DNA from: Chamaesiphon sp. 336R_metabinner_41 | Lineage (GTDB): Bacteria; Cyanobacteriota; Cyanobacteriia; Cyanobacteriales; Chamaesiphonaceae | NCBI GenBank assembly: GCA_025359915.1 | Contig: JANYDE010000072.1 | Coordinates: forward strand, 1-61,585 | Reading direction: 5' to 3' | DNA: 61,585 nt | In this document: in pieces, positions 1 through 61,585 of the stretch | Position numbering within the stretch: the stretch's first letter is position 1 | How the letters are laid out: each line of letters starts with the position of its first letter | Translations under genes and position numbers: made by a program | The notes under the pieces: model-generated | Database searches by the model: none | The model's input: the letters and a program-made list of their open reading frames with translations, nothing else | What the model was told of the DNA's origin: nothing

Positions 1-108
1 CGCAATATCTAGCAGCGGCTGATAAGCGGGGTTGAGACTGCCGCAATTAGCAGCGACGGCTGTATTACTATTCCCCGTGCTAATTTCTAATTTGATTTGT
101 GGTGGCAT
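1..108 (-). CDS. Hypothetical phage protein, N-terminal fragment
   Basis: This minus-strand frame starts with ATG at 108 and runs off the window edge. Only 36 residues are visible, beginning MPPQIKLEIS. It lies downstream of the tape measure gene, where tail or baseplate genes are expected. A hairpin terminator (197-226) separates it from the tape measure. A CTAGAG motif at 151-163 lies about 43 bases before its start, so it may have its own late promoter. The visible part does not identify a family. Confidence 0.55.
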   Translation of the reverse strand, partial: MPPQIKLEISTGNSNTAVAANCGSLNPAYQPLLDIA

Positions 109-196
109 AGATTTCGGAAAGATTCGATTTTATGCGATCGAGTTCAATCAATCTAGAGTGCTATTTTAATTACTTAAAACCTTCAATTAAAACCAT

Positions 197-226
197 AAAA
201 ATCTCGACTATCAAATAATAGTCGAG
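197..226 (-). terminator. Intrinsic terminator after tape measure gene
   Basis: A nine-base stem (203-211 with 218-226) has a six-base loop. On the minus strand it is followed by a short T-rich run. It would end transcription of the tape measure gene. Confidence 0.6.
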
Positions 227-268
227 CCATCGATCTTTGTTGCTTTTATTATAGCATAAATAGCTAGA

Positions 269-3200
269 TCAAGAATATAAAAGTCCGCCAGGGCGTTGCT
301 CTTTAACTATTATTTCAATAATTGCACTATTGATTAATTTGCCTAATTTGCTCCCATCTTCTTGAGTGGAAACTGAGCTTTTACCATCAGAGTTATTAAT
401 GGTTACATTTGCAGAAACATTATTGAGGTTAGCCGATCGATTAGCAATAATTGGAGTACTGGTATTTGGTCGGGGAGTAGAGTAATTAGCTCCTTTCACT
501 CCACCTGAAGCAAAACGTGGGATATCGCCGCGATTGATTTGTTGTGCAATACTTACTCCGCCTAGTGCGTCTATTCCTTTGTGAGACAGTATAAACTCTC
601 CATCCTCGACTATTGCGAGACGATTATCCACCTGACTTCGACCGCTGCCGATAATCCCGTTACTAATCGGTGTAATTCCACCCTTAATACCACCTGTAGC
701 GAAACCTTTGCCGCCAAAAAGTCCACCAACCAATCCATTTAGTAAGCCACTGAATAGATCGCCAGTCTGCTGAGGTTGAGAGCCAGCACCTTGAGGTGAT
801 TTCTGATAGAGTCCAGAGAATAAATCTGGGACTAACTTATCTACCATCTGATTCCCAAAGGCGAGGAATGGTGAACTTAGCAATTTCTTGAAGTCGAAGG
901 CACCGCCAGCCAAATAACTTTTGAACACGTCAGACGTAGCCTTTTGAGTCTCTCCGACCACCTGATTGAGCTGATTGAACTGAGCAGATAAATCGGTTAA
1001 TTTAATACCGTTAAGTTTTTTGTAACTAGCGATTAGTTTATCGATCACTGCCTTTTCAGCTTCAGCTTCAGGAGTGAGGGCGGTAAGCTTCGATTTTCGC
1101 TGTTCAGCGGCAAAGATATTTTGCTCAGTCTCATTGTCAATCCTAGATTTGCGTGAGTTGTATTCTCTCTCGCGCGGATCTCGTCCTAACAACTTCTGCT
1201 GTTGAGTTTGAGCATCATAAACATCCATCTCAACGTTATATTGAGCTTTGTTCTGACCATTTAGAGTTTCGCGCCGATTATATTCTCGATCGGCGGTATC
1301 CGCACTATTCTCTAGTTTGGCGGTCGATCGCTTTAATTCGATCTGACGCTTGGCTTCGGTAAATTCTTGACTGGCTCTACCGAGTAAGTCATCGTTACCT
1401 TTATATTTTTTCTGCTTCTCGATTAGGGTCCGATCTGCGGTGGCTTGCTCCAAATCTAATTCTTTAATCTTGCGAGTATAGACTCGATCGATTGAATTAT
1501 TGTTGGCGAATGGTGCATCGGTGCGATCGAGTGTAGTTTGGTTCCGACTGCCAATATCAAAGCCCGTTGCTTCTTGCTGAAGTTTCCCCGCGTCAAAAGC
1601 TCGATTCTCTGTATCAACATTGAAATCGAAATCCTTGCTCTTCTGAGCGCGATTTTCGGCACTAGAATTTAATTTCTGGGTGGCGGTGCGATCGACTTTA
1701 GCGCGGAGTTCGGCAACATAAGCATCAGCTTGGGGTTGAGTACGCTTGAGATTATAAGTACCTTTGCGTTCCTCTTCAGTAATGGCACGTTGAGCTGCTT
1801 TGCGTTCATTCTCGATCGCAATTTTGGCACTTTTCTCTTCTAGCTCTCGTTCGCTAGCCATTAAACCAGAATTGAAACCTTGGGTTTTAAGCTGCTGTTG
1901 AACTCCAGTTCGTTTGGCTTCAATCTCACTACGATTGCCTTCTTGCTCTCTAATCCCAGTTTGTTCGACTGCCACATCTCGATCGTATCCTTGCTGTTCG
2001 ATAATTCGATCGCGAGCAGCTTTAACCTTGTCATCGATCTGACCAAAGTTACCATTTACAGTCTTGAGAGTGCCAGACAATCGAGCTGCTCTAGCTTTGG
2101 CATCAGCAAGAGTTGTTTTTTGCCCTGGTGTTAAATCTGTTCGACTGTCGAGGTACTTAATTACCGTATACAGATCGCTGACAGAATCTGTCATGTTTTG
2201 ACGGAAAGTTGCAAAATCCTCTTTGCTATCGGTGGCCGTGTCGTTGAAAGTTTCCAACTCTCGATCCTGTTTTTCTTGGATAGTGAGAGTTGGTTTCAAT
2301 CCTTTGAGCGATCGCTGTTGAGTGCGAGCTGTCCGCCGCACTTGCTGCTCGGCTTGTTTCCCTTCTCGTTTGGCTTTTAGCTCACTGGTGATGTTTTGGA
2401 GTTCACTATCGCTGAATGCTGTATCGAGTTGAGTCTGTCCTCGTTGCATTTCCTGCTCGAAGATTTTTTGACTGGCTGCTTGAGATTGTTGCACCCAAGT
2501 CCCCACAGTGATTGGTTGAACTCTGCCAATTTTGGCAGAACCTGAACCTGAGGTAGGTGATTGCGCTGGCTGTGAAATAAGTCGGTTCGGTTGCTGCGGA
2601 ACTGGTGAAGGACTAATTGCAGATCGTGAGGTCGGAGCTGGGGGAATCGAAGATTTAGCTTTGGGAGGATCTTTGAGTCCCAAAACATTGCGATCGTAAT
2701 CATCTAGCCCTAGATCTGTTTTGCCATCCACAGATAGGGTGGTATTTAGATAACGATTGCGTTCTTCTGGTGTTAGTCGCTTCAGAGCTGCTTCAATTTG
2801 AGGTTTGACGTTACTTGAATTCGATCGAGTATATTCGGATGATGTAATAGGTTTTGCAGCTCGCACTGTGCGATCTTGAGAAGCTGATCGCTCTGGTGGT
2901 GTTGAAGAATTAGTCTGAGCTGGTGAATTACCACCTTGTCCCGCTGGATAATTGCTAGGTGCGCCACTCTGTTGCCCTGGTGCATTGAAGGCAGTTCGGG
3001 CAGTAGATTCTGCTTGGTAGGCTCGATCGTTAAATCCGTCGATCGCCGATTTGCGAGTGTTGGCATATTGAGCTAACGCTTCTAACTTCTTCTTACTGGA
3101 CTCGAACAGATCGAGAATAGCTCCAATATAACCATCGAACATCCCATTGCCATAGCCTTGTAATTTGGCAAGAAGTTTATTCTTGTCCTGAGTGACTTGA

Positions 3201-6200
3201 GCGATCGCTTTGGTAAATGCTGTCCCCTGTGGATCGATCTGTTTTGCCAGTCCCACATAGTAAAGCATGGCATCGCGATTTTCCTGTTCGATTCGGCGAT
3301 ACATTTCAGTCCGAGCATCACTAAATTGAGATTGCAATCCGGTGAGGTTAATCTCTTTATCTTTGATAATGGCAAGTTTACTGAGGATCTCTTTGTCAAC
3401 TACTGATGTTGCTTTATCTGCTTTGAGTCGTAATTGTGTTCCACTGGTGGAGTCATCAACCCCATAGTTCTTCTGGACATTCTCAATCGCCTTCTCATCC
3501 TTGGTAAGTAAAGCAGCTCGCAGTTCTTTGATTGTTGCGGTGGTCTGTTTAATCTGGGCTTGAATGTTGGTCTGCTTATCGATCGATCCTTGATATTCAG
3601 CCTCACCTTTAGTTAGTTTTTCCCCACGTTCGAGATTATTCCGCCCGATCGATAGTTTCTGGGCAGATTCTTCAGCTTTGGTTTTGATATCGTCAAAACT
3701 CGCTACAATCTTGTCTAAACTGGTCGTCCAGGGTAACAAATTATCGAAACCAGACTTGATAGCATCATTTAGCTCTCGCTGAGCTTGTTCGGTATCCTTG
3801 AGCTTGCTATTTACTAATTCAATCGCTGGTGTATATTTGTCGATCGCGATTTGACCATCACTAAATTCAGAATTGAGTTTAGCCTTTGTACCTTTTAATC
3901 CATTGATAGTCTCCTGAATTGAATTGCGATAATCGCCAATACCCTCGCTGATTTTATCGCGTTCTTGGTACTTAGTATTGTATTGAGTGTTCAGATTGGC
4001 TAATTTATCAGCATCAGGTTCTCCACCAGCAAATAAACCAGAACGTTGGCTATCAATGCGGCTAATTGCAAGATCGATCGGTTTTAATTGCTCTGTCTTA
4101 GCAAGAGATTCTTTGACTAATGCGATCGATTTATCTGCTTGAGTTAAAACGTTATCGACTGCGACAGTGCGATCGGCTTGTTCGACTTGTTTGCTGTCAA
4201 CTCCAAAGCTCTCGTCGGTATAGTCAGTATCTTTCTTCCCAGTAATTGGGCTGAAGACATTGGCAATCCCCCTAGATATTTTCTGATTAGTACGTTGGAG
4301 AAAGACTTTGGCTGTATCGCCCCAATCTTTCCCGCCAACTTCGTCAACCGTCTTTGGCTTATCCTGCTTGTCTATTTTTTTGTTATTAACTTCATCGATC
4401 GATTTGCCAATTTTCTTGGCTGCATCTTCAATCTCCTGGCTGCTATTAGTCCAAGTACTAGCGACTTGTTTAATCACTTCTCCAGCTACTGCAATTAAAG
4501 CCATTTCAGGGAAAGCAGTCATAAAAGCCTTTCCAACATTCATTGCTGCAATACCAATATTTGCCAGTTGTCCAGTTAATGTACTTGCGGCAATTTTTGC
4601 CAGTCCCATACTGACAACTGCATAACCTAGGCTGATTGTTAGTCCGATAAATAATGAAGAAGAATGTTCGATCGCAAAATTGAGCAGATCGATCGATCCT
4701 GTCAGCAGATCTAACCCAGCCTTGTAAGCAGGGCTAAACCCCGCCCCAATATCGCCCTGTAACCGTTCAACTCCCGCGCTTAATTTAGTCTGCTTGAACC
4801 CAATACTACTTTGAGCCAAATCTTTAGCTGACAGGGAATCTTGAACACCTTGTGCCAAGAACGCTTGGACGAATCGTTTGGAATCAATACCAGTGGGTGA
4901 ATCCTGAATTGCTGAGAATTGTTGCGGCGTATAGCCCAATCCTTTCGCCGCGATTACTCGTGCATCAGTAATACCAGCCGATTGGGTCAACTGGTTAATT
5001 TCTTGCATACTGGTACGACTGCGCCCTAGTGTTTGAGCTAGAGCCAGGTTTAAGCCATCAGTTTGCTGTTTATTTAGTCCTCGTGCCTGGGCAATTTGGA
5101 GGATCTGAGATGTCATTCGCTCGGTAGGTTTGCCCTCTAGTTCAGTCCCAAAGGTCGTACCACCAAGATAAGCACCTGTTTCGAGAGCACTCGATCTGGA
5201 GATCCCCAGCTTATCTGCTTCACCAGTCAGCCGCGAGAATGTTTGTCTACCAGTTTGAGCAGAGTCAGACGCTGCGGCTAACTTGACCTGTAGCGTCTCA
5301 AAATTGGCTGCGGTGTCGATTGTAGACTTACCGAGTGCAATCATCGCAGGGACTGCTAGAGATGCTAGAGTGAATCCACCAAATACACCTAGCCCTAGTT
5401 TGGCTACAGTGGTCAATTTGTCGAAAGCTGAGATGACTGGGTTTATTTTCCCCCCGCCTTTCTCTAATCGATCGAGTTCATTGTTTATTCCCTTGGCACT
5501 TTTCTCAAGAGACTTATCAATATTTTTATTAGCTCTGTCGTAAGCTACATCAAATCTTCTAGCAGCATCACTGACTTGATAAACAGCCTTGGGATCTTCT
5601 AAGGTTTGGGCGCGTTTATTTGCCAGTAGATCGATCGGCTTATCGACTGGAAAAGATGCTTTAATTGCCCGATCTTGTTGTTGAGCAGTTTGGAGGATTA
5701 AAGATGGTTTGGGCGGTGCTGGAGGTAGAACTCTAGTTGGTTTAGATTCTTCAGTCGGAGCCTGAATAGTTGACTGTGTAGGCGTGTAAAGAAGTGACTT
5801 TGGTTTAGGTGGTAATGGTGGTTCCAGTACACGAATGCCAGGTTTGATGGGTGCCCAAGGATCGGGAATGCTGTAATCTCTTCCCTGTGGTAAGGCTAAT
5901 TGATTTAAAACTGTTGATTGTTGTTCGATTTTTCGCTCGAATATTTGGGTGTTGAGTGCTTGTAACCTTTGTTCTCTGGTTAGCAACTTTGATTGTGGTG
6001 CTGTTGGCTGCTTACTCTGCTCCCAAGGATCGCGGATTGGCTCACCAATCGGTCTACCTAATGGCTTGGCTGGCGGTAAAGCTAGTTGATTTAAAATCGC
6101 AGATGCTTGTTGAATCTTGCGTTCATATATTTGGATATTTAAAGCTTCTAGTCTTGCTTGTTTTGATAATAGTTGTGATTGTGGCGGTATGGTGCTTTTT

Positions 6201-9200
6201 GGCTGAGGTTCCCAAGGATCTCTAATTGGTTCACCAATCGGCTTACCTAATAGCTTTGATGGAGCTAGTAATAATTGATTTTGCCGAGAAGGTTTAACAG
6301 CTACGCTAGATATCAACACACTTGTTTGTTGTGATTCTAGTTGTGGCGTAGCTGGAGCTTTTGCTTGGATTGATTGCATCCTTGCTTTTAGATCTTGTCT
6401 TTGAGCTTTTAAGTTTGCTAATTCATCTGTATCCGTGCCTTGTTGTTTTGAAGTTAATGGCGGCTTTGGTAGCTGCGGACTATCTTCAATTCGCAAACTT
6501 TCATTATCGTCAATTAAATTAATTTTTTTAGCTCGATCGGCTTTGACTTTTTCCCATTTACCGATTACTGCTTGATTAGTGATAGTACTTTCTTTACTGT
6601 TGTTGCTAGCCGTACCCTTTACAAATTGCTCGAACTTGGCAACTTCTGAGTCGAATTGGCTGTAAAGCCTTTCAGCTAAAGCTTTATTACCACTGTTAAT
6701 GGCTGCATCTAATTTTTGCCGAATTTTAACAATGTAATTTCGACCATCAGGGCGATAGTCTTTGTCAGGATCGATTGCGGGTGGCAATTGTGATTGCTTT
6801 CCACCACCAAGTTGCAATCTTTCAGGCTGTGGAGGCAATCTTTCGTAATCAGTTTTAACTAGAGATTGGCTTGCCGTAATTGCCTTTTGAGCAACTGATT
6901 GACTGGCTTGGATTGTCTTCTGAGCGACTGATTGCCCTGCTTCGATGTAGTGATAATCTGGTTCTTTCTTAGCTGGAAGTGCAAGTTTTGCACCTTGTCC
7001 TGCGATGCCCATCACGGCTTTACCTGCGAGGATTGGAGTAAGTAAAGTAATCGCGCCTTCAACAACAGACCCAGCTAGTGCAGTTGAGGCAGAGGTAATG
7101 GCACCACCCAACATCGGCACACCACCAAAAGCAGATCCCACGGCACCACCAACGGCTTCAACCGCGCCAGCTCCAGGCAAGGCTAGGGCTGAGTGCATTG
7201 CACCACCTAATGCCCCTTGAATTGCCGCTCCCCCAGGTAATAAACCCATTCCTGCGTAAGCAGCAGCGGGAAGAGCGATGTTTTTGCCAGCACTCTTGAT
7301 TTGTCTCCCAAACGGAATCATTGGTAATACGGCGTTTTCAACGCCTTGGGCAATTTGATACCCAGTATTGACAGCCCCTGCAATTGGGCTAATTACTTTG
7401 CCAACTGAACCCGCGATCTGATTGAACTTACCACCAAATTCTTGCACTCGACCGATCGCTTGCTTGGTACCATCAACAGCTAATCCAAAAGCTGCTTTAT
7501 CTAGTGCAATTTCATTTGTGACAGCTTTTGAAAATTCTCCAGCTTTCCCTGCCATTTGAGCCAGTGGATTTGACTTAGCAGCTTTCTCAGTCCAAGGATC
7601 TTCGATTGAGCTAGTTTTAGCACTTGTTTTACTGGCCTTTACCTTGGTGAGTTCAAGAATTTTTTCAAATTGCTCAAATTCTCCAATGTTGGCAACAATC
7701 GCATTTTCCAGTCCAGGTGCTAATTCACCACGCCCGATCGACTGATTAATTTGGGTAACTAATGCGGCCGACTTTTGAGTCAACTGTTGGCGGATTTTAA
7801 TTAAATCCTCAACTTCACTAGTAGGGATTAATCCAACCAATGAACCTAGCTGCTGTTTCTGATTTGCTTGACTAGCTCCAACGAATTTTTGATAACGATT
7901 CCCACCAAACCCAAATCCTTCGTCCGATTGAAATTGGTTCAGAGCATTCTGACGATTTTGTTTGTCAAATAGTCCTGGTGCTAAACGTTGTTCGGCCGCG
8001 AATGCTGACATCTCCTTTGCTCTCTGGGCTGGGGCATATTGAGCCACGTAAGGAGCTGCATAAGCAACTTCTTCAGCCGAATAAGTCTTCTGAGGTACTC
8101 TACCAGCCTGATATTCACGGAGATTTGCTAACTTACCAAATCCAGCATCTGTACCATGCGTCAGCTCATGGACAGTCTCCTTGTACCCCTGTTCATCTAA
8201 ATTACCGGACTGAATTTTGTCATACAGATCTTTCCGAACACTGATCGTATTTGCAGTCGCATTGTAAGCCGCAGTTCCACCCAATCGCTTGAGCCGAGCA
8301 TCAGCAACCAATAACTGGGGCAATTCTTCTTCTTTAAGTTTTCGTCCTGCTGCTGCTTCAGCGATTTGGCGATAAGAATATGACGATTGAGGGGATAAAT
8401 TATCAATTCGGGTAGACAATTTATCTCGTTTATTACCTAGCCTCTCAACTTGAGGCTCTTTCTCGGCAATGCTAACTTGCAAGTCAGCCTGAATTGCTTC
8501 GAGATCGCTTTTCTTGGATACTAGTATTCTTTGATTGGCTGCTAGAAACGCTTTTGCTCTATCTTTTGTTGCCGCCGCATTTCCAACTCTCCGAATACTG
8601 GGATCTTCGGAACGATCGCTAAAATCAGCTCTGAATTGTCGTTCCTGATTGACTTGAATTAACCTGTCAATTTGTCCCTTATTTTGACTAATAGCAGCAT
8701 CTTTTGCTTTTAATTCCTCGACTTGAGCTAGTGCCGCAATTCTCTCACGCTCGATATCTTGACGCTGAAGGTTAAGCCCCTCAGCACCAGTTTTAGTTTT
8801 GGCTGCTTTGGTTTTCCGAGTGCGAATAGAAGCATCGCCACTCTCGCGATCGATATTCTCTTGACCTAAAACATCGGTTGATAGATCTTTAATTTCTCGA
8901 CCCAACGATTTGCCAATCTTACTTTTAATACTTGAGGCGATCGTTTCACCAATCTTTTCACCAACTAATGTTTGAGAACCGATTGTTCCTGAGATTGATT
9001 GATTTAATCCTTCGGCTATTCCCTTTGACAACGGGTTAGTTAGTTGCCGACCTACATTCTCAAAGATACCTCTACCAATCGATTTGAGTGGAGATAATGC
9101 AGCATCAGCGACTCCCGCTAATGGATTACCTTTGGCAGATTTAAAGCCTTTTTCAACTGCGTTCGTCAGAGATTTACTAACTTTATCTCCATCAAGATCG

Positions 9201-9892
9201 AAATCAACCTTGACTTTACGATCTCCTCCTAAGTTAGATTGACTATTTTCGCTGGTAAGCTTAATTCTAGATTTCTGAGCTACGCGATCGAGTCGTTGCT
9301 CCATCCCCGTCAAATGTTGATTCAGAGCAGTCAACTGATTATCATCTACCAACAGCTTCAAGGGTGTGGCGAATTGCTGCTGTACCCGTGCATAATGCGC
9401 CTGCTTCGCGTCCAAATGCTGGTTAAGTTCAGTTAGTCGTTTGTCATCAACTTGGACGGTTAGAACCGAATTAGAAAGGGCTGACATCTGTTGGATCGAT
9501 CGAGCCACCAATCCCTCAATATCATCTAATCCCCTCACCGAAAGATTGAAAGCGATCGATCGATCCATCGCTTTGATGTCTTGGATCGATCGATTGATTA
9601 AAGCCTCAGCTTCAGTCAACTGAACGTTTAATTCCCCAGTCTCAAGATTAAATTTAATCGGCTGACGAACTAGTGTTCGCACCTGGCGGATCGATCGATC
9701 TACAACTCCTTCAGCCTGGGTAAGTTGAACGCCTAAATCCCCCACCTCTACCTTGAATTTAAACGGCTTCCCAAATGACTTCTGCATCTGGGTAGCCGAT
9801 CGATTAATCAACTCATCAGCTCTACCCAAACTAGCTTCTAGAGGGGATAAGTCTGCGCCGAGGATTAAATTTAAAGCACCTAGATCTGCCAT
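269..9892 (-). CDS. Tape measure protein, 3207 residues, with HExxH motif
   Basis: Tape measure proteins set tail length and pass through the tail tube at DNA entry. This assignment rests on the extreme length, alternating coiled-coil and hydrophobic glycine/alanine-rich stretches (roughly residues 860-1000 and 1480-1520), and its place right after the G/GT chaperone genes. At 3207 residues it is among the longest, so a long tail is predicted. The first 190 residues hold several degenerate repeats of about 45 residues. Near residues 1214-1347 a unit of about 60 residues with a DPW motif occurs three times. Around residues 574-578 there is an HELTH sequence, an HExxH zinc metallopeptidase motif. 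The C-terminus is glycine-rich. Confidence 0.92.
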   Translation of the reverse strand: MADLGALNLILGADLSPLEASLGRADELINRSATQMQKSFGKPFKFKVEVGDLGVQLTQAEGVVDRSIRQVRTLVRQPIKFNLETGELNVQLTEAEALINRSIQDIKAMDRSIAFNLSVRGLDDIEGLVARSIQQMSALSNSVLTVQVDDKRLTELNQHLDAKQAHYARVQQQFATPLKLLVDDNQLTALNQHLTGMEQRLDRVAQKSRIKLTSENSQSNLGGDRKVKVDFDLDGDKVSKSLTNAVEKGFKSAKGNPLAGVADAALSPLKSIGRGIFENVGRQLTNPLSKGIAEGLNQSISGTIGSQTLVGEKIGETIASSIKSKIGKSLGREIKDLSTDVLGQENIDRESGDASIRTRKTKAAKTKTGAEGLNLQRQDIERERIAALAQVEELKAKDAAISQNKGQIDRLIQVNQERQFRADFSDRSEDPSIRRVGNAAATKDRAKAFLAANQRILVSKKSDLEAIQADLQVSIAEKEPQVERLGNKRDKLSTRIDNLSPQSSYSYRQIAEAAAGRKLKEEELPQLLVADARLKRLGGTAAYNATANTISVRKDLYDKIQSGNLDEQGYKETVHELTHGTDAGFGKLANLREYQAGRVPQKTYSAEEVAYAAPYVAQYAPAQRAKEMSAFAAEQRLAPGLFDKQNRQNALNQFQSDEGFGFGGNRYQKFVGASQANQKQQLGSLVGLIPTSEVEDLIKIRQQLTQKSAALVTQINQSIGRGELAPGLENAIVANIGEFEQFEKILELTKVKASKTSAKTSSIEDPWTEKAAKSNPLAQMAGKAGEFSKAVTNEIALDKAAFGLAVDGTKQAIGRVQEFGGKFNQIAGSVGKVISPIAGAVNTGYQIAQGVENAVLPMIPFGRQIKSAGKNIALPAAAYAGMGLLPGGAAIQGALGGAMHSALALPGAGAVEAVGGAVGSAFGGVPMLGGAITSASTALAGSVVEGAITLLTPILAGKAVMGIAGQGAKLALPAKKEPDYHYIEAGQSVAQKTIQASQSVAQKAITASQSLVKTDYERLPPQPERLQLGGGKQSQLPPAIDPDKDYRPDGRNYIVKIRQKLDAAINSGNKALAERLYSQFDSEVAKFEQFVKGTASNNSKESTITNQAVIGKWEKVKADRAKKINLIDDNESLRIEDSPQLPKPPLTSKQQGTDTDELANLKAQRQDLKARMQSIQAKAPATPQLESQQTSVLISSVAVKPSRQNQLLLAPSKLLGKPIGEPIRDPWEPQPKSTIPPQSQLLSKQARLEALNIQIYERKIQQASAILNQLALPPAKPLGRPIGEPIRDPWEQSKQPTAPQSKLLTREQRLQALNTQIFERKIEQQSTVLNQLALPQGRDYSIPDPWAPIKPGIRVLEPPLPPKPKSLLYTPTQSTIQAPTEESKPTRVLPPAPPKPSLILQTAQQQDRAIKASFPVDKPIDLLANKRAQTLEDPKAVYQVSDAARRFDVAYDRANKNIDKSLEKSAKGINNELDRLEKGGGKINPVISAFDKLTTVAKLGLGVFGGFTLASLAVPAMIALGKSTIDTAANFETLQVKLAAASDSAQTGRQTFSRLTGEADKLGISRSSALETGAYLGGTTFGTELEGKPTERMTSQILQIAQARGLNKQQTDGLNLALAQTLGRSRTSMQEINQLTQSAGITDARVIAAKGLGYTPQQFSAIQDSPTGIDSKRFVQAFLAQGVQDSLSAKDLAQSSIGFKQTKLSAGVERLQGDIGAGFSPAYKAGLDLLTGSIDLLNFAIEHSSSLFIGLTISLGYAVVSMGLAKIAASTLTGQLANIGIAAMNVGKAFMTAFPEMALIAVAGEVIKQVASTWTNSSQEIEDAAKKIGKSIDEVNNKKIDKQDKPKTVDEVGGKDWGDTAKVFLQRTNQKISRGIANVFSPITGKKDTDYTDESFGVDSKQVEQADRTVAVDNVLTQADKSIALVKESLAKTEQLKPIDLAISRIDSQRSGLFAGGEPDADKLANLNTQYNTKYQERDKISEGIGDYRNSIQETINGLKGTKAKLNSEFSDGQIAIDKYTPAIELVNSKLKDTEQAQRELNDAIKSGFDNLLPWTTSLDKIVASFDDIKTKAEESAQKLSIGRNNLERGEKLTKGEAEYQGSIDKQTNIQAQIKQTTATIKELRAALLTKDEKAIENVQKNYGVDDSTSGTQLRLKADKATSVVDKEILSKLAIIKDKEINLTGLQSQFSDARTEMYRRIEQENRDAMLYYVGLAKQIDPQGTAFTKAIAQVTQDKNKLLAKLQGYGNGMFDGYIGAILDLFESSKKKLEALAQYANTRKSAIDGFNDRAYQAESTARTAFNAPGQQSGAPSNYPAGQGGNSPAQTNSSTPPERSASQDRTVRAAKPITSSEYTRSNSSNVKPQIEAALKRLTPEERNRYLNTTLSVDGKTDLGLDDYDRNVLGLKDPPKAKSSIPPAPTSRSAISPSPVPQQPNRLISQPAQSPTSGSGSAKIGRVQPITVGTWVQQSQAASQKIFEQEMQRGQTQLDTAFSDSELQNITSELKAKREGKQAEQQVRRTARTQQRSLKGLKPTLTIQEKQDRELETFNDTATDSKEDFATFRQNMTDSVSDLYTVIKYLDSRTDLTPGQKTTLADAKARAARLSGTLKTVNGNFGQIDDKVKAARDRIIEQQGYDRDVAVEQTGIREQEGNRSEIEAKRTGVQQQLKTQGFNSGLMASERELEEKSAKIAIENERKAAQRAITEEERKGTYNLKRTQPQADAYVAELRAKVDRTATQKLNSSAENRAQKSKDFDFNVDTENRAFDAGKLQQEATGFDIGSRNQTTLDRTDAPFANNNSIDRVYTRKIKELDLEQATADRTLIEKQKKYKGNDDLLGRASQEFTEAKRQIELKRSTAKLENSADTADREYNRRETLNGQNKAQYNVEMDVYDAQTQQQKLLGRDPREREYNSRKSRIDNETEQNIFAAEQRKSKLTALTPEAEAEKAVIDKLIASYKKLNGIKLTDLSAQFNQLNQVVGETQKATSDVFKSYLAGGAFDFKKLLSSPFLAFGNQMVDKLVPDLFSGLYQKSPQGAGSQPQQTGDLFSGLLNGLVGGLFGGKGFATGGIKGGITPISNGIIGSGRSQVDNRLAIVEDGEFILSHKGIDALGGVSIAQQINRGDIPRFASGGVKGANYSTPRPNTSTPIIANRSANLNNVSANVTINNSDGKSSVSTQEDGSKLGKLINSAIIEIIVKEQRPGGLLYS
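2861..2873. repeat. TCGCA-YNR-TGCGA palindrome, tape measure copy
   Basis: TCGCACTGTGCGA lies inside the tape measure gene, leftmost copy in the window. Confidence 0.7.
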
Positions 9893-9921
9893 TTTGGGAA
9901 AGTGTTGAGGTAATTAAAAAC

Positions 9922-9937
9922 CGCCTTGCACAAGGCG
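9922..9937 (-). other. Short hairpin between chaperone and tape measure genes
   Basis: The sequence CGCCTTG-CA-CAAGGCG forms a perfect seven-base-pair hairpin in the gap of about 56 bases between the GT stop and the tape measure start. It has no T-run, so it is not a clear terminator. It may affect mRNA stability or translation of the tape measure gene. Confidence 0.4.
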
Positions 9938-9948
9938 CAGCGGTAAGA

Positions 9949-10931
9949 TTAGGATTCAATTTTGCGTCGCCAAGCTGGGAGGAGTGGGGCGAGATCGGCG
10001 AGGATCAGATTCGGGATTTTACCAGCGTCCACCAACCTGAAGAAAATCACAGATGTAGATTTGCTGATATCCAAACTGCCCGCATCCTCGTCAGTCTTGA
10101 GCAGATGAGGAAAGGGAACAAACTCGCACGGTGCGATCCCATCACCACCAAACATCGCGCTAATCAGGCTGGTTAATTTGGCAACTGAAATCGATTGAAC
10201 ATTTGCATCTTCCTGGTACTGCTTATCGATCTCAGTTAGTGCCCGTTCGATCTGAGTAATCGGGAGATTCCAAAAACTATCCCAATGCCAACGCGGATCG
10301 GGTAATCTTGCTAGACTCAGCCGCCAGTAGATGGCTTCCCAGTCGGTGTTTTCTCTGGCGCACCAGGCGCGGAGGGACTTGATTTTTTTTCAATCGTTTC
10401 TACCTCTTCAGTCGGTGCCGCTACTGCCCACCGATTGCGCTCGGAGTAGGCAAATTCAGCAATCTTTTCGATGACTGTCACGGGGAGAAGTTCGGTATCC
10501 TGTTTTATCCAGCCGTACTCACCAACATGGATTTCATAAGCTTCTTCCAACCCAGTTTTTGCAGCTTCTAACCAGCTTTTTTTGACTCTTTGCCCAATGA
10601 AGAAACTGGCAACTTCCACATTGCCAGGAATCTCTAGTACAATCCCTTCATCATCGAATTGTTGGCGGAGTTTCTCGGATACCCGAATCAGCCACAATTC
10701 CCGCTCTTTGGGTACTGCATATACATTGTTGGCATACTCAAACCCTTCGGCTTCGGTTGCGCCCTCTGCCACGTACAGATCGACTGTAGCTAACATTCGT
10801 TGCGCCTGTTGACGTTGGAGCGAATCGATCGTTTCCTCAAACCAGCGTTCTTCTGTGGGAGTGAGACATCCCAGTTTTCTCAGTTCAAAGCCTTCGATAT
10901 TGACGGTTTCAGCTTGGGGAAATGTGCTCAT
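9949..10931 (-). CDS. Tail assembly chaperone GT fusion by -1 frameshift
   Basis: This is the predicted frameshift product equivalent to lambda gpGT, which recruits the tail tube protein to the tape measure. It consists of the G frame from 10931 to the eight-adenine run at 10383-10390, then a -1 slip. The -1 frame stays open from the slip to the stop at 9949. It reads IKSLRAWCARENTDWEAIYW and continues through an internal ATG at 10155, so the short reading frame 9949-10155 is its tail and not a separate gene. The T-domain lies just before the tape measure gene, as in lambda. The family-wide conservation of G/GT frameshifting is known; use of this particular site is inferred. Confidence 0.75.
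10124..10136. repeat. TCGCA-YNR-TGCGA palindrome, GT chaperone copy
   Basis: TCGCACGGTGCGA lies inside the GT extension. Confidence 0.7.
10317..10931 (-). CDS. Tail assembly chaperone G-like protein
   Basis: This 204-residue protein lies two genes downstream of the candidate tube protein and before the tape measure gene, the usual place of the G chaperone. It is acidic and mostly helical in appearance. Its C-terminus (from about residue 185) is a low-complexity Ser/Pro/Gly/Lys tail encoded after the slippery A8 run, as expected for the unshifted product. Sequence similarity to lambda gpG is not obvious by eye, so the call rests on position, length and the overlapping -1 frame. It starts with ATG at 10931 inside the 3' end of the upstream gene. 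Confidence 0.7.
   Translation of the reverse strand: MSTFPQAETVNIEGFELRKLGCLTPTEERWFEETIDSLQRQQAQRMLATVDLYVAEGATEAEGFEYANNVYAVPKERELWLIRVSEKLRQQFDDEGIVLEIPGNVEVASFFIGQRVKKSWLEAAKTGLEEAYEIHVGEYGWIKQDTELLPVTVIEKIAEFAYSERNRWAVAAPTEEVETIEKKSSPSAPGAPEKTPTGKPSTGG
10383..10390 (-). promoter_or_regulatory. A8 slippery site for -1 ribosomal frameshift
   Basis: On the coding strand the G frame reads GAA AAA AAA TCA. The heptamer A AAA AAA fits the X XXY YYZ rule for simultaneous -1 slippage. The -1 frame downstream is open for more than 140 codons to 9949. Confidence 0.7.
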
Positions 10932-11142
10932 ACAATTTTAAATCTGCGACAAAATTAGTAGATGGTTGGATAGCTAAATGTGGTGGTAAATCATAGGAGA
11001 TCGATCGACCACCAACATCGATAGTGACTGGAGACTTAGCAAAGCGATCGAGACATAGCAGTCCACACAACAAACTATTGTCGGGATTGAGGGTGCAATT
11101 AATTCCGGTGATTCGATCGCCTTCTAGTAGGTCAAATTGCAC
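10909..11142 (-). CDS. Hypothetical phage tail-module protein, 77 residues
   Basis: This small protein starts with GTG at 11142 and overlaps the next chaperone gene by 23 bases, so the two are translated from one message. No family is recognised. It sits between a putative Ig-like tail protein and the tail chaperone, in a run of minus-strand tail genes. A role in tail assembly is only suggested by position. Confidence 0.6.
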   Translation of the reverse strand: MQFDLLEGDRITGINCTLNPDNSLLCGLLCLDRFAKSPVTIDVGGRSISYDLPPHLAIQPSTNFVADLKLYEHISPS

Positions 11143-11147
11143 GATGA

Positions 11148-11507
11148 TTAGCTGGTAACTACAGCTCTAGAGACTGAGCTAACAGGCTGACCTGTTACTA
11201 CTTGGGTGAAGGTATAGGAACCAGCAACTGCACCAGTAACAAATGTCCAGATACCGCTAACCGGAACAGTAAACGTTGTACCCAATACAGCACCAAAATA
11301 AGGTCTGATTGTTGCACCTGCAATACCTGTACCAGTGACGGTAGAGCTAACAGCAGCGGTGAGAGGAGATATGATGATTGGTGTAGTGTCAGCACCTGGA
11401 TAATCGGCGTTGTACTCTGCATTTCTGAGTACCATTGAGTTTGCTACATTTGCCTGCGCTTGCTGGTCGCTGGCGGCATTTCTGAGGACGATCGGTTCTT
11501 TTGCCAT
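11148..11507 (-). CDS. Putative Ig-like decoration or tail protein
   Basis: This 119-residue protein is rich in Val, Thr, Ala, Gly and Ser. Its central part alternates short hydrophobic strands with turns (TGTGIAGATIRPY, FTVPVSGIWTFV) in the manner of bacterial Ig-like or adhesin repeats. Such domains often decorate phage tail tubes and capsids and bind cell-surface sugars. It follows the candidate major tail protein directly, as decoration domains often do. The Ig-like fold is judged from composition and pattern only. Confidence 0.5.
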   Translation of the reverse strand: MAKEPIVLRNAASDQQAQANVANSMVLRNAEYNADYPGADTTPIIISPLTAAVSSTVTGTGIAGATIRPYFGAVLGTTFTVPVSGIWTFVTGAVAGSYTFTQVVTGQPVSSVSRAVVTS

Positions 11508-11548
11508 TTGAATTAGGTGTTAGGCTTTAGGTATTAGGCTTTAGGTTC

Positions 11549-11570
11549 AATCCCGCAGATCTGCGGGATT
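11549..11570 (-). terminator. Hairpin after major tail gene
   Basis: A perfect inverted repeat, AATCCCGCAGA-TCTGCGGGATT, lies between the candidate major tail gene and the Ig-like gene. Just beside it, at about 11518-11545, the phrase TTAGGCTTTAGG occurs twice. A T-run is weak, so it may attenuate the abundant tube message and not stop it fully. Confidence 0.45.
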
Positions 11571-11593
11571 GATATGTATCAAGGCTTTTAGGC

Positions 11594-12151
11594 TTAAATT
11601 GCTACGTCTTCGTAGCCACTAAACAGATCGCCAATTCCCATGATTTCAAATGGAATTTCGATTATGTTGCCTTCGGCTTGTTGCTCTTGTTTGGATTTGA
11701 TGTTGGCAATACAAGATTTAACCAGGTAACGATACAAACCAGCCCCCACAGGTGCCATTGGGCGGTATTCTTTGACGTATACCTGACGGTTGAGAGTCTC
11801 GCCTGCACGTCTAAGGATTGCGATCGCTGGATCGAGTAATTTATCATCAGCAGCCGATCGAGCCATGTATGCGGATAAGTTACCAGATACCATCCCGTTG
11901 GTTTCGACCTCTTGCCCGTTCTCACTTCCGCCAAAGACGTAGATTTTCTGACCTTGTTTATCGCGGTTCAGACCAAATTGTTTGCCTGTTGGCACAATCA
12001 ATAGAGTGGGTTCGTTGGCGAAGGTAATAATTGGGTAAGCATGACCCACAATCGGCGTGGTGGTGGCAATACTGGGAGTAGTGGTAAGCCCAGTCATATC
12101 GCCGATCTTAACGATCAAATCAATTCCTTTGAAAAGTTTCACATCGGACAT
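11594..12151 (-). CDS. Candidate major tail (tube) protein
   Basis: This 185-residue protein would form the tail tube. Length, the beta-rich pattern, the start MSDVKLFKGIDLIVKIGD and the position before the G/GT and tape measure genes fit siphoviral tube proteins. It begins with ATG at 12151. A CTAGAG motif at 12211-12222, about 61 bases upstream, may be its late promoter. That would suit a protein needed in many copies. The tail completion gene that usually precedes it is displaced by an inserted HNH gene on the other strand. Confidence 0.6.
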   Translation of the reverse strand: MSDVKLFKGIDLIVKIGDMTGLTTTPSIATTTPIVGHAYPIITFANEPTLLIVPTGKQFGLNRDKQGQKIYVFGGSENGQEVETNGMVSGNLSAYMARSAADDKLLDPAIAILRRAGETLNRQVYVKEYRPMAPVGAGLYRYLVKSCIANIKSKQEQQAEGNIIEIPFEIMGIGDLFSGYEDVAI

Positions 12152-12210
12152 TGTAGTATATCTTTAAAATCCCATAGGTATAATCTCAATACTAGGTCTA
12201 TCCAAGATTT

Positions 12211-12222
12211 TGCTCTAGGGTG
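12211..12222 (-). promoter_or_regulatory. Candidate late promoter element, CTAGAG motif (site L2)
   Basis: On the minus strand this reads GCACCCTAGAGC, 61 bases before the candidate major tail gene start. Similar elements precede other late operons. Confidence 0.45.
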
Positions 12223-12311
12223 CAAAATAACACTAAAGATTCAGCCAAATATTCGTTATTTCAATAATATTGATGCGTTAAAATAGAAATAATAATTCAC
12301 TTTTTAAGGCT

Positions 12312-12881
12312 ATGGAAAACAGATTGACAATATTAGGTGAATCGCCAAAAATTGGCGATAAAAATAGAGTCGTGGCTGAGTGTATTTGCGGGACTATTAA
12401 GACTTATCGAACAAGCGATTTGCGATCGGGCAACACAACTTCCTGTGGATGTAAGAATAGATATAATAATCCTCGGTATGGAATGACTAAAGCATCAATT
12501 TATAGAACATGGGCAGCAATGAAAGACAGATGCGCCAACCCAAATAATGAGTACTGGAATAGGTATGGCGGACGAGGTATCACCGTGTGCGATCGATGGA
12601 AAAAGTTTAAAAATTTTTACGAAGACATGGGAGACAGGCCGGAAGGGAAGCAACTCGATCGAATCGACAATGACAAAGGTTATTATGCCGAAAATTGTCG
12701 GTGGGTTACTCCGAAACAAAATTCCAATAACCAAGAAAGATGTGTCAAAATAGAACTCGGTTACATACATTTAACCATTGCCGAATTAGCAGAATTAGCG
12801 GCGGTTTCTTGGCCTACGATAAAAAAGCGTTGGCACAGATACGGCAATGCTTGGGATTGCTTGTTTCCGCCTGCTAATTAA
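12312..12881 (+). CDS. HNH/AP2-type homing endonuclease
   Basis: This 189-residue protein resembles phage-borne HNH homing endonucleases. Visible hallmarks are an N-terminal CxC zinc-binding part (CICG and CGCKN, residues about 23-45), then HGM-type text YGMTKASIYRTWAAMKDRC, YGGRGITVCDRWKKF, and LDRIDNDKGYYAENCRW, the usual HNH core with AEN. Such enzymes cut uninvaded relatives so that their own gene is copied in. It is on the plus strand within a minus-strand tail operon, between the tail completion gene and the major tail gene. Its end overlaps the end of the gene at 12874 by eight bases. Confidence 0.85.
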   Translation: MENRLTILGESPKIGDKNRVVAECICGTIKTYRTSDLRSGNTTSCGCKNRYNNPRYGMTKASIYRTWAAMKDRCANPNNEYWNRYGGRGITVCDRWKKFKNFYEDMGDRPEGKQLDRIDNDKGYYAENCRWVTPKQNSNNQERCVKIELGYIHLTIAELAELAAVSWPTIKKRWHRYGNAWDCLFPPAN

Positions 12882-13272
12882 GTTTAGAAAACTGAGGTAT
12901 GACTAGGTTCCACTGCTCGAAAATGATACTGGTTTGGGGTAGTTGTGATTGCACTTGACAATCAGGATGGGCGATTAAGATCCGCCGATAGGCTTGATGA
13001 CAAGTTTTAGACCTGTCGTGCTGAATCAATCTAATTTGCCAATCTTCCCGAATGCAGGCACCGCCAAACACTGGGACACCTTTAGCCAAGGGATAATAAA
13101 TCAGGCATTGCAGCCCATTTACCATCCACTCATGCATAGGCTTAGAGTTGGGATCGACGGTGGTAATGATCGCGGGCAACACCTGTCCAGATCCGGTGGT
13201 GTAGGTACCCAACTCAGTCCCAAGCGCGGTGATTAACTGCTGACGTAGTTGAGCTGGTGTACTAAAATCCAC
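12874..13272 (-). CDS. Putative tail completion / head-tail joining protein
   Basis: This 132-residue protein starts with GTG at 13272, overlapping the preceding stop by one base. It has alternating hydrophobic strands and a small size. Its place after a gp10-like gene and before the tube protein is where siphophages keep the tail completion (gpU or neck) protein. No diagnostic motif is seen, so the call is positional. Confidence 0.5.
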   Translation of the reverse strand: MDFSTPAQLRQQLITALGTELGTYTTGSGQVLPAIITTVDPNSKPMHEWMVNGLQCLIYYPLAKGVPVFGGACIREDWQIRLIQHDRSKTCHQAYRRILIAHPDCQVQSQLPQTSIIFEQWNLVIPQFSKLN

Positions 13273-13709
13273 TAGTAAGATCGGGCATAAAGTTTGAACT
13301 GTTTGGCGAAGTAGAAGGGGATATCTAGTTCAGCCCCTGGACGCTGGTAGCGCAATGGTGCCGAACTATCTCCCTTAATCCCGTAGCAAGTCCAAGGTCG
13401 AGATGGGTGAAACTTACCCCGCTCGGTAACTCCACCTTCGTGATTTAGAGCGGCATAGTCTACTCCCCAGGTAAACTGCCAGCTAAAATCATCAACTCGA
13501 CTATGGACTTGCGAATCACGCAGATTGCCCAAATCTACTATGTCTCTAGGGCTACCCGCTAGAGTGCCATTCTGCCTTTGGGTCTGGTTGGGCCAGTCAT
13601 ATTGTTTGCTCTCGATCGCTTTGGTAAATGCCAGATCGGCAGCACCTACTGTATCGGCGAGGGCAAGTTTGACGGCGGTATGAATTTTGGTTCGATCGAT
13701 CTTAAACAT
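13272..13709 (-). CDS. Putative HK97 gp10-like head-tail connector
   Basis: The best start is the ATG at 13709 (MFKIDRTKIHTAV), giving 145 residues. A longer frame to 13907 would run through the terminator of the neighbouring antirepressor gene. It has a helical N-terminus followed by strands, and the text WGVDYAALNHEGG. Similar wording (YA...HEG) is common in HK97 gp10-type neck proteins that join head and tail. It is coupled to the next gene by a one-base stop/start overlap. Confidence 0.6.
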   Translation of the reverse strand: MFKIDRTKIHTAVKLALADTVGAADLAFTKAIESKQYDWPNQTQRQNGTLAGSPRDIVDLGNLRDSQVHSRVDDFSWQFTWGVDYAALNHEGGVTERGKFHPSRPWTCYGIKGDSSAPLRYQRPGAELDIPFYFAKQFKLYARSY

Positions 13710-13731
13710 GACTAGAGGTGCGGTTTCGCTC

Positions 13732-13764
13732 AAAAAAAATGACAGCCTGTGGGGGAGGCTGTCG
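13732..13764 (-). terminator. Intrinsic terminator of antirepressor cassette
   Basis: GACAGCCT pairs with AGGCTGTC around a seven-base loop. On the minus strand eight T residues follow. It closes the transcription unit of the regulator gene upstream and would insulate the tail genes. Confidence 0.85.
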
Positions 13765-13783
13765 TTAATGAGGATTCGATCGG

Positions 13784-14488
13784 TTAGTTTCCTTCTACTT
13801 CTACGTCGATCGTAACTTGGATTTTTGTCGTTTTCTTGGTCGATTCGTTGGTTCGATATTCTCCATTGAGTTCCTTCTTGAACCAACGTACCGTCGATTC
13901 GCAACAACCACAGATTTTGCCAATTTTTACGTTGCTGAAGTGTTTGCGTTTTGGATCGCCTAGAACTTCCGCAATCGCCATCCGAATTTCTATACCAGAT
14001 CGTCGCAAGTATGCCACGGCTTCGAGTTGAGCGATCCGCTGCTCGTGGTTGTCAAAGATTGCTGTTGCTTTATCGAAAACTTCGACTTGCTGCTTGCTTG
14101 CAACTTCCGCTTTTTCCCAATTTGCTTGTTTGTGAATCCAAAGACGAATACCTGCCTGGGCAAATTTTCGATAGGTTTCGCGAGCTTTCTTTGTTGTCCG
14201 CTGAGACTCGAATGCGTACCATTCCAAAATGATTGCACAAACATCGTCTCGGAGGACTGTTACATTTTTGTAAGCAAAACTAGTGGACAGTGTTAACTCT
14301 TTGCCACATAAGCACTTGAGGAATTTTGAGCAAGAACTCGTGGACACTGACTGTACTATGTTATCGACGGCTTGCCGACCAACTCCGCACAAGATCGCAA
14401 GACCCGAAACAGACATCCCAGCTTCACCACTAGGCAATACGAAAAACTCGACACCGTTAATTTCGGTGCGGACAATGCTATTATTCAA
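13784..14488 (-). CDS. Antirepressor-like DNA-binding regulator (cassette 1)
   Basis: This 234-residue regulator starts with TTG at 14488; the same ATTTTGAATAAT start context occurs at the plus-strand gene beginning at 40407. The N-terminal part (residues 15-45, SVSGLAILCGVGRQAVDNIV) looks like a helix-turn-helix of the phage antirepressor type. A central part (FAQAGIRLWIHKQ) is shared in pattern with the genes at 51457, 52738 and 31418. Near residues 165-200 a second helix-turn-helix (NVKIGKICGCCESTVRWFKKE) closely matches one in the ParB-like protein at 34795. The gene has its own TATAAT box, structured leader and terminator, so it is a self-contained cassette inside the tail operon. It probably counters a repressor, but the target is unknown. 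Confidence 0.7.
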   Translation of the reverse strand: MNNSIVRTEINGVEFFVLPSGEAGMSVSGLAILCGVGRQAVDNIVQSVSTSSCSKFLKCLCGKELTLSTSFAYKNVTVLRDDVCAIILEWYAFESQRTTKKARETYRKFAQAGIRLWIHKQANWEKAEVASKQQVEVFDKATAIFDNHEQRIAQLEAVAYLRRSGIEIRMAIAEVLGDPKRKHFSNVKIGKICGCCESTVRWFKKELNGEYRTNESTKKTTKIQVTIDVEVEGN

Positions 14489-14519
14489 AATGTGTTGACC
14501 TAGATATGAGGTTGATACC

Positions 14520-14562
14520 GCCGATGGAGATCGTCAGGTTAGAACTGGCACTCGCGATCGGC
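14520..14562 (-). ncRNA. Structured leader motif, copy 1
   Basis: On the minus strand a six-base-pair outer stem GCCGAT/ATCGGC encloses CGCGAG on the 5' side and CTCC on the 3' side, in which GAG can pair with CTC. Inside is a small hairpin, CAG-TTCTAAC-CTG, with a seven-base loop. A TATAAT box at 14569-14574 places the transcript start at or near the first base of the motif. Four other copies share this layout with different stem sequences. Confidence 0.7.
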
Positions 14563-14568
14563 ACAACA

Positions 14569-14574
14569 ATTATA
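14569..14574 (-). promoter_or_regulatory. -10 box of antirepressor cassette 1
   Basis: TATAAT on the minus strand lies seven bases before the structured leader. A possible -35 is less clear. Confidence 0.55.
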
Positions 14575-14692
14575 TCATGCGAAAAATTAATCCGCCTCAA
14601 GTTGCCTTATTTTTACCAAAACCCAGTATTTGCAACACTTCCATCAAAACACCCGAATCGGGTGTTATGGAGGATAAAGCTCCGCCAAACAA

Positions 14693-15088
14693 CTAATCTG
14701 CTTCAAAATATCCAGCGATTCTCTGTCCAGTTAGCTCGGTAAATCCCAATACCTCTAAGGCTGCTAGCTGCATCTTCGGTACCATGTGGAACTTACCAGT
14801 CAGCCCATTGATGTTCGCCGTAGCCACCGCATCACGAGCGATCGAGGTGGGAATAATTGCCGGATCGATCGCGTATCCCTCCATATAAATCCCTGGTAGA
14901 TTCTGCGGCTGGGTTCTGGCTGGGTCATAGTTTGGCTCTTTGCGTTGGTCGAGTTTGCAGGAGATGGTGATGGGGATGGTTGATTCGATCGGATTCCCCG
15001 TCTCTAAGTCGGTGGTAATTGCCCCGCTGCCGATCTCGAAGGTGAGAGAGGCATTATTTAGCAGTCCGTCCAAAAGTGAAATTGACAT
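14693..15088 (-). CDS. Hypothetical phage structural-module protein, 131 residues
   Basis: The protein begins MSISLLDGLL and is beta-rich. It contains GSGAITTDLETGNPIESTI and a C-terminal part that reads VLGFTELTGQRIAGYFEAD. It lies between a small hypothetical gene and the neck genes. Its position suggests a head-tail connector or tail component, but I recognise no family. A strong hairpin (15097-15122) sits directly before its start. Confidence 0.6.
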   Translation of the reverse strand: MSISLLDGLLNNASLTFEIGSGAITTDLETGNPIESTIPITISCKLDQRKEPNYDPARTQPQNLPGIYMEGYAIDPAIIPTSIARDAVATANINGLTGKFHMVPKMQLAALEVLGFTELTGQRIAGYFEAD

Positions 15089-15094
15089 TTGTAA

Positions 15095-15122
15095 AAAGCA
15101 GAGCTTCTAAGAAGCTCTGCTT
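15095..15122 (-). terminator. Hairpin before structural gene start
   Basis: AAGCAGAGCTTC and GAAGCTCTGCTT pair perfectly around TAA and are followed on the minus strand by five T residues. It would end or attenuate transcription coming from the gene at 15200-15532, and it lies six bases before the next ATG. Confidence 0.65.
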
Positions 15123-15199
15123 GAAATAATCGAGTATCGCGAGTACCTATATATTAAACCGATCGCATCATGGGAATCTAGCTGATAAAATGGCACAGA

Positions 15200-15532
15200 T
15201 CAAAAAGCCGTAATCCGAATATCTGGCAAGGGGTAATCAATCAGCCGCGCTAACTCTCGCTTGAGCGCAACTCTACTGCCACGCAGTTGACATTGGCGGA
15301 TGATCGGGTCAAATTCCAATACATCTGCCACTTTTAACCCAGCCTGTTTATCTCCCTGGTTAGCCAGAGCTGTGCGGGTGGTTTTGATTTTAGCTAGAAC
15401 TTCGAGACACTGATTCTCTAGCTCGATCCCTTCAACTTCAACCGCATCTAGTAACGCAAATATAACGGGCTTCTCGGAGCGTGGTAAATCTAAAACTTGC
15501 CAGATGGCAGATCGATCGGCTTGGGTAAACAT
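15200..15532 (-). CDS. Hypothetical phage protein, 110 residues
   Basis: The ATG at 15532 (MFTQADRSAIWQ) is preferred because it lies next to the stop of the upstream gpM-like gene. A longer frame from 15586 would overlap that gene. The protein looks helical and has no recognised domain. Being co-transcribed with the gpM-like gene, it may serve tail assembly. Confidence 0.6.
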   Translation of the reverse strand: MFTQADRSAIWQVLDLPRSEKPVIFALLDAVEVEGIELENQCLEVLAKIKTTRTALANQGDKQAGLKVADVLEFDPIIRQCQLRGSRVALKRELARLIDYPLPDIRITAF

Positions 15533-15533
15533 C

Positions 15534-16877
15534 TTAACTAGTAAATGCTGCTGTAGTTGGTGTGAAATTGGCAGTGTAGAGAGCAATTCCTTTGCTTATT
15601 CTAAATTCATCTATAAGAAGGTTCGTATGGCCAAGGTTACGCATTTTCTTATTAACACCTGATAAAGTAAAGGCTGATGAATTAGATACTGTATCATCTA
15701 AAACACCATTTTTAAACCACCTATAGACATCGCCTTGTCGTGTTAAGGCTATGTGTTGAAAGTTAGCTGAAAGAGGTAAGTTAGCTATCGTAATAAAACC
15801 AAAACTACTTCCATTGAGGTATACACTAACCTGCGCAAAGCTTGAGAAATTACTTAGTTGTATCAGGAACTTACCTGGATCTTCGTAAATATTAAAACTA
15901 CCACTAGAGCCTAATGTTCTTACAAAACATTCAATCGTGAAATCATTTTGCAATAAATTATCTAAGTATGAATTATTAGTTAGTGTTAAAGTACCACCGT
16001 TTGATGCACCTAGTGATGCAGTACCAAACTTAGAAACTGAACTAAACAACGGAATATTACTTAAAATACTAGTGTTAATTGGCGAACTATCAACAATAGT
16101 CGTACTGCCATTAGCACCATCAAAATGTAGCAACAATACTGTATTATTGTTAGCAGCATTATTGATTGTCCAAGTCACACTACCAGCCCCATTAGATACC
16201 CCTGCAACTGGTACGATTGTTAGAATTACAGTTTCATCTGGTTCGACCGTTGAATCAGCAATACTAGTCAATGTTATTGTGGCTGACAATTGGTTTGCGG
16301 GAATTACTATTGATCCTGAAGTAGTCGTGAAAGTAGTAGCACCACTGGCAGTATAATCACTGCCAAAAGTAGCGGTACCTCCCACTGTAAAGTTAACCGT
16401 TAAAGTATTGACTAATTCAGAAGTAGAACTTCGTGTAATTGTTGCTGTAAGAGAATCACCTTCAATTGTGTTTGGTGATGCTAAAACTATTGAGATGTTT
16501 TGAATTGGAGCTGATGGATATTCAAATACTTTTTCGATCGATAGGCTAACCGTCGTGCGAGGTGATTTATCTCGATCGAGACCACTTGCTTGATATTTAA
16601 TTGGACTGGTAAGTCGGTAAGCTCCCCGACTCCCATGCGGAGAAGTCCATTCAAAATTTTGGTGTTGACCGATCGAATCAAAAAAAGCTTCAATTTGAAC
16701 TAGTGTTGATGCTGTCAGCAGCGGTAAGGTTAAATCCCAGGTATCTAATTTGTTGTTGATGCCAGAAGGTGCTAGTTGCTTATAGCCATCACCATACCGT
16801 ACCGATTTGGTGCGGTAGGTATTGGTACGAACTGCATTATTTGCATCAACTGTAAAATTAAATGTGGGGAGTGACAT
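15534..16877 (-). CDS. Minor tail protein M-like with Calx-beta and LamG domains
   Basis: The first 115 residues match the lambda gpM family in pattern: VRYGDGYKQLAPSGINNKLDTWDLTLP, then FFDSIGQHQNFEWTSPHG. Residues 125-240 look like a Calx-beta domain (GDSLTATITRS, TVEPDETVILTI). Residues 245-447 look like a laminin G/concanavalin-type lectin domain (NTVLLLHFDGANGSTTIVDSS, FRISKGIALYTANFTP). Lambda gpM is needed for tail tip assembly. The added domains are not part of lambda gpM and could bind cell-surface sugars. The start overlaps the stop of the small upstream gene (TAATG). Confidence 0.8.
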   Translation of the reverse strand: MSLPTFNFTVDANNAVRTNTYRTKSVRYGDGYKQLAPSGINNKLDTWDLTLPLLTASTLVQIEAFFDSIGQHQNFEWTSPHGSRGAYRLTSPIKYQASGLDRDKSPRTTVSLSIEKVFEYPSAPIQNISIVLASPNTIEGDSLTATITRSSTSELVNTLTVNFTVGGTATFGSDYTASGATTFTTTSGSIVIPANQLSATITLTSIADSTVEPDETVILTIVPVAGVSNGAGSVTWTINNAANNNTVLLLHFDGANGSTTIVDSSPINTSILSNIPLFSSVSKFGTASLGASNGGTLTLTNNSYLDNLLQNDFTIECFVRTLGSSGSFNIYEDPGKFLIQLSNFSSFAQVSVYLNGSSFGFITIANLPLSANFQHIALTRQGDVYRWFKNGVLDDTVSNSSAFTLSGVNKKMRNLGHTNLLIDEFRISKGIALYTANFTPTTAAFTS

Positions 16878-17053
16878 TACTCTTTTCTGGATTGATACGC
16901 AGTACCAGCCATGGTGATCGAACCAGTAGCAATCAGTCCAGGTAAGGCTTTATCAATATTGGGATTGGTAGCCAAAATTCCCGCACTAATTACGCCGACA
17001 AGTAAAGTAGCAATCGGCGTAAAACTTTGAATTAGTGATGCAATATCTCTCAA
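16877..17053 (-). CDS. Small hydrophobic protein, possible holin
   Basis: This 58-residue frame starts with TTG at 17053, overlapping the TGA of the previous gene, and ends overlapping the gpM-like start. Most of it is hydrophobic (SFTPIATLLVGVISAGILAT, GLIATGSITMAG), enough for one or two membrane segments, with a charged end (QSRKE). Size and hydrophobicity fit a holin. It is next to a one-membrane-segment coiled-coil protein and 0.6 kb from a candidate lysin. Lysis function is inferred from this context only. Confidence 0.45.
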   Translation of the reverse strand: MRDIASLIQSFTPIATLLVGVISAGILATNPNIDKALPGLIATGSITMAGTAYQSRKE

Positions 17054-17490
17054 TTTCCGCGCTCCTTAATTAATAGTTGTTCGATCTTGTCACTCAATTT
17101 TTCCAGCTTGGCTTCTAATCGGGACACCACAGCTTCTGTCTTATCACTCAATTTCTCAAGTTTAAGTTCTAGCCTTGTCACAGTATTTTCTGTCTGGGTT
17201 TCAATTTTAAGCAATTCTCGATCGAATTCCACTTTCCGCACGTACTCAACTGAGAATTGTTGTTGGGTTTCATTCAATTTCTCGATCGAGTATTGCAGTC
17301 CCGAAATTTTGTCTTTGAGATCGTTGCTAAGTTGAGTAAATCCCCATTTTGCCAAGAAAATTAGCACCCCAATTAGTAGCGTCCCCCCACCTGCAATCAT
17401 TGGCGTGGCATCTGTAGTAATACTTTGAGCTAAGTAGGAGGGCTGGTCTTGGTAGGTCGATGCTCCGTAGGAGCTGCTTTGCGAACGCAT
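17050..17490 (-). CDS. Membrane-anchored coiled-coil protein
   Basis: This 146-residue protein has one clear membrane segment (about residues 31-48, MIAGGGTLLIGVLIFLAKWG). After it comes a long charged helix with heptad repeats in which LEKLSDKTEAVVSRLEAKLEKLSDK repeats itself. Such proteins occur in phage lysis cassettes as spanin-like or holin-accessory factors, but also as tail-associated membrane proteins. A CTAGAG motif lies 53 bases before its start. Confidence 0.55.
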   Translation of the reverse strand: MRSQSSSYGASTYQDQPSYLAQSITTDATPMIAGGGTLLIGVLIFLAKWGFTQLSNDLKDKISGLQYSIEKLNETQQQFSVEYVRKVEFDRELLKIETQTENTVTRLELKLEKLSDKTEAVVSRLEAKLEKLSDKIEQLLIKERGN

Positions 17491-17540
17491 GGCATAGGTA
17501 GTGGGATAGCAGTGGGTCTATTTTAAAATCTATATTCCAA

Positions 17541-17554
17541 AGCCTCTAGGGTGT
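17541..17554 (-). promoter_or_regulatory. Candidate late promoter element (site L3)
   Basis: On the minus strand it reads ACACCCTAGAGGC, 53 bases before the gene starting at 17490. It shares ACYCTAGAG with sites 12211, 17587 and 46012. Confidence 0.45.
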
Positions 17555-17586
17555 GAAACGGAATTAGAACAGGAAAATGCCGTCCC

Positions 17587-17599
17587 GCACTCTAGAGTC
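17587..17599 (+). promoter_or_regulatory. Candidate late promoter element (site L4)
   Basis: GCACTCTAGAGTC lies in the divergent region before the plus-strand lysin and tail-tip operon. It is only a few bases before the ATG at 17603, but 50 bases before the in-frame ATG at 17648. The latter spacing matches the other sites and may indicate the true start. Confidence 0.45.
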
Positions 17600-17602
17600 A
17601 AA

Positions 17603-18247
17603 ATGGGATCAGGACTAACCTTTGAGCATCACTACAAGCTGCTCGAAATGGACTTTGCCACTAGCGTAATTAGCTACATGAAAGCGATGGGATACACTAT
17701 CCTCTGTCGCAACCAAATATTTATTGAAGATTGCGATGAAAATGGCAATCCTGCCCCAAATGAATTTAGGGCAGATCTATGGAACGATCGAGCGTTGATT
17801 ATTGATTACAATGCTGAAACAGGCAAAGCTACGATGGTGCATAATGCTCTTGCTACCTGCGAGCCTGGAGTATTTTATACAACTCATCGGATTAACCCAG
17901 AAGGAGCATTTAGAATCCATTTTGGGCAGTATACAGCGTGGGAAATCGGCTACCACCATCAACAATATCCTGCGCTGTGCCAGTGTCGATCGATCCGAGG
18001 ATATCGAGACGATAACGAGGATGGCTCAAGAATTGGAGATTGTGAGGTTTCTGGTAATTATGGCGTAAATGTTCATCATGGTTACGAAGCCGATACCATC
18101 AATCGCGATTCGGCTGGTTGTCTTGTTCGCAAATTCAAAGCAGCTCATTACAAGGCGATGGATTTGATTCAACAATATCCACCCCAGGACGGAATTTATA
18201 CCGTGACTATCTTGCCCGGAGATTTAGTATTTGCAGGTAGAAAGTGA
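17603..18247 (+). CDS. Putative peptidoglycan-active protein (L,D-transpeptidase-like lysin)
   Basis: This 214-residue protein has the pattern RGYRDDN...GVNVHHGY...SAGC, with His158/His159 and Cys173. It recalls the HxxG...SxGC core of L,D-transpeptidase-type folds seen in phage and cyanobacterial wall enzymes. A lysis or wall-remodelling role is inferred from this motif and from neighbouring membrane proteins. Start choice is uncertain: ATG at 17603 gives the longest frame, ATG at 17648 is also possible. Its stop overlaps the GTG of the next gene. Confidence 0.5.
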   Translation: MGSGLTFEHHYKLLEMDFATSVISYMKAMGYTILCRNQIFIEDCDENGNPAPNEFRADLWNDRALIIDYNAETGKATMVHNALATCEPGVFYTTHRINPEGAFRIHFGQYTAWEIGYHHQQYPALCQCRSIRGYRDDNEDGSRIGDCEVSGNYGVNVHHGYEADTINRDSAGCLVRKFKAAHYKAMDLIQQYPPQDGIYTVTILPGDLVFAGRK

Positions 18248-18789
18248 AACGATCGAGTGTGTTTACTCTCCCTCCAGAAATCAAAGCCGAACTAGATAAG
18301 CGGCTGTTGAATTCTGGTTTTCAAAATTATACGGGATTGGCGGAGTGGCTGAATGAGAATGATTGTAAAATCTCTCGATCGTCAGTTCATCGTTATGGCA
18401 AGGATTTCCAGCATAGCTTATCGCAGATTAAGACAATTACCGAGCAAGCAAAGGCAATTTGCGCCGAAGTTGGTGATGATGAAAATGCACTTTCTGATGC
18501 TGTCATTCGTTTGACGCAACAACGTGCTTTCCAATTTTTGCTTAATCTCGATTTAGAAGATGAACATCATGAAAAGCTGACAATCAAGGATATTGGAACA
18601 ATGGTTGCCACACTTAGTCGATCGTCTGTTACCGTTCGAGATCACCGAAACAAGATGTTGGCGCAAATTGATAAGAAACTCAAGGAGATGGAATCAGCAC
18701 CCACTGACAAACGTAAAGTTTCTGCTGAAGCCTTGCGTATCGTTAGGGAAGAAATCTACGGAATTTTCTCAAATGAGGAGCCAAAATGA
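18244..18789 (+). CDS. Mu gp27-like (DUF3486) small terminase subunit
   Basis: This 181-residue protein matches the Mu gp27/DUF3486 pattern. Near the N-terminus LPPEIKAELDKRL is followed by a helix-turn-helix (GLAEWLNENDCKISRSSVHRYGKDF) and a long helical C-terminus. In Mu-like phages this is the small terminase that recognises packaging sites. It starts with GTG overlapping the preceding TGA and itself overlaps the next gene by four bases. It lies over 31 kb from the large subunit at 49867, whereas the two are adjacent or close in Mu. Confidence 0.8.
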   Translation: MKRSSVFTLPPEIKAELDKRLLNSGFQNYTGLAEWLNENDCKISRSSVHRYGKDFQHSLSQIKTITEQAKAICAEVGDDENALSDAVIRLTQQRAFQFLLNLDLEDEHHEKLTIKDIGTMVATLSRSSVTVRDHRNKMLAQIDKKLKEMESAPTDKRKVSAEALRIVREEIYGIFSNEEPK

Positions 18790-19400
18790 GTCTAACAGAT
18801 TTAATACAAGATGCAAAAATTCATCTCTATGAGATCGACTTAGCTGCTTTAGGTGTGACTGATAAGTATCGGTTTCACTCCGAGAATAAAGTAGGCACAA
18901 TCATTTGGAACGATCGAGCATTTAAAGAGATGCCGATTCAAATCGAAGGGTTTGAAATCTCTGGTGGAGGACAATTACCTACTCCAACTCTAACTATCTC
19001 AAATGTGTTTGGGGTATTTAGCGATCTGATTAGTGAGTACGATGGTTTGGTCGGGGCAAAAGTAACACGCTACGTGACTACTCCAGATCATCTCAATCAA
19101 GTGGGTGATGACTACACAATTACTGACCCTGATGAATGGTATGTAAGTGGTTATCAGGAGAATGCTATTTCTGTAACTTTTAACCTTAAAAGTTCATTTG
19201 ATTTACAGGGGGTGAAATTGCCTAATCGAATTATACTGCGAGACATATGTTCATGGGTGTTTAAATCAGCAGAATGTGGTTATCTAGGGAGTTTGCCTAC
19301 TTGTGCCAAAACATTAACAGATTGTGAAAATCATTTTCCTGCACCTCAGTATATTAATGGGTCTTTTTTTCCCGGCGTGGATCTGCTTCGTAAAACTTAA
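18786..19400 (+). CDS. Minor tail protein L-like
   Basis: This 204-residue protein matches lambda gpL. The N-terminal beta-rich domain (FEISGGGQLPTPTLTISN, then YDGLVGAKVTR) is followed by a short C-terminal domain with four cysteines at about 155, 164, 173 and 180. Lambda gpL is known to carry an iron-sulfur cluster on four such cysteines in its C-terminal part, so a cluster is expected here too. It is followed by the K, I and J homologues in the standard order. Confidence 0.88.
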   Translation: MSLTDLIQDAKIHLYEIDLAALGVTDKYRFHSENKVGTIIWNDRAFKEMPIQIEGFEISGGGQLPTPTLTISNVFGVFSDLISEYDGLVGAKVTRYVTTPDHLNQVGDDYTITDPDEWYVSGYQENAISVTFNLKSSFDLQGVKLPNRIILRDICSWVFKSAECGYLGSLPTCAKTLTDCENHFPAPQYINGSFFPGVDLLRKT

Positions 19401-19418
19401 ATATTTTCACTTATCTCA

Positions 19419-20120
19419 ATGTTAACTGATTCAATCAAGCAAACTATTCGCTATTTAGCTGGACAATCATACCCAAATGAATGTTGTGGATTTCTGACTA
19501 AAAAGGGTTTAATGCCAATCAAGAATACATCACTCGAACCATTGCATTTTGCAACGATCGATCCGAAGAGTTATGCGGTGGCAGAAGAGGAAGGAATCAT
19601 CTTTCTGTACCACTCTCATGCAAAAGATCTGAACTTCTCAAAACTAGATATTGATGCATGTAAGAAGCTAAATATTCCCTTCGTTTTATACTGTGTAGAG
19701 CCTGACCATTTTACTATTGGCGACCCACGGGGCGGAGAGTACATCGGGCGCGATTGGATTTACGGCCTGCATGATTGCTACGCGCTGGTGAGGGATTGGT
19801 ATCGCCAGGAGCGAGGAATCCTACTCGATGACTTCGCACGGTGCGAGGTCGGAGAAACCAGACAGGAAGATTGGAACGTATTTGTAGATAGCTTTGAGAG
19901 TCAGGGATTTACGCGGCTATCGGCTTACGGTGTTAAGTTTCAGGCGGGAGATCTGCTACTGATGCAGATTGCTAGTCCCAACCCTAACCATTTGGGGCTG
20001 ATATTTGACGCGGCTAAACAGGAATTCATGCACCATTGTCTCAATCAACAATCTACCGTCGAACCCTTTGGCGGGTATTGGGAGAAACATACTGTGGGGG
20101 TATTGAGATATGCTCGTTGA
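19419..20120 (+). CDS. Tail assembly protein K-like: JAMM plus NlpC/P60 peptidase
   Basis: This 233-residue protein has the two-domain layout of lambda gpK. The N-terminal JAMM/MPN half has His65 and His67 in HSHAKDLNFSKLD, ligands for zinc. The C-terminal NlpC/P60 half has Cys120 in LHDCYALVRDWY and His191 in NHLGLIFD. Both are peptidases, thought to act in tail tip assembly or in wall penetration. The end overlaps the I-like gene by 11 bases. Confidence 0.9.
   Translation: MLTDSIKQTIRYLAGQSYPNECCGFLTKKGLMPIKNTSLEPLHFATIDPKSYAVAEEEGIIFLYHSHAKDLNFSKLDIDACKKLNIPFVLYCVEPDHFTIGDPRGGEYIGRDWIYGLHDCYALVRDWYRQERGILLDDFARCEVGETRQEDWNVFVDSFESQGFTRLSAYGVKFQAGDLLLMQIASPNPNHLGLIFDAAKQEFMHHCLNQQSTVEPFGGYWEKHTVGVLRYAR
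19834..19846. repeat. TCGCA-YNR-TGCGA palindrome, gpK copy
   Basis: TCGCACGGTGCGA lies inside the K-like gene. Confidence 0.7.
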
Positions 20121-21387
20121 GGTTAAATTACTCGGCTCTCTAGGTCAACAGTTTGGGCGGAAATATAGATTAGATATTAATACTCCTGCGGAGGCGTTTA
20201 GGGCACTTGCAGCTCAATTAGATGGCTTCATGGATTATATGTACGAAGCGGGTAAATGTGGTGTGGGCTGGCAAGTTGTCGATGATGATCCACTAGGGAT
20301 GGTGGAGACTGGTTTGGATCTGCGGATTAAAACTAACCGCTTAATTATTGCGCCACGGATTGAAGTGGGTGATGGTGTCGGGCGAATTATTGGTGGTTTG
20401 GCATTGATCGCCTTTTCGTTTCTAGTTCCAGGAGGCTTTTTGCTCTCAGCCAGTACCTTTGGAGTCATTGGAGCCAAGTTGGTATTAGATGGGCTGTCGC
20501 AATTACTCACGCCTACACCTGATAATCGTAAGGCTGACTCAGAAACGATTGGGCAAGCAGCAGCGCGAGGCTACCAGGGATTAGCTGTCCCGATCTTGTA
20601 TGGTCGCTGCTATATCAATGATTTAATCCCAATTAGCGCGACTGTCTACAGCGAGGATATTCCACTGGGTGCGGATGGTGCGGGTGGTGTGAATTGGGGC
20701 GGGGGGGTGGCTGCTGATGCTGATCTGTATCCATCGTTCACTAAAATGCTGCTGCATTTCGATCTAAATTTGACAGATGCAAAAGGCAATGTAACGCCTA
20801 CTAGTCAGAATCCTTACTGGTCGTCAGTAAAGAAGGTGTTTGGGAGCTATGCTCTCTCACTTGCTGGCTTTAACGTCTTCAATGGCGGTTCTCCAGTAGT
20901 GGTGAGTGGAACTGCTCTGGATGTAGGTACCAGCAGCGCAACGTTTGAAGGGCAATTTTACATTGAAGCTCCAGACTCATCGAATACTCTCAATCAAAGC
21001 ACCCTAATTAGCCGCTACGACTCAGCTACCAGCTTGGGCTATTACTGGGTCTACGATCATACCACTCAAGAATTGCGATTTGTTAGCGATGCTTTCACAG
21101 CTCAATGGGCTTATACCATCAATACTGCCGCTCCAGTCTTCCGTCATTTTGCACTGTGTGTAAATACGCTAGCCAATACCGTTAATTCTTTCGTCAATGG
21201 CTCCGAATTAGGTGCAGCATCCTACTTTGGGACGCTTGGCAATCCTACTGTACCTTTGATGATTGGAGCTACTAGCCTAGCAACTAATGGCCGATGGATG
21301 AAAGGCTACGTTGACGAGCTGCGCGTGACAATCGGCATCGCTCGATATGCTGCTGGATTTACCCCACCTACTGGCCCATTTAGTTGA
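20110..21387 (+). CDS. Tail assembly protein I-like with C-terminal LamG domain
   Basis: Residues 1-140 match lambda gpI: an N-terminal ubiquitin-like part (VEVKLLGSLGQQFGRKYRLD), a glycine-rich hydrophobic stretch (GVGRIIGGLALIAFSFLVPG) and LDGLSQLLTPTP. From residue 210 the protein continues with a LamG-like lectin domain (KMLLHFDLNLTDAKGN ... ELRVTIGIARYAAGFTPP). Most gpI proteins are about half this length. The added domain resembles the one at the end of the gpM-like protein at 15534 and may display a receptor-binding module near the tip. Confidence 0.85.
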   Translation: MLVEVKLLGSLGQQFGRKYRLDINTPAEAFRALAAQLDGFMDYMYEAGKCGVGWQVVDDDPLGMVETGLDLRIKTNRLIIAPRIEVGDGVGRIIGGLALIAFSFLVPGGFLLSASTFGVIGAKLVLDGLSQLLTPTPDNRKADSETIGQAAARGYQGLAVPILYGRCYINDLIPISATVYSEDIPLGADGAGGVNWGGGVAADADLYPSFTKMLLHFDLNLTDAKGNVTPTSQNPYWSSVKKVFGSYALSLAGFNVFNGGSPVVVSGTALDVGTSSATFEGQFYIEAPDSSNTLNQSTLISRYDSATSLGYYWVYDHTTQELRFVSDAFTAQWAYTINTAAPVFRHFALCVNTLANTVNSFVNGSELGAASYFGTLGNPTVPLMIGATSLATNGRWMKGYVDELRVTIGIARYAAGFTPPTGPFS

Positions 21388-21388
21388 T

Positions 21389-23602
21389 ATGTCTGAAATA
21401 CTTGAACCGATTGTTCTAGCTGGCGGTGGTGGCGGTGGTGGCGGTGGTGGTGTAGAAGCACCAAATACGTTGCGTAGTCGTGATTATTTACGAGTAATGA
21501 TGCTTGTTTGTGAGGGTTCCGTTGTCGGGCCACCCAGCGGAGATATCCTCAAAGATTTTTATATTGATGATACACCAATCAAAAATCCCGACGGCGTATT
21601 TAATTTCACAGCAGGGGATGTTCAGTACACTACCGGAACTCAAGCCCAACTACCAATGACGGGTTTTGGATCGATCGAAGCAGATACCGATGTGCAAGTC
21701 GAAGTATCAAAAAGCCGTGGCCCTGTCGTGCGGCAAATTACTAATACTCTAGATTCGGTGCGAATTAGATTTATCGCTCCCGAATTTCGGAAGATTGAGG
21801 CTAATGGGGATCTAAATTCTACGAGTGTCCAATATAAAATTGAGCTGTCTACTAATTTTGGTGCATTTATTGAAGTGGTAAACCAAACAGAATCTGGCAA
21901 AAGTGCTGGATTTTACGCTTGGAATCATGTAATTGCACTTCCTAGTGGTACGGCTACTTGGCAAATTAGAGTTACTCGCCTGACCGATGATCCACCAATT
22001 ACCGGAACTGGTGATAAAAATAAATTTTACTGGCAGTCTTACACATCAATTAGATCGAGCCGTCTCCGCTATCCCAATAGCTCTCTGGTTGCTCTATCTG
22101 TTAGTGCTGAATATTTTAAGCAATCGCCAAAAGTAGCGTTAATGTGGCGCGGCAAAAACGATGTGCGAATTCCCAGCAACTATAATCCAACTACTGCAAC
22201 TTATACTGGCATTTGGGATGGAACTTTCTCGGTTGGGTTTACCAATAATCCAGCATGGGTTTACTATGATCTGATTACCTCTGAGCGATATGGTGCAGGG
22301 CGATATATCAAGGCGGCTGCTGTTGATAAGTGGAGTCTGTACAAGATTGGTAAATACTGTGATGAATTGGTCGATGATGGCAAGGCGGGAACAGAGCGGC
22401 GTTTTGTTTGCAACGTGTATATTCGATCGCAGGAAGATGCTTTTAAGGTGATCAATAATCTGTCTTCTGTGTTTAGAGGAATGAGTTATTGGGCAGCGGG
22501 ACAAGTGTTTGTAGTTCAGGATGCACCTCGGAATCTAATTGCTGTTGCTAACTCTACCGATACCAATGGGCCACGCATCTACACTGAAGCAAATACGGTC
22601 ACAGAATACGATGAATCGGGCAAGATGACATCAGCTCCATTCAACTATAAATCAACCGATTTGGCGGTCAGACATACAGCAGCTATTGTCAGTTGGATCG
22701 ATCGAGGAGATTATGGCAAAGTTAAGCTAGAATCAGTGCTGGATGATGCGAATATCCTCAAATATGGGTATCGACCAACTGAGCTAGAAGCGTATGGCTG
22801 TGCTACTGCTGGACAGGCTAAACGGACGGCTAAATGGGTACTCGCAACTGAACAATTGGAGCGAGAAACAGTTAGCTTTCGGGTTGGAGCTGAGGGCGCG
22901 TTAATTCGCCCTGGGGAAATTATTAAGATTGCCGATAGCACCAGATTACGCAAGCGAATTGGTGGGCGAGTAGTCTCAGCAACTAGTACCTCGATTACGC
23001 TCGATGCTCCGGTCGAATTATTAGCTGGTCAACTCTATTATTTGTCGATCGTTACCGATCTAGGTATCCAACAATTAATCCATCAATTTACGCCTAGCGT
23101 GGCTAGTAGTGCGACTATAATTAATTACGGTACGAGCATTACTACTATTCCAGATGCTGGTACTGTCTGGATATTGGGCGGAGATATTACGCCGCAATTA
23201 TTTAGGGTATTAGCTATCTCTGAATCCGACGGGATATTCACAGTCACTTGCACTGCCCACAATCCGAGTAAGTATGCGATCGCCGATAGTACTGGCACTT
23301 TAAATATTGCGGCTCCAGTGCGACCTTTCCCCGCTACTCCTGATACGCCTGGAGTGGTGCAGGTAGAAATTAATACTGGTTTTGTAACGGTGTTTTGGGA
23401 ACCTGCGACGAGCTTCGGGATTAAGGAATATCGAGTAGAATATCAGTTGAATGGTGGTTTGTGGGTATGGGCTGATACTACTTCTTACAATGATTTAGAT
23501 ATTGCTTTACCTGCGGGTAATTATTTAGTTAGGGTCAGAAGTATTGATATGCGAGATAGTTATTCTAGCTATGTAATGAGTGGAGGGTTTACCATTGTCT
23601 AA
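21389..23602 (+). CDS. Tail tip / host specificity protein J-like
   Basis: The start is the ATG at 21389, one base after the gpI stop. The 737-residue protein matches lambda gpJ: RSRDYLRVMMLVCEGSVVGPP, GDILKDFYIDDTPI, and WRGKNDVRIPSNYNP. A run of ten glycines follows the first dozen residues. The last 100 residues form a fibronectin type III domain (VVQVEINTGFVTVFWEPA). It is shorter than lambda gpJ (1132 residues), mainly at the C-terminus, where receptor binding resides, so receptor binding may lie in the LamG modules or in proteins outside the window. Confidence 0.92.
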   Translation: MSEILEPIVLAGGGGGGGGGGVEAPNTLRSRDYLRVMMLVCEGSVVGPPSGDILKDFYIDDTPIKNPDGVFNFTAGDVQYTTGTQAQLPMTGFGSIEADTDVQVEVSKSRGPVVRQITNTLDSVRIRFIAPEFRKIEANGDLNSTSVQYKIELSTNFGAFIEVVNQTESGKSAGFYAWNHVIALPSGTATWQIRVTRLTDDPPITGTGDKNKFYWQSYTSIRSSRLRYPNSSLVALSVSAEYFKQSPKVALMWRGKNDVRIPSNYNPTTATYTGIWDGTFSVGFTNNPAWVYYDLITSERYGAGRYIKAAAVDKWSLYKIGKYCDELVDDGKAGTERRFVCNVYIRSQEDAFKVINNLSSVFRGMSYWAAGQVFVVQDAPRNLIAVANSTDTNGPRIYTEANTVTEYDESGKMTSAPFNYKSTDLAVRHTAAIVSWIDRGDYGKVKLESVLDDANILKYGYRPTELEAYGCATAGQAKRTAKWVLATEQLERETVSFRVGAEGALIRPGEIIKIADSTRLRKRIGGRVVSATSTSITLDAPVELLAGQLYYLSIVTDLGIQQLIHQFTPSVASSATIINYGTSITTIPDAGTVWILGGDITPQLFRVLAISESDGIFTVTCTAHNPSKYAIADSTGTLNIAAPVRPFPATPDTPGVVQVEINTGFVTVFWEPATSFGIKEYRVEYQLNGGLWVWADTTSYNDLDIALPAGNYLVRVRSIDMRDSYSSYVMSGGFTIV

Positions 23603-23781
23603 TTGAAATATCTTCGCACTGCTTTCTCTGGCGTTACTGGTAAAATCTTATTTGGTTTAAGATTAGAATTAGAGATAGCTTTTTTCTTTTTGCCATCCCC
23701 TTTGTTTCTACCTGTTTCTTCTGGGGGCACTGGTGGAGTTGCTGGTGGCTTCTGTTGTTGCTCTTTTTGAGGTTCGTTCAT
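23599..23781 (-). CDS. Proline/lysine-rich small protein, uncertain
   Basis: A 60-residue frame begins MNEPQKEQQQKPPATPPVPP and has a KKKK cluster. Composition is low-complexity and no family is recognised. Its ATG overlaps the ATG of the plus-strand gene on the other strand. No clear ribosome site is seen, so it may be a chance frame. Confidence 0.3.
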   Translation of the reverse strand: MNEPQKEQQQKPPATPPVPPEETGRNKGDGKKKKAISNSNLKPNKILPVTPEKAVRRYFN

Positions 23782-24217
23782 GTCTAATAATGCTGATTTA
23801 ATGTACAAGTATACTGAGAAAGAGGTAGAAAGTTTTGATAAAAGTATCGATACCTTGGGAGTTAAGTTAACTTCAGTACTGGCTTTCGGCGGTGTATTAA
23901 TGAAGTTTACATCTGATTTACCTAGTAGCTATTTAAAGACCGCTATTGCTATATTTATTGCTGCTGCGATTATATCTGCTTTTGTGGGGCTATTTCCACG
24001 CGATCGAGGTATTGCTGTCAGGGCTTATGCTTTTGAGGGTGAAAGAGCTGATTGGTGGTATGGTTGCTCGACTGAGGAGTTCCAGCTCACGATTATTCGA
24101 CAATGGATAATTCACGTTGAGAAGTTGGAAGAGTTGTTAGATTTTAGAGCTTCTTGGTTGAAGATTTCTCAAGGTTGTTTATGTCTGGCTGCTTTACTTT
24201 TTGCTTTTGGTAAATAG
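23780..24217 (+). CDS. Small membrane protein, 145 residues
   Basis: The protein has two or three membrane segments (about residues 28-45, 50-72 and 125-143) with a conserved-looking WWYGCSTEEFQLTIIRQWI helix between them. The layout is like small SLATT/effector-type membrane proteins, but I cannot assign a family. A GAGG sequence lies before the ATG. It sits between tail-tip genes and the repressor, a common place for lysogenic conversion or exclusion genes. Confidence 0.6.
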   Translation: MSNNADLMYKYTEKEVESFDKSIDTLGVKLTSVLAFGGVLMKFTSDLPSSYLKTAIAIFIAAAIISAFVGLFPRDRGIAVRAYAFEGERADWWYGCSTEEFQLTIIRQWIIHVEKLEELLDFRASWLKISQGCLCLAALLFAFGK

Positions 24218-24218
24218 C

Positions 24219-24479
24219 TTATTCCAGTTTTTGGCTATTTTCTGGAATAGCCTTACTCACTATTTTAGTTTTGATACTATTCCAGATATTTCTAATAGTA
24301 TCAATAGCTTTGACTATGACCTTCCGAATTGTTGCTTCTCGTTTTAAGGTGTCGTTCTCTTTAACTAGCCCAGCGATTCTGTCATTCAAACATTGGATTT
24401 CTCCCCGCAGTTGAATGTTCTTGCGCTCCAGGTAGTTTAGGTCTGTTGCTGCTGTGACTTCAATTTCTTTTTCTATCAT
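24219..24479 (-). CDS. Coiled-coil protein, 86 residues
   Basis: The frame begins MIEKEIEVTAATDLNYLERK and contains a heptad-patterned helix (NIQLRGEIQCLNDRIAGLVKENDTLKRE). No family is recognised. It converges on the membrane protein gene at 23780 and is part of a minus-strand group running from the repressor side. Confidence 0.5.
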   Translation of the reverse strand: MIEKEIEVTAATDLNYLERKNIQLRGEIQCLNDRIAGLVKENDTLKREATIRKVIVKAIDTIRNIWNSIKTKIVSKAIPENSQKLE

Positions 24480-24530
24480 TGGTGTTTTTGGGGTTAGTTG
24501 GTTTGATATTTTATTTTGATAATTCAGTTT

Positions 24531-24728
24531 CTAATAACGCCACATACAAAGACGCATTTCATTAAAGTCTTTGGTTGTTGTTCTACAAAAGTCAGCACGA
24601 TAGCTTGTATCTTCGCGCAGCAGTTTATTATGCTGTTTTTGCGCTGGACTGTCATAAGCTCCACACATACCTGCAATCCAAAATATGATTGCCATTGCAC
24701 CGATAATACTACTAAGTTTGTCAGACAT
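24531..24728 (-). CDS. Small secreted or membrane protein, 65 residues
   Basis: The frame starts MSDKLSSIIGAMAIIFWIAGMCGAY, a hydrophobic N-terminal segment that could be a signal peptide or anchor, followed by a charged tail with cysteines. The overlapping alternative frame 24524-24763 is less protein-like. Function is unknown. Confidence 0.4.
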   Translation of the reverse strand: MSDKLSSIIGAMAIIFWIAGMCGAYDSPAQKQHNKLLREDTSYRADFCRTTTKDFNEMRLCMWRY

Positions 24729-24773
24729 TGTTTTGCAAAAGATAAAGTTTTATTTAAAAGCAATATTCTGGTT

Positions 24774-25322
24774 TCAATTAAAGAAAGCCCCTAACCTTAA
24801 ATTAATACTATCATTCCCTAGAAACGCTTTAAGATAAGCATTTTTTTGTGCGTAGCCAATCACTCCATAAGCTTGGCTAGGTTCGCTAAAATTGACAGCA
24901 GCCCCTAACAATATGAAACTGTCACCTTGGGACACAGGAATTGCGTAAGTTAAATCAACTTGATTTAGGAATGAAAATTCTGTTGTTGTTGAACCAGAAC
25001 AACTCGCATTTGAAGCAAATCTTCCAGTCGAATTGTTGCGGCAACGTGATTGCCCATTGCTGAATGTTTGGCGAGAATATCCTCGATTTTGTAAGCCTGC
25101 AAAAGAGACGTTTACAACATCTAAAGATACTGCAAGATTTTGATACTTTACAGCAGCCACTCCCGTGATATCCGTATTGTCAAATTTAAAGCCTGTGGTG
25201 CCAATAGCAAAGCCAGTATTCAGAATTGGTGATTCCTGAGCAACAACTTTGTTGGTGAATAATAAATTAAGGCCTAATAATATCCCTGCTACAATTCCTG
25301 GTTTTAGTCTCTTCACAATCAT
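24774..25322 (-). CDS. Exported beta-rich protein, candidate lysogenic conversion factor
   Basis: This 182-residue protein has a signal peptide (positive MIVKRLKPG, hydrophobic core to about residue 25, cleavage likely after VVAQ). The mature part alternates strands typical of outer-membrane or surface beta proteins (VKYQNLAVSLDVVNVSFAG, VDLTYAIPVSQGDSFILLGAAVNF). It sits beside the phage repressor on the same strand, where conversion genes expressed in the lysogen are found. A role in altering the cell surface is inference. Confidence 0.6.
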   Translation of the reverse strand: MIVKRLKPGIVAGILLGLNLLFTNKVVAQESPILNTGFAIGTTGFKFDNTDITGVAAVKYQNLAVSLDVVNVSFAGLQNRGYSRQTFSNGQSRCRNNSTGRFASNASCSGSTTTEFSFLNQVDLTYAIPVSQGDSFILLGAAVNFSEPSQAYGVIGYAQKNAYLKAFLGNDSINLRLGAFFN

Positions 25323-25395
25323 TATCTGTTGAATTTAATAAATGGTGCTGACTATCTATTCAACAGATTCAAACTACAATCAGGATATTTTTAGA

Positions 25396-25434
25396 GAAAA
25401 AGAAACCGACTAGAACCTAGTCGGTTTCTTTTTT
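25396..25434 (-). terminator. Strong terminator after repressor gene
   Basis: A perfect stem (AGAAACCGACTAG with CTAGTCGGTTTCT) has loop AAC and is flanked by A and T runs, so it can work on both strands. It separates the repressor from the exported-protein gene. Confidence 0.85.
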
Positions 25435-25458
25435 GATGCACTTAATTTTTGATACATG

Positions 25459-25803
25459 TTAACTAGCCTGTGCTAATCTACCAGCGATCTCTACGTTAAT
25501 CTTGAGCATCTCTAGTTTGCTCAATCGATCAAGCATATCAACCACTTGCTTAAAGTCCGCATCATTATCAGAACTCTCGTTTAACATTTTCATCAACTCC
25601 CATTCAGCAATTGCCAATGTACTGGCAATCTTTTTAATGTTTTTGGTATCAGCAGTTGTTTTCGCTGATTCCCAAGAGTTGAGAGTAGCATGAGTCACAC
25701 CAATCCTTCTGGCAAATTCCCGTTGACTCCACCCACGCTCTTGGCGAGTTTGTTTCAAAAAATTAGCTAAAACGCGACGTTGTTTATCTTCCGATGTGTT
25801 CAT
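25459..25803 (-). CDS. Cro/CI-type (XRE) phage repressor
   Basis: This 114-residue protein has a helix-turn-helix of the XRE family at residues 14-68 (LKQTRQERGWSQREFARRIGVTHATLNSWE). The C-terminus is helical and could dimerise. It is transcribed away from the early operon, with a 182-base divergent region that holds a palindrome (25881-25918) and a near-consensus early promoter. It is the likely lysogeny repressor. No peptidase domain is present, so RecA-driven self-cleavage is not expected. Confidence 0.8.
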   Translation of the reverse strand: MNTSEDKQRRVLANFLKQTRQERGWSQREFARRIGVTHATLNSWESAKTTADTKNIKKIASTLAIAEWELMKMLNESSDNDADFKQVVDMLDRLSKLEMLKINVEIAGRLAQAS

Positions 25804-25880
25804 TTTATTGATTATTTCCTTGCCTGAGTTTCAAACTCTAGCTGCTTTACTACAAGAAAAGCCCCTAAATACATATTATC

Positions 25881-25918
25881 GCCATATTCCCGTACTGTCA
25901 ATTATACGGAAATATGGC
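25881..25918. promoter_or_regulatory. Operator palindrome in repressor/early divergent region
   Basis: GCCATATTCCCGTA (25881-25894) and TACGGAAATATGGC (25905-25918) form a 14-base inverted repeat with one mismatch and a ten-base spacer. It lies 13 bases before the -35 of the early promoter and is the best candidate operator for the XRE repressor. Confidence 0.65.
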
Positions 25919-25930
25919 AAAGTGATATAG

Positions 25931-25959
25931 TTGACATAGTTAGGGAGCCACGTTAATAT
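25931..25959 (+). promoter_or_regulatory. Early promoter, TTGACA-17-TAATAT
   Basis: A perfect -35 (25931-25936), a 17-base spacer and TAATAT (25954-25959) form a strong sigma-70 promoter 26 bases before the ribbon-helix-helix gene. Confidence 0.8.
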
Positions 25960-25985
25960 GACTTACATACCCCTACGCTAAATCA

Positions 25986-26183
25986 ATGGCAACCAAAAAA
26001 ACCACTCTGGTACTAGATACAATAGTTGCCAAGCATCTCAGAGTATATGCTTGCAAGCAAGACAGGTCAATGTCGGATATTACTCAGGAGGCTTTAAACA
26101 ATTTTTTCGCTCTCTCGTGTCCTGAGTGGCAGAAAGATTATATCATTTTGGAAGATGTGAAGTCAGGGCGATCTAAAAAATAG
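25986..26183 (+). CDS. Small ribbon-helix-helix-like regulator
   Basis: This 65-residue protein is the first gene of the early operon. The text KKTTLVLDTIVAKHLRVYACKQDRSMSDITQEALNNFF fits a ribbon-helix-helix fold: a short strand then two helices. By position it may play the role of Mu Ner or lambda Cro, shutting down early or repressor transcription. Confidence 0.65.
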   Translation: MATKKTTLVLDTIVAKHLRVYACKQDRSMSDITQEALNNFFALSCPEWQKDYIILEDVKSGRSKK

Positions 26184-26200
26184 ACGTTAAATATTTTTGA

Positions 26201-26213
26201 TCGCACCATGCGA
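26201..26213. repeat. TCGCA-YNR-TGCGA palindrome, early operon copy
   Basis: TCGCACCATGCGA lies between the first two early genes. Confidence 0.7.
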
Positions 26214-26239
26214 CCCCAACCCCCAACCCCTTAAACCCC

Positions 26240-26401
26240 ATGCTTAACCTATTTTCCTCCGGTACCAAATACCAAAAGATCGCCCGTCAAAACAACTGCA
26301 ACCTAGTCGAGTCCAACGGCTACTGGCACCTCTACCAAGACGGTACCCTCGTAGCCCGCGAACAACACCCCTGGAACGCCATTCAATTTCTGACTAAATA
26401 A
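26240..26401 (+). CDS. Small early protein, 53 residues
   Basis: The frame starts MLNLFSSGTKYQKIARQNNC and ends in NAIQFLTK. It contains NGYWHLYQDGTLVARE, which looks like a compact beta-hairpin. No family is recognised. One copy of the TCGCA palindrome (26201-26213) lies 26 bases before it. Confidence 0.5.
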   Translation: MLNLFSSGTKYQKIARQNNCNLVESNGYWHLYQDGTLVAREQHPWNAIQFLTK

Positions 26402-26405
26402 ATAA

Positions 26406-26513
26406 ATGAACACCAAACCACCACAAACTCCCATGCCCACCGCCGCCGAGTGGGAAGCCTTCGAGGCTTATCGCCAACGAATCAAACTCCAACTCTTATT
26501 AGCCAGAGGTTAA
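26406..26513 (+). CDS. Small early protein, 35 residues
   Basis: The frame reads MNTKPPQTPMPTAAEWEAFEAYRQR and ends LLARG. It starts four bases after the previous stop and ends five bases before the next start, so it fits a tight operon. Function is unknown. Confidence 0.4.
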   Translation: MNTKPPQTPMPTAAEWEAFEAYRQRIKLQLLLARG

Positions 26514-26518
26514 AACCT

Positions 26519-27343
26519 ATGACCAGCGAATTAGTTTTTTTAGAATCACGCACCGCTCGACAAGATCGCCTCGAAGATCTCGATGACAATCGCGCTCTCG
26601 AAACCATCAACAAAGCGAAAGCTCTAGTGATGGCAATGTGGCAAGGCACAGGCATCGCTACCACCGAACAGATGGCTAAATATTACGAGGTATCGGAAGA
26701 AACTGTAAAAAAAGTTTATCAGCGCAATAACGAGGAATTTAGCTCGGATGGAGTAAAAGTCAGAAGAGGTAACGAGTTGAAGGATGTGGGGGACAGCTTG
26801 TCCCTCTCTGGAACCCGCAGAACCTCGTTGATGACTTGGCCACCAAGAGCAGCCCTCCGACTTGGAATGTTACTCAGAGACTCCCTGGTAGCACAGAAAG
26901 TCAGAACCATCCTACTCGACGTAGCCGAACAGCAACCAATTAACGACAACTTGCTACAAAAGCGAGTATCTCAACTGACCGAAGTTGTAACAAACCTAGC
27001 TCATGTAGTGGCAGCATCAGTTGAACTAAAACACAAGGCACTACCAAAAGTATCGATCGATCCAGTACCTGGGGAAATCAAAGCACTCACAGAACGACAG
27101 TGTATCAACCAATTAATCAGAAGCTACGTTTTTCGCACCAATCAAAATCTACCACCAGATGCCGAAAAAGAAACTCAGCAAAAAGTCACCCAGTGGATGT
27201 ACCGCGAACTCAAGATTCGCTACAAATTTGACGTTTACGCTCGGTTCAAAAACTGCACGTACACGCGAAAAATTGACCTAATCGAAGCTGAAAGTCAATT
27301 AGCAAATCTCCACACCGTCTGCAACCACTTCTTAGGAATCTAA
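26519..27343 (+). CDS. DNA-binding regulator of cyanobacterial phage type
   Basis: The ATG at 26519 (MTSELVFLESRTARQDRLEDL) gives 274 residues; a longer frame from 26450 overlaps the 35-residue gene. Residues 45-70 (GIATTEQMAKYYEVSEETVKKVYQRN) are a helix-turn-helix, followed by VKVRRGNELKD and a hydrophobic helical core. The layout is that of proteins often found in cyanobacterial genomes near mobile DNA, with a KilA/Rha-like regulatory flavour. The role here is probably early gene control. Confidence 0.55.
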   Translation: MTSELVFLESRTARQDRLEDLDDNRALETINKAKALVMAMWQGTGIATTEQMAKYYEVSEETVKKVYQRNNEEFSSDGVKVRRGNELKDVGDSLSLSGTRRTSLMTWPPRAALRLGMLLRDSLVAQKVRTILLDVAEQQPINDNLLQKRVSQLTEVVTNLAHVVAASVELKHKALPKVSIDPVPGEIKALTERQCINQLIRSYVFRTNQNLPPDAEKETQQKVTQWMYRELKIRYKFDVYARFKNCTYTRKIDLIEAESQLANLHTVCNHFLGI

Positions 27344-27346
27344 CCA

Positions 27347-27571
27347 ATGTTTATCAAACTTCACTTCCAAACCGACAATGCCTTCAAAATCTTCCGAGTT
27401 GAAGACATCATCTCGATCGATCCAGTCTTTGGCGTTGAATGCACAGTGGTTCGCTACTGCCTATTTCTGCGTGGCAACCAAGAGGTTCTGGCTATTACAG
27501 CCGAGCAAGCTCACGACCTATCGTTACAGCTTAACCCTAGCGAGATTCTTCACCCATCGCAGTATGAATAA
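27347..27571 (+). CDS. Small early protein, 74 residues
   Basis: The protein reads as beta strands (MFIKLHFQTDNAFKIFRVED, VVRYCLFLRGNQEVLAI) and is similar in pattern to the gene at 27659 (IKIAGNKASILFRIKDITRI). The two may be paralogues. Function is unknown. Confidence 0.55.
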   Translation: MFIKLHFQTDNAFKIFRVEDIISIDPVFGVECTVVRYCLFLRGNQEVLAITAEQAHDLSLQLNPSEILHPSQYE

Positions 27572-27665
27572 CCCACAGTACTGCCACTGCAACCAGTGCG
27601 AACCCGAAGACACCTTTGAGTGCGCCACATGTAAACGCCCCTCCCCCAACCAAAACCAATGCTAG
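27564..27665 (+). CDS. Zinc-ribbon-like small protein, 33 residues
   Basis: Within 33 residues there are six cysteines, in the pattern CHCNQC, CATC and a terminal C. Four of them could hold a zinc ion. It overlaps the stop of the previous gene and the start of the next, as translationally coupled genes do. Confidence 0.5.
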   Translation: MNNPQYCHCNQCEPEDTFECATCKRPSPNQNQC

Positions 27666-28003
27666 CCCTAATTAAAATCGCTGGAAACAAAGCCTCAATC
27701 CTATTCAGAATCAAAGACATCACCCGCATCACCCCCATCCTCCTAGACGGCAAACTCGACTGCTACGGCTTAGACCTCACCTGTGAACCCCACCGGATCA
27801 AACTCTCCCCCGTCCAGTTTGACAGACTCATCCCCTTCCTCAGCTACATCGGTCTCAGTAGCGGATTGGAAGAAGAGGAACTGACTGCGCCATTAGAGGA
27901 AGAAGACTTCGATCGAACCATTAGCGAACTGCTCGATATGGCAATTGCCTCACCATCCATCCGTCCTCAGCATCAAGATCCCTGGCTAACCCTCGAAAAA
28001 TAA
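27659..28003 (+). CDS. Small early protein, 114 residues
   Basis: The N-terminal half repeats the strand pattern of the 74-residue gene at 27347 (IKIAGNKASILFRIKDITRI, HRIKLSPVQFDRLIPF). The C-terminal half is acidic (EEEELTAPLEEEDFD). It overlaps the zinc-ribbon gene by seven bases. No known family. Confidence 0.55.
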   Translation: MLALIKIAGNKASILFRIKDITRITPILLDGKLDCYGLDLTCEPHRIKLSPVQFDRLIPFLSYIGLSSGLEEEELTAPLEEEDFDRTISELLDMAIASPSIRPQHQDPWLTLEK

Positions 28004-28005
28004 AG

Positions 28006-28185
28006 ATGAAACACACCTTGAAAATGCTCCGTAGCCTTGAATCTTTCATTCACTGGTTCATCATCCTTCCAGTATTACTCCTTGCTTTCTTCGTCTTCGT
28101 GTTGCCAGTACTGGTAGTGTTTGTGTCGATCTGTCACGCAGTCAACAATATTTTTTTAGATGAAGAACACCCATTTTACTACTAA
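28006..28185 (+). CDS. Small membrane protein, 59 residues
   Basis: The start ATG lies two bases after the previous stop. Residues 14-43 are strongly hydrophobic (WFIILPVLLLAFFVFVLPVLVV), one long or two short membrane segments, followed by an acidic tail. Possible exclusion or lysis-control protein; function not known. Confidence 0.5.
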   Translation: MKHTLKMLRSLESFIHWFIILPVLLLAFFVFVLPVLVVFVSICHAVNNIFLDEEHPFYY

Positions 28186-28187
28186 TC

Positions 28188-28370
28188 ATGCAAACCAAAT
28201 ATTGGCGAACAGAGCTAAAACAATGCTTGAACAGATTGAGAAGGATCGAACAGCAGATCGATCGGGATCGGGAGTACATCCTTTGGAATCATCAGATCGA
28301 CTTATTGAGCCAGAGGATCGACAAAGCGATCGAGGAATCCGAACAGTGGTGCGAGGCGATCGATGATTAA
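28188..28370 (+). CDS. Small coiled-coil early protein, 60 residues
   Basis: The frame starts two bases after the previous stop and is rich in Arg, Gln, Ile and Leu with heptad spacing (LNRLRRIEQQIDRDREYILW). It overlaps the next start. Another frame over the same bases is less likely because it would overlap the membrane protein gene. Confidence 0.45.
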   Translation: MQTKYWRTELKQCLNRLRRIEQQIDRDREYILWNHQIDLLSQRIDKAIEESEQWCEAIDD

Positions 28371-28566
28371 CATCCTTGACCTATTCAAATCCCCACCCCC
28401 AAAGTCGCCCGAACAGACTTTACTCGACAACCAACTCGAAGCCGCCTCACAGCAACATGCTGAGTGGGCACTTAAATTCTATCTCCAACTGGTTCTAGAC
28501 GGCTTACCAGCCGACACCGCCGCCATACAAACCTCATTCAAATTCTTTGGGAGCTACCGTGAATAA
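28363..28566 (+). CDS. Small early protein, 67 residues
   Basis: The frame starts MINILDLFKSPPPKSPEQ and is helical afterwards. It overlaps both neighbours by a few bases. No family recognised. Confidence 0.5.
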   Translation: MINILDLFKSPPPKSPEQTLLDNQLEAASQQHAEWALKFYLQLVLDGLPADTAAIQTSFKFFGSYRE

Positions 28567-28759
28567 CCTAACCTACGAACAATTAGCAGCGATCGATCGG
28601 TACAAAGCCAAGCTCGACGATATAAACGACCCAAAAGTTTTGAGACAGTGGGCACTAGCCAACTACCGTCAGAACCTGATCATGCACAATACCTACCACA
28701 ACATCATCAATCACCACCTGATGATTGAGAGCGAATACGTTCGCAGCATCGCTGAGTAA
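28559..28759 (+). CDS. Small early protein, 66 residues
   Basis: The GTG at 28559 overlaps the previous stop and is preferred to the ATG at 28547. The protein is helical and His/Asn-rich near its end (HNTYHNIINHHLMIESEY). Function unknown. Confidence 0.45.
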   Translation: MNNLTYEQLAAIDRYKAKLDDINDPKVLRQWALANYRQNLIMHNTYHNIINHHLMIESEYVRSIAE

Positions 28760-28799
28760 TCACAGGGTGCATTTACCAACCCCTTAGCTTTCAAAATCA

Positions 28800-28964
28800 A
28801 TGTTAAAGCCAGTAATTGGGTTTGTCCCAACCACGATTCAATACCCCGTCTATGTCTACACCGATCTACAGTTACCCACACCATACGAATTCATCACTCG
28901 CAAACAAGTCTTCGCTACCCCCCCACAAGCAATCCAGGCAAAGAGTCACCCTCAACAAATATAG
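28800..28964 (+). CDS. Small early protein, 54 residues, uncertain
   Basis: The frame starts MLKPVIGFVPTTIQYPVYVY and looks beta-rich. A GCATTTACC sequence lies 23 bases before it, like the element before other early genes. A second overlapping frame (28816-29052) is possible, so the choice is not secure. Confidence 0.4.
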   Translation: MLKPVIGFVPTTIQYPVYVYTDLQLPTPYEFITRKQVFATPPQAIQAKSHPQQI

Positions 28965-29072
28965 ATTTCAATCGCCTCTGTGCGCCATCGATCTAATTGC
29001 CCAGCTCCGATATGTGGGTGCCCACTACGTCCTAGTCCAGCCGTTCAAATAATCTACCTTCGATCTATTGTT

Positions 29073-31265
29073 ATGTACGCATCTATCGCTTCACTAGTCG
29101 GTAAACCTGGATTCCCCGCTTCATACAACGGTACTAAAAAGTATCTTGAATCCAGAGGTTGTACTCGGAGATTAAAACCCAAAGGCAAGGGTGTAGAGTA
29201 TCTAGTCGCATTGGACTTAATCAAAGATATCGATAGTCGTCCTACCCCAACCAAGAATTACTATTCAGTCGAAATCCTATTCGAGAAGCTAGCAGGTAAG
29301 CCAGGTATCCCTCAGACGATATCAGGACTGCGAAGGAGGATCAAAGCCGAGGATTGGGAAAACCGTAAGCGTGAGGGCAAAGGTGGTGGGCTAGAGTATT
29401 TAGCACCTAAAGATCTGTTCATTGAAAAGCCCAAACTATCCCTAGTTCCAGAGATTCAATTACCAGCTCCAGTTGATATTACCGTTGGAGCTGTCCGCAA
29501 ATCATATCGCCTCGAAATTGTCACTCAATGCGATAAATGGTGCGACGACAACAACATCGAAATTGGACGGCGCGAAGGTGAATCTTACTGGACTGGAGTA
29601 GACAAATTTTGTACTCAATATAACCAAGAGAATCCAGATAAAAAGCTGCATACCAACACCGTCGCTAGATGGTGGCAGATGGCAATTCAGAAAGGTTTAC
29701 CTGCGAATTTGGCAGGCAAACATGGTCAGCACTTAATTGGCAAAACGCTCATCGACAAACAGCCAGAAGTTGCTAGAACGGTGATTGCGATGATCCTCGA
29801 TCGACCATCACATACAATGACTCAGCTCAAGTATGAATTCCGTCACAGAGAAGATATCAAAATACCCAGCTATCAAACAGTTGTTCGTTACCGCAATGCC
29901 TGGAAAGTAAACAATGCGGCGTCTTATTGCGAAATGTACGAAGGCATCAGTGCCTTTAATAGTCGAAGGCGTCCTGCCAATGGTAGTCAAAATATTGAGA
30001 TGGATTATGCAAACCAGAAATGGGAGATGGATGGCACCAAGGTAGATGTGATTTGTGCTGATGGTAAACGTTACACGATTATGGTTTTGATTGACTGCTT
30101 TAGCCGTAAATTTGCCTATGAGATTGTATTGAGAGCTAATGCTGATGCAGCATACGGACGTACTCTGTTCAAGGGATTGATGGAATTGGGAATGCCTGAA
30201 ATCATCAGCACTGATAACGGTACTGAATACAAAAATGAGCAGGGTATTGATGCTACTCGCAACTTGAAGATTCAGATGAAATTCTGTAATCCTCGCTGTC
30301 CTTGGGAGAAACCGTTTGTTGAGCGGGTACATGGAACAATCGGCACCAAATTACTGGAAACTTTACCAGGTGCGATCGGTAATAGTGTTGCCGCAAAAAA
30401 ACGCCTAGATGAAACACGACTCAAAGATGGGGATAGAATTACCGTCGAACAGTTGGACACCCATCTCAAAGCCTTTCAAGCTGCTTACCACTCTGAAAAA
30501 CAAGAAGGCGTTGGTATGTCCCCTAACGAAAAGTGGGCATCATCTGACCATGCCAATCACCCGATTAGACGCTTCGATCCGATCGAGGATGCGGAAGCCC
30601 TACAGCTCCTCCTTAGCAAAAAGACCAAGATTCGCACGATTCAGAAGAAAGGGATTAAGTGGGATAAACAATGGTACTACGACAAAGAAGGTGATTGGTC
30701 GATCAAGATTGACTCTGATGTCTCGGTGCAAGCCACTGATGATGACGATCTAATTCGCGTCTACACCCTCGACAAAAAAGAGCTACTATTCATCGCTCGT
30801 TCTGACAAATCATACAGTTTTGAAGACCGTAGAGAAGCGGTAGGAAATGCCAAACGGAGATCTGGAATCGATCGATCTCAAGGCAAGAAAGTTTATCGCA
30901 AGGCACGGAAGGAAACCAAAATCTACACCTATCCAGAGATGCACACCGTTGATAATGTCGTTGCCTTTGAAGCGCGGGGCAATGTAGCTGATGAAATCCT
31001 TGCAACCTCGCACAGTGCGATCGAGAAGATCAATGCGGACAAATTAGCAGCTCAACAACAGCAAGCTAAACGCGATCGAGAGCAAACCATACTTCGCGAA
31101 GACACCTTCTACAACAAGATGGAAGGAGTTTATCTCTCGATCGAAGCCAAGACAGCTACTGAGAAAGAGATCGAGTGGTTCAACTTCCAACTGGAAAATA
31201 ATCCAATCGGTCGATCGACCTTGGAAAACATTCTTGACAGTCTAGACGCGCAAGCTTCGGCTTAA
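29073..31265 (+). CDS. MuA-type DDE transposase
   Basis: This 730-residue transposase cuts and joins the phage ends and drives integration and replicative transposition. The ATG at 29073 is chosen because two Mu-type DNA-binding repeats follow it: residues 3-48 (IASLVGKPGFPASYNGTKKY) and 62-113 (EKLAGKPGIPQTISGLRRRI). The RNase H-like core has Asp320 (WEMDG), Asp381 (ISTDNGTEY) and Glu417 (FVERVHGT). A beta-barrel domain and a charged helical tail (about residues 640-700), expected to contact the ATPase, follow. Length is near Mu A (663 residues). An ATPase gene follows downstream after a regulator gene. Confidence 0.93.
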   Translation: MYASIASLVGKPGFPASYNGTKKYLESRGCTRRLKPKGKGVEYLVALDLIKDIDSRPTPTKNYYSVEILFEKLAGKPGIPQTISGLRRRIKAEDWENRKREGKGGGLEYLAPKDLFIEKPKLSLVPEIQLPAPVDITVGAVRKSYRLEIVTQCDKWCDDNNIEIGRREGESYWTGVDKFCTQYNQENPDKKLHTNTVARWWQMAIQKGLPANLAGKHGQHLIGKTLIDKQPEVARTVIAMILDRPSHTMTQLKYEFRHREDIKIPSYQTVVRYRNAWKVNNAASYCEMYEGISAFNSRRRPANGSQNIEMDYANQKWEMDGTKVDVICADGKRYTIMVLIDCFSRKFAYEIVLRANADAAYGRTLFKGLMELGMPEIISTDNGTEYKNEQGIDATRNLKIQMKFCNPRCPWEKPFVERVHGTIGTKLLETLPGAIGNSVAAKKRLDETRLKDGDRITVEQLDTHLKAFQAAYHSEKQEGVGMSPNEKWASSDHANHPIRRFDPIEDAEALQLLLSKKTKIRTIQKKGIKWDKQWYYDKEGDWSIKIDSDVSVQATDDDDLIRVYTLDKKELLFIARSDKSYSFEDRREAVGNAKRRSGIDRSQGKKVYRKARKETKIYTYPEMHTVDNVVAFEARGNVADEILATSHSAIEKINADKLAAQQQQAKRDREQTILREDTFYNKMEGVYLSIEAKTATEKEIEWFNFQLENNPIGRSTLENILDSLDAQASA
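31008..31020. repeat. TCGCA-YNR-TGCGA palindrome, transposase copy
   Basis: TCGCACAGTGCGA lies near the 3' end of the transposase gene. Confidence 0.7.
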
Positions 31266-31270
31266 TTATT

Positions 31271-31342
31271 CCGTCCTGAGCATGACGTTAAAAGGCTCGG
31301 AACCCTTTGATAAAGTCATTAGTGTTCAGGATTGCATCTACC
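31271..31342 (+). other. Nested hairpin in leader of regulator gene
   Basis: Three nested pairings can be drawn: TCCTGA with TCAGGA, ATGAC with GTCAT, and AAAGG with CCTTT. It lies after the transposase stop and before the gene at 31418, ending near GCATCTACC. It does not match the five-copy leader motif in detail. It may regulate or separate the two messages. Confidence 0.4.
31334..31342 (+). promoter_or_regulatory. GCATCTAC element before early genes
   Basis: GCATCTACC here recurs at 32252-32260, and as GCATCTACT at 33030-33038 and 34759-34767, with GCATTTACC at 28769-28777. Each lies about 23-76 bases before the ATG of an early gene. Copies at 31334 and 33030 are both followed by TACTACCAAAT within a few bases or in overlap. 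Confidence 0.45.
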
Positions 31343-31417
31343 TTTACTACCAAATAAATAGACTCGAACTCACATCCGAGTCCAATCAAAAAACACCTCA
31401 ACAGATTAACTCAGAAC

Positions 31418-32185
31418 ATGGCTCAATTAGCAAATCATGAACTACCACAATCGATTATCAAAGAGTTACAAATTGATTCCGAAGGCAAGGGGTTCGTTAC
31501 TCGTCGCGGACTGGCTCGCATGTGTGGGAAAAGCCACCCTACGATTCAGCGGCTTCTAGAAAATATCGCCAAAGGTAGTGGAACGTGTACATCAAGTAAA
31601 TCGCTCGAATCTATTGTCGGACAAAGCTTTGAGGGTGGCTCATACTTGCCAGATTATGTTACAGCGGCGATTATTCAGCATTATGCGGTCAGTGGCTCTG
31701 AAAAAGCATTGGAATCCTTGTTAATCTTCTCTGCGATCGGGCTTCGTACCACCATTCAAAGCTTGCTAGGTTGGAAACCAAATCCCAAACGTAAGCTAAC
31801 TCCAGAAGAAATCATTGAGCTGTGCTGCTTGCCAGTACCAACTACTTGGCAGCGTCGCTTTCCTGAAGAATACTACGAACACTTATCACGTTTGACGGGC
31901 TTGATTCTCCAAGGAGCCGAACGACCTGGGCTGTGGGCTGCATTAACCAAAGAATTGGTTTACGACTATCTACCCACTGGCATCTATACCGAAATCAAAC
32001 GGTGCAGGGAATTAACTGGGTGCTACGAAAAGCTGCATTAATACCTATCCACCGACGGGATTCAAATTCTTGAAGCACATCAGCAAAAGGTCTTGCACCA
32101 CATGCAGGGAGCCGCAACTCTCGACCAGCTTCGCGTCGCTCTCACTCAAGCCTGTACCGGACAATACCAACTTGTATTGCTTTAA
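31418..32185 (+). pseudogene. P63C-type antirepressor regulator split by an in-frame TAA
   Basis: The frame 31418-32041 encodes 207 residues. An N-terminal helix-turn-helix (VTRRGLARMCGKSHPTIQRLLE, residues 27-50) is followed by the shared GLRTTIQSLLGW element and the start of a P63C domain (RRFPEEYYEHLSRL, RPGLWAALTKELVYDYLPTGI). It stops at TAA 32039-32041 after LH. The same frame then continues for 47 codons (YLSTDGIQILEAHQQKVLHHMQ), matching the rest of a P63C domain, where the stop sits in place of the Gln of H-Q-[WY]-L. A single CAA to TAA change explains it. The shorter product may still act; readthrough is an alternative. Confidence 0.7.
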
Positions 32186-32188
32186 CTC

Positions 32189-32311
32189 ATGTCTGCTCCA
32201 AAGTGCCTACTGCTTGCTGTAGCTCTAATCCTCGTGACCTCACTATGGGCTGCATCTACCATCTACTCGATCGATACCGAAATTAATAAAAATGAAACAA
32301 ATCACGATTAA
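32189..32311 (+). CDS. Possible 40-residue membrane peptide
   Basis: The frame reads MSAPKCLLLAVALILVTSLW and then a polar tail, one membrane segment. It overlaps the ATPase start by 20 bases. The GCATCTACC element before the ATPase lies inside it, so the bases may instead be a leader. Confidence 0.3.
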   Translation: MSAPKCLLLAVALILVTSLWAASTIYSIDTEINKNETNHD

Positions 32312-33020
32312 AACTTCAGCGATCGCTGAAACGCTCCAAATTCTCAACTTCCTCCGCACCCAAGATGGTGAACAAATGGCATGGGTTGTCGGTGCGCCTG
32401 GGAGTGGCAAAACTACCACCGCCGAATATTTAGCTCTCCAGTATCAGGGTGTCTACTATCGGATGCTAACTAATCAAGGTCAATTTGGATTAGTCAAAGG
32501 ACTGCTCAAGTCGATCGATAACAACACTTGCCGCTCTGGGGCTGAGGGGATGGTAAAGCTGATTGGGATGTGTCGGGATAAACAGCTCGCGCTATTTATT
32601 GACGAGGGCGAAAAACTCACCTATACCCACCTGGAAACCCTGCGTGATATTCACGATGGTGCTGGCGTGCCCGTCTTCATCTTCGGTACCAAGATTCACG
32701 ATAACTTGCACGAGCATCCTCAGTTGTGCGATCGAACTCACTTTCACCGCCTCAGCTTACCCACTGTCCAAGATGCCAAGGCAATTTCTAAACGAGTCGG
32801 AACTGAGAAATTCCCCATCTCGATCGCTGATGACCTGCTCGAACTGATCCATCGCAACTCAACTATGCTCCGCCAAATTAAGCGCAGCCTAGCCTACATC
32901 GAAGCTGAAGCCATGTCTAATCAGTGGAGCATTGTAGATGCTGTTACTTGGGGCGATCGTCCGTTGCTGCCTGATTTGTACTCGATGCCAGATGAACGGG
33001 TTCGCACCAAAACAAAATAA
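32292..33020 (+). CDS. MuB-type AAA+ ATPase, transposition target selector
   Basis: This 242-residue ATPase has Walker A GAPGSGKTT (residues 34-42) and Walker B LALFIDEG (Asp104, Glu105), then a FGTK sensor-1-like strand and an arginine-bearing helix. In Mu, MuB binds target DNA, activates the transposase and gives target immunity. Like MuB and TnsC it lacks added domains, but it has no visible N-terminal HTH domain as in Mu B (312 residues). Position near the transposase supports the role. Confidence 0.88.
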   Translation: MKQITIKTSAIAETLQILNFLRTQDGEQMAWVVGAPGSGKTTTAEYLALQYQGVYYRMLTNQGQFGLVKGLLKSIDNNTCRSGAEGMVKLIGMCRDKQLALFIDEGEKLTYTHLETLRDIHDGAGVPVFIFGTKIHDNLHEHPQLCDRTHFHRLSLPTVQDAKAISKRVGTEKFPISIADDLLELIHRNSTMLRQIKRSLAYIEAEAMSNQWSIVDAVTWGDRPLLPDLYSMPDERVRTKTK

Positions 33021-33063
33021 TCAGGCTTTGCATCTACTACCAAATTTACCAACTTAATCAATC

Positions 33064-33882
33064 ATGTCTCAAATTACAACAACATCAGAGTCTCAATACA
33101 ATTCACCATTTGATGCTATTCGCGGCTATCACGCTGACAGATCGGAATATTGGACGGCACGAGAATTAATGCGCTGGCTGGGGTATACCAGGTGGGAACA
33201 AGGCGAAAAAGCTTTGAATCGAGCCACTAAATCGATGACAAATCAAGGGCATGATATTACATTACAGGTTCATGAAGTCTTGAAGCCGTCAAACCAGCAT
33301 AACAACAAGGTTGTAGAAATCAAGGACTATGAGCTTTCCCGATTTGCTTGCTATACTATCGCGATGAATGCTGACCCTGAGAAGGAAATGGTAGCTCTAG
33401 CGCAAGGCTATTTTGCAGCTAAAACTCGCGAGGCGGAAGTAGCTAAACAAATACCAGTAGCTGAGTTATCTCGACTAGAAATTCTGCAACTGGCATTATC
33501 CAGCGAACAAGAAAAGTTAGCACTTCAAGCACAAATCGAAGCAGATCGACCAGCTACTGAATTAGGTAAAGCGATCGAGAAAGCTGAAAGTAATATTCGA
33601 GTTGGTGATTTTGCGAAAGTAATTGGCACCGGACAAAATCGCTATTTCGAGGAATTGCGTGAGTGCAAAATTATTATGGCAACTGGTACATTACCGTACC
33701 AACGATTCTTGAATGATGGGTATTTTGTTGTGACTGAAGTTGTGGTCAATAACAAAGTATATCCAGTTGCTCTTATTACTCCCAAAGGGCAATCATATCT
33801 AGCTAAACGTCACCAGCAACATCTTCAAGCAGTCTCGATCGAATGTCAGATCGAGACTGCTTTTTCGTCTGCGCTTGTTTAA
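33064..33882 (+). CDS. DinD-like N-terminus with phage antirepressor C-terminal domain
   Basis: Residues 15-125 match the DinD/BRO-type pattern (FDAIRG, EYWTARELMRWLGYTRWEQ, FACYTIAMNADPEKEMVALAQGYF). The last 95 residues match the phage antirepressor C-terminal (KilAC) domain (VGDFAKVIGTGQNRYFEELREC, YFVVTEVVVNNKVYPVALITPKGQ). Such proteins bind and relieve repressors. The last 18 codons are encoded by a 13-base-pair terminator stem and T-run, so the natural stop may have been lost. A GCATCTACT element lies before the start. Confidence 0.8.
   Translation: MSQITTTSESQYNSPFDAIRGYHADRSEYWTARELMRWLGYTRWEQGEKALNRATKSMTNQGHDITLQVHEVLKPSNQHNNKVVEIKDYELSRFACYTIAMNADPEKEMVALAQGYFAAKTREAEVAKQIPVAELSRLEILQLALSSEQEKLALQAQIEADRPATELGKAIEKAESNIRVGDFAKVIGTGQNRYFEELRECKIIMATGTLPYQRFLNDGYFVVTEVVVNNKVYPVALITPKGQSYLAKRHQQHLQAVSIECQIETAFSSALV
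33828..33865 (+). terminator. Terminator overlapping the 3' end of the antirepressor gene
   Basis: A perfect 13-base-pair stem with an eight-base loop and five T residues lies inside the reading frame that ends at 33882. Confidence 0.8.
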
Positions 33883-33959
33883 TATGTCCTATTTCCGCCT
33901 CCGTTATTCGATCGATTGGCAAACAAATAAATTCACACCCCCTAGACCAAATATTAATT

Positions 33960-34748
33960 ATGCCCCTCCAACCAGAAGCCCTCGAACTCTTGACCAGGAT
34001 TGCCCGCTCCTTAGAAAGCCAGAGTGGAAACCTACCCCCAGCAATGGGACTAATCGACCTACCTCGTACCCAGTACTTGTACGTCGGTCGTGAAGGTGGA
34101 AAAGAAGATAATTCCTGTTGGTATCGCCGCAAGGATGAGCAGAATATTCTGATTCATGCTGATGGTCTAGCAGGGCAGTTGATCGGGCTAGAATCGCACA
34201 CTACCACCTACAAGGATGAAGATAAAATCAAGCTCCGAATCTTGATGCGCTGCGGTTCTCAAACCTATTGCATTCAATCAGGCATGAGTAGCGTATTTAG
34301 TCGTGGAATCTTGCTGGGATTGAAGGAACTTGAAGATATTGGATTTCCAATCACCATCGCAGTTCGACCTAGTAAGGAAGAGGAGAAAGTTGTATTTGGG
34401 AGCGTATACCTGAATCAGCAACCAATTAAAACTACTTGGGACAAATCGATCGATTGCCTAGCTCTCTTCCAATCGATCTGCCAAAAGTTCGGTTTCTCCA
34501 CAGAACCAACAGCATCAGCACCAATTGCTCAACTCCGACCACAATCTACCCGCAAACAATTGGAGAATGATTTCTTTCAAGTCTTCACAGCGTTGCAGCG
34601 GCATGGAGTCACTAAAGAAGATATGCAAGGATCGGCTAAAAGTTTATTTCCCAACTTTACAACTACAGCAAATATGAGCGATGAGGATCTGGAAAAATTC
34701 ATTACCCATCTAACGTCCTGGGCTGACAGTTTCCCGCCACATTTCTAA
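33960..34748 (+). CDS. Hypothetical early protein, 262 residues
   Basis: The ATG at 33960 (MPLQPEALELLTRIARSLES) is preferred; a longer frame would read through the upstream terminator. The protein is mixed alpha/beta with a central beta-rich part (DKIKLRILMRCGSQTYCIQSG). A C-terminal helical part (QLENDFFQVFTALQRHGVTKEDM) could bind protein or DNA. Its position between antirepressor and ParB-like genes suggests a replication or recombination role. I do not recognise a family. Confidence 0.6.
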   Translation: MPLQPEALELLTRIARSLESQSGNLPPAMGLIDLPRTQYLYVGREGGKEDNSCWYRRKDEQNILIHADGLAGQLIGLESHTTTYKDEDKIKLRILMRCGSQTYCIQSGMSSVFSRGILLGLKELEDIGFPITIAVRPSKEEEKVVFGSVYLNQQPIKTTWDKSIDCLALFQSICQKFGFSTEPTASAPIAQLRPQSTRKQLENDFFQVFTALQRHGVTKEDMQGSAKSLFPNFTTTANMSDEDLEKFITHLTSWADSFPPHF

Positions 34749-34794
34749 TCTTCTCGGTGCATCTACTTTCCAGCAATTAATTAAATTAATAACG

Positions 34795-35796
34795 ATGGCA
34801 GAATTAGAACTTAAACAGATTAATCGATCGGGTGGAACTCAAATCCGTGCAGCATACGATCGAGCCACAATCGATCGATACAAAGATCTTCACGAATCCA
34901 ACTCCAAGCTGCCGCCAATTATCGTATTTTATGACGGGACAGACTATTGGCTAGCTGATGGTTTCCACCGTCTACAAGCCAAGATGGAAACGTGGGCAAC
35001 CACTGGAGAGGGGACGATCGATTGTGATATCCGCAGTGGCACTCAACGAAACGCGATCGAATATGCTTTGTCAGCTAATGCCGATCATGGCTTGCCTCGC
35101 AATGGTGAAGATATTCGGAGAGCAATTTTCAGGTGTTTAGACGATGCTGAATGGTCGCAGTTGAGCAATATCAAAATTGCCAAATTATGCGGCTGTTCTG
35201 AGTCGATGGTTCGCAAAGTTAAGGGTGAAAGAGAGGAACCCTCGCATAGTGCGAATGAGGAACAACCAACTAGTCAACCCCGCCCAATTCTTCAACCAGT
35301 TGCACCATCTAAACCACCACTCCAACCCATCAAAATTAACCCTGAAGATGCAAAGATTGGCGATGTGTTGGCTGATAAGCAATCGAAGATTGTAGAGCCT
35401 GTGGAGCTTATCCCAGACTGTGAATTCAAGGTAGGTGACAGAGTACTAGATGCGGAGGATCGATCGGGTACAGTAACAAATTTTTTCCGGCAAGGTGCAG
35501 GCTGGTATCTCAACATCAAGCTCGACTCTGGCTACGACCAAAAGGGCGCGACCGAACTGTATCGACTTGAACCAAAACTTGAAGACAAATGGGCATCATT
35601 TTATATCCTAGTCAAGCCAGAACTCAATAATTCAGTTGCCACTTACACCAAGGAAAGTGGCTATCAATATACGCAATTTGAGAATGCGATCGGTCGCGAT
35701 TTGGTGATGAGCAAAATGAAATCAGCAGTTCAATCGATCGCTGATAAAGAGGGCGGTATTATCAAAAAAATGATTATTAGTATGGAGGATTGCTAG
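34795..35796 (+). CDS. ParB/Srx-like DNA-binding protein
   Basis: This 333-residue protein begins with a ParB N-terminal (nuclease-like) domain, residues 1-90: IRAAYDRATIDRYKDL, LPPIIVFYDGTDYWLADGFHR. A helix-turn-helix follows at about 115-145 (NIKIAKLCGCSESMVRKVKGE), then a proline-rich linker and an SH3/KOW-like domain (FKVGDRVLDAEDRSGTVTNFF). The helix-turn-helix closely resembles the second one in the regulator at 13784. It may act on phage DNA by binding specific sites, perhaps the TCGCA palindrome, which also occurs within this gene. That link is speculative. Confidence 0.7.
   Translation: MAELELKQINRSGGTQIRAAYDRATIDRYKDLHESNSKLPPIIVFYDGTDYWLADGFHRLQAKMETWATTGEGTIDCDIRSGTQRNAIEYALSANADHGLPRNGEDIRRAIFRCLDDAEWSQLSNIKIAKLCGCSESMVRKVKGEREEPSHSANEEQPTSQPRPILQPVAPSKPPLQPIKINPEDAKIGDVLADKQSKIVEPVELIPDCEFKVGDRVLDAEDRSGTVTNFFRQGAGWYLNIKLDSGYDQKGATELYRLEPKLEDKWASFYILVKPELNNSVATYTKESGYQYTQFENAIGRDLVMSKMKSAVQSIADKEGGIIKKMIISMEDC
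35242..35254. repeat. TCGCA-YNR-TGCGA palindrome, ParB-like gene copy
   Basis: TCGCATAGTGCGA lies inside the ParB-like gene, in the linker after its helix-turn-helix. Confidence 0.7.
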
Positions 35797-36195
35797 GTGG
35801 ATGTAATTAACGCAATTTATTATACCGATAAGCTTTATCCTATTCCCGTTAAAATCGTCAAAATCAATAATCAAAGAGCTTCAATTCAGACTAATTCCGG
35901 TAGGTTATTAGAGGTTGATTCTAGCCGATTAATTACTATTTTAGAACCAATAACAGGAACTAAGACCAGTCAATCAATTAGAACCAAGCCACCAGGATAC
36001 ATAACCGTACAAGAGTACTGTATTGCAAATAACCTTGAGATCGACGAGGCACAATACCACAGAATTAAAATACTGTGTGGATGGGAATGTCGTAAAACCC
36101 AAACCTCGTCATGGCTGGGCAAATATCACATCAGGTTTTATCCAGAAACGATTATCGATACTTGCTACAAAAAAATGATTTCTGAGCAGAAATGA
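35797..36195 (+). CDS. Hypothetical early protein, 132 residues
   Basis: It starts with GTG directly after the ParB-like stop. The N-terminal part is beta-rich (YPIPVKIVKINNQRASIQTNSG) like a small SH3 or KOW domain. A helix-turn-helix-like segment follows (ITVQEYCIANNLEIDEAQYHRI). No family assigned. Its stop overlaps the next start. Confidence 0.55.
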   Translation: MDVINAIYYTDKLYPIPVKIVKINNQRASIQTNSGRLLEVDSSRLITILEPITGTKTSQSIRTKPPGYITVQEYCIANNLEIDEAQYHRIKILCGWECRKTQTSSWLGKYHIRFYPETIIDTCYKKMISEQK

Positions 36196-36359
36196 TGAGA
36201 ATGTTTGACCGAGAATTTCATGCAGACTTCCAAGGATTTCGATATTCCTTCGGGATTTGGAAAGTCTTACTATTTACCAAAGATTCATCATTTGCCGCCA
36301 CTGGTGAAACCTTTCAATGCTACTGGGAAATATTTTTTGATACTTTAGGATTTTTGTAA
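36195..36359 (+). CDS. Small early protein, 54 residues
   Basis: The ATG overlaps the preceding TGA and the stop abuts the next ATG. The protein is aromatic-rich (FQGFRYSFGIWKVLLF, CYWEIFFDTLGFL). Function unknown. Confidence 0.5.
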   Translation: MRMFDREFHADFQGFRYSFGIWKVLLFTKDSSFAATGETFQCYWEIFFDTLGFL

Positions 36360-36806
36360 ATGGTTAAGTACACCGTGTCCAAACAACTAATCTCTAGCAA
36401 GCGTGTTGCCAAGAGATCGATCACCAAAGCCACCGAGCAATATTCAGATAAATTAACTCTTGTCGATCCGATCGACTATCCAAATATCCCAATCAGAGAG
36501 AACCTAATCGAAGTCTGGATTAGTAAGAAATATCTCGTGCAGATCTATGCTGTCCAAACTGGAATTATCCGCATATCAGTTAATAAAACCTCCCTCCAAG
36601 GTGTTGGGTTTAGGAAAGATGGGAATATGGCATGGGCAGAAATTAGTTGGGAAGAATTGCAAGATATTAAAAACACTGTCGGGTTTGCAGATCACTGCGC
36701 TGTAGAGGTATTCCCACCTGCTGAATTAGTTGTCAATGTTGCTAACATGCGCCATCTTTGGGTATTGGCAGATTGTCCTAAATTCGTTTGGGGTGCTAAC
36801 TCATGA
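36360..36806 (+). CDS. Conserved phage protein, 148 residues
   Basis: The text from residue 45 (LIEVWISKKYLVQIYAVQTGIIRISVNKT) through AEISWEELQDIKNTVGF, AVEVFPPAELVVNVANMRHLWVL resembles a small family of phage proteins of unknown function with an ISW(D/E) motif and a VEV(Y/F)PP ... HLWVL end. It is coupled to the next gene by a four-base overlap. Confidence 0.6.
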   Translation: MVKYTVSKQLISSKRVAKRSITKATEQYSDKLTLVDPIDYPNIPIRENLIEVWISKKYLVQIYAVQTGIIRISVNKTSLQGVGFRKDGNMAWAEISWEELQDIKNTVGFADHCAVEVFPPAELVVNVANMRHLWVLADCPKFVWGANS

Positions 36807-37402
36807 GACAACATCAACCGCAATGGCAGCAAAACGAAATTGATTTCCTAGAAAATTTAATTAACGAATTTCCCAGGATTGAAATTGTCAAACAACTTCA
36901 ATCCTACCAGCGTAAAAACAAATTATTCGTCCGCTCCTACGGTGGCATCAGTGATAAATTACGCAAACTGGGGCACCAGAACGATCTTCAATTAGATCGA
37001 CTCAATAAAAGCCAATTAGCAAAGCTGCTAGGAGTTAAAGTAGAGCGAGTTCAATACTGGTTTAAGAAAGGATTGATATTCACTCCAGGTGCAACACCAA
37101 GTTCGAGTACTATCGTCAAGCTTCGTGACTTTGCAACTTGGGCTAAATCAAATGTAAAGCGACTCCATTCGATCGATAGAGACTTGCTAGCCTATGCAAC
37201 TGGAGATAAAGAACTAGCCGATCGAGCTACTGCACTACGTCCCTATTATTGTCCAGTAATTAACATCACCACTGGCAAGAGATATGCAGGAATAGAAGAT
37301 GCTGCTAAATCTAATTTTATTAGCGGTGGAGCATTGAGCCTTGCTCTCAAACAAGGTCGAAAATGCGGTGGGTTTGAGTGGCGATTTGAGGTAGCAGCAT
37401 AG
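36803..37402 (+). CDS. DNA-binding protein with helix-turn-helix
   Basis: Residues 5-60 look like a Myb-type or related DNA-binding helical bundle (WQQNEIDFLENLINEFPRIEIVKQL). Residues 70-90 (NKSQLAKLLGVKVERVQYWFKKG) look like a MerR-type helix-turn-helix. The last 50 residues (TGKRYAGIEDAAKSNFISGGALSLALKQG) resemble the modular DNA-binding repeats of phage endonucleases. It is coupled to the helicase gene and may help load it. Confidence 0.6.
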   Translation: MRQHQPQWQQNEIDFLENLINEFPRIEIVKQLQSYQRKNKLFVRSYGGISDKLRKLGHQNDLQLDRLNKSQLAKLLGVKVERVQYWFKKGLIFTPGATPSSSTIVKLRDFATWAKSNVKRLHSIDRDLLAYATGDKELADRATALRPYYCPVINITTGKRYAGIEDAAKSNFISGGALSLALKQGRKCGGFEWRFEVAA

Positions 37403-40227
37403 TGGTAAATTTCCGAACTGAAAATCTCATTCCACCGCAAAACATCGAGATTGAAGAAGGTATTCTGGGTGGGATTTTATTAGACCCAGAAGCGATCGGG
37501 CGGGTATTAGAATTACTCACCCCTGAAGCCTTTTACATCCCCGCTCACGCCGAAATCTACCGCGCGGCCCTAGCTCTCAACAGCCAGGGCAAGCCGATCG
37601 ATCTGATGACCATCACCGATTACCTCACCGACCAAAAGCAGTTGGAGAAAATCGGTGGGCAAGCCAAACTAATTCAGCTCCTGGAACGCACCGTGAGCGC
37701 AGTCAACATTGACTCTCTCGCAGTGGTGATTGCGGAGAAATACACCAGGCGGCAATTAATCGCAGCGGGGAATAAAATCACCGCTCAAGGCTACGATACC
37801 GTCAGTAAAATTGAGGAATCACTCGATCGATCCGAACAAGCCATCTACAACATCTCCGCCAATCGATCGGGTACCAAACTCACCACCCTATCCTCAGCTC
37901 TGGTTATCGCTGCTAAAGATATCGACGAACGGCGGACTACTCTCGCCCCGCCAGGGCTAACCTGCGACTTTCTGGATTTGGATGGGATGACTGGTGGTTT
38001 TAGTCGATCGGATTTAATCATTCTTGCTGGCAGGCCGTCAATGGGGAAGTGTGTGGCTTTTCATTCCCAGATTGTTCTAGCAGATGGATCGTTAAAAACT
38101 ATTCAGGAAATTTACAACGATCGCAAGGCAAAGCTATTAACACTAGGAGAGAATTTAAAGATTCAATATACAGAACCTTCTGCTTATATTGATGACGGGG
38201 TAAAACCAACTTTTCGCGTTACAACTTGTCTGGGTAGACAAATCGAAACCACGATAACCCACCCCTTTTTGACAATCGGGGGTTGGAAGCCGTTAAGTGA
38301 AATCCAGGCAGGAACTAAGGTTGCAGTGCCAAGAACACTAGGCACGTTCGGGCATGAAACAGTTAGAGATTGCGAGATTAAAATATTGGGATATCTTTTA
38401 GCGGACGGCTCTTTGTCTGGCGGTCAACCAGGATTTACTAATAGTAACTTAGAGATACAAGCTGATTTTATTGAAGCGGTTGAGTCTTTTAATGATCTTA
38501 GTACTAGAAAATATGATAGCCAAGGCAAAAAAGCACCGACATTTTATGTTACCTACAACCGCCAAACTCTTCTTCAAGAGCGGAAAAAATTCGCTACTCG
38601 CTTGTCCGAAGAAATCAAAAAATCGGGCTTTTCCAATCCAAGAATAGAAAAGATTTTGGAGCTAGATCCAGGAATAGTTTCTCGATGGCGTAAAGCATCT
38701 GGACTTCCCAATCCAATTATTATCGAAAAATTAGTGCATGTTCTAGGAATTGCAATCCAAGATCTACTACCTTCTGGATTGGAATCTATTGCGTGGGAAA
38801 ATCCTTTGACAGCTTGGTTGCGAAAGATTGGACTTTGGGGTAAGACGGCACACAGCAAGAGTATTCCAGATTTTGTATTTAGTCTAGAGCGGCGACAAAT
38901 AGCCCTACTACTAAATCGCTTACTAGCTACAGATGGCTGGATTTGCATACTAGCCGCTGGTCCATGCCAAGTTGGATACTGCACTGTCAACGAAACATTT
39001 GCGAGGCAAATTCAGCATTTATTTTTACGATTTGGGATTATTGCTAAACTCAGATTTCGCAGCGTCAAATATAAAGGCGGCTTGAAATATGCTTGGTCTC
39101 TTGACATAACAGATGCAAAATCTATTCAATGCGTGATTGATGAAATTGGAATTTATGCAAAAGACGAAATGATCAAAAATGTCCGCACGGCTCTTGAACA
39201 AAAGAACTACCAGACAAATCGAGATTTGATTCCAGTAGAAACCTGGGAATTATTGAAATTGGCAAAAGGAAGCGAATCATGGAAATCTCTAGCTACGAGA
39301 GCTGGAATCAAAGGTGCTAGCAACATTCATGTTGGCAAACGTGCTTTTACTCGAAAACGTCTCTCGGTTCTTGTTTCCGTTCTATCCGCATCAGCTCAAA
39401 CAACTGTCTTGCAAAATCTAGCAAGCAGTGATGTTTACTGGGACGAGATTAAGTCAATAGAATATGTTGGTGAACAGCAAGTTTATGACTTGACGATTCC
39501 AGAAACTCACAACTTCATTGCAAATGATATTTGTGTTCACAATACGTCGGCGGGGATGCAGATCGCTCACAACATTGCTCGAAAGCATCAATTACCCGTG
39601 CTGATATTCAGTATGGAGATGTCCAAAGAACAGATCGTCCAGCGGTTTATTGCTTGTGAAGCGGGGGTTGATAGCAATCGACTTCGAGCGGGACGAATTA
39701 GTGATATTGAGTGGAGTAGCGTGCTGGGTTCGATCGATCGAATGAACCAGCTCCCAATCTATATCGATGACACTAGCGATATCAGCGTGGCGGGGATGAG
39801 GGCGCAAGCCAGACGAGCTTGCGCCGAAACGGGTAAACCCTTGGGGCTAATTCTACTCGACTACATCCAGTTGATGGGCAACGGTAATAGCGATAATCGG
39901 GTTGAGGAGCTAGATAAAATTGCGCGTGGGCTAAAAGGGTTGGCAAAAGAATTTACGGTACCTCTAATCGCCTTGTCGCAGCTCAGTAGAGGTGTTGAAT
40001 CCCGTAACGATAAACGCCCGATGATGTCGGACTTGCGATCGAGTGGTGCGATCGAGCAAACAGCCGATATCGTGATTATGCTCTACCGAGAAAGTTACTA
40101 TAATCCCAATTCGATTAACAAGGAGACGGAGTTGATTATTAATAAGAATCGGAATGGTGCAGTTGGAACAGTCAAAATGATGTTTGAACCTGGATTAACC
40201 AAATTCAAAAACATCACTAGGTTTTAG
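37402..40227 (+). CDS. dnaB: Replicative DNA helicase DnaB with intein
   Basis: The 941-residue precursor starts with GTG overlapping the previous stop. Residues 1-150 are the DnaB N-terminal domain (LIPPQNIEIEEGILGGILLD). The RecA-like domain begins at about 180 and its P-loop GRPSMGK is interrupted by an intein (residues 217-714). After the intein come TSAGMQIAHNIARKH, the Walker B LGLILLDYIQLM and the C-terminal motifs (SQLSRGVESR, DLRSSGAIEQ). Without the intein the protein is 443 residues, the normal DnaB length. It would unwind phage DNA in replication. A strong terminator follows. Confidence 0.93.
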   Translation: MVNFRTENLIPPQNIEIEEGILGGILLDPEAIGRVLELLTPEAFYIPAHAEIYRAALALNSQGKPIDLMTITDYLTDQKQLEKIGGQAKLIQLLERTVSAVNIDSLAVVIAEKYTRRQLIAAGNKITAQGYDTVSKIEESLDRSEQAIYNISANRSGTKLTTLSSALVIAAKDIDERRTTLAPPGLTCDFLDLDGMTGGFSRSDLIILAGRPSMGKCVAFHSQIVLADGSLKTIQEIYNDRKAKLLTLGENLKIQYTEPSAYIDDGVKPTFRVTTCLGRQIETTITHPFLTIGGWKPLSEIQAGTKVAVPRTLGTFGHETVRDCEIKILGYLLADGSLSGGQPGFTNSNLEIQADFIEAVESFNDLSTRKYDSQGKKAPTFYVTYNRQTLLQERKKFATRLSEEIKKSGFSNPRIEKILELDPGIVSRWRKASGLPNPIIIEKLVHVLGIAIQDLLPSGLESIAWENPLTAWLRKIGLWGKTAHSKSIPDFVFSLERRQIALLLNRLLATDGWICILAAGPCQVGYCTVNETFARQIQHLFLRFGIIAKLRFRSVKYKGGLKYAWSLDITDAKSIQCVIDEIGIYAKDEMIKNVRTALEQKNYQTNRDLIPVETWELLKLAKGSESWKSLATRAGIKGASNIHVGKRAFTRKRLSVLVSVLSASAQTTVLQNLASSDVYWDEIKSIEYVGEQQVYDLTIPETHNFIANDICVHNTSAGMQIAHNIARKHQLPVLIFSMEMSKEQIVQRFIACEAGVDSNRLRAGRISDIEWSSVLGSIDRMNQLPIYIDDTSDISVAGMRAQARRACAETGKPLGLILLDYIQLMGNGNSDNRVEELDKIARGLKGLAKEFTVPLIALSQLSRGVESRNDKRPMMSDLRSSGAIEQTADIVIMLYRESYYNPNSINKETELIINKNRNGAVGTVKMMFEPGLTKFKNITRF
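38050..39543 (+). mobile_element. Intein in DnaB P-loop with LAGLIDADG endonuclease and HTH insert
   Basis: The intein begins with Cys217 (CVAFHSQIVLADGS) and ends with HN (DICVHN), followed by Thr as the first C-extein residue. Splicing blocks are visible: block B TTCLGRQIETTITHPF and block F VYDLTIPETHNFI. The LAGLIDADG parts are LGYLLADGSL and LLNRLLATDGW. Between them a helix-turn-helix segment is present (SGFSNPRIEKILELDPGIVSRWRKASG), which may add sequence specificity. With both endonuclease motifs present it may still be mobile. Confidence 0.9.
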
Positions 40228-40229
40228 AG

Positions 40230-40266
40230 AAAAAGAGGGGGTCGCATGGTGCGACCCCCTCTTTTT
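40230..40266 (+). terminator. Strong terminator after dnaB containing a TCGCA palindrome
   Basis: AAAAAGAGGGGG pairs with CCCCCTCTTTTTT. The apex of the stem is TCGCATGGTGCGA (40242-40254), one of nine copies of that palindrome. Confidence 0.9.
40242..40254. repeat. TCGCA-YNR-TGCGA palindrome, dnaB terminator copy
   Basis: TCGCATGGTGCGA forms the apex of the terminator hairpin after dnaB. Confidence 0.7.
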
Positions 40267-40332
40267 TCGGATTATATTGTTAGCAATATAATTTAACATT
40301 CAGAAAAATTAAATCGACTCATAATGTAATAA

Positions 40333-40375
40333 GCCCCTCGCGAGTGAGTGCGAACAACACTCGATCTCCAGGGGC
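40333..40375 (+). ncRNA. Structured leader motif, copy 2
   Basis: Outer stem GCCCCT/AGGGGC, then CGCGAG and CTCC, and an inner hairpin GAGTG-CGAACAA-CACTC. A TAATGT -10-like box (40322-40327) lies before it. The stem bases differ from copy 1 while pairing is kept. Confidence 0.7.
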
Positions 40376-40406
40376 AGTAAAACCTAAAAACACTAGGATT
40401 CACATT

Positions 40407-41093
40407 TTGAATAATATCACTTTAGCCGCTCAAAGCGGTAGTTCTCCGTTCGATTCCATAGGTCGAGTCGAAAATGGTTGGGAATTTTGGTTCGCACGAG
40501 AACTGATGCCAATGCTAGGCTATCAACGTTGGGAAAATTTCGCCAGAACGATCCGAAAGGCAATTCGTTCTTGCGAAAATGTAGGAAACTCGGTCACAGA
40601 GAACTTTTGCGTGATACTGCGAAATACAGACGGGCGTAATTCAGAAGACTATCGCCTATCTCGACATGCTTGCTATTTAGTAGCTATGTGCGGCGACCCA
40701 GAAAAGACGGAAATTGCCGCAGCGCAATCATATTTTGCGGTTAAGGTTCAGCAAGCAGAAACGTTGGGCGAGGTGATTGCAATGCTAGTGAAAGATTTAG
40801 TGCAAAGAGAACTCGGCAAACTTCAGCCCCAACCATCAGCACTCGAACAGCGACTAGATCAGCATGAATGCGAGATCGGTCGCATCTTCAAACCAGATGG
40901 TCAGTTCTTCTCAATTAGAGGTTGGGCAAACCATCGCAAAGTTAAAATCAACATCAAAGAAGCCTCGAACTACGGGCGAGTTGCTAGCCGCCTATCAAAA
41001 GAAGCTGGAATTTCTACCGACAAGGTACCAGATCCTCGGTATGGATCAGTTAAGGTCTATCACGAATCAATCCTGATTCAGATTATTCCCTAG
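40407..41093 (+). CDS. DinD-like regulator (cassette 2)
   Basis: The TTG at 40407 is chosen: the surrounding CACATTTTGAATAAT matches the start of the cassette 1 gene, and the longer frame from 40344 begins inside the leader stem. The 228-residue protein has a DinD/BRO-type N-terminus (SPFDSIGRVENGWEFWFAREL, MLGYQRWENFA) and a C-terminal DNA-binding part (SIRGWANHRKVKINIKEASNYG). It is unrelated in sequence to cassette 1 but shares its leader and start context. It has its own terminator, so it is a free-standing unit between dnaB and the portal gene. Confidence 0.7.
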   Translation: MNNITLAAQSGSSPFDSIGRVENGWEFWFARELMPMLGYQRWENFARTIRKAIRSCENVGNSVTENFCVILRNTDGRNSEDYRLSRHACYLVAMCGDPEKTEIAAAQSYFAVKVQQAETLGEVIAMLVKDLVQRELGKLQPQPSALEQRLDQHECEIGRIFKPDGQFFSIRGWANHRKVKINIKEASNYGRVASRLSKEAGISTDKVPDPRYGSVKVYHESILIQIIP

Positions 41094-41110
41094 CTAGCTT
41101 CCCACCAATT

Positions 41111-41147
41111 AAAAAGCGATCGATCCACTCAAGATCGATCGCTTTTT
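41111..41147 (+). terminator. Terminator of cassette 2
   Basis: AAAAAGCGATCGATC pairs with GATCGATCGCTTTTT around a seven-base loop. It isolates the regulator from the head operon. Confidence 0.88.
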
Positions 41148-41157
41148 GGTGCATTTT

Positions 41158-41170
41158 CACACACTAGAAC
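41158..41170 (+). promoter_or_regulatory. Possible late promoter element before portal gene (site L6)
   Basis: CACACACTAGAAC resembles the CACTCTAGAG motif of other late operons and lies about 51 bases before the portal start. It is degenerate. Confidence 0.3.
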
Positions 41171-41220
41171 CAACCCACCCCAACAAGCAATAATCAACCA
41201 TCCCGATTTATCCCAATCGC

Positions 41221-42432
41221 TTGTTTACCACACCACCCATCCTCAAACGGATCTGGAATGCCATCAGCAGTGTCTTTCAGACCGAGACACCAGGACAGAT
41301 CCGCCCAGTCTCCTACTACACCGTTGGTACCGACCAGTCTGACATTGGGCGTAACTTCGATTTAGAAATTCGCGAGCCGATCGTCCGCTCCCCCGACATT
41401 GCCCGACCACTGGCAGAAATGATCGAATTTTGTCCAGAGGCCAGCGCAGCAATTATCGAAATTCGTGGCTCGGTACTCAGTAGTGATGATGGGGATGACA
41501 TGGGGTTTACCATCGCCGACGAAGTAGCGATGGGGGTAAATGTCGAACCAGAAATCAAGAAGATCCTCGATCGAGTGGTAGATGAAGTACTAGGTGGTAC
41601 GAACTCCGAACTCGCGATCGAACGAATGCTCGAATGGGGAGACGCATTTGCGGGGATTGGTGTGAATACCAGATTGATGCAGATCGATCGAATCGTCTAC
41701 CTGCCTACCTGGGAAATGTTCCGAATCGAAGACAATCAATCGCGGCTGCTGGGATACGAACAGCGCAGATTTCTCACCGATCACCGCGAGTTATTCCACC
41801 CCCTGACAATTTGCCATTGGCGGTTTAGACGCAAAATGCTCTACGGTCGATCTTTGTTTGCGGAGTCGGTGAAGGCTAATGATTGGGAACACCTTAAACA
41901 GGCAACAGAGGATTTAGCCGCAGCCGCTAGATCGATCGGGATCAATCCCAACGTCCACCGTCTTCCCGATGGCTGTGATGACGAATATGCCACCGCCTAT
42001 CGCCAACAGTATGAGGAAGCAAAGCGACGCGGTACGGTGACAGATTTTTATCTGATGCCTACTGCTGATGTCGCAAAGGTGGGGAACCTTAACCCCGACC
42101 TCACTGCCCTAGCAAATACCGTCCTACTGTGGCGACAACGCATTGCCATGTCATCACGGGTACCCAACTATTTACTGGGTATTCACAACTCTGGAGCGAA
42201 GGACATAGCTGGGCAACCTGCCCTCGGTTACGCCCGTTTTATCAACTCCATCCGCCGGAACCTCACCGAGGGTATTCGCCAAATTTGCGATCTGGAATTG
42301 GCATTGCATGGCATTCCCAAAGAGCGATGGCTGTACGCGATTAAATACCCTCGCATTGGTGTTAATCCTTACGGTAAGGCGACGGCTGCCACTGAAGATA
42401 ACAATACTTTAATTGGTAACGAAAATGCCTAA
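41221..42432 (+). CDS. Portal protein
   Basis: This 403-residue protein starts with TTG and forms the dodecameric vertex for DNA entry. Portal hallmarks are the N-terminal part (SPDIARPLAEMIEFCPEASAAI), the DRIVYLPTWEMFRI strand region, a stem/wing part (RRKMLYGRSLFAESV, KQATEDLAAAARSIG) and the C-terminal helical part (LLGIHNSGAKDIAG). It opens the head operon, before the F-like gene, as in Mu-type phages. Its exact N-terminus is unsure because no ATG is near. Confidence 0.85.
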   Translation: MFTTPPILKRIWNAISSVFQTETPGQIRPVSYYTVGTDQSDIGRNFDLEIREPIVRSPDIARPLAEMIEFCPEASAAIIEIRGSVLSSDDGDDMGFTIADEVAMGVNVEPEIKKILDRVVDEVLGGTNSELAIERMLEWGDAFAGIGVNTRLMQIDRIVYLPTWEMFRIEDNQSRLLGYEQRRFLTDHRELFHPLTICHWRFRRKMLYGRSLFAESVKANDWEHLKQATEDLAAAARSIGINPNVHRLPDGCDDEYATAYRQQYEEAKRRGTVTDFYLMPTADVAKVGNLNPDLTALANTVLLWRQRIAMSSRVPNYLLGIHNSGAKDIAGQPALGYARFINSIRRNLTEGIRQICDLELALHGIPKERWLYAIKYPRIGVNPYGKATAATEDNNTLIGNENA

Positions 42433-42577
42433 TCTGACCTTCCCCAATGAACCACCATTACCACCAGAAACTGAAGTCATCGTCAATGCTGAAACTGTTA
42501 GACAGTCGATCGATGATTGGAAAGCTAATTGTCCCGATCCTGATTTTGTAAATATCCTTAATCCCGAAATTCAATGA
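42425..42577 (+). CDS. Small head-module protein, 50 residues
   Basis: The frame starts MPNLTFPNEPPLPPETEVIV, overlaps the portal stop and the next start, and is proline-rich at first. No family recognised. Confidence 0.5.
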   Translation: MPNLTFPNEPPLPPETEVIVNAETVRQSIDDWKANCPDPDFVNILNPEIQ

Positions 42578-42825
42578 GTAACGAACAAGCAACCGCTGGA
42601 CATTCCTACAGATCGATGGCAATTAGTGTATACAAATCGTATGCCGCGAATACTGGAAACAAAAACTTTAAAGGCGATCCTATGCCTAAGTGGGACGAAT
42701 TGCCAGTAGGTATTCAGACAGCTTGGGAGGCTGCGACAAGACAGCTTATTTACATTGCTTATCAAGATCCAGAAATAAAGACTTTTCCTGATGAGCAAAA
42801 GTGGACTGGCTGGACTCGTCCGTAA
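42574..42825 (+). CDS. Small head-module protein, 83 residues
   Basis: It contains PMPKWDELPVGIQTAWEAATRQL, a phrase typical of small phage proteins of unknown function with an MPxWDELP...QxAW motif. Coupled to the previous gene by a four-base overlap. Confidence 0.6.
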   Translation: MSNEQATAGHSYRSMAISVYKSYAANTGNKNFKGDPMPKWDELPVGIQTAWEAATRQLIYIAYQDPEIKTFPDEQKWTGWTRP

Positions 42826-42848
42826 AAACTTCATCCCAAATTGGATTA

Positions 42849-43046
42849 ATGTTAGACCCAAAAGAACGATCGCGTATGACGTTTTATCTTAAAGAACTTC
42901 GCGATAAATTTAACCAACACCCCGACTCGCTTTGTATACGCAACGGCATCATTGCGCTAGAAGATCGGCTGGGATTACGTCGATCGATCTCACCAGTCGA
43001 TCCGATTCAATTCATCGACACTTTACAGAAAATTCGCGACATCTAA
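42849..43046 (+). CDS. Small head-module protein, 65 residues
   Basis: The ATG at 42849 (MLDPKERSRMTFYLKELRDK) avoids the longer overlap of the 42801 start. Helical; function unknown. Its stop overlaps the next ATG. Confidence 0.5.
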   Translation: MLDPKERSRMTFYLKELRDKFNQHPDSLCIRNGIIALEDRLGLRRSISPVDPIQFIDTLQKIRDI

Positions 43047-43696
43047 TGCAATTCGTAACTCAAACTAAATTCCCACAACGCGGCAACTGTTTTAGAGCTT
43101 GTCTGGCTACATTGCTCAACATCAATATTGATTTCATGCCACCGTTTGAGGAGCAGTCTGATAACGTTTGGATACCAGCTAAACAATGGTTATTATACCA
43201 AGGCTTAACTCTGTGCAATTATCACAGTTCATTCCCACCAGATGGCTACAGTATTGCTGTTGGGCAATCGCCTAGAAATCCCAATATTCAACATGCTGTT
43301 ATTGCTCTAAACGGGGTGCAATATTTCGATCCTCATCCCACTAGATTGGGATTGGAAAAGATCGATCGATATTGGCGGATTGAGGAATTGCAGCTAGAAA
43401 ATAAAGTAACTCCAGGTAGTAGTAATGTCTATGCCGATCTAGGATTTGATCGACCACAAGAGATGCTTGAAAAAGCTCTAACAGTCTCACGAATCAAAAC
43501 AAAAGTTAGAAATCTTGGTGGCTATGATGTTATTTCTCAATTTAAAGGCATAAGAGAAGCAACAAGAGGACTAAATCTAGAATCAATTTGTAGAGGTAAT
43601 TTCAGAAATGTTGAAATTGAAGGATTAAAGCAGGTTGAGAAAAAGTTAGATGAGCTATCGAAAAATACAAACTCAGATCCTTGGGAGCAAAACTAG
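43046..43696 (+). CDS. Papain-like cysteine peptidase
   Basis: The ATG at 43046 gives 216 residues. The N-terminal half has Cys15 in QRGNCFRACLATLL, His83 in NIQHAVIALNG and Asp95 in QYFDPHPT, a Cys-His-Asp order like papain-type or C39-like peptidases and transferases. The C-terminal half is helical and charged. Such proteins occur in phages next to head genes; the substrate is not known. Possible roles are head maturation or an effect on host proteins. Confidence 0.6.
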   Translation: MQFVTQTKFPQRGNCFRACLATLLNINIDFMPPFEEQSDNVWIPAKQWLLYQGLTLCNYHSSFPPDGYSIAVGQSPRNPNIQHAVIALNGVQYFDPHPTRLGLEKIDRYWRIEELQLENKVTPGSSNVYADLGFDRPQEMLEKALTVSRIKTKVRNLGGYDVISQFKGIREATRGLNLESICRGNFRNVEIEGLKQVEKKLDELSKNTNSDPWEQN

Positions 43697-44446
43697 GTGA
43701 TTGAGTTTATCTTCGATCGAGCTATACAACGTTACCGTTATAAAGATAGTGGTAAGTTCGTAGGGGCAAAAGCGATCGAGAATTTAACCATCAAAGCGAT
43801 CGTTCAAGTCGAGGGTGATATTACCACGATTACCAATCTATTAATTGAAGGTAAAATCACCGTTGGCACCTGGGAAGACACTACCAAATCAGCTCTCAAA
43901 AATCTCCATACCTGGAATTATCTTTTAGGAGTTGGTGGTGAAAAGCAGATGTCCCAATCTGATTATGGATCCTTAGGGCAGAAGATCAAGCAGGAATATA
44001 AATACTTGAGAGGGCTAGCTCAAGAGTTAGTCGAGGGCAAAGTTACCGAAGCTCAATTACGAGCGCGGATGGCTCAATATGCCGCCAGTGGAGGGACAAC
44101 TCATGAACTAGGACGCGCCAAATCTCACCAAAAGGCTGGTTACTTTTGGGAGAAAAGAATCAGGACTAAACTCAATTCCTGCGAGTCCTGTTATCGCTAT
44201 GCCGAAATGCTCTGGCAACCGATCGCGACTCTTCCTGAAGCTGGACAAAAATGCGAGTGCCGATCTAATTGTGGCTGCTATAAAGTCTTCTCTCGGAATT
44301 TAACTAAACCTGGAGATTCGATTCTAGAGCAAGGATTTGGCTGGCTAGGCAAATTATCAATTAGAAAGTATGGTATTCGACAAACAGAAACAATTAGATT
44401 TATTCGATCTATATCAAACAGATCGATCGATTCGACTAAGAAATAA
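43697..44446 (+). CDS. Mu F-like / SPP1 gp7-like head morphogenesis protein
   Basis: This 249-residue protein starts with GTG right after the previous stop. The C-terminal part has the F-like zinc-type signature: helical YLRGLAQELVEGKVTEAQLRARM, then KLNSCESCYRYAEMLWQPIATLP and KCECRSNCGC. Mu gpF and SPP1 gp7 are minor capsid proteins bound near the portal that help DNA ejection. The N-terminal part is short for a Mu F protein. Its last 77 bases overlap the sigma factor start. Confidence 0.78.
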   Translation: MIEFIFDRAIQRYRYKDSGKFVGAKAIENLTIKAIVQVEGDITTITNLLIEGKITVGTWEDTTKSALKNLHTWNYLLGVGGEKQMSQSDYGSLGQKIKQEYKYLRGLAQELVEGKVTEAQLRARMAQYAASGGTTHELGRAKSHQKAGYFWEKRIRTKLNSCESCYRYAEMLWQPIATLPEAGQKCECRSNCGCYKVFSRNLTKPGDSILEQGFGWLGKLSIRKYGIRQTETIRFIRSISNRSIDSTKK

Positions 44447-45128
44447 AATTGCAGTTGCTAATCAGGGACTAGTGAGACACATTGCTCACCGACTAGTTAA
44501 ACAACTAAGAAATGTTGACTTTGACGATCTATTTCAGGTTGGTTTTATTGGGCTGGTTAAATCGATCGAGAAGTATAAACCTCAGATGAATACACATTTT
44601 TCTAGCTATGCAATCCCATTTATTAGGGGATCTATGCTTCACTATCTTAGAGACAAACACGACACTATTAGGTTAGGGCGAGGCGTGTCTAATTTCATTG
44701 TACCTGCTAGAAAAGTAATTGAAAAATTAACTGTAAAATTAGGTCGCAATCCTACACATTTAGAAATTGCTGAAGGTTTGAAAATAGATCTCGATCGATG
44801 GCTGGAGATTCAACAAAATTTTTATGAATGCAATAATACCAGTCTCAACTTATTAGTTCAGCAAGGCGGAGAGCAAGCTTCTGAATTTCAAGATCTTATA
44901 GTCGATCGATCTCAAATCGATCGATTTGAACTCAACGAAACTTTAATTGATACGCTTAACGCGATCGAGCAATTAGGCTGGAACGAACAGAGGGCGATCG
45001 AGTGTGTCTACCTCCAAAATATGACCAGAAAAGAAACAGCAAGAAAAATTGGTGTTTCTCCGATCACCATTACTAGATACCTGGTAACAGGTCTTCGGAA
45101 ACTTCGAGTGTTGATGTTACAATATTAA
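44370..45128 (+). CDS. Phage-encoded sigma-70 family factor (group 3 type)
   Basis: This 252-residue sigma factor has region 2 (LVRHIAHRLVKQLRNVDFDDLFQVGFIGLVKSIEKYKP, about residues 34-75), a region 3 helix pair (LGRNPTHLEIAEGLKI), and region 4 with helix-turn-helix (MTRKETARKIGVSPITITRYL). Region 1.1 is lacking, as in group 3 factors such as SigF/SigB/WhiG. Placed in the head operon, it probably redirects host RNA polymerase to late phage promoters. It starts inside the F-like gene and ends four bases before leader copy 3. Confidence 0.9.
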   Translation: MVFDKQKQLDLFDLYQTDRSIRLRNKIAVANQGLVRHIAHRLVKQLRNVDFDDLFQVGFIGLVKSIEKYKPQMNTHFSSYAIPFIRGSMLHYLRDKHDTIRLGRGVSNFIVPARKVIEKLTVKLGRNPTHLEIAEGLKIDLDRWLEIQQNFYECNNTSLNLLVQQGGEQASEFQDLIVDRSQIDRFELNETLIDTLNAIEQLGWNEQRAIECVYLQNMTRKETARKIGVSPITITRYLVTGLRKLRVLMLQY

Positions 45129-45131
45129 TGT

Positions 45132-45175
45132 GCCGATCGCGAGGAAGTGCTATCAACACTCGGATCTCCATCGGC
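45132..45175 (+). ncRNA. Structured leader motif, copy 3 (without regulator gene)
   Basis: Outer stem GCCGAT/ATCGGC, CGCGAG/CTCC and inner hairpin AGTG-CTATCAA-CACT. TACAAT at 45118-45123 is a candidate -10 eight bases before it. Unlike the other copies, no regulator gene follows; the first clear gene is the prohead protease 100 bases on. Confidence 0.65.
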
Positions 45176-45274
45176 AGTATCAACGTCTAAGAGAGTTGTC
45201 TTTTTCATTCCCGCACCCTATCAAGATTTAGCTCACACCCATAGCATCAGAGGATCACTAGTTAATCACTCAAA

Positions 45275-45916
45275 ATGCGCCAACCAACTCCAGCCGAATT
45301 GGAGATCATTAATAAATTACTACCAGAAAGTGGAGAACCACTAACCGATCGAGACATCATCGTCGAAACGATCGTTGCCACCGATAATCTTATCTCTCGT
45401 TCCAAGTCCAAATGGCATAAAGACGCACTTGCTCAACTAGCAGAATTAGCTATTGGCATTTCGTTTACAGCAGACCACGACTGGTCGAATGTTGACAAAA
45501 CAATGGGCAGGGTTTTTGCAGCAAAAGTCGTAAGGTGCGATTCCGCACCCGCTGACTTACTCGATCGCTGTGGCGAGAAAACTAACAACCTCCAGGCTAT
45601 TAAGGATGATGGCGGCTATTTCACGCTTGAATTCGATGTTTTCCTCGATCTCAACTCTTTGGCAGCGAGGGCGATTAGGTACGGAATTATAAGTGCGGTG
45701 TCTATAGGCGGCTTTGATTATACGGACGTTCATTGTCCACTTTGCAACACGTCGTTTTTTGATAAACAGTGCCCTCACGGAGTGCCGGACTCCTGGTATT
45801 GCGAGGATGAAGACATGGCTCCTTATTACGAACGTAAGGACGTTATCGACCTGGGTGAAATATCTGCGGTACTGATCGGGAATATTCCTGGTGCTGGTAT
45901 CAAGCGCAAGACCTAG
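45275..45916 (+). CDS. Prohead protease
   Basis: This 213-residue protein fits HK97-type head maturation serine proteases. His68 lies in SFTADHDW and Ser143 in the typical strand ISAVSIGGF. The remaining triad acid is probably in DVFLDLNSL or nearby. A zinc-finger-like insert with CPLCNTSFFDKQCPH is unusual. It would cleave capsid N-terminal scaffold parts during head maturation. It comes just before the scaffold and capsid genes, as is standard. Confidence 0.78.
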   Translation: MRQPTPAELEIINKLLPESGEPLTDRDIIVETIVATDNLISRSKSKWHKDALAQLAELAIGISFTADHDWSNVDKTMGRVFAAKVVRCDSAPADLLDRCGEKTNNLQAIKDDGGYFTLEFDVFLDLNSLAARAIRYGIISAVSIGGFDYTDVHCPLCNTSFFDKQCPHGVPDSWYCEDEDMAPYYERKDVIDLGEISAVLIGNIPGAGIKRKT

Positions 45917-45980
45917 TTAGTTGGAAACAGGCAATCCCACACGTTTTTATCAACAACGACATTTTGACGTAAATTCTAAC

Positions 45981-45993
45981 TCGCACCGTGCGA
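45981..45993. repeat. TCGCA-YNR-TGCGA palindrome, intergenic copy
   Basis: TCGCACCGTGCGA lies in the gap between the protease and coiled-coil genes, 18 bases before late element L5. Confidence 0.7.
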
Positions 45994-46010
45994 TCCTTCC
46001 TAGACAATCC

Positions 46011-46023
46011 CGCACTCTAGAGT
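46011..46023 (+). promoter_or_regulatory. Candidate late promoter element (site L5)
   Basis: CACTCTAGAGTG, a perfect 12-base palindrome preceded by CG, lies 49 bases before the coiled-coil gene. It is the best match among the sites. Confidence 0.5.
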
Positions 46024-46071
46024 GTTTATTCCTCAAAGCCTAAGATTCCAACAGCCTAGCATTTTTATCTA

Positions 46072-46533
46072 ATGTCACCAGAATTACGCGATCGATTATT
46101 CACAGCTATCCCAGCCTTAATCGTCCTCCTAAATAAATTTCGGAATCAATCGGTTGAACTCCAAGCGTCCACAGCCACTCAAGCAGCTTTAGTCGCCAGT
46201 TTGAACGATCGGATCGTTGGACTCGAAACCAAATCAGAAAGCTTGTCCACAGCACTAGTTACCGCTCAAGCAGATACAGCAGCAGCCCTTACAAACGATC
46301 GCGCTGACCAAGTTGAGATTGAAGCACAGAAAGCGCAAGTAGCCGAACTCCAAGTCAAATTAACTGAGCTGGATGCTGTGAACAATCAGAACGAAATTGC
46401 TAGCGCAGCCGCCAAACAAGCAGCCGAAGAAGCACAGATCAAACTGAACTCCCTCACCGCTCAAATCGAAGCTGACGACTCCAAAATCAAAGAATTGATT
46501 GATACAGCTCAAACAGCTATCGACATCGTTTAG
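46072..46533 (+). CDS. Coiled-coil protein, candidate scaffold
   Basis: This 153-residue protein is almost wholly helical, with heptads over residues 25-140 (LNDRIVGLETKSESLSTAL, QVAELQVKLTELDAVN). Its place between prohead protease and capsid genes is that of head scaffolding proteins. The capsid protein also has its own coiled-coil N-terminal domain, so this one may be an accessory. Confidence 0.6.
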   Translation: MSPELRDRLFTAIPALIVLLNKFRNQSVELQASTATQAALVASLNDRIVGLETKSESLSTALVTAQADTAAALTNDRADQVEIEAQKAQVAELQVKLTELDAVNNQNEIASAAAKQAAEEAQIKLNSLTAQIEADDSKIKELIDTAQTAIDIV

Positions 46534-46595
46534 ACCCAACAAATGGCGGTAATTACCGCCATTCTTCAATAGTATCAACCCAACTCTAAAACAAA

Positions 46596-47378
46596 ATGCT
46601 AGGATTCTTCACTCTCAACTGTAACGATCCCTGTGCTGGTGGCGGCAAAGACCCAATCGACTATACCTTGCAACTTCAAAGCATCCTCGAATCTAGTCGT
46701 GACATCCTCAAAGAAGTTCGTAACCACGAAGTTCAAGCCGATGTCGATCTCGATCCCATAGTCAGTAAAATGACCCAACTATTGGGCGCAATGGATTATG
46801 TTGCTCAACGCCAAGATTTAACCACCGAGCAAATTCGCGTCAGTGCTGAATCTCTCCAACAAAAATTTGCGACTTTAGCGAGTTCCATTGAAGGCTTCGA
46901 GAGTTCTACCTTGCTTGCCTTCACTTCCTTGGGTAATGCTTTCAAAGTAGAGTCTGACGAAACTCAAGCTATCCTTAACCAACTTAATACCTCGATCGCC
47001 GAGAGCAATAAAGTCACTGAAGTCAAATATTACCAATATATTCTACTGGCTGAAGCGACCGACGTAAGCGCAACTATCACTATCCCCGCCTGCGCGATCG
47101 AAATTGCCGCAATTCCCTACACTTGTTACGACTATACGGTCAATGGCAAGCATTACACATCTGGACACCAGTACATGCGTGAGTCTAAATCGATTGGTAA
47201 TCGCGCCCTTGTCGAAGATGCTCACGAGATTGTAATCCCACCCAAGGCAAAGCTCCATCTCTCTTACACATCGCTGCGTCCAATTGGTGAACCCACCATC
47301 GTCGGTGGTGCCCTATCCCCTACTGATGATGCTGCGATTGCAGGATTAGTCGATCGAGCTGAAGCAGCAATGGTTTAG
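46596..47378 (+). CDS. Head-module protein with helical and beta parts
   Basis: This 260-residue protein has a Cys-rich beginning (FFTLNCNDPCAGGGKD), a long helical middle (ILESSRDILKEVRNH to QAILNQLNTSIAES) and a beta-rich C-terminus (TISAIPYTCYDY-like strands, VIPPKAKLHLSYTSLR). It could be a head decoration or head fibre protein. No family is recognised. Confidence 0.5.
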   Translation: MLGFFTLNCNDPCAGGGKDPIDYTLQLQSILESSRDILKEVRNHEVQADVDLDPIVSKMTQLLGAMDYVAQRQDLTTEQIRVSAESLQQKFATLASSIEGFESSTLLAFTSLGNAFKVESDETQAILNQLNTSIAESNKVTEVKYYQYILLAEATDVSATITIPACAIEIAAIPYTCYDYTVNGKHYTSGHQYMRESKSIGNRALVEDAHEIVIPPKAKLHLSYTSLRPIGEPTIVGGALSPTDDAAIAGLVDRAEAAMV

Positions 47379-47413
47379 TCTTCACCCAAAATCACAACTA
47401 CCACTCCTTTAAA

Positions 47414-49165
47414 ATGACAACTCGCACCAAAACCAAAGAACGTCAACGCATCGACAACCTCAACAGAGCCAAAGGTTTTGGTCGAGGAGCCATCAATACC
47501 GATAAAGTCGAAGCCGAGGAAGTCGCTACCGACGAAAAAACCATTGTCAAAAATTGTGATGGTGAATCTGGCAATGATGGAGAAGAACCAGAAGACAAGC
47601 CAGAACCACCAAAGACAGTTTCTCTCACTCAGTCCGAATTAGAATCCTACGTCAAAATAGCACTCGATCGAGCTAACTCTACCAATCAACTAGAGATCGC
47701 TCGTCTAAAAAGCGATTCCGATAAGGCTACTACCGAAGCGAAGAAAGAAGCAGATCGCCTTAAACTCGAACTTGAAGAGCAAAAAGCTAAACAGGATACC
47801 CTCAATGCGGTATTCGGTCAATTTAGTTTAACCGCTCCTAGTACTGGCGATAGTCGCACCAACTCTACTAAGCCATCTCGTTCTAGTGAAATGGATGCTA
47901 AAGATGCACTCAAAGAGTATCAGCGCATCCTCGATTCTCGTAGCGATACCCCTAATAAAACTTGGGTCAATCCTAAAACAGGTGAAGAGTACGACCAAAA
48001 AGACACCTATCAAGCCGATCGATTCCTAGCTAGGAATCGAGAAAAACTGCGCGATGGGATGGAAGCATTTGCACGCAAGAATGGTTTACTACGCGGTCAA
48101 GGCGCGGATGCTGCAACTGTCAGAGCAGATATTCCCCCCGCATTTATCGACTATCTCAGTGGCGTAGTTCGTCAAAACCACTCACCTAAATTTATTTTCC
48201 ACCAATTCGCAAATTCAAAAGTTGAGATTGGCAAAGGTGAAGGCGATACAATTCAGATTCCTCGACTACCTTTTGGTCAAACAGGTACAACCCTTGCTGA
48301 CTGGGATATCACTGGACTTGGTACGTTAGTTGCTACTGACCAACCAATTACAGCTAACTCTGTCAGCATTACCCTCAAAGAATACGGGATGGGCAAAAAT
48401 GCCACCATCCAACCAATCAGCATCCCTGAGTTTATTTTAGCTCGATCGCTCCTGGATCTAGAAGCTGCACTATCTCAAAACTTGGGTCAGAACTACTATG
48501 AATTTGAGGATATCGGTCTGCGTAACCTCTGGTTTGGTACTTCTAGAGTCGTCTACAACCGTCTCAACACGATCGAAACCGTACCTGCGAACCTTGTAGC
48601 TGGTTCTGGTGGTACGATCACTTTTGCATTCCTCAACAACCTCTACGCCTATATGTCTGGATTGCAAATTCCAGCATACGAAAATGGCAAGTACGGTATT
48701 GTCCTCAACTCAACTGCATTAGCTCAACTCTCTAATGACTTGGCAACGCGCAACCAGTATCTGACCAAAGATAGCATGATGGATATCACCAATATCCTTA
48801 ATGCTGCTACCAAATCTGACTTGCCTAAGATCGACGGGTACTGTGGTGACATTGCCAACTTCATGATCTTCACAACCAACGCGATTTCCCTGGGAATTGC
48901 TGGTACTGTTGGTGTTCGGAATGAGACGTTAGGTATAGGTGTCAGAACAACTCGGACTAACTTTGCTTTTGGTGCTAGTACGATCGCTCGCGTAGCTGGA
49001 ATGCCAATGTCGATTCGTCGAGACATGAACGATGATTTTGGTCGTCGCAATCGCTATGTCTGGGTTAGCCACGAAGGGTTTGGCGCACTCGATATCGATC
49101 CTATCCTCAATGCCTCTCAACAGTTGCGCGTGATCGAAGTTCGTCACGTTGATGTAGCTTTCTAA
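47414..49165 (+). CDS. Major capsid protein with N-terminal scaffold domain
   Basis: This 583-residue protein has a charged coiled-coil first part (about residues 1-140) like the delta domain removed by prohead proteases. From about 230 it has the HK97-type fold text: PAFIDYLSGVVRQNHSPKFIFHQF, strands TIQIPRLPFGQTGTTL, the long spine helix SLLDLEAALSQNLGQNYYEF, and the C-terminal P-domain text RDMNDDFGRRNRYVWVSHEG. Followed by a terminator. It is the main shell subunit. Confidence 0.82.
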   Translation: MTTRTKTKERQRIDNLNRAKGFGRGAINTDKVEAEEVATDEKTIVKNCDGESGNDGEEPEDKPEPPKTVSLTQSELESYVKIALDRANSTNQLEIARLKSDSDKATTEAKKEADRLKLELEEQKAKQDTLNAVFGQFSLTAPSTGDSRTNSTKPSRSSEMDAKDALKEYQRILDSRSDTPNKTWVNPKTGEEYDQKDTYQADRFLARNREKLRDGMEAFARKNGLLRGQGADAATVRADIPPAFIDYLSGVVRQNHSPKFIFHQFANSKVEIGKGEGDTIQIPRLPFGQTGTTLADWDITGLGTLVATDQPITANSVSITLKEYGMGKNATIQPISIPEFILARSLLDLEAALSQNLGQNYYEFEDIGLRNLWFGTSRVVYNRLNTIETVPANLVAGSGGTITFAFLNNLYAYMSGLQIPAYENGKYGIVLNSTALAQLSNDLATRNQYLTKDSMMDITNILNAATKSDLPKIDGYCGDIANFMIFTTNAISLGIAGTVGVRNETLGIGVRTTRTNFAFGASTIARVAGMPMSIRRDMNDDFGRRNRYVWVSHEGFGALDIDPILNASQQLRVIEVRHVDVAF

Positions 49166-49173
49166 TCATTCGT

Positions 49174-49198
49174 GCCCAAAAAATCAGGTTTTTTGGGC
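49174..49198 (+). terminator. Terminator after major capsid gene
   Basis: GCCCAAAAAA pairs with TTTTTTGGGC around a five-base loop. Confidence 0.75.
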
Positions 49199-49239
49199 AT
49201 ATTCTTTAATCATGCACAAAAAAAGCATATTTTCACCCA

Positions 49240-49434
49240 ATGGCAGAAACTAAAGCCGCTCCAGTACCAGAAGTAGTTCCAGCTAAGGCTGAAGAACCAA
49301 GTATCAATAATAATTTCTACAATCGATTAGGAATTTTGTATTGCTCAAAGTGTGGCGAACGCAAGCGGACGATCAATGGGACGACTCCATTTTGTCCGAT
49401 CGCTAAACCTAATTGTTCTGGCTTTTCTGCCTAG
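49240..49434 (+). CDS. Zinc-ribbon protein, 64 residues
   Basis: After a Pro/Ala/Glu-rich leader comes a zinc ribbon: YCSKCGERKRTINGTTPFC and NC near the end. It overlaps the end of the Mor-like gene on the other strand by 26 bases. Function unknown; similar ribbons occur in small phage proteins. Confidence 0.6.
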   Translation: MAETKAAPVPEVVPAKAEEPSINNNFYNRLGILYCSKCGERKRTINGTTPFCPIAKPNCSGFSA

Positions 49435-49822
49435 CCTTTTCCAATCGCAAGATTGTATAAACAGCCGTTCTTGACATTCTATATTTAGTGATGATGGCAG
49501 GTATAGACAATGGAGAATTTTCTAGGCTACCTTGCCGATCGAGAATCATTTCCCGATTCCGCTTCTCTTGCTGCCATTTTGCACCTTTCGGAAGTGAAAT
49601 TGATTGACCACCATAGATCTGTGTAATTTTTCTAACTTCCAACTCTGGCAAAATTGCCAATAGCCTTCGATTTTTGTTCCAAAGCTTGTAAATATAAATA
49701 TTTTCAGAAGGGAACTGTTCACAAATAGCCCTAGCATACTCATCCCCCACTACTTGAGCCAACCCTGATAAACCAGACCCAATCTCATTTTTTGAAATCA
49801 TTGGAAGTGCATTATTGAACAA
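49409..49822 (-). CDS. Mor/C-type transcription activator
   Basis: This 137-residue protein matches the Mor family. The N-terminal dimer part (GLSGLAQVVGDEYARAICEQF, LPELEVRKITQIYGGQSISLPKG) is followed by the C-terminal helix-turn-helix (RNREMILDRQG, IPAIITKYRMSRTAVYTILR). In Mu, Mor turns on the middle operon and C the late genes by recruiting sigma-70 polymerase. Here it lies opposite to, and divergent from, the large terminase. Together with the phage sigma factor it gives this phage two candidate late regulators. Confidence 0.8.
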   Translation of the reverse strand: MFNNALPMISKNEIGSGLSGLAQVVGDEYARAICEQFPSENIYIYKLWNKNRRLLAILPELEVRKITQIYGGQSISLPKGAKWQQEKRNREMILDRQGSLENSPLSIPAIITKYRMSRTAVYTILRLEKARQKSQNN

Positions 49823-49866
49823 TCGAGACTAACTTAATATTCCCATAAAAATTATAATCTCTACTA

Positions 49867-51147
49867 ATGCCAGCAGTCAGTCTTTACCCATATCAACAAA
49901 AATGGCTACTTGATGCGTCACGTTTTAAAATTGCCATGTGGTCACGGCAAATCGGCAAAACTTTTGCTACAGATTTAGGCATTGTTGACAACTGCATGGA
50001 AGCAGCCAGTCAAGGTAGAAAAGAGCGATGGGTGATTCTGTCCCGTGGAGAGCGGCAAGCCAAAGAATCGATCGAAGAACATGTCAAAGTCCATGCCAAA
50101 GCTTACGGCATAACCCTAGACTCCCTAGAGTACGACTACGATGGCGGCGAGACATCCTACAGAGCGATGGATGTCTTTCTGCCTAACGGGAGTAAAATCA
50201 CTGCCTTACCAGCCAATCCAGACACCGCACGGGGATTTTCTGCCAACGTTTACCTAGATGAGTTCGCCTTTCATAAAGATTCTCGCAAAATTTGGCAAGC
50301 ACTATTCCCCGTCATCTCCAAAGGGTGGAAACTTCAGGTCAGTTCTACACCCAACGGCAAGAACAATAAGTTCTACGATCTAATTACCAACAAAGACCCC
50401 CAGTGGTCAAAGCATTTTTGCAATATTCATGAAGCCGTCGCCCAAGGACTCAATCGAGATATTGAAGCCCTTCGCGCTGGATGCGACGACGAGGACACTT
50501 GGCAACAGGAATTTTGCTGTGAGTTTCTGGACGAAGCAACCGCTTGGCTAACCTTCGATCTAATTAACGGAGTTGAGAATGACACCGCAGGACAACCAGA
50601 CAAGTATCTTGGTGGTGATGTCTATATTGGCGTGGATATTGGACGCAAACAGGATTTATGGGCAGCTTGGGTGTGGGAGAAAGTCGGTGATGTCCTCTGG
50701 TGTCGAGAAATTTCCACCCTCAAGAATGCTAGCTTTGCCGAACAGGATGAGCGGCTAAATGACCTGATGGTAAATTATCAAGTCAAACGAGTAGCGATGG
50801 ATGAGACAGGATTGGGCATGAAGCCTGTTGAAGATGCCCAACGTCGGTATGGTAAGTACAAAGTCGAAGGGGTGACTTTCACATCCTCTAGCAAGCAGGA
50901 AATGGCAATCCTGGGTAAACAAGCTTTTGAAGATCGCACCGTGCGAATTCCACTTGGAGATCCTGTCTTGCGATCGGATCTTCACAAGTTACGAAAGATG
51001 GTAACGCCGATGGGGAATGTTCGGTTTGATGCCGATCGAGATAGTTCGGGTCACGCCGATCGAACTTGGGCGTGTTTCCTCGGAATTTATGCAGCAGGGA
51101 ATCAGAAGCGACTGATACTTCCTCAATTCTCGATCGACAGGCACTAG
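49867..51147 (+). CDS. Terminase large subunit, Mu gp28-like
   Basis: This 426-residue motor packages DNA. Visible are the Walker A variant SRQIGKT (residues 26-32), Walker B VYLDE (Asp131, Glu132), the coupling motif VSSTPNG, and the RNase H-like nuclease with Asp257 (GVDIG), MDETGLG, and a late Asp in SSGHADRTWA. It resembles the Mu gp28 group. A TATAAT at about 49850-49856 lies before the start. A TCGCA palindrome lies inside it at 50934. Its stop overlaps the stop of the SWIM gene on the other strand. Confidence 0.9.
   Translation: MPAVSLYPYQQKWLLDASRFKIAMWSRQIGKTFATDLGIVDNCMEAASQGRKERWVILSRGERQAKESIEEHVKVHAKAYGITLDSLEYDYDGGETSYRAMDVFLPNGSKITALPANPDTARGFSANVYLDEFAFHKDSRKIWQALFPVISKGWKLQVSSTPNGKNNKFYDLITNKDPQWSKHFCNIHEAVAQGLNRDIEALRAGCDDEDTWQQEFCCEFLDEATAWLTFDLINGVENDTAGQPDKYLGGDVYIGVDIGRKQDLWAAWVWEKVGDVLWCREISTLKNASFAEQDERLNDLMVNYQVKRVAMDETGLGMKPVEDAQRRYGKYKVEGVTFTSSSKQEMAILGKQAFEDRTVRIPLGDPVLRSDLHKLRKMVTPMGNVRFDADRDSSGHADRTWACFLGIYAAGNQKRLILPQFSIDRH
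50934..50946. repeat. TCGCA-YNR-TGCGA palindrome (one of nine)
   Basis: TCGCACCGTGCGA lies within the large terminase gene. Other copies start at 2861, 10124, 19834, 26201, 31008, 35242, 40242 and 45981. None is seen in the host flank. Confidence 0.7.
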
Positions 51148-51452
51148 ACAAAACTTGCTTGCCAATCTTTTAGAAAGTCCGGTTCGTGCTTCAACTCTAG
51201 TACATTGCTGCGTACAACATCGATATGTTTACACTCTACTTTTTGGAATTGGTGGTGAGGGCAAGTACAATTCCAATTCTTACCGCTCACTGATACCAAA
51301 TAGCGGTTGTGCGTTATCCCTTGCTTCGGCGCGATCGAATGCACCACAAATTTACCATCAGCGAGGGAGAAGGGAAGCAACATTCGATCGTCCTTCACTT
51401 CTCCGCCGAAGACAGCGGCTAGATATAGTACTAGTTGTGGTGCGTTCTTCAT
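51144..51452 (-). CDS. SWIM zinc-finger protein
   Basis: This 102-residue protein holds a SWIM signature, CxC...CxH, in NCTCPHHQFQKVECKHI. SWIM modules bind zinc and take part in DNA or protein contacts. It lies four bases after the regulator gene at 51457 and is probably co-transcribed with it from the leader copy 4 promoter. Confidence 0.75.
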   Translation of the reverse strand: MKNAPQLVLYLAAVFGGEVKDDRMLLPFSLADGKFVVHSIAPKQGITHNRYLVSVSGKNWNCTCPHHQFQKVECKHIDVVRSNVLELKHEPDFLKDWQASFV

Positions 51453-51456
51453 CGAT

Positions 51457-52170
51457 CTAGGCTAGTTGCTTCTGGTTTGGGGCTGATGCTAGTTGGGTTC
51501 GATCGAGTTCCAACTGGAATTTAACGGCGGCAGCTTGGTTTTCTGGAGTTAGAAATCGATTGCTGATTTTTTCTATCGCAGCATCTGAAAATGCCCTGTT
51601 TTCCAGCATCCACAGTCCAGACAGGTACTCCCATGCCATGTCTGATATTGCTTTGTATCGATCGCTCAATGTTGCCGCTTCTTCTGGAGATGCAAAACCT
51701 TCTAGCTTGTGATCTGGATGGTTGTATTCTTCCCACGCTGCTTCAAGCGATGGCAGTTTTCGATAGTACACCCACGCTTCTATCAATTCCATTGTTCGCT
51801 CATCCAAGTCGAACATTTCTACTGACTCCAGATCTTCTTCGATTTCGATCAGCTCTTGTTGATATCCAGCGATTTGATGCAGTGCAGTCCGAATGCCAAG
51901 CTTTGCGAACTGCTTCAGACGCTTGGTGTTATATTTTTCCAATACTTCAACTATCTGATCTTCGTTAAGCAACGCAACGGTTTTAGATCCGCTCGGGGTA
52001 TCGATTTGAGTATGCTGTAACTCGAAATTACGCAACGCAGCCAAACGTGAGATAGTTGAAGCGGATTTTCCAGCCATACGAGCAGCACCACTGATAGACG
52101 AAAAACTCTCGCCACTCTCGTTGATAAATATTTCTATGCCTTCGGAATCGAATCGTGTTAAGTTATTCAT
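51457..52170 (-). CDS. Antirepressor-like DNA-binding regulator (leader copy 4)
   Basis: This 237-residue protein starts MNNLTRFDSEGIEIFINESG, similar to the start of the cassette 1 protein. The N-terminal helix-turn-helix reads SSISGAARMAGKSASTISRLAA (residues 25-45), and the shared part KQFAKLGIRTALHQIAGYQ follows. It is related to the genes at 13784, 31418 and 52738. A TATAAT box and the structured leader precede it. It probably acts on phage repression. Confidence 0.7.
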   Translation of the reverse strand: MNNLTRFDSEGIEIFINESGESFSSISGAARMAGKSASTISRLAALRNFELQHTQIDTPSGSKTVALLNEDQIVEVLEKYNTKRLKQFAKLGIRTALHQIAGYQQELIEIEEDLESVEMFDLDERTMELIEAWVYYRKLPSLEAAWEEYNHPDHKLEGFASPEEAATLSDRYKAISDMAWEYLSGLWMLENRAFSDAAIEKISNRFLTPENQAAAVKFQLELDRTQLASAPNQKQLA

Positions 52171-52196
52171 TCATGCTGACCTTGCTTGAGGTTAGT

Positions 52197-52241
52197 CCCA
52201 GTGGAGCTTTCGGTGTTTCAACCACCTAACTCGCGACTGGG
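52197..52241 (-). ncRNA. Structured leader motif, copy 4
   Basis: On the minus strand: outer stem CCCAGT/ACTGGG, then CGCGAG/CTCC, inner hairpin GGTG-GTTGAAA-CACC. TATAAT at 52257-52262 lies 15 bases before it. Confidence 0.7.
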
Positions 52242-52256
52242 TTTTAATATCTCTGT

Positions 52257-52262
52257 ATTATA
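52257..52262 (-). promoter_or_regulatory. -10 box before leader copy 4
   Basis: TATAAT on the minus strand within TGATATAATA, a phrase shared with copy 5. Confidence 0.55.
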
Positions 52263-52276
52263 TCAAATTTTCTGGT

Positions 52277-52738
52277 TTAATCGATCGATATTAAAGCCCC
52301 TGGTGGCTGAGATGGTTGATGCTCGATCGACAGTCGCCAGACCACCGACAATCGATCGTCCTTAATTATCCCAGATTGGGTCAGGCTATCGAGTATAGCC
52401 CCGCTAATATTATCTAAATCCCCGCGCTGTTTGCCCCCGATGATGATGGAAATTTCGCAGCGTTCGATCGGTTCCAGGGGTGGGGATTGGGTTTGAAGTT
52501 CGCGGATAGCTGATTCTTTCCACTCCCGATATTTGGTAGGGAGATAGGCGTGTCCCTTACTCAGTCTAGGACGCGCTTTGGGGCTGATTTTTCCGGTTAG
52601 GTGGTATTTCATTGTGAATTCAAGATATTTTTGAATTAACTTAGTTTTTAATTCCAAATATGTGTCTTTAGCTATCGCCTTTAACTGCTTCTCTAAGTAT
52701 ATTTTATACAAAGAATTGTGGAAATCAATCTCGGTCAT
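52277..52738 (-). CDS. RusA-type Holliday junction resolvase
   Basis: This 153-residue protein has RusA-family features: KISPKARPRLSKGHAYLPTKYREWK in the N-terminal half and the catalytic GDLDNISGAILDSLTQSGIIKDDRL with paired Asp residues. RusA cuts four-way junctions and branched DNA before packaging. The ATG at 52738 overlaps the previous stop (TAATG); an inner Met would give a more standard 110-120 residues. Confidence 0.82.
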   Translation of the reverse strand: MTEIDFHNSLYKIYLEKQLKAIAKDTYLELKTKLIQKYLEFTMKYHLTGKISPKARPRLSKGHAYLPTKYREWKESAIRELQTQSPPLEPIERCEISIIIGGKQRGDLDNISGAILDSLTQSGIIKDDRLSVVWRLSIEHQPSQPPGALISID

Positions 52739-53667
52739 TACTTACTACCTCCGATCGATCCCTTTTTACCAAAGCCTAATCCCTTGTTCGATGTTCCTCC
52801 TAGTTGCCTGCGTTGCAAAGCCGCTTCTAGTGCTGCTATTGCCTCTAGATGTCGATCGCTCTCAAAGGCTGTATAGTGCAAATCTTCTACCAGTCCAGTT
52901 AGTTTCGATTCAACTCGATCATTTATTTCTTCAAGAATTTGTGCATCAGTTAGATTTCTATCGCCAAATACTTCTTGCAAATAGAACGACATTTCCGCGT
53001 CTGGATTCTCGAACTTCTGACGATTCACTTCTTTCGATTTAGCGATTGCTTCTGGGAGTGCTGCTAGCTCGATCGGATATTTAATTATCGACATCAAATT
53101 CTTTCCTGCATCCAGACAGAAGAATACTTCTTTGAATATTGGATCGATGCTATCCATTATTTCGGCGAATCGCTCTTTTGTGACATGAACATCCTCGCAA
53201 CCATTTGGATTGTCTAGTTCTCGCTGTTTCGGAACCCACATATATCCAGCGAGACACATTACCTGCTCTAGGTTTAGATCTTTTACTGCTTTAGGCTGAA
53301 CTGGCTGATTATAACCAAGCTCAGTCTTTATCCAAGTTCGGGCACCAATTGCAGAGAAAGCTAAGTCTACTAATTCCGCTTGCTTGGATCGATATTTCTC
53401 TTCACACTTGTAGGCATAGTATTTTGCAAAAATTGCTAGCTCAATATCTGTAATACGATTGCCCAAGTGCTCCCCACCCTTAAACCCAATTTCAGCAAGG
53501 TATTCAGCGTAACTACGGCTCATCTGCTCCCCACGACAATTTCTGTCGATGTTTTTTCGATCAACTCCTAGCAAACGAGCAACTCCACGATGACTAGCTG
53601 AAGTCGTTCCATCTGGGTGAATTTCAAACTCTTTCTTTATATCGTCAGCGATATGTATAATAGACAT
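52738..53667 (-). CDS. Antirepressor-like DNA-binding regulator (leader copy 5)
   Basis: This 309-residue protein has the N-terminal helix-turn-helix (TSASHRGVARLLGVDRKNIDRN, residues 20-42), YLAEIGFKGGEHL, and the shared LVDLAFSAIGARTWIKTELGY part. The last 130 residues are helical and specific to it, with a glycine/lysine-rich end. It relates to 31418 and 51457. It is the first gene of an operon with RusA. TATAAT plus the structured leader precede it. Confidence 0.68.
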   Translation of the reverse strand: MSIIHIADDIKKEFEIHPDGTTSASHRGVARLLGVDRKNIDRNCRGEQMSRSYAEYLAEIGFKGGEHLGNRITDIELAIFAKYYAYKCEEKYRSKQAELVDLAFSAIGARTWIKTELGYNQPVQPKAVKDLNLEQVMCLAGYMWVPKQRELDNPNGCEDVHVTKERFAEIMDSIDPIFKEVFFCLDAGKNLMSIIKYPIELAALPEAIAKSKEVNRQKFENPDAEMSFYLQEVFGDRNLTDAQILEEINDRVESKLTGLVEDLHYTAFESDRHLEAIAALEAALQRRQLGGTSNKGLGFGKKGSIGGSK

Positions 53668-53690
53668 GTTGACCTTTCATAGAGGTTAAT

Positions 53691-53734
53691 CCCCGTGGGG
53701 CTTTCGGTGTTCTCGCACCAAGTCCGCGACGGGG
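53691..53734 (-). ncRNA. Structured leader motif, copy 5
   Basis: On the minus strand: outer stem CCCCGT/ACGGGG, then CGCGG with CC pairing, inner hairpin GGTG-CGAGAA-CACC. It differs from copy 4 at several paired positions that keep pairing. TATAAT lies at 53750-53755. Confidence 0.7.
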
Positions 53735-53749
53735 TATAAATACTCTTCT

Positions 53750-53755
53750 ATTATA
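53750..53755 (-). promoter_or_regulatory. -10 box before leader copy 5
   Basis: TATAAT on the minus strand within TGATATAATA, about 16 bases before the leader stem. Confidence 0.55.
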
Positions 53756-53918
53756 TCACAATCATTATTTTCAACCTGATTGATTTAGCTGAGTTAGTGT
53801 TAGTTAAAAAGTCGTGTGTATTATGGTTGTAGAATTTTCATAGTTTTACACTACTTGGTTAGTCTTGCGAAATGAAAATAGGCGACAAGCTATACATTAG
53901 AGTAGACAACGCTTTCAG

Positions 53919-53944
53919 CTACTTACATTATTAGTGGCTAGTGA
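53919..53944 (+). repeat. Internal putative transposase-binding repeat
   Basis: CTACTTACATTATTAGTGGC followed by TAGTGA. It matches the terminal repeat at 54033 at 23 of 26 positions. Confidence 0.6.
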
Positions 53945-54032
53945 AAATTGTAAGGATTGTAATTTGAAAGGCTAGATCCTATATCCCGACTAGTTTTGAG
54001 TAGTCCCCACTCATCCCGCTAACTATTCAGAT

Positions 54033-54058
54033 CTACTTACATTATTAATGGATAGTCA
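54033..54058 (+). repeat. Terminal putative transposase-binding repeat
   Basis: CTACTTACATTATTAATGGA followed by TAGTCA. It ends in CA, as Mu-type ends do, right where the host helicase frame opens. It lies 114 bases from the internal copy. Confidence 0.6.
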
Positions 54059-55893
54059 CAAGAAACGATCGAATACAGCATTGAAGACACCTACAACGGA
54101 CTATATCAACAGCTTCGCCAGTATCTCGGTAAATCCAGCAAACAAAAATCTCTCAAAACCCTCACCAACACCCTCTGTTCTGCCCGTTATGGCTTGGGTA
54201 ACTATGTTTTGGCTGCCAAAAGCAACAAGAGCCATACAAAGGACTCCAGACCGCCGGAGCTAACCTCAGAGGTTTAATCCGAGTCCTGCTATTCAAACGA
54301 TTTGAATCCAGCGTCTATGCTTTTCAACAGACGATCGATCGGATGATCCTAGCTCACGAACGATTTTTAATCGGACTTGATGGCGGGATTATCCCCGCAG
54401 GGAAAGAATCTCAAGATATTCTCAATGACGATGAAGCTGCTGGAGAAGACGAGTTAGATATCATCGATGCACTGCGATCTGTATCTGGTAAGTATGACAT
54501 TGAAGATTTCAATCGAGCCAAACTCACCAAACATATCGCCCACGATCTGAAGATCCTCAAACCGATTCACCAATTAGTCGCCCCTATCACCCCCGCCCAA
54601 GATGCCAAGCTGCAAACCCTCAAGCAGTGGTTAGCAAAACCCGATATTCTCGGTAAAAAGCAGATTATCTTCACCCAATACGCAGATACAGCCCAATATT
54701 TGTATAACCAAATTACTGCTGGTAGCGATCGAGATGATATCGAAGTTATCCATAGCAATAGCGGTAAAGACAAAGGACGCTTAGTACAGAGATTTGCACC
54801 TAAAGCGAATGATAATTACCAACTCAAACCAGGCGAAACCGAACTCAATACCCTAATTGCTACCGATATCCTCGCCGAAGGACTCAATCTCCAAGATGGA
54901 GACATGATTATTAACTACGATCTGCACTGGAATCCAGTCAAACTAATTCAACGCTTCGGGCGGATCGATCGGATTGGCACAGAGAAAGAAACTATTTATG
55001 GTTATAATTTCCTCCCCGAATTGGGTATCGAAAAAAATCTCAGCTTGAAAGAAAAACTCCAACACCGCATTCAAGAAATTCATGAAACCATCGGGGAAGA
55101 TTCAGCGATTCTCGATAATAGTGAGCAGCTTAATGAAAATGCCATGTACGCCATCTACGAACAATCGCAAGGTAAACAATTAAATTTCTTCGATCGAGAA
55201 TCAACTGAAGTAATCAACTTAACCGATGCTGAAGAAAAGCTCCGACAAATCCAACGGGATGATCCTGATGAGTTCGATCGCATTGTCAACCTACCCAACG
55301 GTATCCGCACCGCCAAACTAGCCCAAGAAACAGGTACATTCGTCTTTTGTGAATCGAGTAACATTAACGACCCCAGCGCGAAGAGATATCCACAGCTATT
55401 TCTACTCGATCGAGATGGTAAAGAAATCAGTCGTGATATTTCCAAGATTCTATCGATTATTACCGCCCAAGAAAACACCCCAACAGCACTATTACTCCAA
55501 ACTCATAATCAAACAGTTACCCAAACCCTCCACAAATTTAGCAAAGAGGTAAAACAGCGTCAATCTGAGCAACGCGATTTTAAACTAACTCCTGCCCAGA
55601 AGTATATTTTGAGAGAACTCGAAAAATTATTTAAAGATGATACGGAAGAACAGCTAAAGTCAACTATTAACGAACTCGTCAAAACCGTAAAATCTATCCA
55701 CAATCCAACAATTTTACGAGAATTAAAAATCATCAAAGATAATGCTTCCACCGGACAGTCATTACTAAGTAAACTATTTTACTTATATCAGCAGTACAAT
55801 CTCAAAACTCAATTGAATTCTGAGCCAGAACCGAAAAATGATTTGTCTATCTCAAATATTGTATGTAGCAGCGCACTCCAAGGTTTTGATTAA
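54056..55893 (+). pseudogene. SNF2-family helicase, C-terminal remnant with frameshift
   Basis: This is the back half of a host SNF2/RapA-like helicase. From 54056 the frame reads SQETIEYSIEDTYNGLYQQL to AAKSNKS, then must shift to continue as PYKGLQTAGANLRGLIRVLL at about 54232; loss of one C there explains it. After that it is open to 55893, with an ATG at 54343. Helicase motifs IIFTQYADTAQYLYN, LIATDILAEGLNLQ and QRFGRIDRIG (V and VI) are present, but the N-terminal ATP-binding half is missing. Phage insertion or later decay inactivated it. The N-terminal part may lie beyond the left phage end. Confidence 0.85.
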
Positions 55894-56017
55894 AAATAGA
55901 ACTGATTATCAGTTCTAATATTTGAATAGTTTCAAGGATTGGACTCAATCTACGCTCCATTGACTTTCGGCAATCTGCCAGATATATTTAATTTAGCACC
56001 ATATATTCTCTAAACTT

Positions 56018-56296
56018 ATGGCAAACCCATTACCAGCAACAGCCGCTCGAATAGAAGCTAGAGTCAGTATCGAAGCCAAAGCTCTGATTCAGAAAGCAGT
56101 AGATATCGAAGGCGGTACCCTAACCGATTTCATCTCCAAAAGTGCCCAAGTTGCCGCGCAAAATGTGATTGAGTCTCATCAAACCTTAAAGCTTGGAATT
56201 GAAGATAGTAGAGCCTTTGTCGATGCTATTCTCAATCCAAAAGAACCGAATGACGCTTTAAAGGCGGCGGTGAAGCGATACAAGGAAACTAACTAA
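56018..56296 (+). CDS. DUF1778 antitoxin (TacA type)
   Basis: This 92-residue ribbon-helix-helix antitoxin has ARIEARVSIEAKALIQKAVDIEGGTLTDFI, the DUF1778 pattern, and a C-terminal part that wraps the toxin (ALKAAVKRYKE). It ends one base into the toxin start. It would neutralise the toxin and repress the operon. Confidence 0.88.
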   Translation: MANPLPATAARIEARVSIEAKALIQKAVDIEGGTLTDFISKSAQVAAQNVIESHQTLKLGIEDSRAFVDAILNPKEPNDALKAAVKRYKETN

Positions 56297-56802
56297 TGTC
56301 TCTTGAGATCAGCCTTCTGGACAGCAAGAAACACATTAGAGATACCTTCTCATGCGGTGAGGAGAGTTTAGACGACTACATCAAGCGGAGAGCCAGTCAG
56401 GAACTAAAAAAGCTCATTTCGACTACTTTCGTGCTTACTGATTCACCCGATAATATAGTGCTTGGATACTATACAATTTCTGCTTACAGTGTCGATGCCG
56501 CCGTGCTGGATGATGCCCTCGCCAAAAGCTTACCACGATACCCATTACTACCAGCAACACTATTGGGTCGTCTAGCCGTCGATCTGAGCCAAAAGGGTAA
56601 AGGGTATAGTGGGAGGCTACTTGTAGATTCGATGAAAATGGCTCTCGACACATCCAAAAGGATCGCTTCAATGGCTCTAGTAGTAGATGCCATGAACAAC
56701 GACGCTTTGAACTTTTATTTGAAGTATGAATTCCGACAATTTAAGAACGCGCCGATGAAGCTTTATTACTCAATGTCGGATATCGGGAAGTTGGGGTTGT
56801 GA
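56296..56802 (+). CDS. GNAT-fold acetyltransferase toxin (TacT type)
   Basis: This 168-residue protein has the GNAT-toxin pattern: HIRDTFSCGEESLDDYIKRRASQ, GYYTISAYSVD, LGRLAVDLSQKGKGYSGRLLVDSM (acetyl-CoA loop) and FYLKYEFRQF. TacT toxins acetylate charged tRNAs and block translation. It is coupled to the antitoxin. Confidence 0.88.
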   Translation: MSLEISLLDSKKHIRDTFSCGEESLDDYIKRRASQELKKLISTTFVLTDSPDNIVLGYYTISAYSVDAAVLDDALAKSLPRYPLLPATLLGRLAVDLSQKGKGYSGRLLVDSMKMALDTSKRIASMALVVDAMNNDALNFYLKYEFRQFKNAPMKLYYSMSDIGKLGL

Positions 56803-56837
56803 TATAGAGTAAAATCAACTTGAGTTTTTACAGATAT

Positions 56838-57272
56838 ATGGAAGTTCAATCTATCCGGTTTTGCGATCGCAGTGCCAATGTCGATCTCTACAAACTGCAA
56901 GCATTACTGAATAAAAGTGCTTTTTGGGCGATCGATCGACGAATTGAAGATCTGAGAATTGCCGTCGATCGCAGCGAGCCAGTAGTATCAGCATGGGACG
57001 AAGAAAAGCTCGTCGGCTTTGCCAGAGCAAATTCTGATGGTGTTTATCGTGCGACAATTTTTGATGTAGTTGTTGATTGCGATTATCAGCGGCTCGGATT
57101 AGGACGTAAATTAGTCGAAACTGTCCTCGCACATCCTTGCATGAGCCGAGTCGAACGAATTTATCTCACCACTACCCATCAGCAGAGTTTTTACGAGCGA
57201 CTGGGCTTTGTAACTAATGACAGTACAACAATGCGGCTCGATGTTGCCAACCGTCTCAAAATCCACCAGTAG
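56838..57272 (+). CDS. GNAT family N-acetyltransferase
   Basis: The ATG at 56838 (MEVQSIRFCDRSANVDLY) gives 144 residues. The acetyl-CoA loop DCDYQRLGLGRKLVE and the C-terminal FYERLGFV are typical. It is not coupled to the toxin pair and its substrate is unknown. Its stop lies within a repeat element, so the last codons may have been altered by that insertion. Confidence 0.8.
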   Translation: MEVQSIRFCDRSANVDLYKLQALLNKSAFWAIDRRIEDLRIAVDRSEPVVSAWDEEKLVGFARANSDGVYRATIFDVVVDCDYQRLGLGRKLVETVLAHPCMSRVERIYLTTTHQQSFYERLGFVTNDSTTMRLDVANRLKIHQ

Positions 57273-57360
57273 GGGCAATTCATGAAGCGGCGTTTTTATT
57301 CGGGGGTTCCCCCCATATAAAAAAACGACAAGACAGCGAGACAAGACATTGCCCCTACTG
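57267..57360. repeat. Small inverted-repeat element
   Basis: CAGTAGGGGCAAT at 57267-57279 and its reverse complement at 57348-57360 bound about 70 bases. GTAGGGGCAATTCATGAA-type repeats are common in cyanobacteria and probably are non-autonomous mobile sequences. Confidence 0.65.
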
Positions 57361-57613
57361 TGTGGATGTCGAGGATCTCTCCCATCTCCCAATTGGTTAA
57401 CTTTTGTAAACATTCTGAGGATAAAACCTAATTTAATTGGAATCGATGAAGGCATTAGAATGACTCTGGCAAAGAACTTGGGCAATTAGTAGACATAAAT
57501 TAACACTCCTGAGATTGCCTTGCCTACGGGCTTGTAAGCAGATAACATAATCATGAGATTATTTAAAAAATAAAAGTTTTCGTAGACACCTATTTTAAGG
57601 AGGATCGTAGTCA
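57361..57613. other. psbB upstream region
   Basis: No gene is seen here. The expected psbB promoter should lie in this region. AAGGAGG at 57598-57604 is a strong ribosome site ten bases before the psbB ATG. Confidence 0.5.
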
Positions 57614-59143
57614 ATGGGACTACCCTGGTATCGTGTGCACACAGTCGTCCTGAATGACCCAGGTAGACTGATATCCGTGCATTTAATGCATACAGCTTTG
57701 GTTGCTGGTTGGGCTGGTTCGATGGCTCTGTTTGAACTATCAAACTTCGACCCTAGTGACGCAGTTTTCAACCCCATGTGGCGACAAGGGATGTTTGTCA
57801 TGCCCTTCATGGCACGTCTGGGGATTACCAAATCTTGGGGCGGCTGGAGTATTGTTCCAGGTGAATCAGCAGCGGATGCTGGCTTCTGGTCTTTTGAAGG
57901 TGTAGCTACCGCTCACATTATTCTGTCTGGGATGCTGATGTTGGCAGCAATCTGGCACTGGGTGTACTGGGACTTGGAACTGTTTACAGATCCTCGGACT
58001 GGCGAACCCGCTCTGGATTTGCCCAAAATGTTTGGGATTCACTTATTCTTATCTGGACTCCTCTGCTTCGGCTTCGGAGCATTCCACCTGACGGGTCTAT
58101 TTGGCCCAGGCATGTGGATTACTGACCCGTTTGGGATTACCGGACATGTAGCTCCAGTGGCTCCAGAATGGGGACCATCTGGCTTCAATCCGTTCAATCC
58201 TGGTGGCGTAGTCGCTCACCATATTGCAGCGGGTACTGTTGGGATTATTGCTGGTTTATTCCACTTGACTGTCCGCCCACCGGAACGGCTTTACAAAGCT
58301 CTGCGGATGGGGAATATCGAAACCGTACTTTCTTCCAGTATCGCAGCAGTATTCTTCGCAGCGTTCATCGTTGCTGGTACTATGTGGTACGGAAATGCTA
58401 CCACGCCGATCGAACTCTTCGGCCCTACTCGTTATCAGTGGGATAGCGGTTATTTCCAACAGGAAATTCAACGTCGCGTCCAAACTAGTATCGAAGATGG
58501 TCAGACTGAAGCTCAAGCTTGGCAGGCAATTCCTGACAGACTGGCATTCTATGACTACGTAGGTAATAGCCCAGCTAAAGGTGGTCTATTCCGTACAGGT
58601 CCGATGAACAAAGGCGATGGTATCGCTCAAGGTTGGCAAGGACACCCAGTATTCAAAGACTCTGAAGGTCGAGTACTGAGCGTGCGTCGTCTACCAAACT
58701 TCTTTGAAAGTTTCCCTGTCATCTTGACTGACTCTGAAGGCATTGTACGTGCAGACGTACCATTCCGTCGGGCAGAATCCAGATACAGTTTCGAGCAAGC
58801 TGGAATCACTGCTAGTTTCTACGGTGGTGCTTTAAATGGTCAAGTATTCAAGGATGCTAACCAAGTTAAACAGTTTGCCCGTAAAGCTCAAGGCGGTGAA
58901 ATCTTTGAATTCGATCGTGAGAAACTCGGTTCCGACGGTGTATTCCGTAGTAGCCCTCGCGGTTGGTTTACTTTCGGTCACGCTGTATTTGCGTTATTCT
59001 TCTTCTTTGGTCATCTCTGGCATGGTTCGCGGACAATCTACCGCGACGTATTTGCTGGTGTAGAAGCCGATCTAGAAGAGCAAGTAGAATGGGGATTATT
59101 CCAGAAATTGGGAGATCCTTCTACTCGTAAGAAAGAAGCCTAA
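57614..59143 (+). CDS. psbB: Photosystem II CP47 chlorophyll protein
   Basis: This 509-residue protein is the inner antenna CP47 of photosystem II in the thylakoid membrane. It begins [19 protein letters not shown] and has six membrane helices with many His ligands ([12 protein letters not shown]-type, [32 protein letters not shown]) and a large lumenal loop between helices 5 and 6. Length equals the family norm. psbT follows, as in most cyanobacteria. Confidence 0.98.
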
Positions 59144-59150
59144 TAACTTG

Positions 59151-59187
59151 GGGAAAGGGGGTTAGATTGTTTCTAATCCCCTTTCCC
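59151..59187 (+). terminator. Hairpin between psbB and psbT
   Basis: GGGAAAGGGG-GTTAGA and TCTAAT-CCCCTTTCCC pair around a short loop. It may end or stabilise the psbB message. Confidence 0.6.
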
Positions 59188-59229
59188 TGGCTACTGTTAA
59201 ACAAAAAATAATCCTGTAGGATTCTAACG

Positions 59230-59334
59230 ATGGAAGCAACTATTTATATTTTGGTAACGACTTTGGCTTTGGGTACTGTCTTTTTTGCGATTGCTTTTCG
59301 CGAACCAGCAAAAATCCCCCGCAAGAAAGATTAA
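59230..59334 (+). CDS. psbT: Photosystem II protein PsbT
   Basis: This 34-residue single-span protein (MEATIYILVTTLALGTVFFA then IAFREPAKIPRKKD) is the photosystem II PsbT subunit, which stabilises the dimer. The IAFREP sequence is diagnostic. It lies 86 bases after psbB. Confidence 0.95.
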   Translation: MEATIYILVTTLALGTVFFAIAFREPAKIPRKKD

Positions 59335-59500
59335 GCAACAATTCGATCAATAATTAATCTGAGCCATTCTGTGAGTTTTCTCTAGATAGCTCAGATTTTG
59401 CTTTATGGGGTTAATTTGAGTTGTTGCTTAGATCTCTACCCCACCCCAGCCCTCCCCTTAGAAGGGGAGGGCGCAAATCCTATCTCCCATCTCCCATCTA

Positions 59501-59965
59501 ATGCAATGCCCTTACTGCCAATATACAGATAGTCGTGTCCTAGAGTCTCGATCGACAGAAGCCGGACAGAGTATTCGCAGGCGGCGGGAGTGTTTGGATT
59601 GCAAGCATCGCTTTACGACTTACGAGCGGCTAGAATTTGTCCCTGTTACTGTCATTAAACAAGATGCCCGCCGCGAATATTTCGATCGATCTAAACTTCT
59701 GCGTGGAATAATTCACGCCTGTCAGAAGACTGGACTATCCCCAGAGACGCTAGAAGGCATCGTAGAGGAGATTGAGTCTCAATTGCAGGTGCGGACGCTC
59801 AGAGAGGTCACAACGGCGGAAATTGGCGAACTGGTGCTGTTAGAACTGCGCCCGTTGAGTGAAGTCGCCTATGTTCGATTTGCGTCCGTCTATCGTCAAT
59901 TTCAGGGGATTCGGGATTTTGTAGATACGTTACATCAGTTGGATGAAGTTAGGAACCAAAAGTAA
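59501..59965 (+). CDS. nrdR: Ribonucleotide reductase regulator NrdR
   Basis: This 154-residue repressor senses dATP/ATP and binds NrdR boxes before nrd genes. The N-terminal zinc ribbon has Cys3, Cys6, Cys31 and Cys34 ([30 protein letters not shown]). The ATP-cone follows ([20 protein letters not shown]). Length is standard. Confidence 0.97.
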
Positions 59966-59979
59966 GTAGTGGTTGCTAG

Positions 59980-60012
59980 ATCCCCGACTTTTTCAAAAAG
60001 TCGGGGATCTGC
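59980..60012. repeat. Perfect hairpin, terminator or repeat
   Basis: AGATCCCCGACTTTTT and its complement face each other around TC. It can act as a bidirectional terminator between convergent nrdR and the TetR-type gene. The same phrase is common in cyanobacterial genomes. Confidence 0.65.
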
Positions 60013-60014
60013 CC

Positions 60015-60362
60015 TCATCGCGTTAAGTAAGCAAGTAGCAGATTAGATACTTCTGTTTCAAATCGATCGAGTTTTGTCCCTACTAATTCGGCCATTTCAG
60101 TTGCATGTTGATCCATTAATGCTGTCATTAGGGCTTCTTTATTCGGGAAGTATTGATACAGCGAACCGAGACTAATCCCCGCTCGTTCGGCAATCCGGTT
60201 GGTATTGGCTTTGTCGTAGCCTTCCTCTACCAAAATGTGAGTAGTTGCTTCGAGAATCGCCTCAACAGTGATTCGCGAACGTTCTTGTTTTGGTAGTTTA
60301 CGGGCGTTGTCGTAGGTTTGCTGGACATTAAAACACCTACATAGAAAGCGAGTTGGCAACAT
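60015..60362 (-). CDS. TetR-family regulator, short
   Basis: This 115-residue protein has a full TetR N-terminal DNA-binding domain (ERSRITVEAILEATTHILVEEGYDKANTNRIAERAG, then GSLYQYFPNKEALMTAL). The C-terminal ligand domain stops after about 45 residues, where about 120 are usual. The stop lies by the hairpin at 59980. It may be a truncated, perhaps non-functional, regulator. It diverges from the methyltransferase gene, its likely target. Confidence 0.78.
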   Translation of the reverse strand: MLPTRFLCRCFNVQQTYDNARKLPKQERSRITVEAILEATTHILVEEGYDKANTNRIAERAGISLGSLYQYFPNKEALMTALMDQHATEMAELVGTKLDRFETEVSNLLLAYLTR

Positions 60363-60408
60363 GAGTATTTGCTCATATTATAGAATTGACTGCCAATCAC
60401 TTATAAAT

Positions 60409-60987
60409 ATGAACGATCTCCATCATCTCAAAGAACCAAAATTAATCAGATCGATCGATATTGATAGTCGTGCGGCTGGGTTTACAATGCCATCAGATCC
60501 GCTGACATGCGCCTTTTTGCGGACTATCGCAGCATCGAAACCAAATGGGAAATTTCTCGAACTTGGTTCAGGTACGGGCTTATCTACTGCTTGGATTCTA
60601 GATGGGATGGATGCAAATTCTCATCTGACGACAATTGACAACGAACCAAATCTACTGAAAATTCTAAATAAACAGCTAGGTAAAGATCCACGATTGACAG
60701 TAGTTTGTGGTGATGGAGATGAATTTTTGCGATCGTTAAATGGACAAGAATTTGACTTTATCTTTGCCGATACTTGGTCAGGTAAATATCAGTTATTAGA
60801 GGAAGCATTAGCTCTACTCAAGCCCGGAGGTATCTATGCGATCGATGATATGTTACCCCAACCAAATTGGCCAGATGGACACGCGGCTAAAGTCGATCGA
60901 TTAATTTCTACTCTAGAACAAAGAACCGATCTACGAATTAGCAAAATGTCTTGGGCGAGTGGGATTATCCTCGCCACTAAAATCTAA
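60409..60987 (+). CDS. Class I SAM-dependent methyltransferase
   Basis: The ATG at 60409 (MNDLHHLKEPKLI) gives 192 residues. The SAM motif I is KFLELGSGTGLSTAWIL (from about residue 48); further motifs are LTTIDNEPNLL and FDFIFADTWSGKY, then LLKPGGIYAIDDM. It resembles O-methyltransferase-type proteins. The substrate is unknown. It is 19 bases before recJ. Confidence 0.85.
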   Translation: MNDLHHLKEPKLIRSIDIDSRAAGFTMPSDPLTCAFLRTIAASKPNGKFLELGSGTGLSTAWILDGMDANSHLTTIDNEPNLLKILNKQLGKDPRLTVVCGDGDEFLRSLNGQEFDFIFADTWSGKYQLLEEALALLKPGGIYAIDDMLPQPNWPDGHAAKVDRLISTLEQRTDLRISKMSWASGIILATKI

Positions 60988-61006
60988 ATTTTCGATAATT
61001 AATTAA

Positions 61007-61585
61007 ATGGCAAACTCAATCCTGGATTGGCAACTACCACCTCAATTAGAAATACCTACTGAATTTGTTGCAGCGATTCGATCGTGTAAACCGACTGTTA
61101 ATGGTAAATATGCCGCACAACTATTATGGCAGCGGGGGATGCGGGAGATCGATCGCATCCCTGGATATTTAGATTGCGAAAAATATCAGCCGACTAGTCC
61201 ATTTGCTTTTGGTGCGGAGATGACGGCGGCGATGGAGCGATTGAAACAAGCGCAGATTGGCGGCGAAAAGGTCGCGATTTGGGGTGATTTTGATGCGGAT
61301 GGAGTGACAGCAACTAGCGTACTTTGGGACGGCTTAGGGCAGTTTTTCAAGCAGGGAGAGGGGCTGAGTTATTATATTCCCGATCGGATGAAGGAATCGC
61401 ATGGGCTAAATAATGCGGGCATTAAAAAATTGGCGGCGCAAGGGGTAGATTTGATTGTTACTTGCGATACGGGCAGTACGAATATTCAAGAAATTGAATA
61501 TGCAACTAAATTAGGTGTCGGTATTATTATTACCGATCACCACACTTTACCGCTGCAACGTCCGCCTGTGGTGGCGATTGTCAAC
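61007..61585 (+). CDS. recJ: Single-strand DNA exonuclease RecJ, N-terminal part
   Basis: The first 193 residues are visible. Motif I is VAIWGDFDADGVTATSVLWD and motif III is IIITDHHTLP (DHH). RecJ degrades single-stranded DNA 5' to 3' in recombination and repair. The gene runs off the window. Confidence 0.93.
   Translation, partial: MANSILDWQLPPQLEIPTEFVAAIRSCKPTVNGKYAAQLLWQRGMREIDRIPGYLDCEKYQPTSPFAFGAEMTAAMERLKQAQIGGEKVAIWGDFDADGVTATSVLWDGLGQFFKQGEGLSYYIPDRMKESHGLNNAGIKKLAAQGVDLIVTCDTGSTNIQEIEYATKLGVGIIITDHHTLPLQRPPVVAIVN

Follow-up and report, generated by a model that had tools for sequence, protein, structure and literature searches.

Paired direct repeats at the right end of a Mu-like prophage in Chamaesiphon as probable transposase recognition sites

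In a contig of Chamaesiphon sp. (61,585 nucleotides, the whole stretch being referred to as the window), phage genes give way to a host helicase gene at a junction that carries two direct repeats of 26 bases. This raises the question of whether the repeats belong to one end of a transposable phage and, if so, which part of the transposase reads them. Direct reading of the sequence bore out the repeats as described in the first-pass annotation: the inner one at 53919 (CTACTTACATTATTAGTGGCTAGTGA) and the outer one at 54033 (CTACTTACATTATTAATGGATAGTCA) are identical at 23 of 26 bases and start 114 bases apart. A repeat search lengthened both to 29 nt at 86% identity, and their consensus, allowing up to three mismatches, occurs twice in the 61,585-base window as compared to 0 of 100 dinucleotide shuffles. 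The outer repeat had also been said to end in CA at the host boundary at position 54058. However, the phage terminus is at 54060 (...TAGTCACA), and host DNA starts at 54061 with a duplicated AGAAA. A third, weaker repeat proposed near 53850 is not supported, as a weight matrix built from eight sites did not exceed -0.5 bits across 53700-53919. The same matrix gives both right-end repeats 41-43 bits, a score that is circular because the matrix was built from sites including both. With a probability of roughly 0.93, the two repeats represent the R1 and R2 recognition sites in the right end of a transposable, Mu-like prophage. The features at this end are:

1 to 54060, no strand: prophage DNA in this contig, the left end being completed on contig C78
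53919 to 53946, forward strand: R2, inner right-end site, 114 bp inside R1; its equivalent in the phage of the related genome G004 has the same 114-bp spacing and 3 mismatches
53947 to 54032, no strand: inter-site DNA from R2 to R1, strongly conserved in the alignment of the window phage and the G004 phage
54033 to 54060, forward strand: R1, outer right-end site, reaching the phage terminus; the motif is also present at L003:2415-2442 and at both G004 ends
54061 to 54065, no strand: right copy of the 5-bp target duplication AGAAA, the left copy being L003:2443-2447 read on the minus strand
54061 to 55893, forward strand: 3' part of the host helicase gene, the 5' part being on contig C78

The other end of the element was located by a junction search of the genome's own DNA, which led to a second place (C78:2416-2442) on a contig of 3,798 bases (C78, locus L003). 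Read outward, C78 carries CTACTTACATTATTGGTGGCTATTTTAG, 33 bases on TTACTTACATTATTAGTGGATAGTCACA, then TTTCT, and then a partial helicase on the minus strand. In phage orientation, the left boundary consists of host ...CGACTAGAAA followed by TGTGACTATCC, and the right boundary of phage GGATAGTCACA followed by host AGAAACG. The element is bounded by the inverted termini TGTGACTATCC...GGATAGTCACA, with TG...CA in both the window and the G004 element, and each end of the window element holds one motif of about 24 bp twice, with outer and inner copy in the same orientation and spaced 33 bp apart at the left and 114 bp at the right. An inverted repeat at the left boundary and a five-base target duplication had been set beforehand as checks of the phage-end reading. 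The former is present on C78 (TGTGACTATCCACTAATAATGTAAGTAAC), the latter is the AGAAA flanking the element, and neither a missing inverted copy at the left nor a boundary elsewhere turned up. When the starts of the window and of C78 are aligned to the contiguous left arm of the G004 phage, about 77 unsequenced bases remain between them, so that the total length amounts to about 56.6 kb (54,060 plus about 77 plus 2,442 on C78).

The two phage ends sit on different contigs of an assembly that comprises 169 contigs with 3.42% contamination, and C78 might be foreign to the window contig and joined to it by an artefact of the metagenome bin. This is highly improbable, as the flanks of the two contigs are halves of one host gene. 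When the flanks are joined minus one AGAAA, an open frame runs through the junction (...HQYFPKRRLETIEYSIEDTYNG...), and an uninterrupted homologue, 85% identical, is present in G010, a genome from another genus of the family. It aligns to the joined flanks with no gap at the junction and contains a single AGAAA copy. The 5-bp duplication also agrees between the two contigs, and one G004 contig covers both the left end and the tape-measure region without a break and in identical order. Elsewhere the host gene contains an in-frame stop and a one-base deletion, neither of which is present in the G010 relative, indicating that the gene has further decayed or that these are sequencing errors. Taken together with two further elements, the other end, the target duplication and the empty site establish the locus as the right end of a transposable prophage.

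The interrupted helicase (54061-55893 and L003:2443-3370; L169) has 'HKD+Snf2' as its top PADLOC model (E 2.4e-36, helicase part only), and by eye its intact relative possesses an N-terminal HKD (phospholipase D-like) part. It resembles parts of several defence-related helicases, with 27 families matched, and a defence role is only a lead.

The two further elements were identified among genomes of the family. The motif was sought with up to three mismatches in 11 family genomes, where most matches occurred at the level of a reversed-pattern control. The G004 ends were read directly and 10 further loci from the family search were scanned with the weight matrix; among these, paired sites were found in G004 and G002 only. 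The G004 phage, from the same genus as the window phage, has sites 114 apart on contig C66 and 33 apart on contig C267, a duplication of TTTAG, and a length of about 59 kb if the contigs adjoin (C267 from base 1 to the left end, C66 from the right end to base 49,870). The G002 element has a 33-bp left pair on contig C650, its right end on contig C62 and a duplication of TGAAG. Its right terminus reads CATA and its R2 has degenerated, the best match within 6 bases of the predicted position being 9 of 20, which suggests that R2 may be dispensable or that the G002 copy is dead. A MuA or MuB homologue was not found in the G002 assembly, and we regard this element (L041, L056) as dead, non-autonomous or incompletely assembled. 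The target duplication measures 5 bp in all three elements (AGAAA, TTTAG, TGAAG), and the left pair is spaced by 33 bp at three of three left ends and the right pair by 114 bp at two of three right ends. The three elements occupy unrelated loci, namely the helicase gene, a second locus in G004, and one beside a putative gene which, judged by eye, we take to encode quinolinate phosphoribosyltransferase.

At up to three mismatches, the outer-site pattern was present in one of 388 genomes of the class, its own, the sample being without the other family genomes. Five IMG/VR contigs contained one exact motif each, any second site in the DNA scanned scoring 10.8 bits at most, and these were treated as chance. 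The ends of five distant cyanobacterial elements (G098, G181, G125, G143, G130) were searched as TG...CA plus a 5- or 6-bp duplication; the best candidates matched 17 to 20 of 30 and were near-ties, and none is claimed.

Two features lie just inside the right-end sites:

53748 to 53799, reverse strand: inward promoter-like unit (AATCAGGTT...TGATATAATA), found at 6 of 6 phage ends examined in the three elements
52738 to 53667, reverse strand: inward-read gene at the right end, with no PHROG match at E 0.001 and a Pfam match below cut-off (E 0.056)

The left-end counterpart of the promoter-like unit is located at L003:2210-2261 on the minus strand, and the units lie just inside the transposase sites; no signal above chance emerged when the right end was scanned for sigma-70 promoters and terminators. 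The inner repeats R2 and L2 might be operators or other regulatory copies, with the outer terminal sequence alone being used in transposition, and the degenerate R2 of G002, whose 5-bp duplication is intact, would be in line with this. However, inner sites occur at both ends with fixed orientation and distance to the outer site (33 bp in three of three, 114 bp in two of three), and the promoter-like units differ in sequence and sit further inside. We therefore consider a purely regulatory role of the inner repeats improbable, and transposase recognition at both sites of each end remains the preferred reading.

The gene faced by the left-end promoter-like unit encodes a Bro-N/anti-repressor (L003:1405-2130). 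The leaders of the end genes (53664-53750 and L003:2127-2212, both on the minus strand) form similar hairpins with compensating differences by eye; their folding is weak (z -1.63 and -1.67, with 12 of 200 and 11 of 200 shuffles folding as well), and an Rfam search of the window and L003 returned only a tRNA on L003 and no leader match.

The genes expected to act on these ends, together with a candidate regulator, lie in the middle of the element:

25459 to 25803, reverse strand: helix-turn-helix repressor candidate, an ordinary HTH protein, not Mu c-type
29073 to 31265, forward strand: MuA-type DDE transposase, 730 aa, with two winged helices, a TnsB/MuA-like region and an rve core
32292 to 33020, forward strand: MuB-like AAA ATPase (phrog_296, DNA transposition protein, E 1.4e-24; PF13401, AAA_22, E 3.6e-12)

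The start of the transposase is most likely the ATG at 29073, since a relative has an upstream stop. The protein matches the rve core and HTH_Tnp_Mu_1, the match to the Mu C-terminal domain being below cut-off, and the core residues D320, D381 and E417 are unchanged throughout two alignments, one of 10 and one of 19 proteins. In an alignment-based search, relatives shared at most 31% identity (best 80 of 431), and a direct search of IMG/VR with the transposase confirmed no relative. The N-terminus contains winged-helix domains in tandem at about aa 1-56 and 61-115, which share 37% identity over 43 residues and each form helices with a strand pair in the AlphaFold model, a model of moderate quality (mean pLDDT 72.3, pTM 0.36). 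A match to the N-terminal domain of MuA was obtained for the second winged helix (1tns, E 8.3e-4). The first is present only in the window and G004-type (L004) proteins, the other eight of ten aligned proteins starting at the second, and none of 22 viral relatives showed two winged helices when the first 150 residues were inspected by eye, with L165 beginning inside its first. A tblastn search of the window with both winged helices gave no further convincing copy. The ATPase gene, which is assigned as MuB-like by its sequence matches, begins 1 kb downstream of the transposase, and the predicted protein is 98% identical in G004. Between the two genes, 31418-32041 encodes a small protein with a P63C domain and weak similarity to the abortive-infection protein BstA.

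Structural comparison raised the alternative that the repeats mark the end of a Tn7-like or CRISPR-associated transposon and not of a phage. Residues 136-583 of the transposase model align to TnsB (Z 21.4, rmsd 18.7, 397 residues), and in a Foldseek search TnsB chains of type V-K transposons and Tn7 ranked first, the Mu transpososome being eighth. Repeated terminal sites and 5-bp duplications are known from Tn7-like elements, too. However, the element encodes a tape measure, a tail tip, a DnaB helicase, a large terminase and a protein with a weak portal match, one winged helix of the transposase matches the MuA N-terminal domain, and the best PHROG of the transposase is a phage transposase family. 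A Tn7-like origin of this end is thus scarcely credible, and a Mu-like phage end is retained. Among the window proteins scanned, which were part of the ORFs, no match to TnsC, TniQ/TnsD or Cas genes was seen.

The sites had further been suggested to fit the two DNA-binding repeats of the transposase. A mosaic breakpoint in the protein is compatible with this, but the two repeats are of the Mu I-alpha type, which is the enhancer-binding type. The Mu ends are held through I-beta-gamma of six MuA subunits, whose I-alpha domains make contact with the enhancer (PMC3562280). Homology favours the region of about residues 137-300, the putative equivalent of Mu I-beta-gamma, as the end-reading part. 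When the window and G004 transposases are compared, the winged helices are 91% and 95% identical and the linker 77%, and identity is 37-58% from residue 150 on (730-aa numbering). Differences at fourfold sites number 11 of 53 for the winged helices, 7 of 15 for the linker and 71 of 116 thereafter. The conservation of winged helices and ends as opposed to the diverged body suggests that the transposase body has probably been replaced by recombination, with the winged-helix pair and the ends being kept. Such a breakpoint would make the winged-helix pair a candidate end reader, but an enhancer-reading role of the pair, or a diverged body of unchanged specificity, would fit it too. The argument is weakened as the window and G004 phages also share several other stretches at 90-99% identity; over the left 1,347 bases their DNA is 99.6% identical. 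The I-alpha-type domains are present and duplicated, and no enhancer sequence was identified. That the duplicated I-alpha-type pair and not I-beta-gamma is the end-reading module, perhaps with one winged helix for each half of a 24-bp site, is a tentative and rather unlikely proposal. If it were true, the rest of the transposase would be exchangeable as long as ends and N-terminal pair stay together, and the phage, about 57-59 kb long and with its transposition genes mid-genome, would represent a distinct transposable-phage architecture.

By analogy with the Mu family, we infer the following course of transposition. Subunits of the phage DDE transposase would bind the outer and inner sites, as the position and conservation of the repeats suggest, and the left and right ends would pair. 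The CA-ending strand would then be cleaved and transferred to the target DNA at a 5-bp stagger, with the MuB-like ATPase helping in target choice. The unequal spacing (about 3 versus 11 helical turns) may make the left and right ends distinct, as in Mu, and the tandem winged helices may either bind enhancer-like DNA or take part in end binding.

The phage encodes several further proteins. A DnaB helicase (37402-40227) holds an intein with a LAGLIDADG domain and has a 63-66% identical relative in G002; a phage-encoded DnaB is unexpected if replication is by transposition. An RNA polymerase sigma factor is encoded at 44370-45128 (phrog_351, E 4.6e-43), and anti-repressor family matches occur in four phage genes (26450-27343, weakly; 33064-33882; 40344-41093; L003:1405-2130).

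Compared to known systems, the element resembles Mu and Mu-like phages (saltoviruses) in its MuA-type DDE transposase with an I-alpha-type winged helix, its MuB-like ATPase, the TG...CA ends, the 5-bp duplication, the presence of several sites per end with unlike spacing at the two ends, and insertion at unrelated loci. The target duplication comprises 5 bp in Mu and 6 bp in B3. Phage structural genes (tape measure, tail tip, terminase) are located inside the same ends. Unlike Mu, the window phage has a duplicated I-alpha-type domain, carries a DnaB helicase and has a repressor candidate that is not of the Mu c kind, and it has two sites per end whereas Mu has three (PMC3562280). Its transposase gene lies mid-genome, about 32 kb from the left end and 23 kb from the right, whereas that of Mu-like phages is usually near the left end. 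Among the best 80 of 431 loci, the transposase match was within 6 kb of a contig end in 29 of 38 viral contigs of at least 30 kb (median distance 2.8 kb, largest 16.8 kb), where contig ends need not be phage ends. The transposase also matched 15 annotated phage records, among them Rhodobacter phage RC1 and Shewanella phage vB_SspS_MuM16-1, whose related transposases align with 66% and 50% of the query at 26% identity; these records measure 39.6 and 37.9 kb, and the match is within about 3 kb of a record end. As the usual layout (36-39 kb, transposition genes near the left end) does not apply here, we file the element as a variant of the Mu kind, this layout being a usual feature of Mu-like phages that the mechanism does not require.

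Tn7 ends carry repeated terminal sites. With Tn7 and the type V-K CRISPR-associated transposons, the element shares the TnsB-like region predicted by the model (residues 136-583); it differs from these in its phage structural genes and in the Mu-type winged helices at the N-terminus, outside the TnsB-aligned part.

A literature search, with most subscription journals outside its coverage, turned up neither a Mu-like prophage described from Chamaesiphon nor one with this layout. Exact ends, target duplications and the empty site are now known for a Mu-like prophage of a cyanobacterium, and a minimal transposon could be built from these ends for a host with few genetic tools. The replacement of the transposase body, with ends and N-terminal winged helices kept, poses the question which part reads the ends. 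Section 3.8 of PMC8705779 describes the length of 37-39 kb and the synteny of transposable phages as remarkably conserved; as compared to this section, the element of about 56.6 kb indicates that both can be broken.
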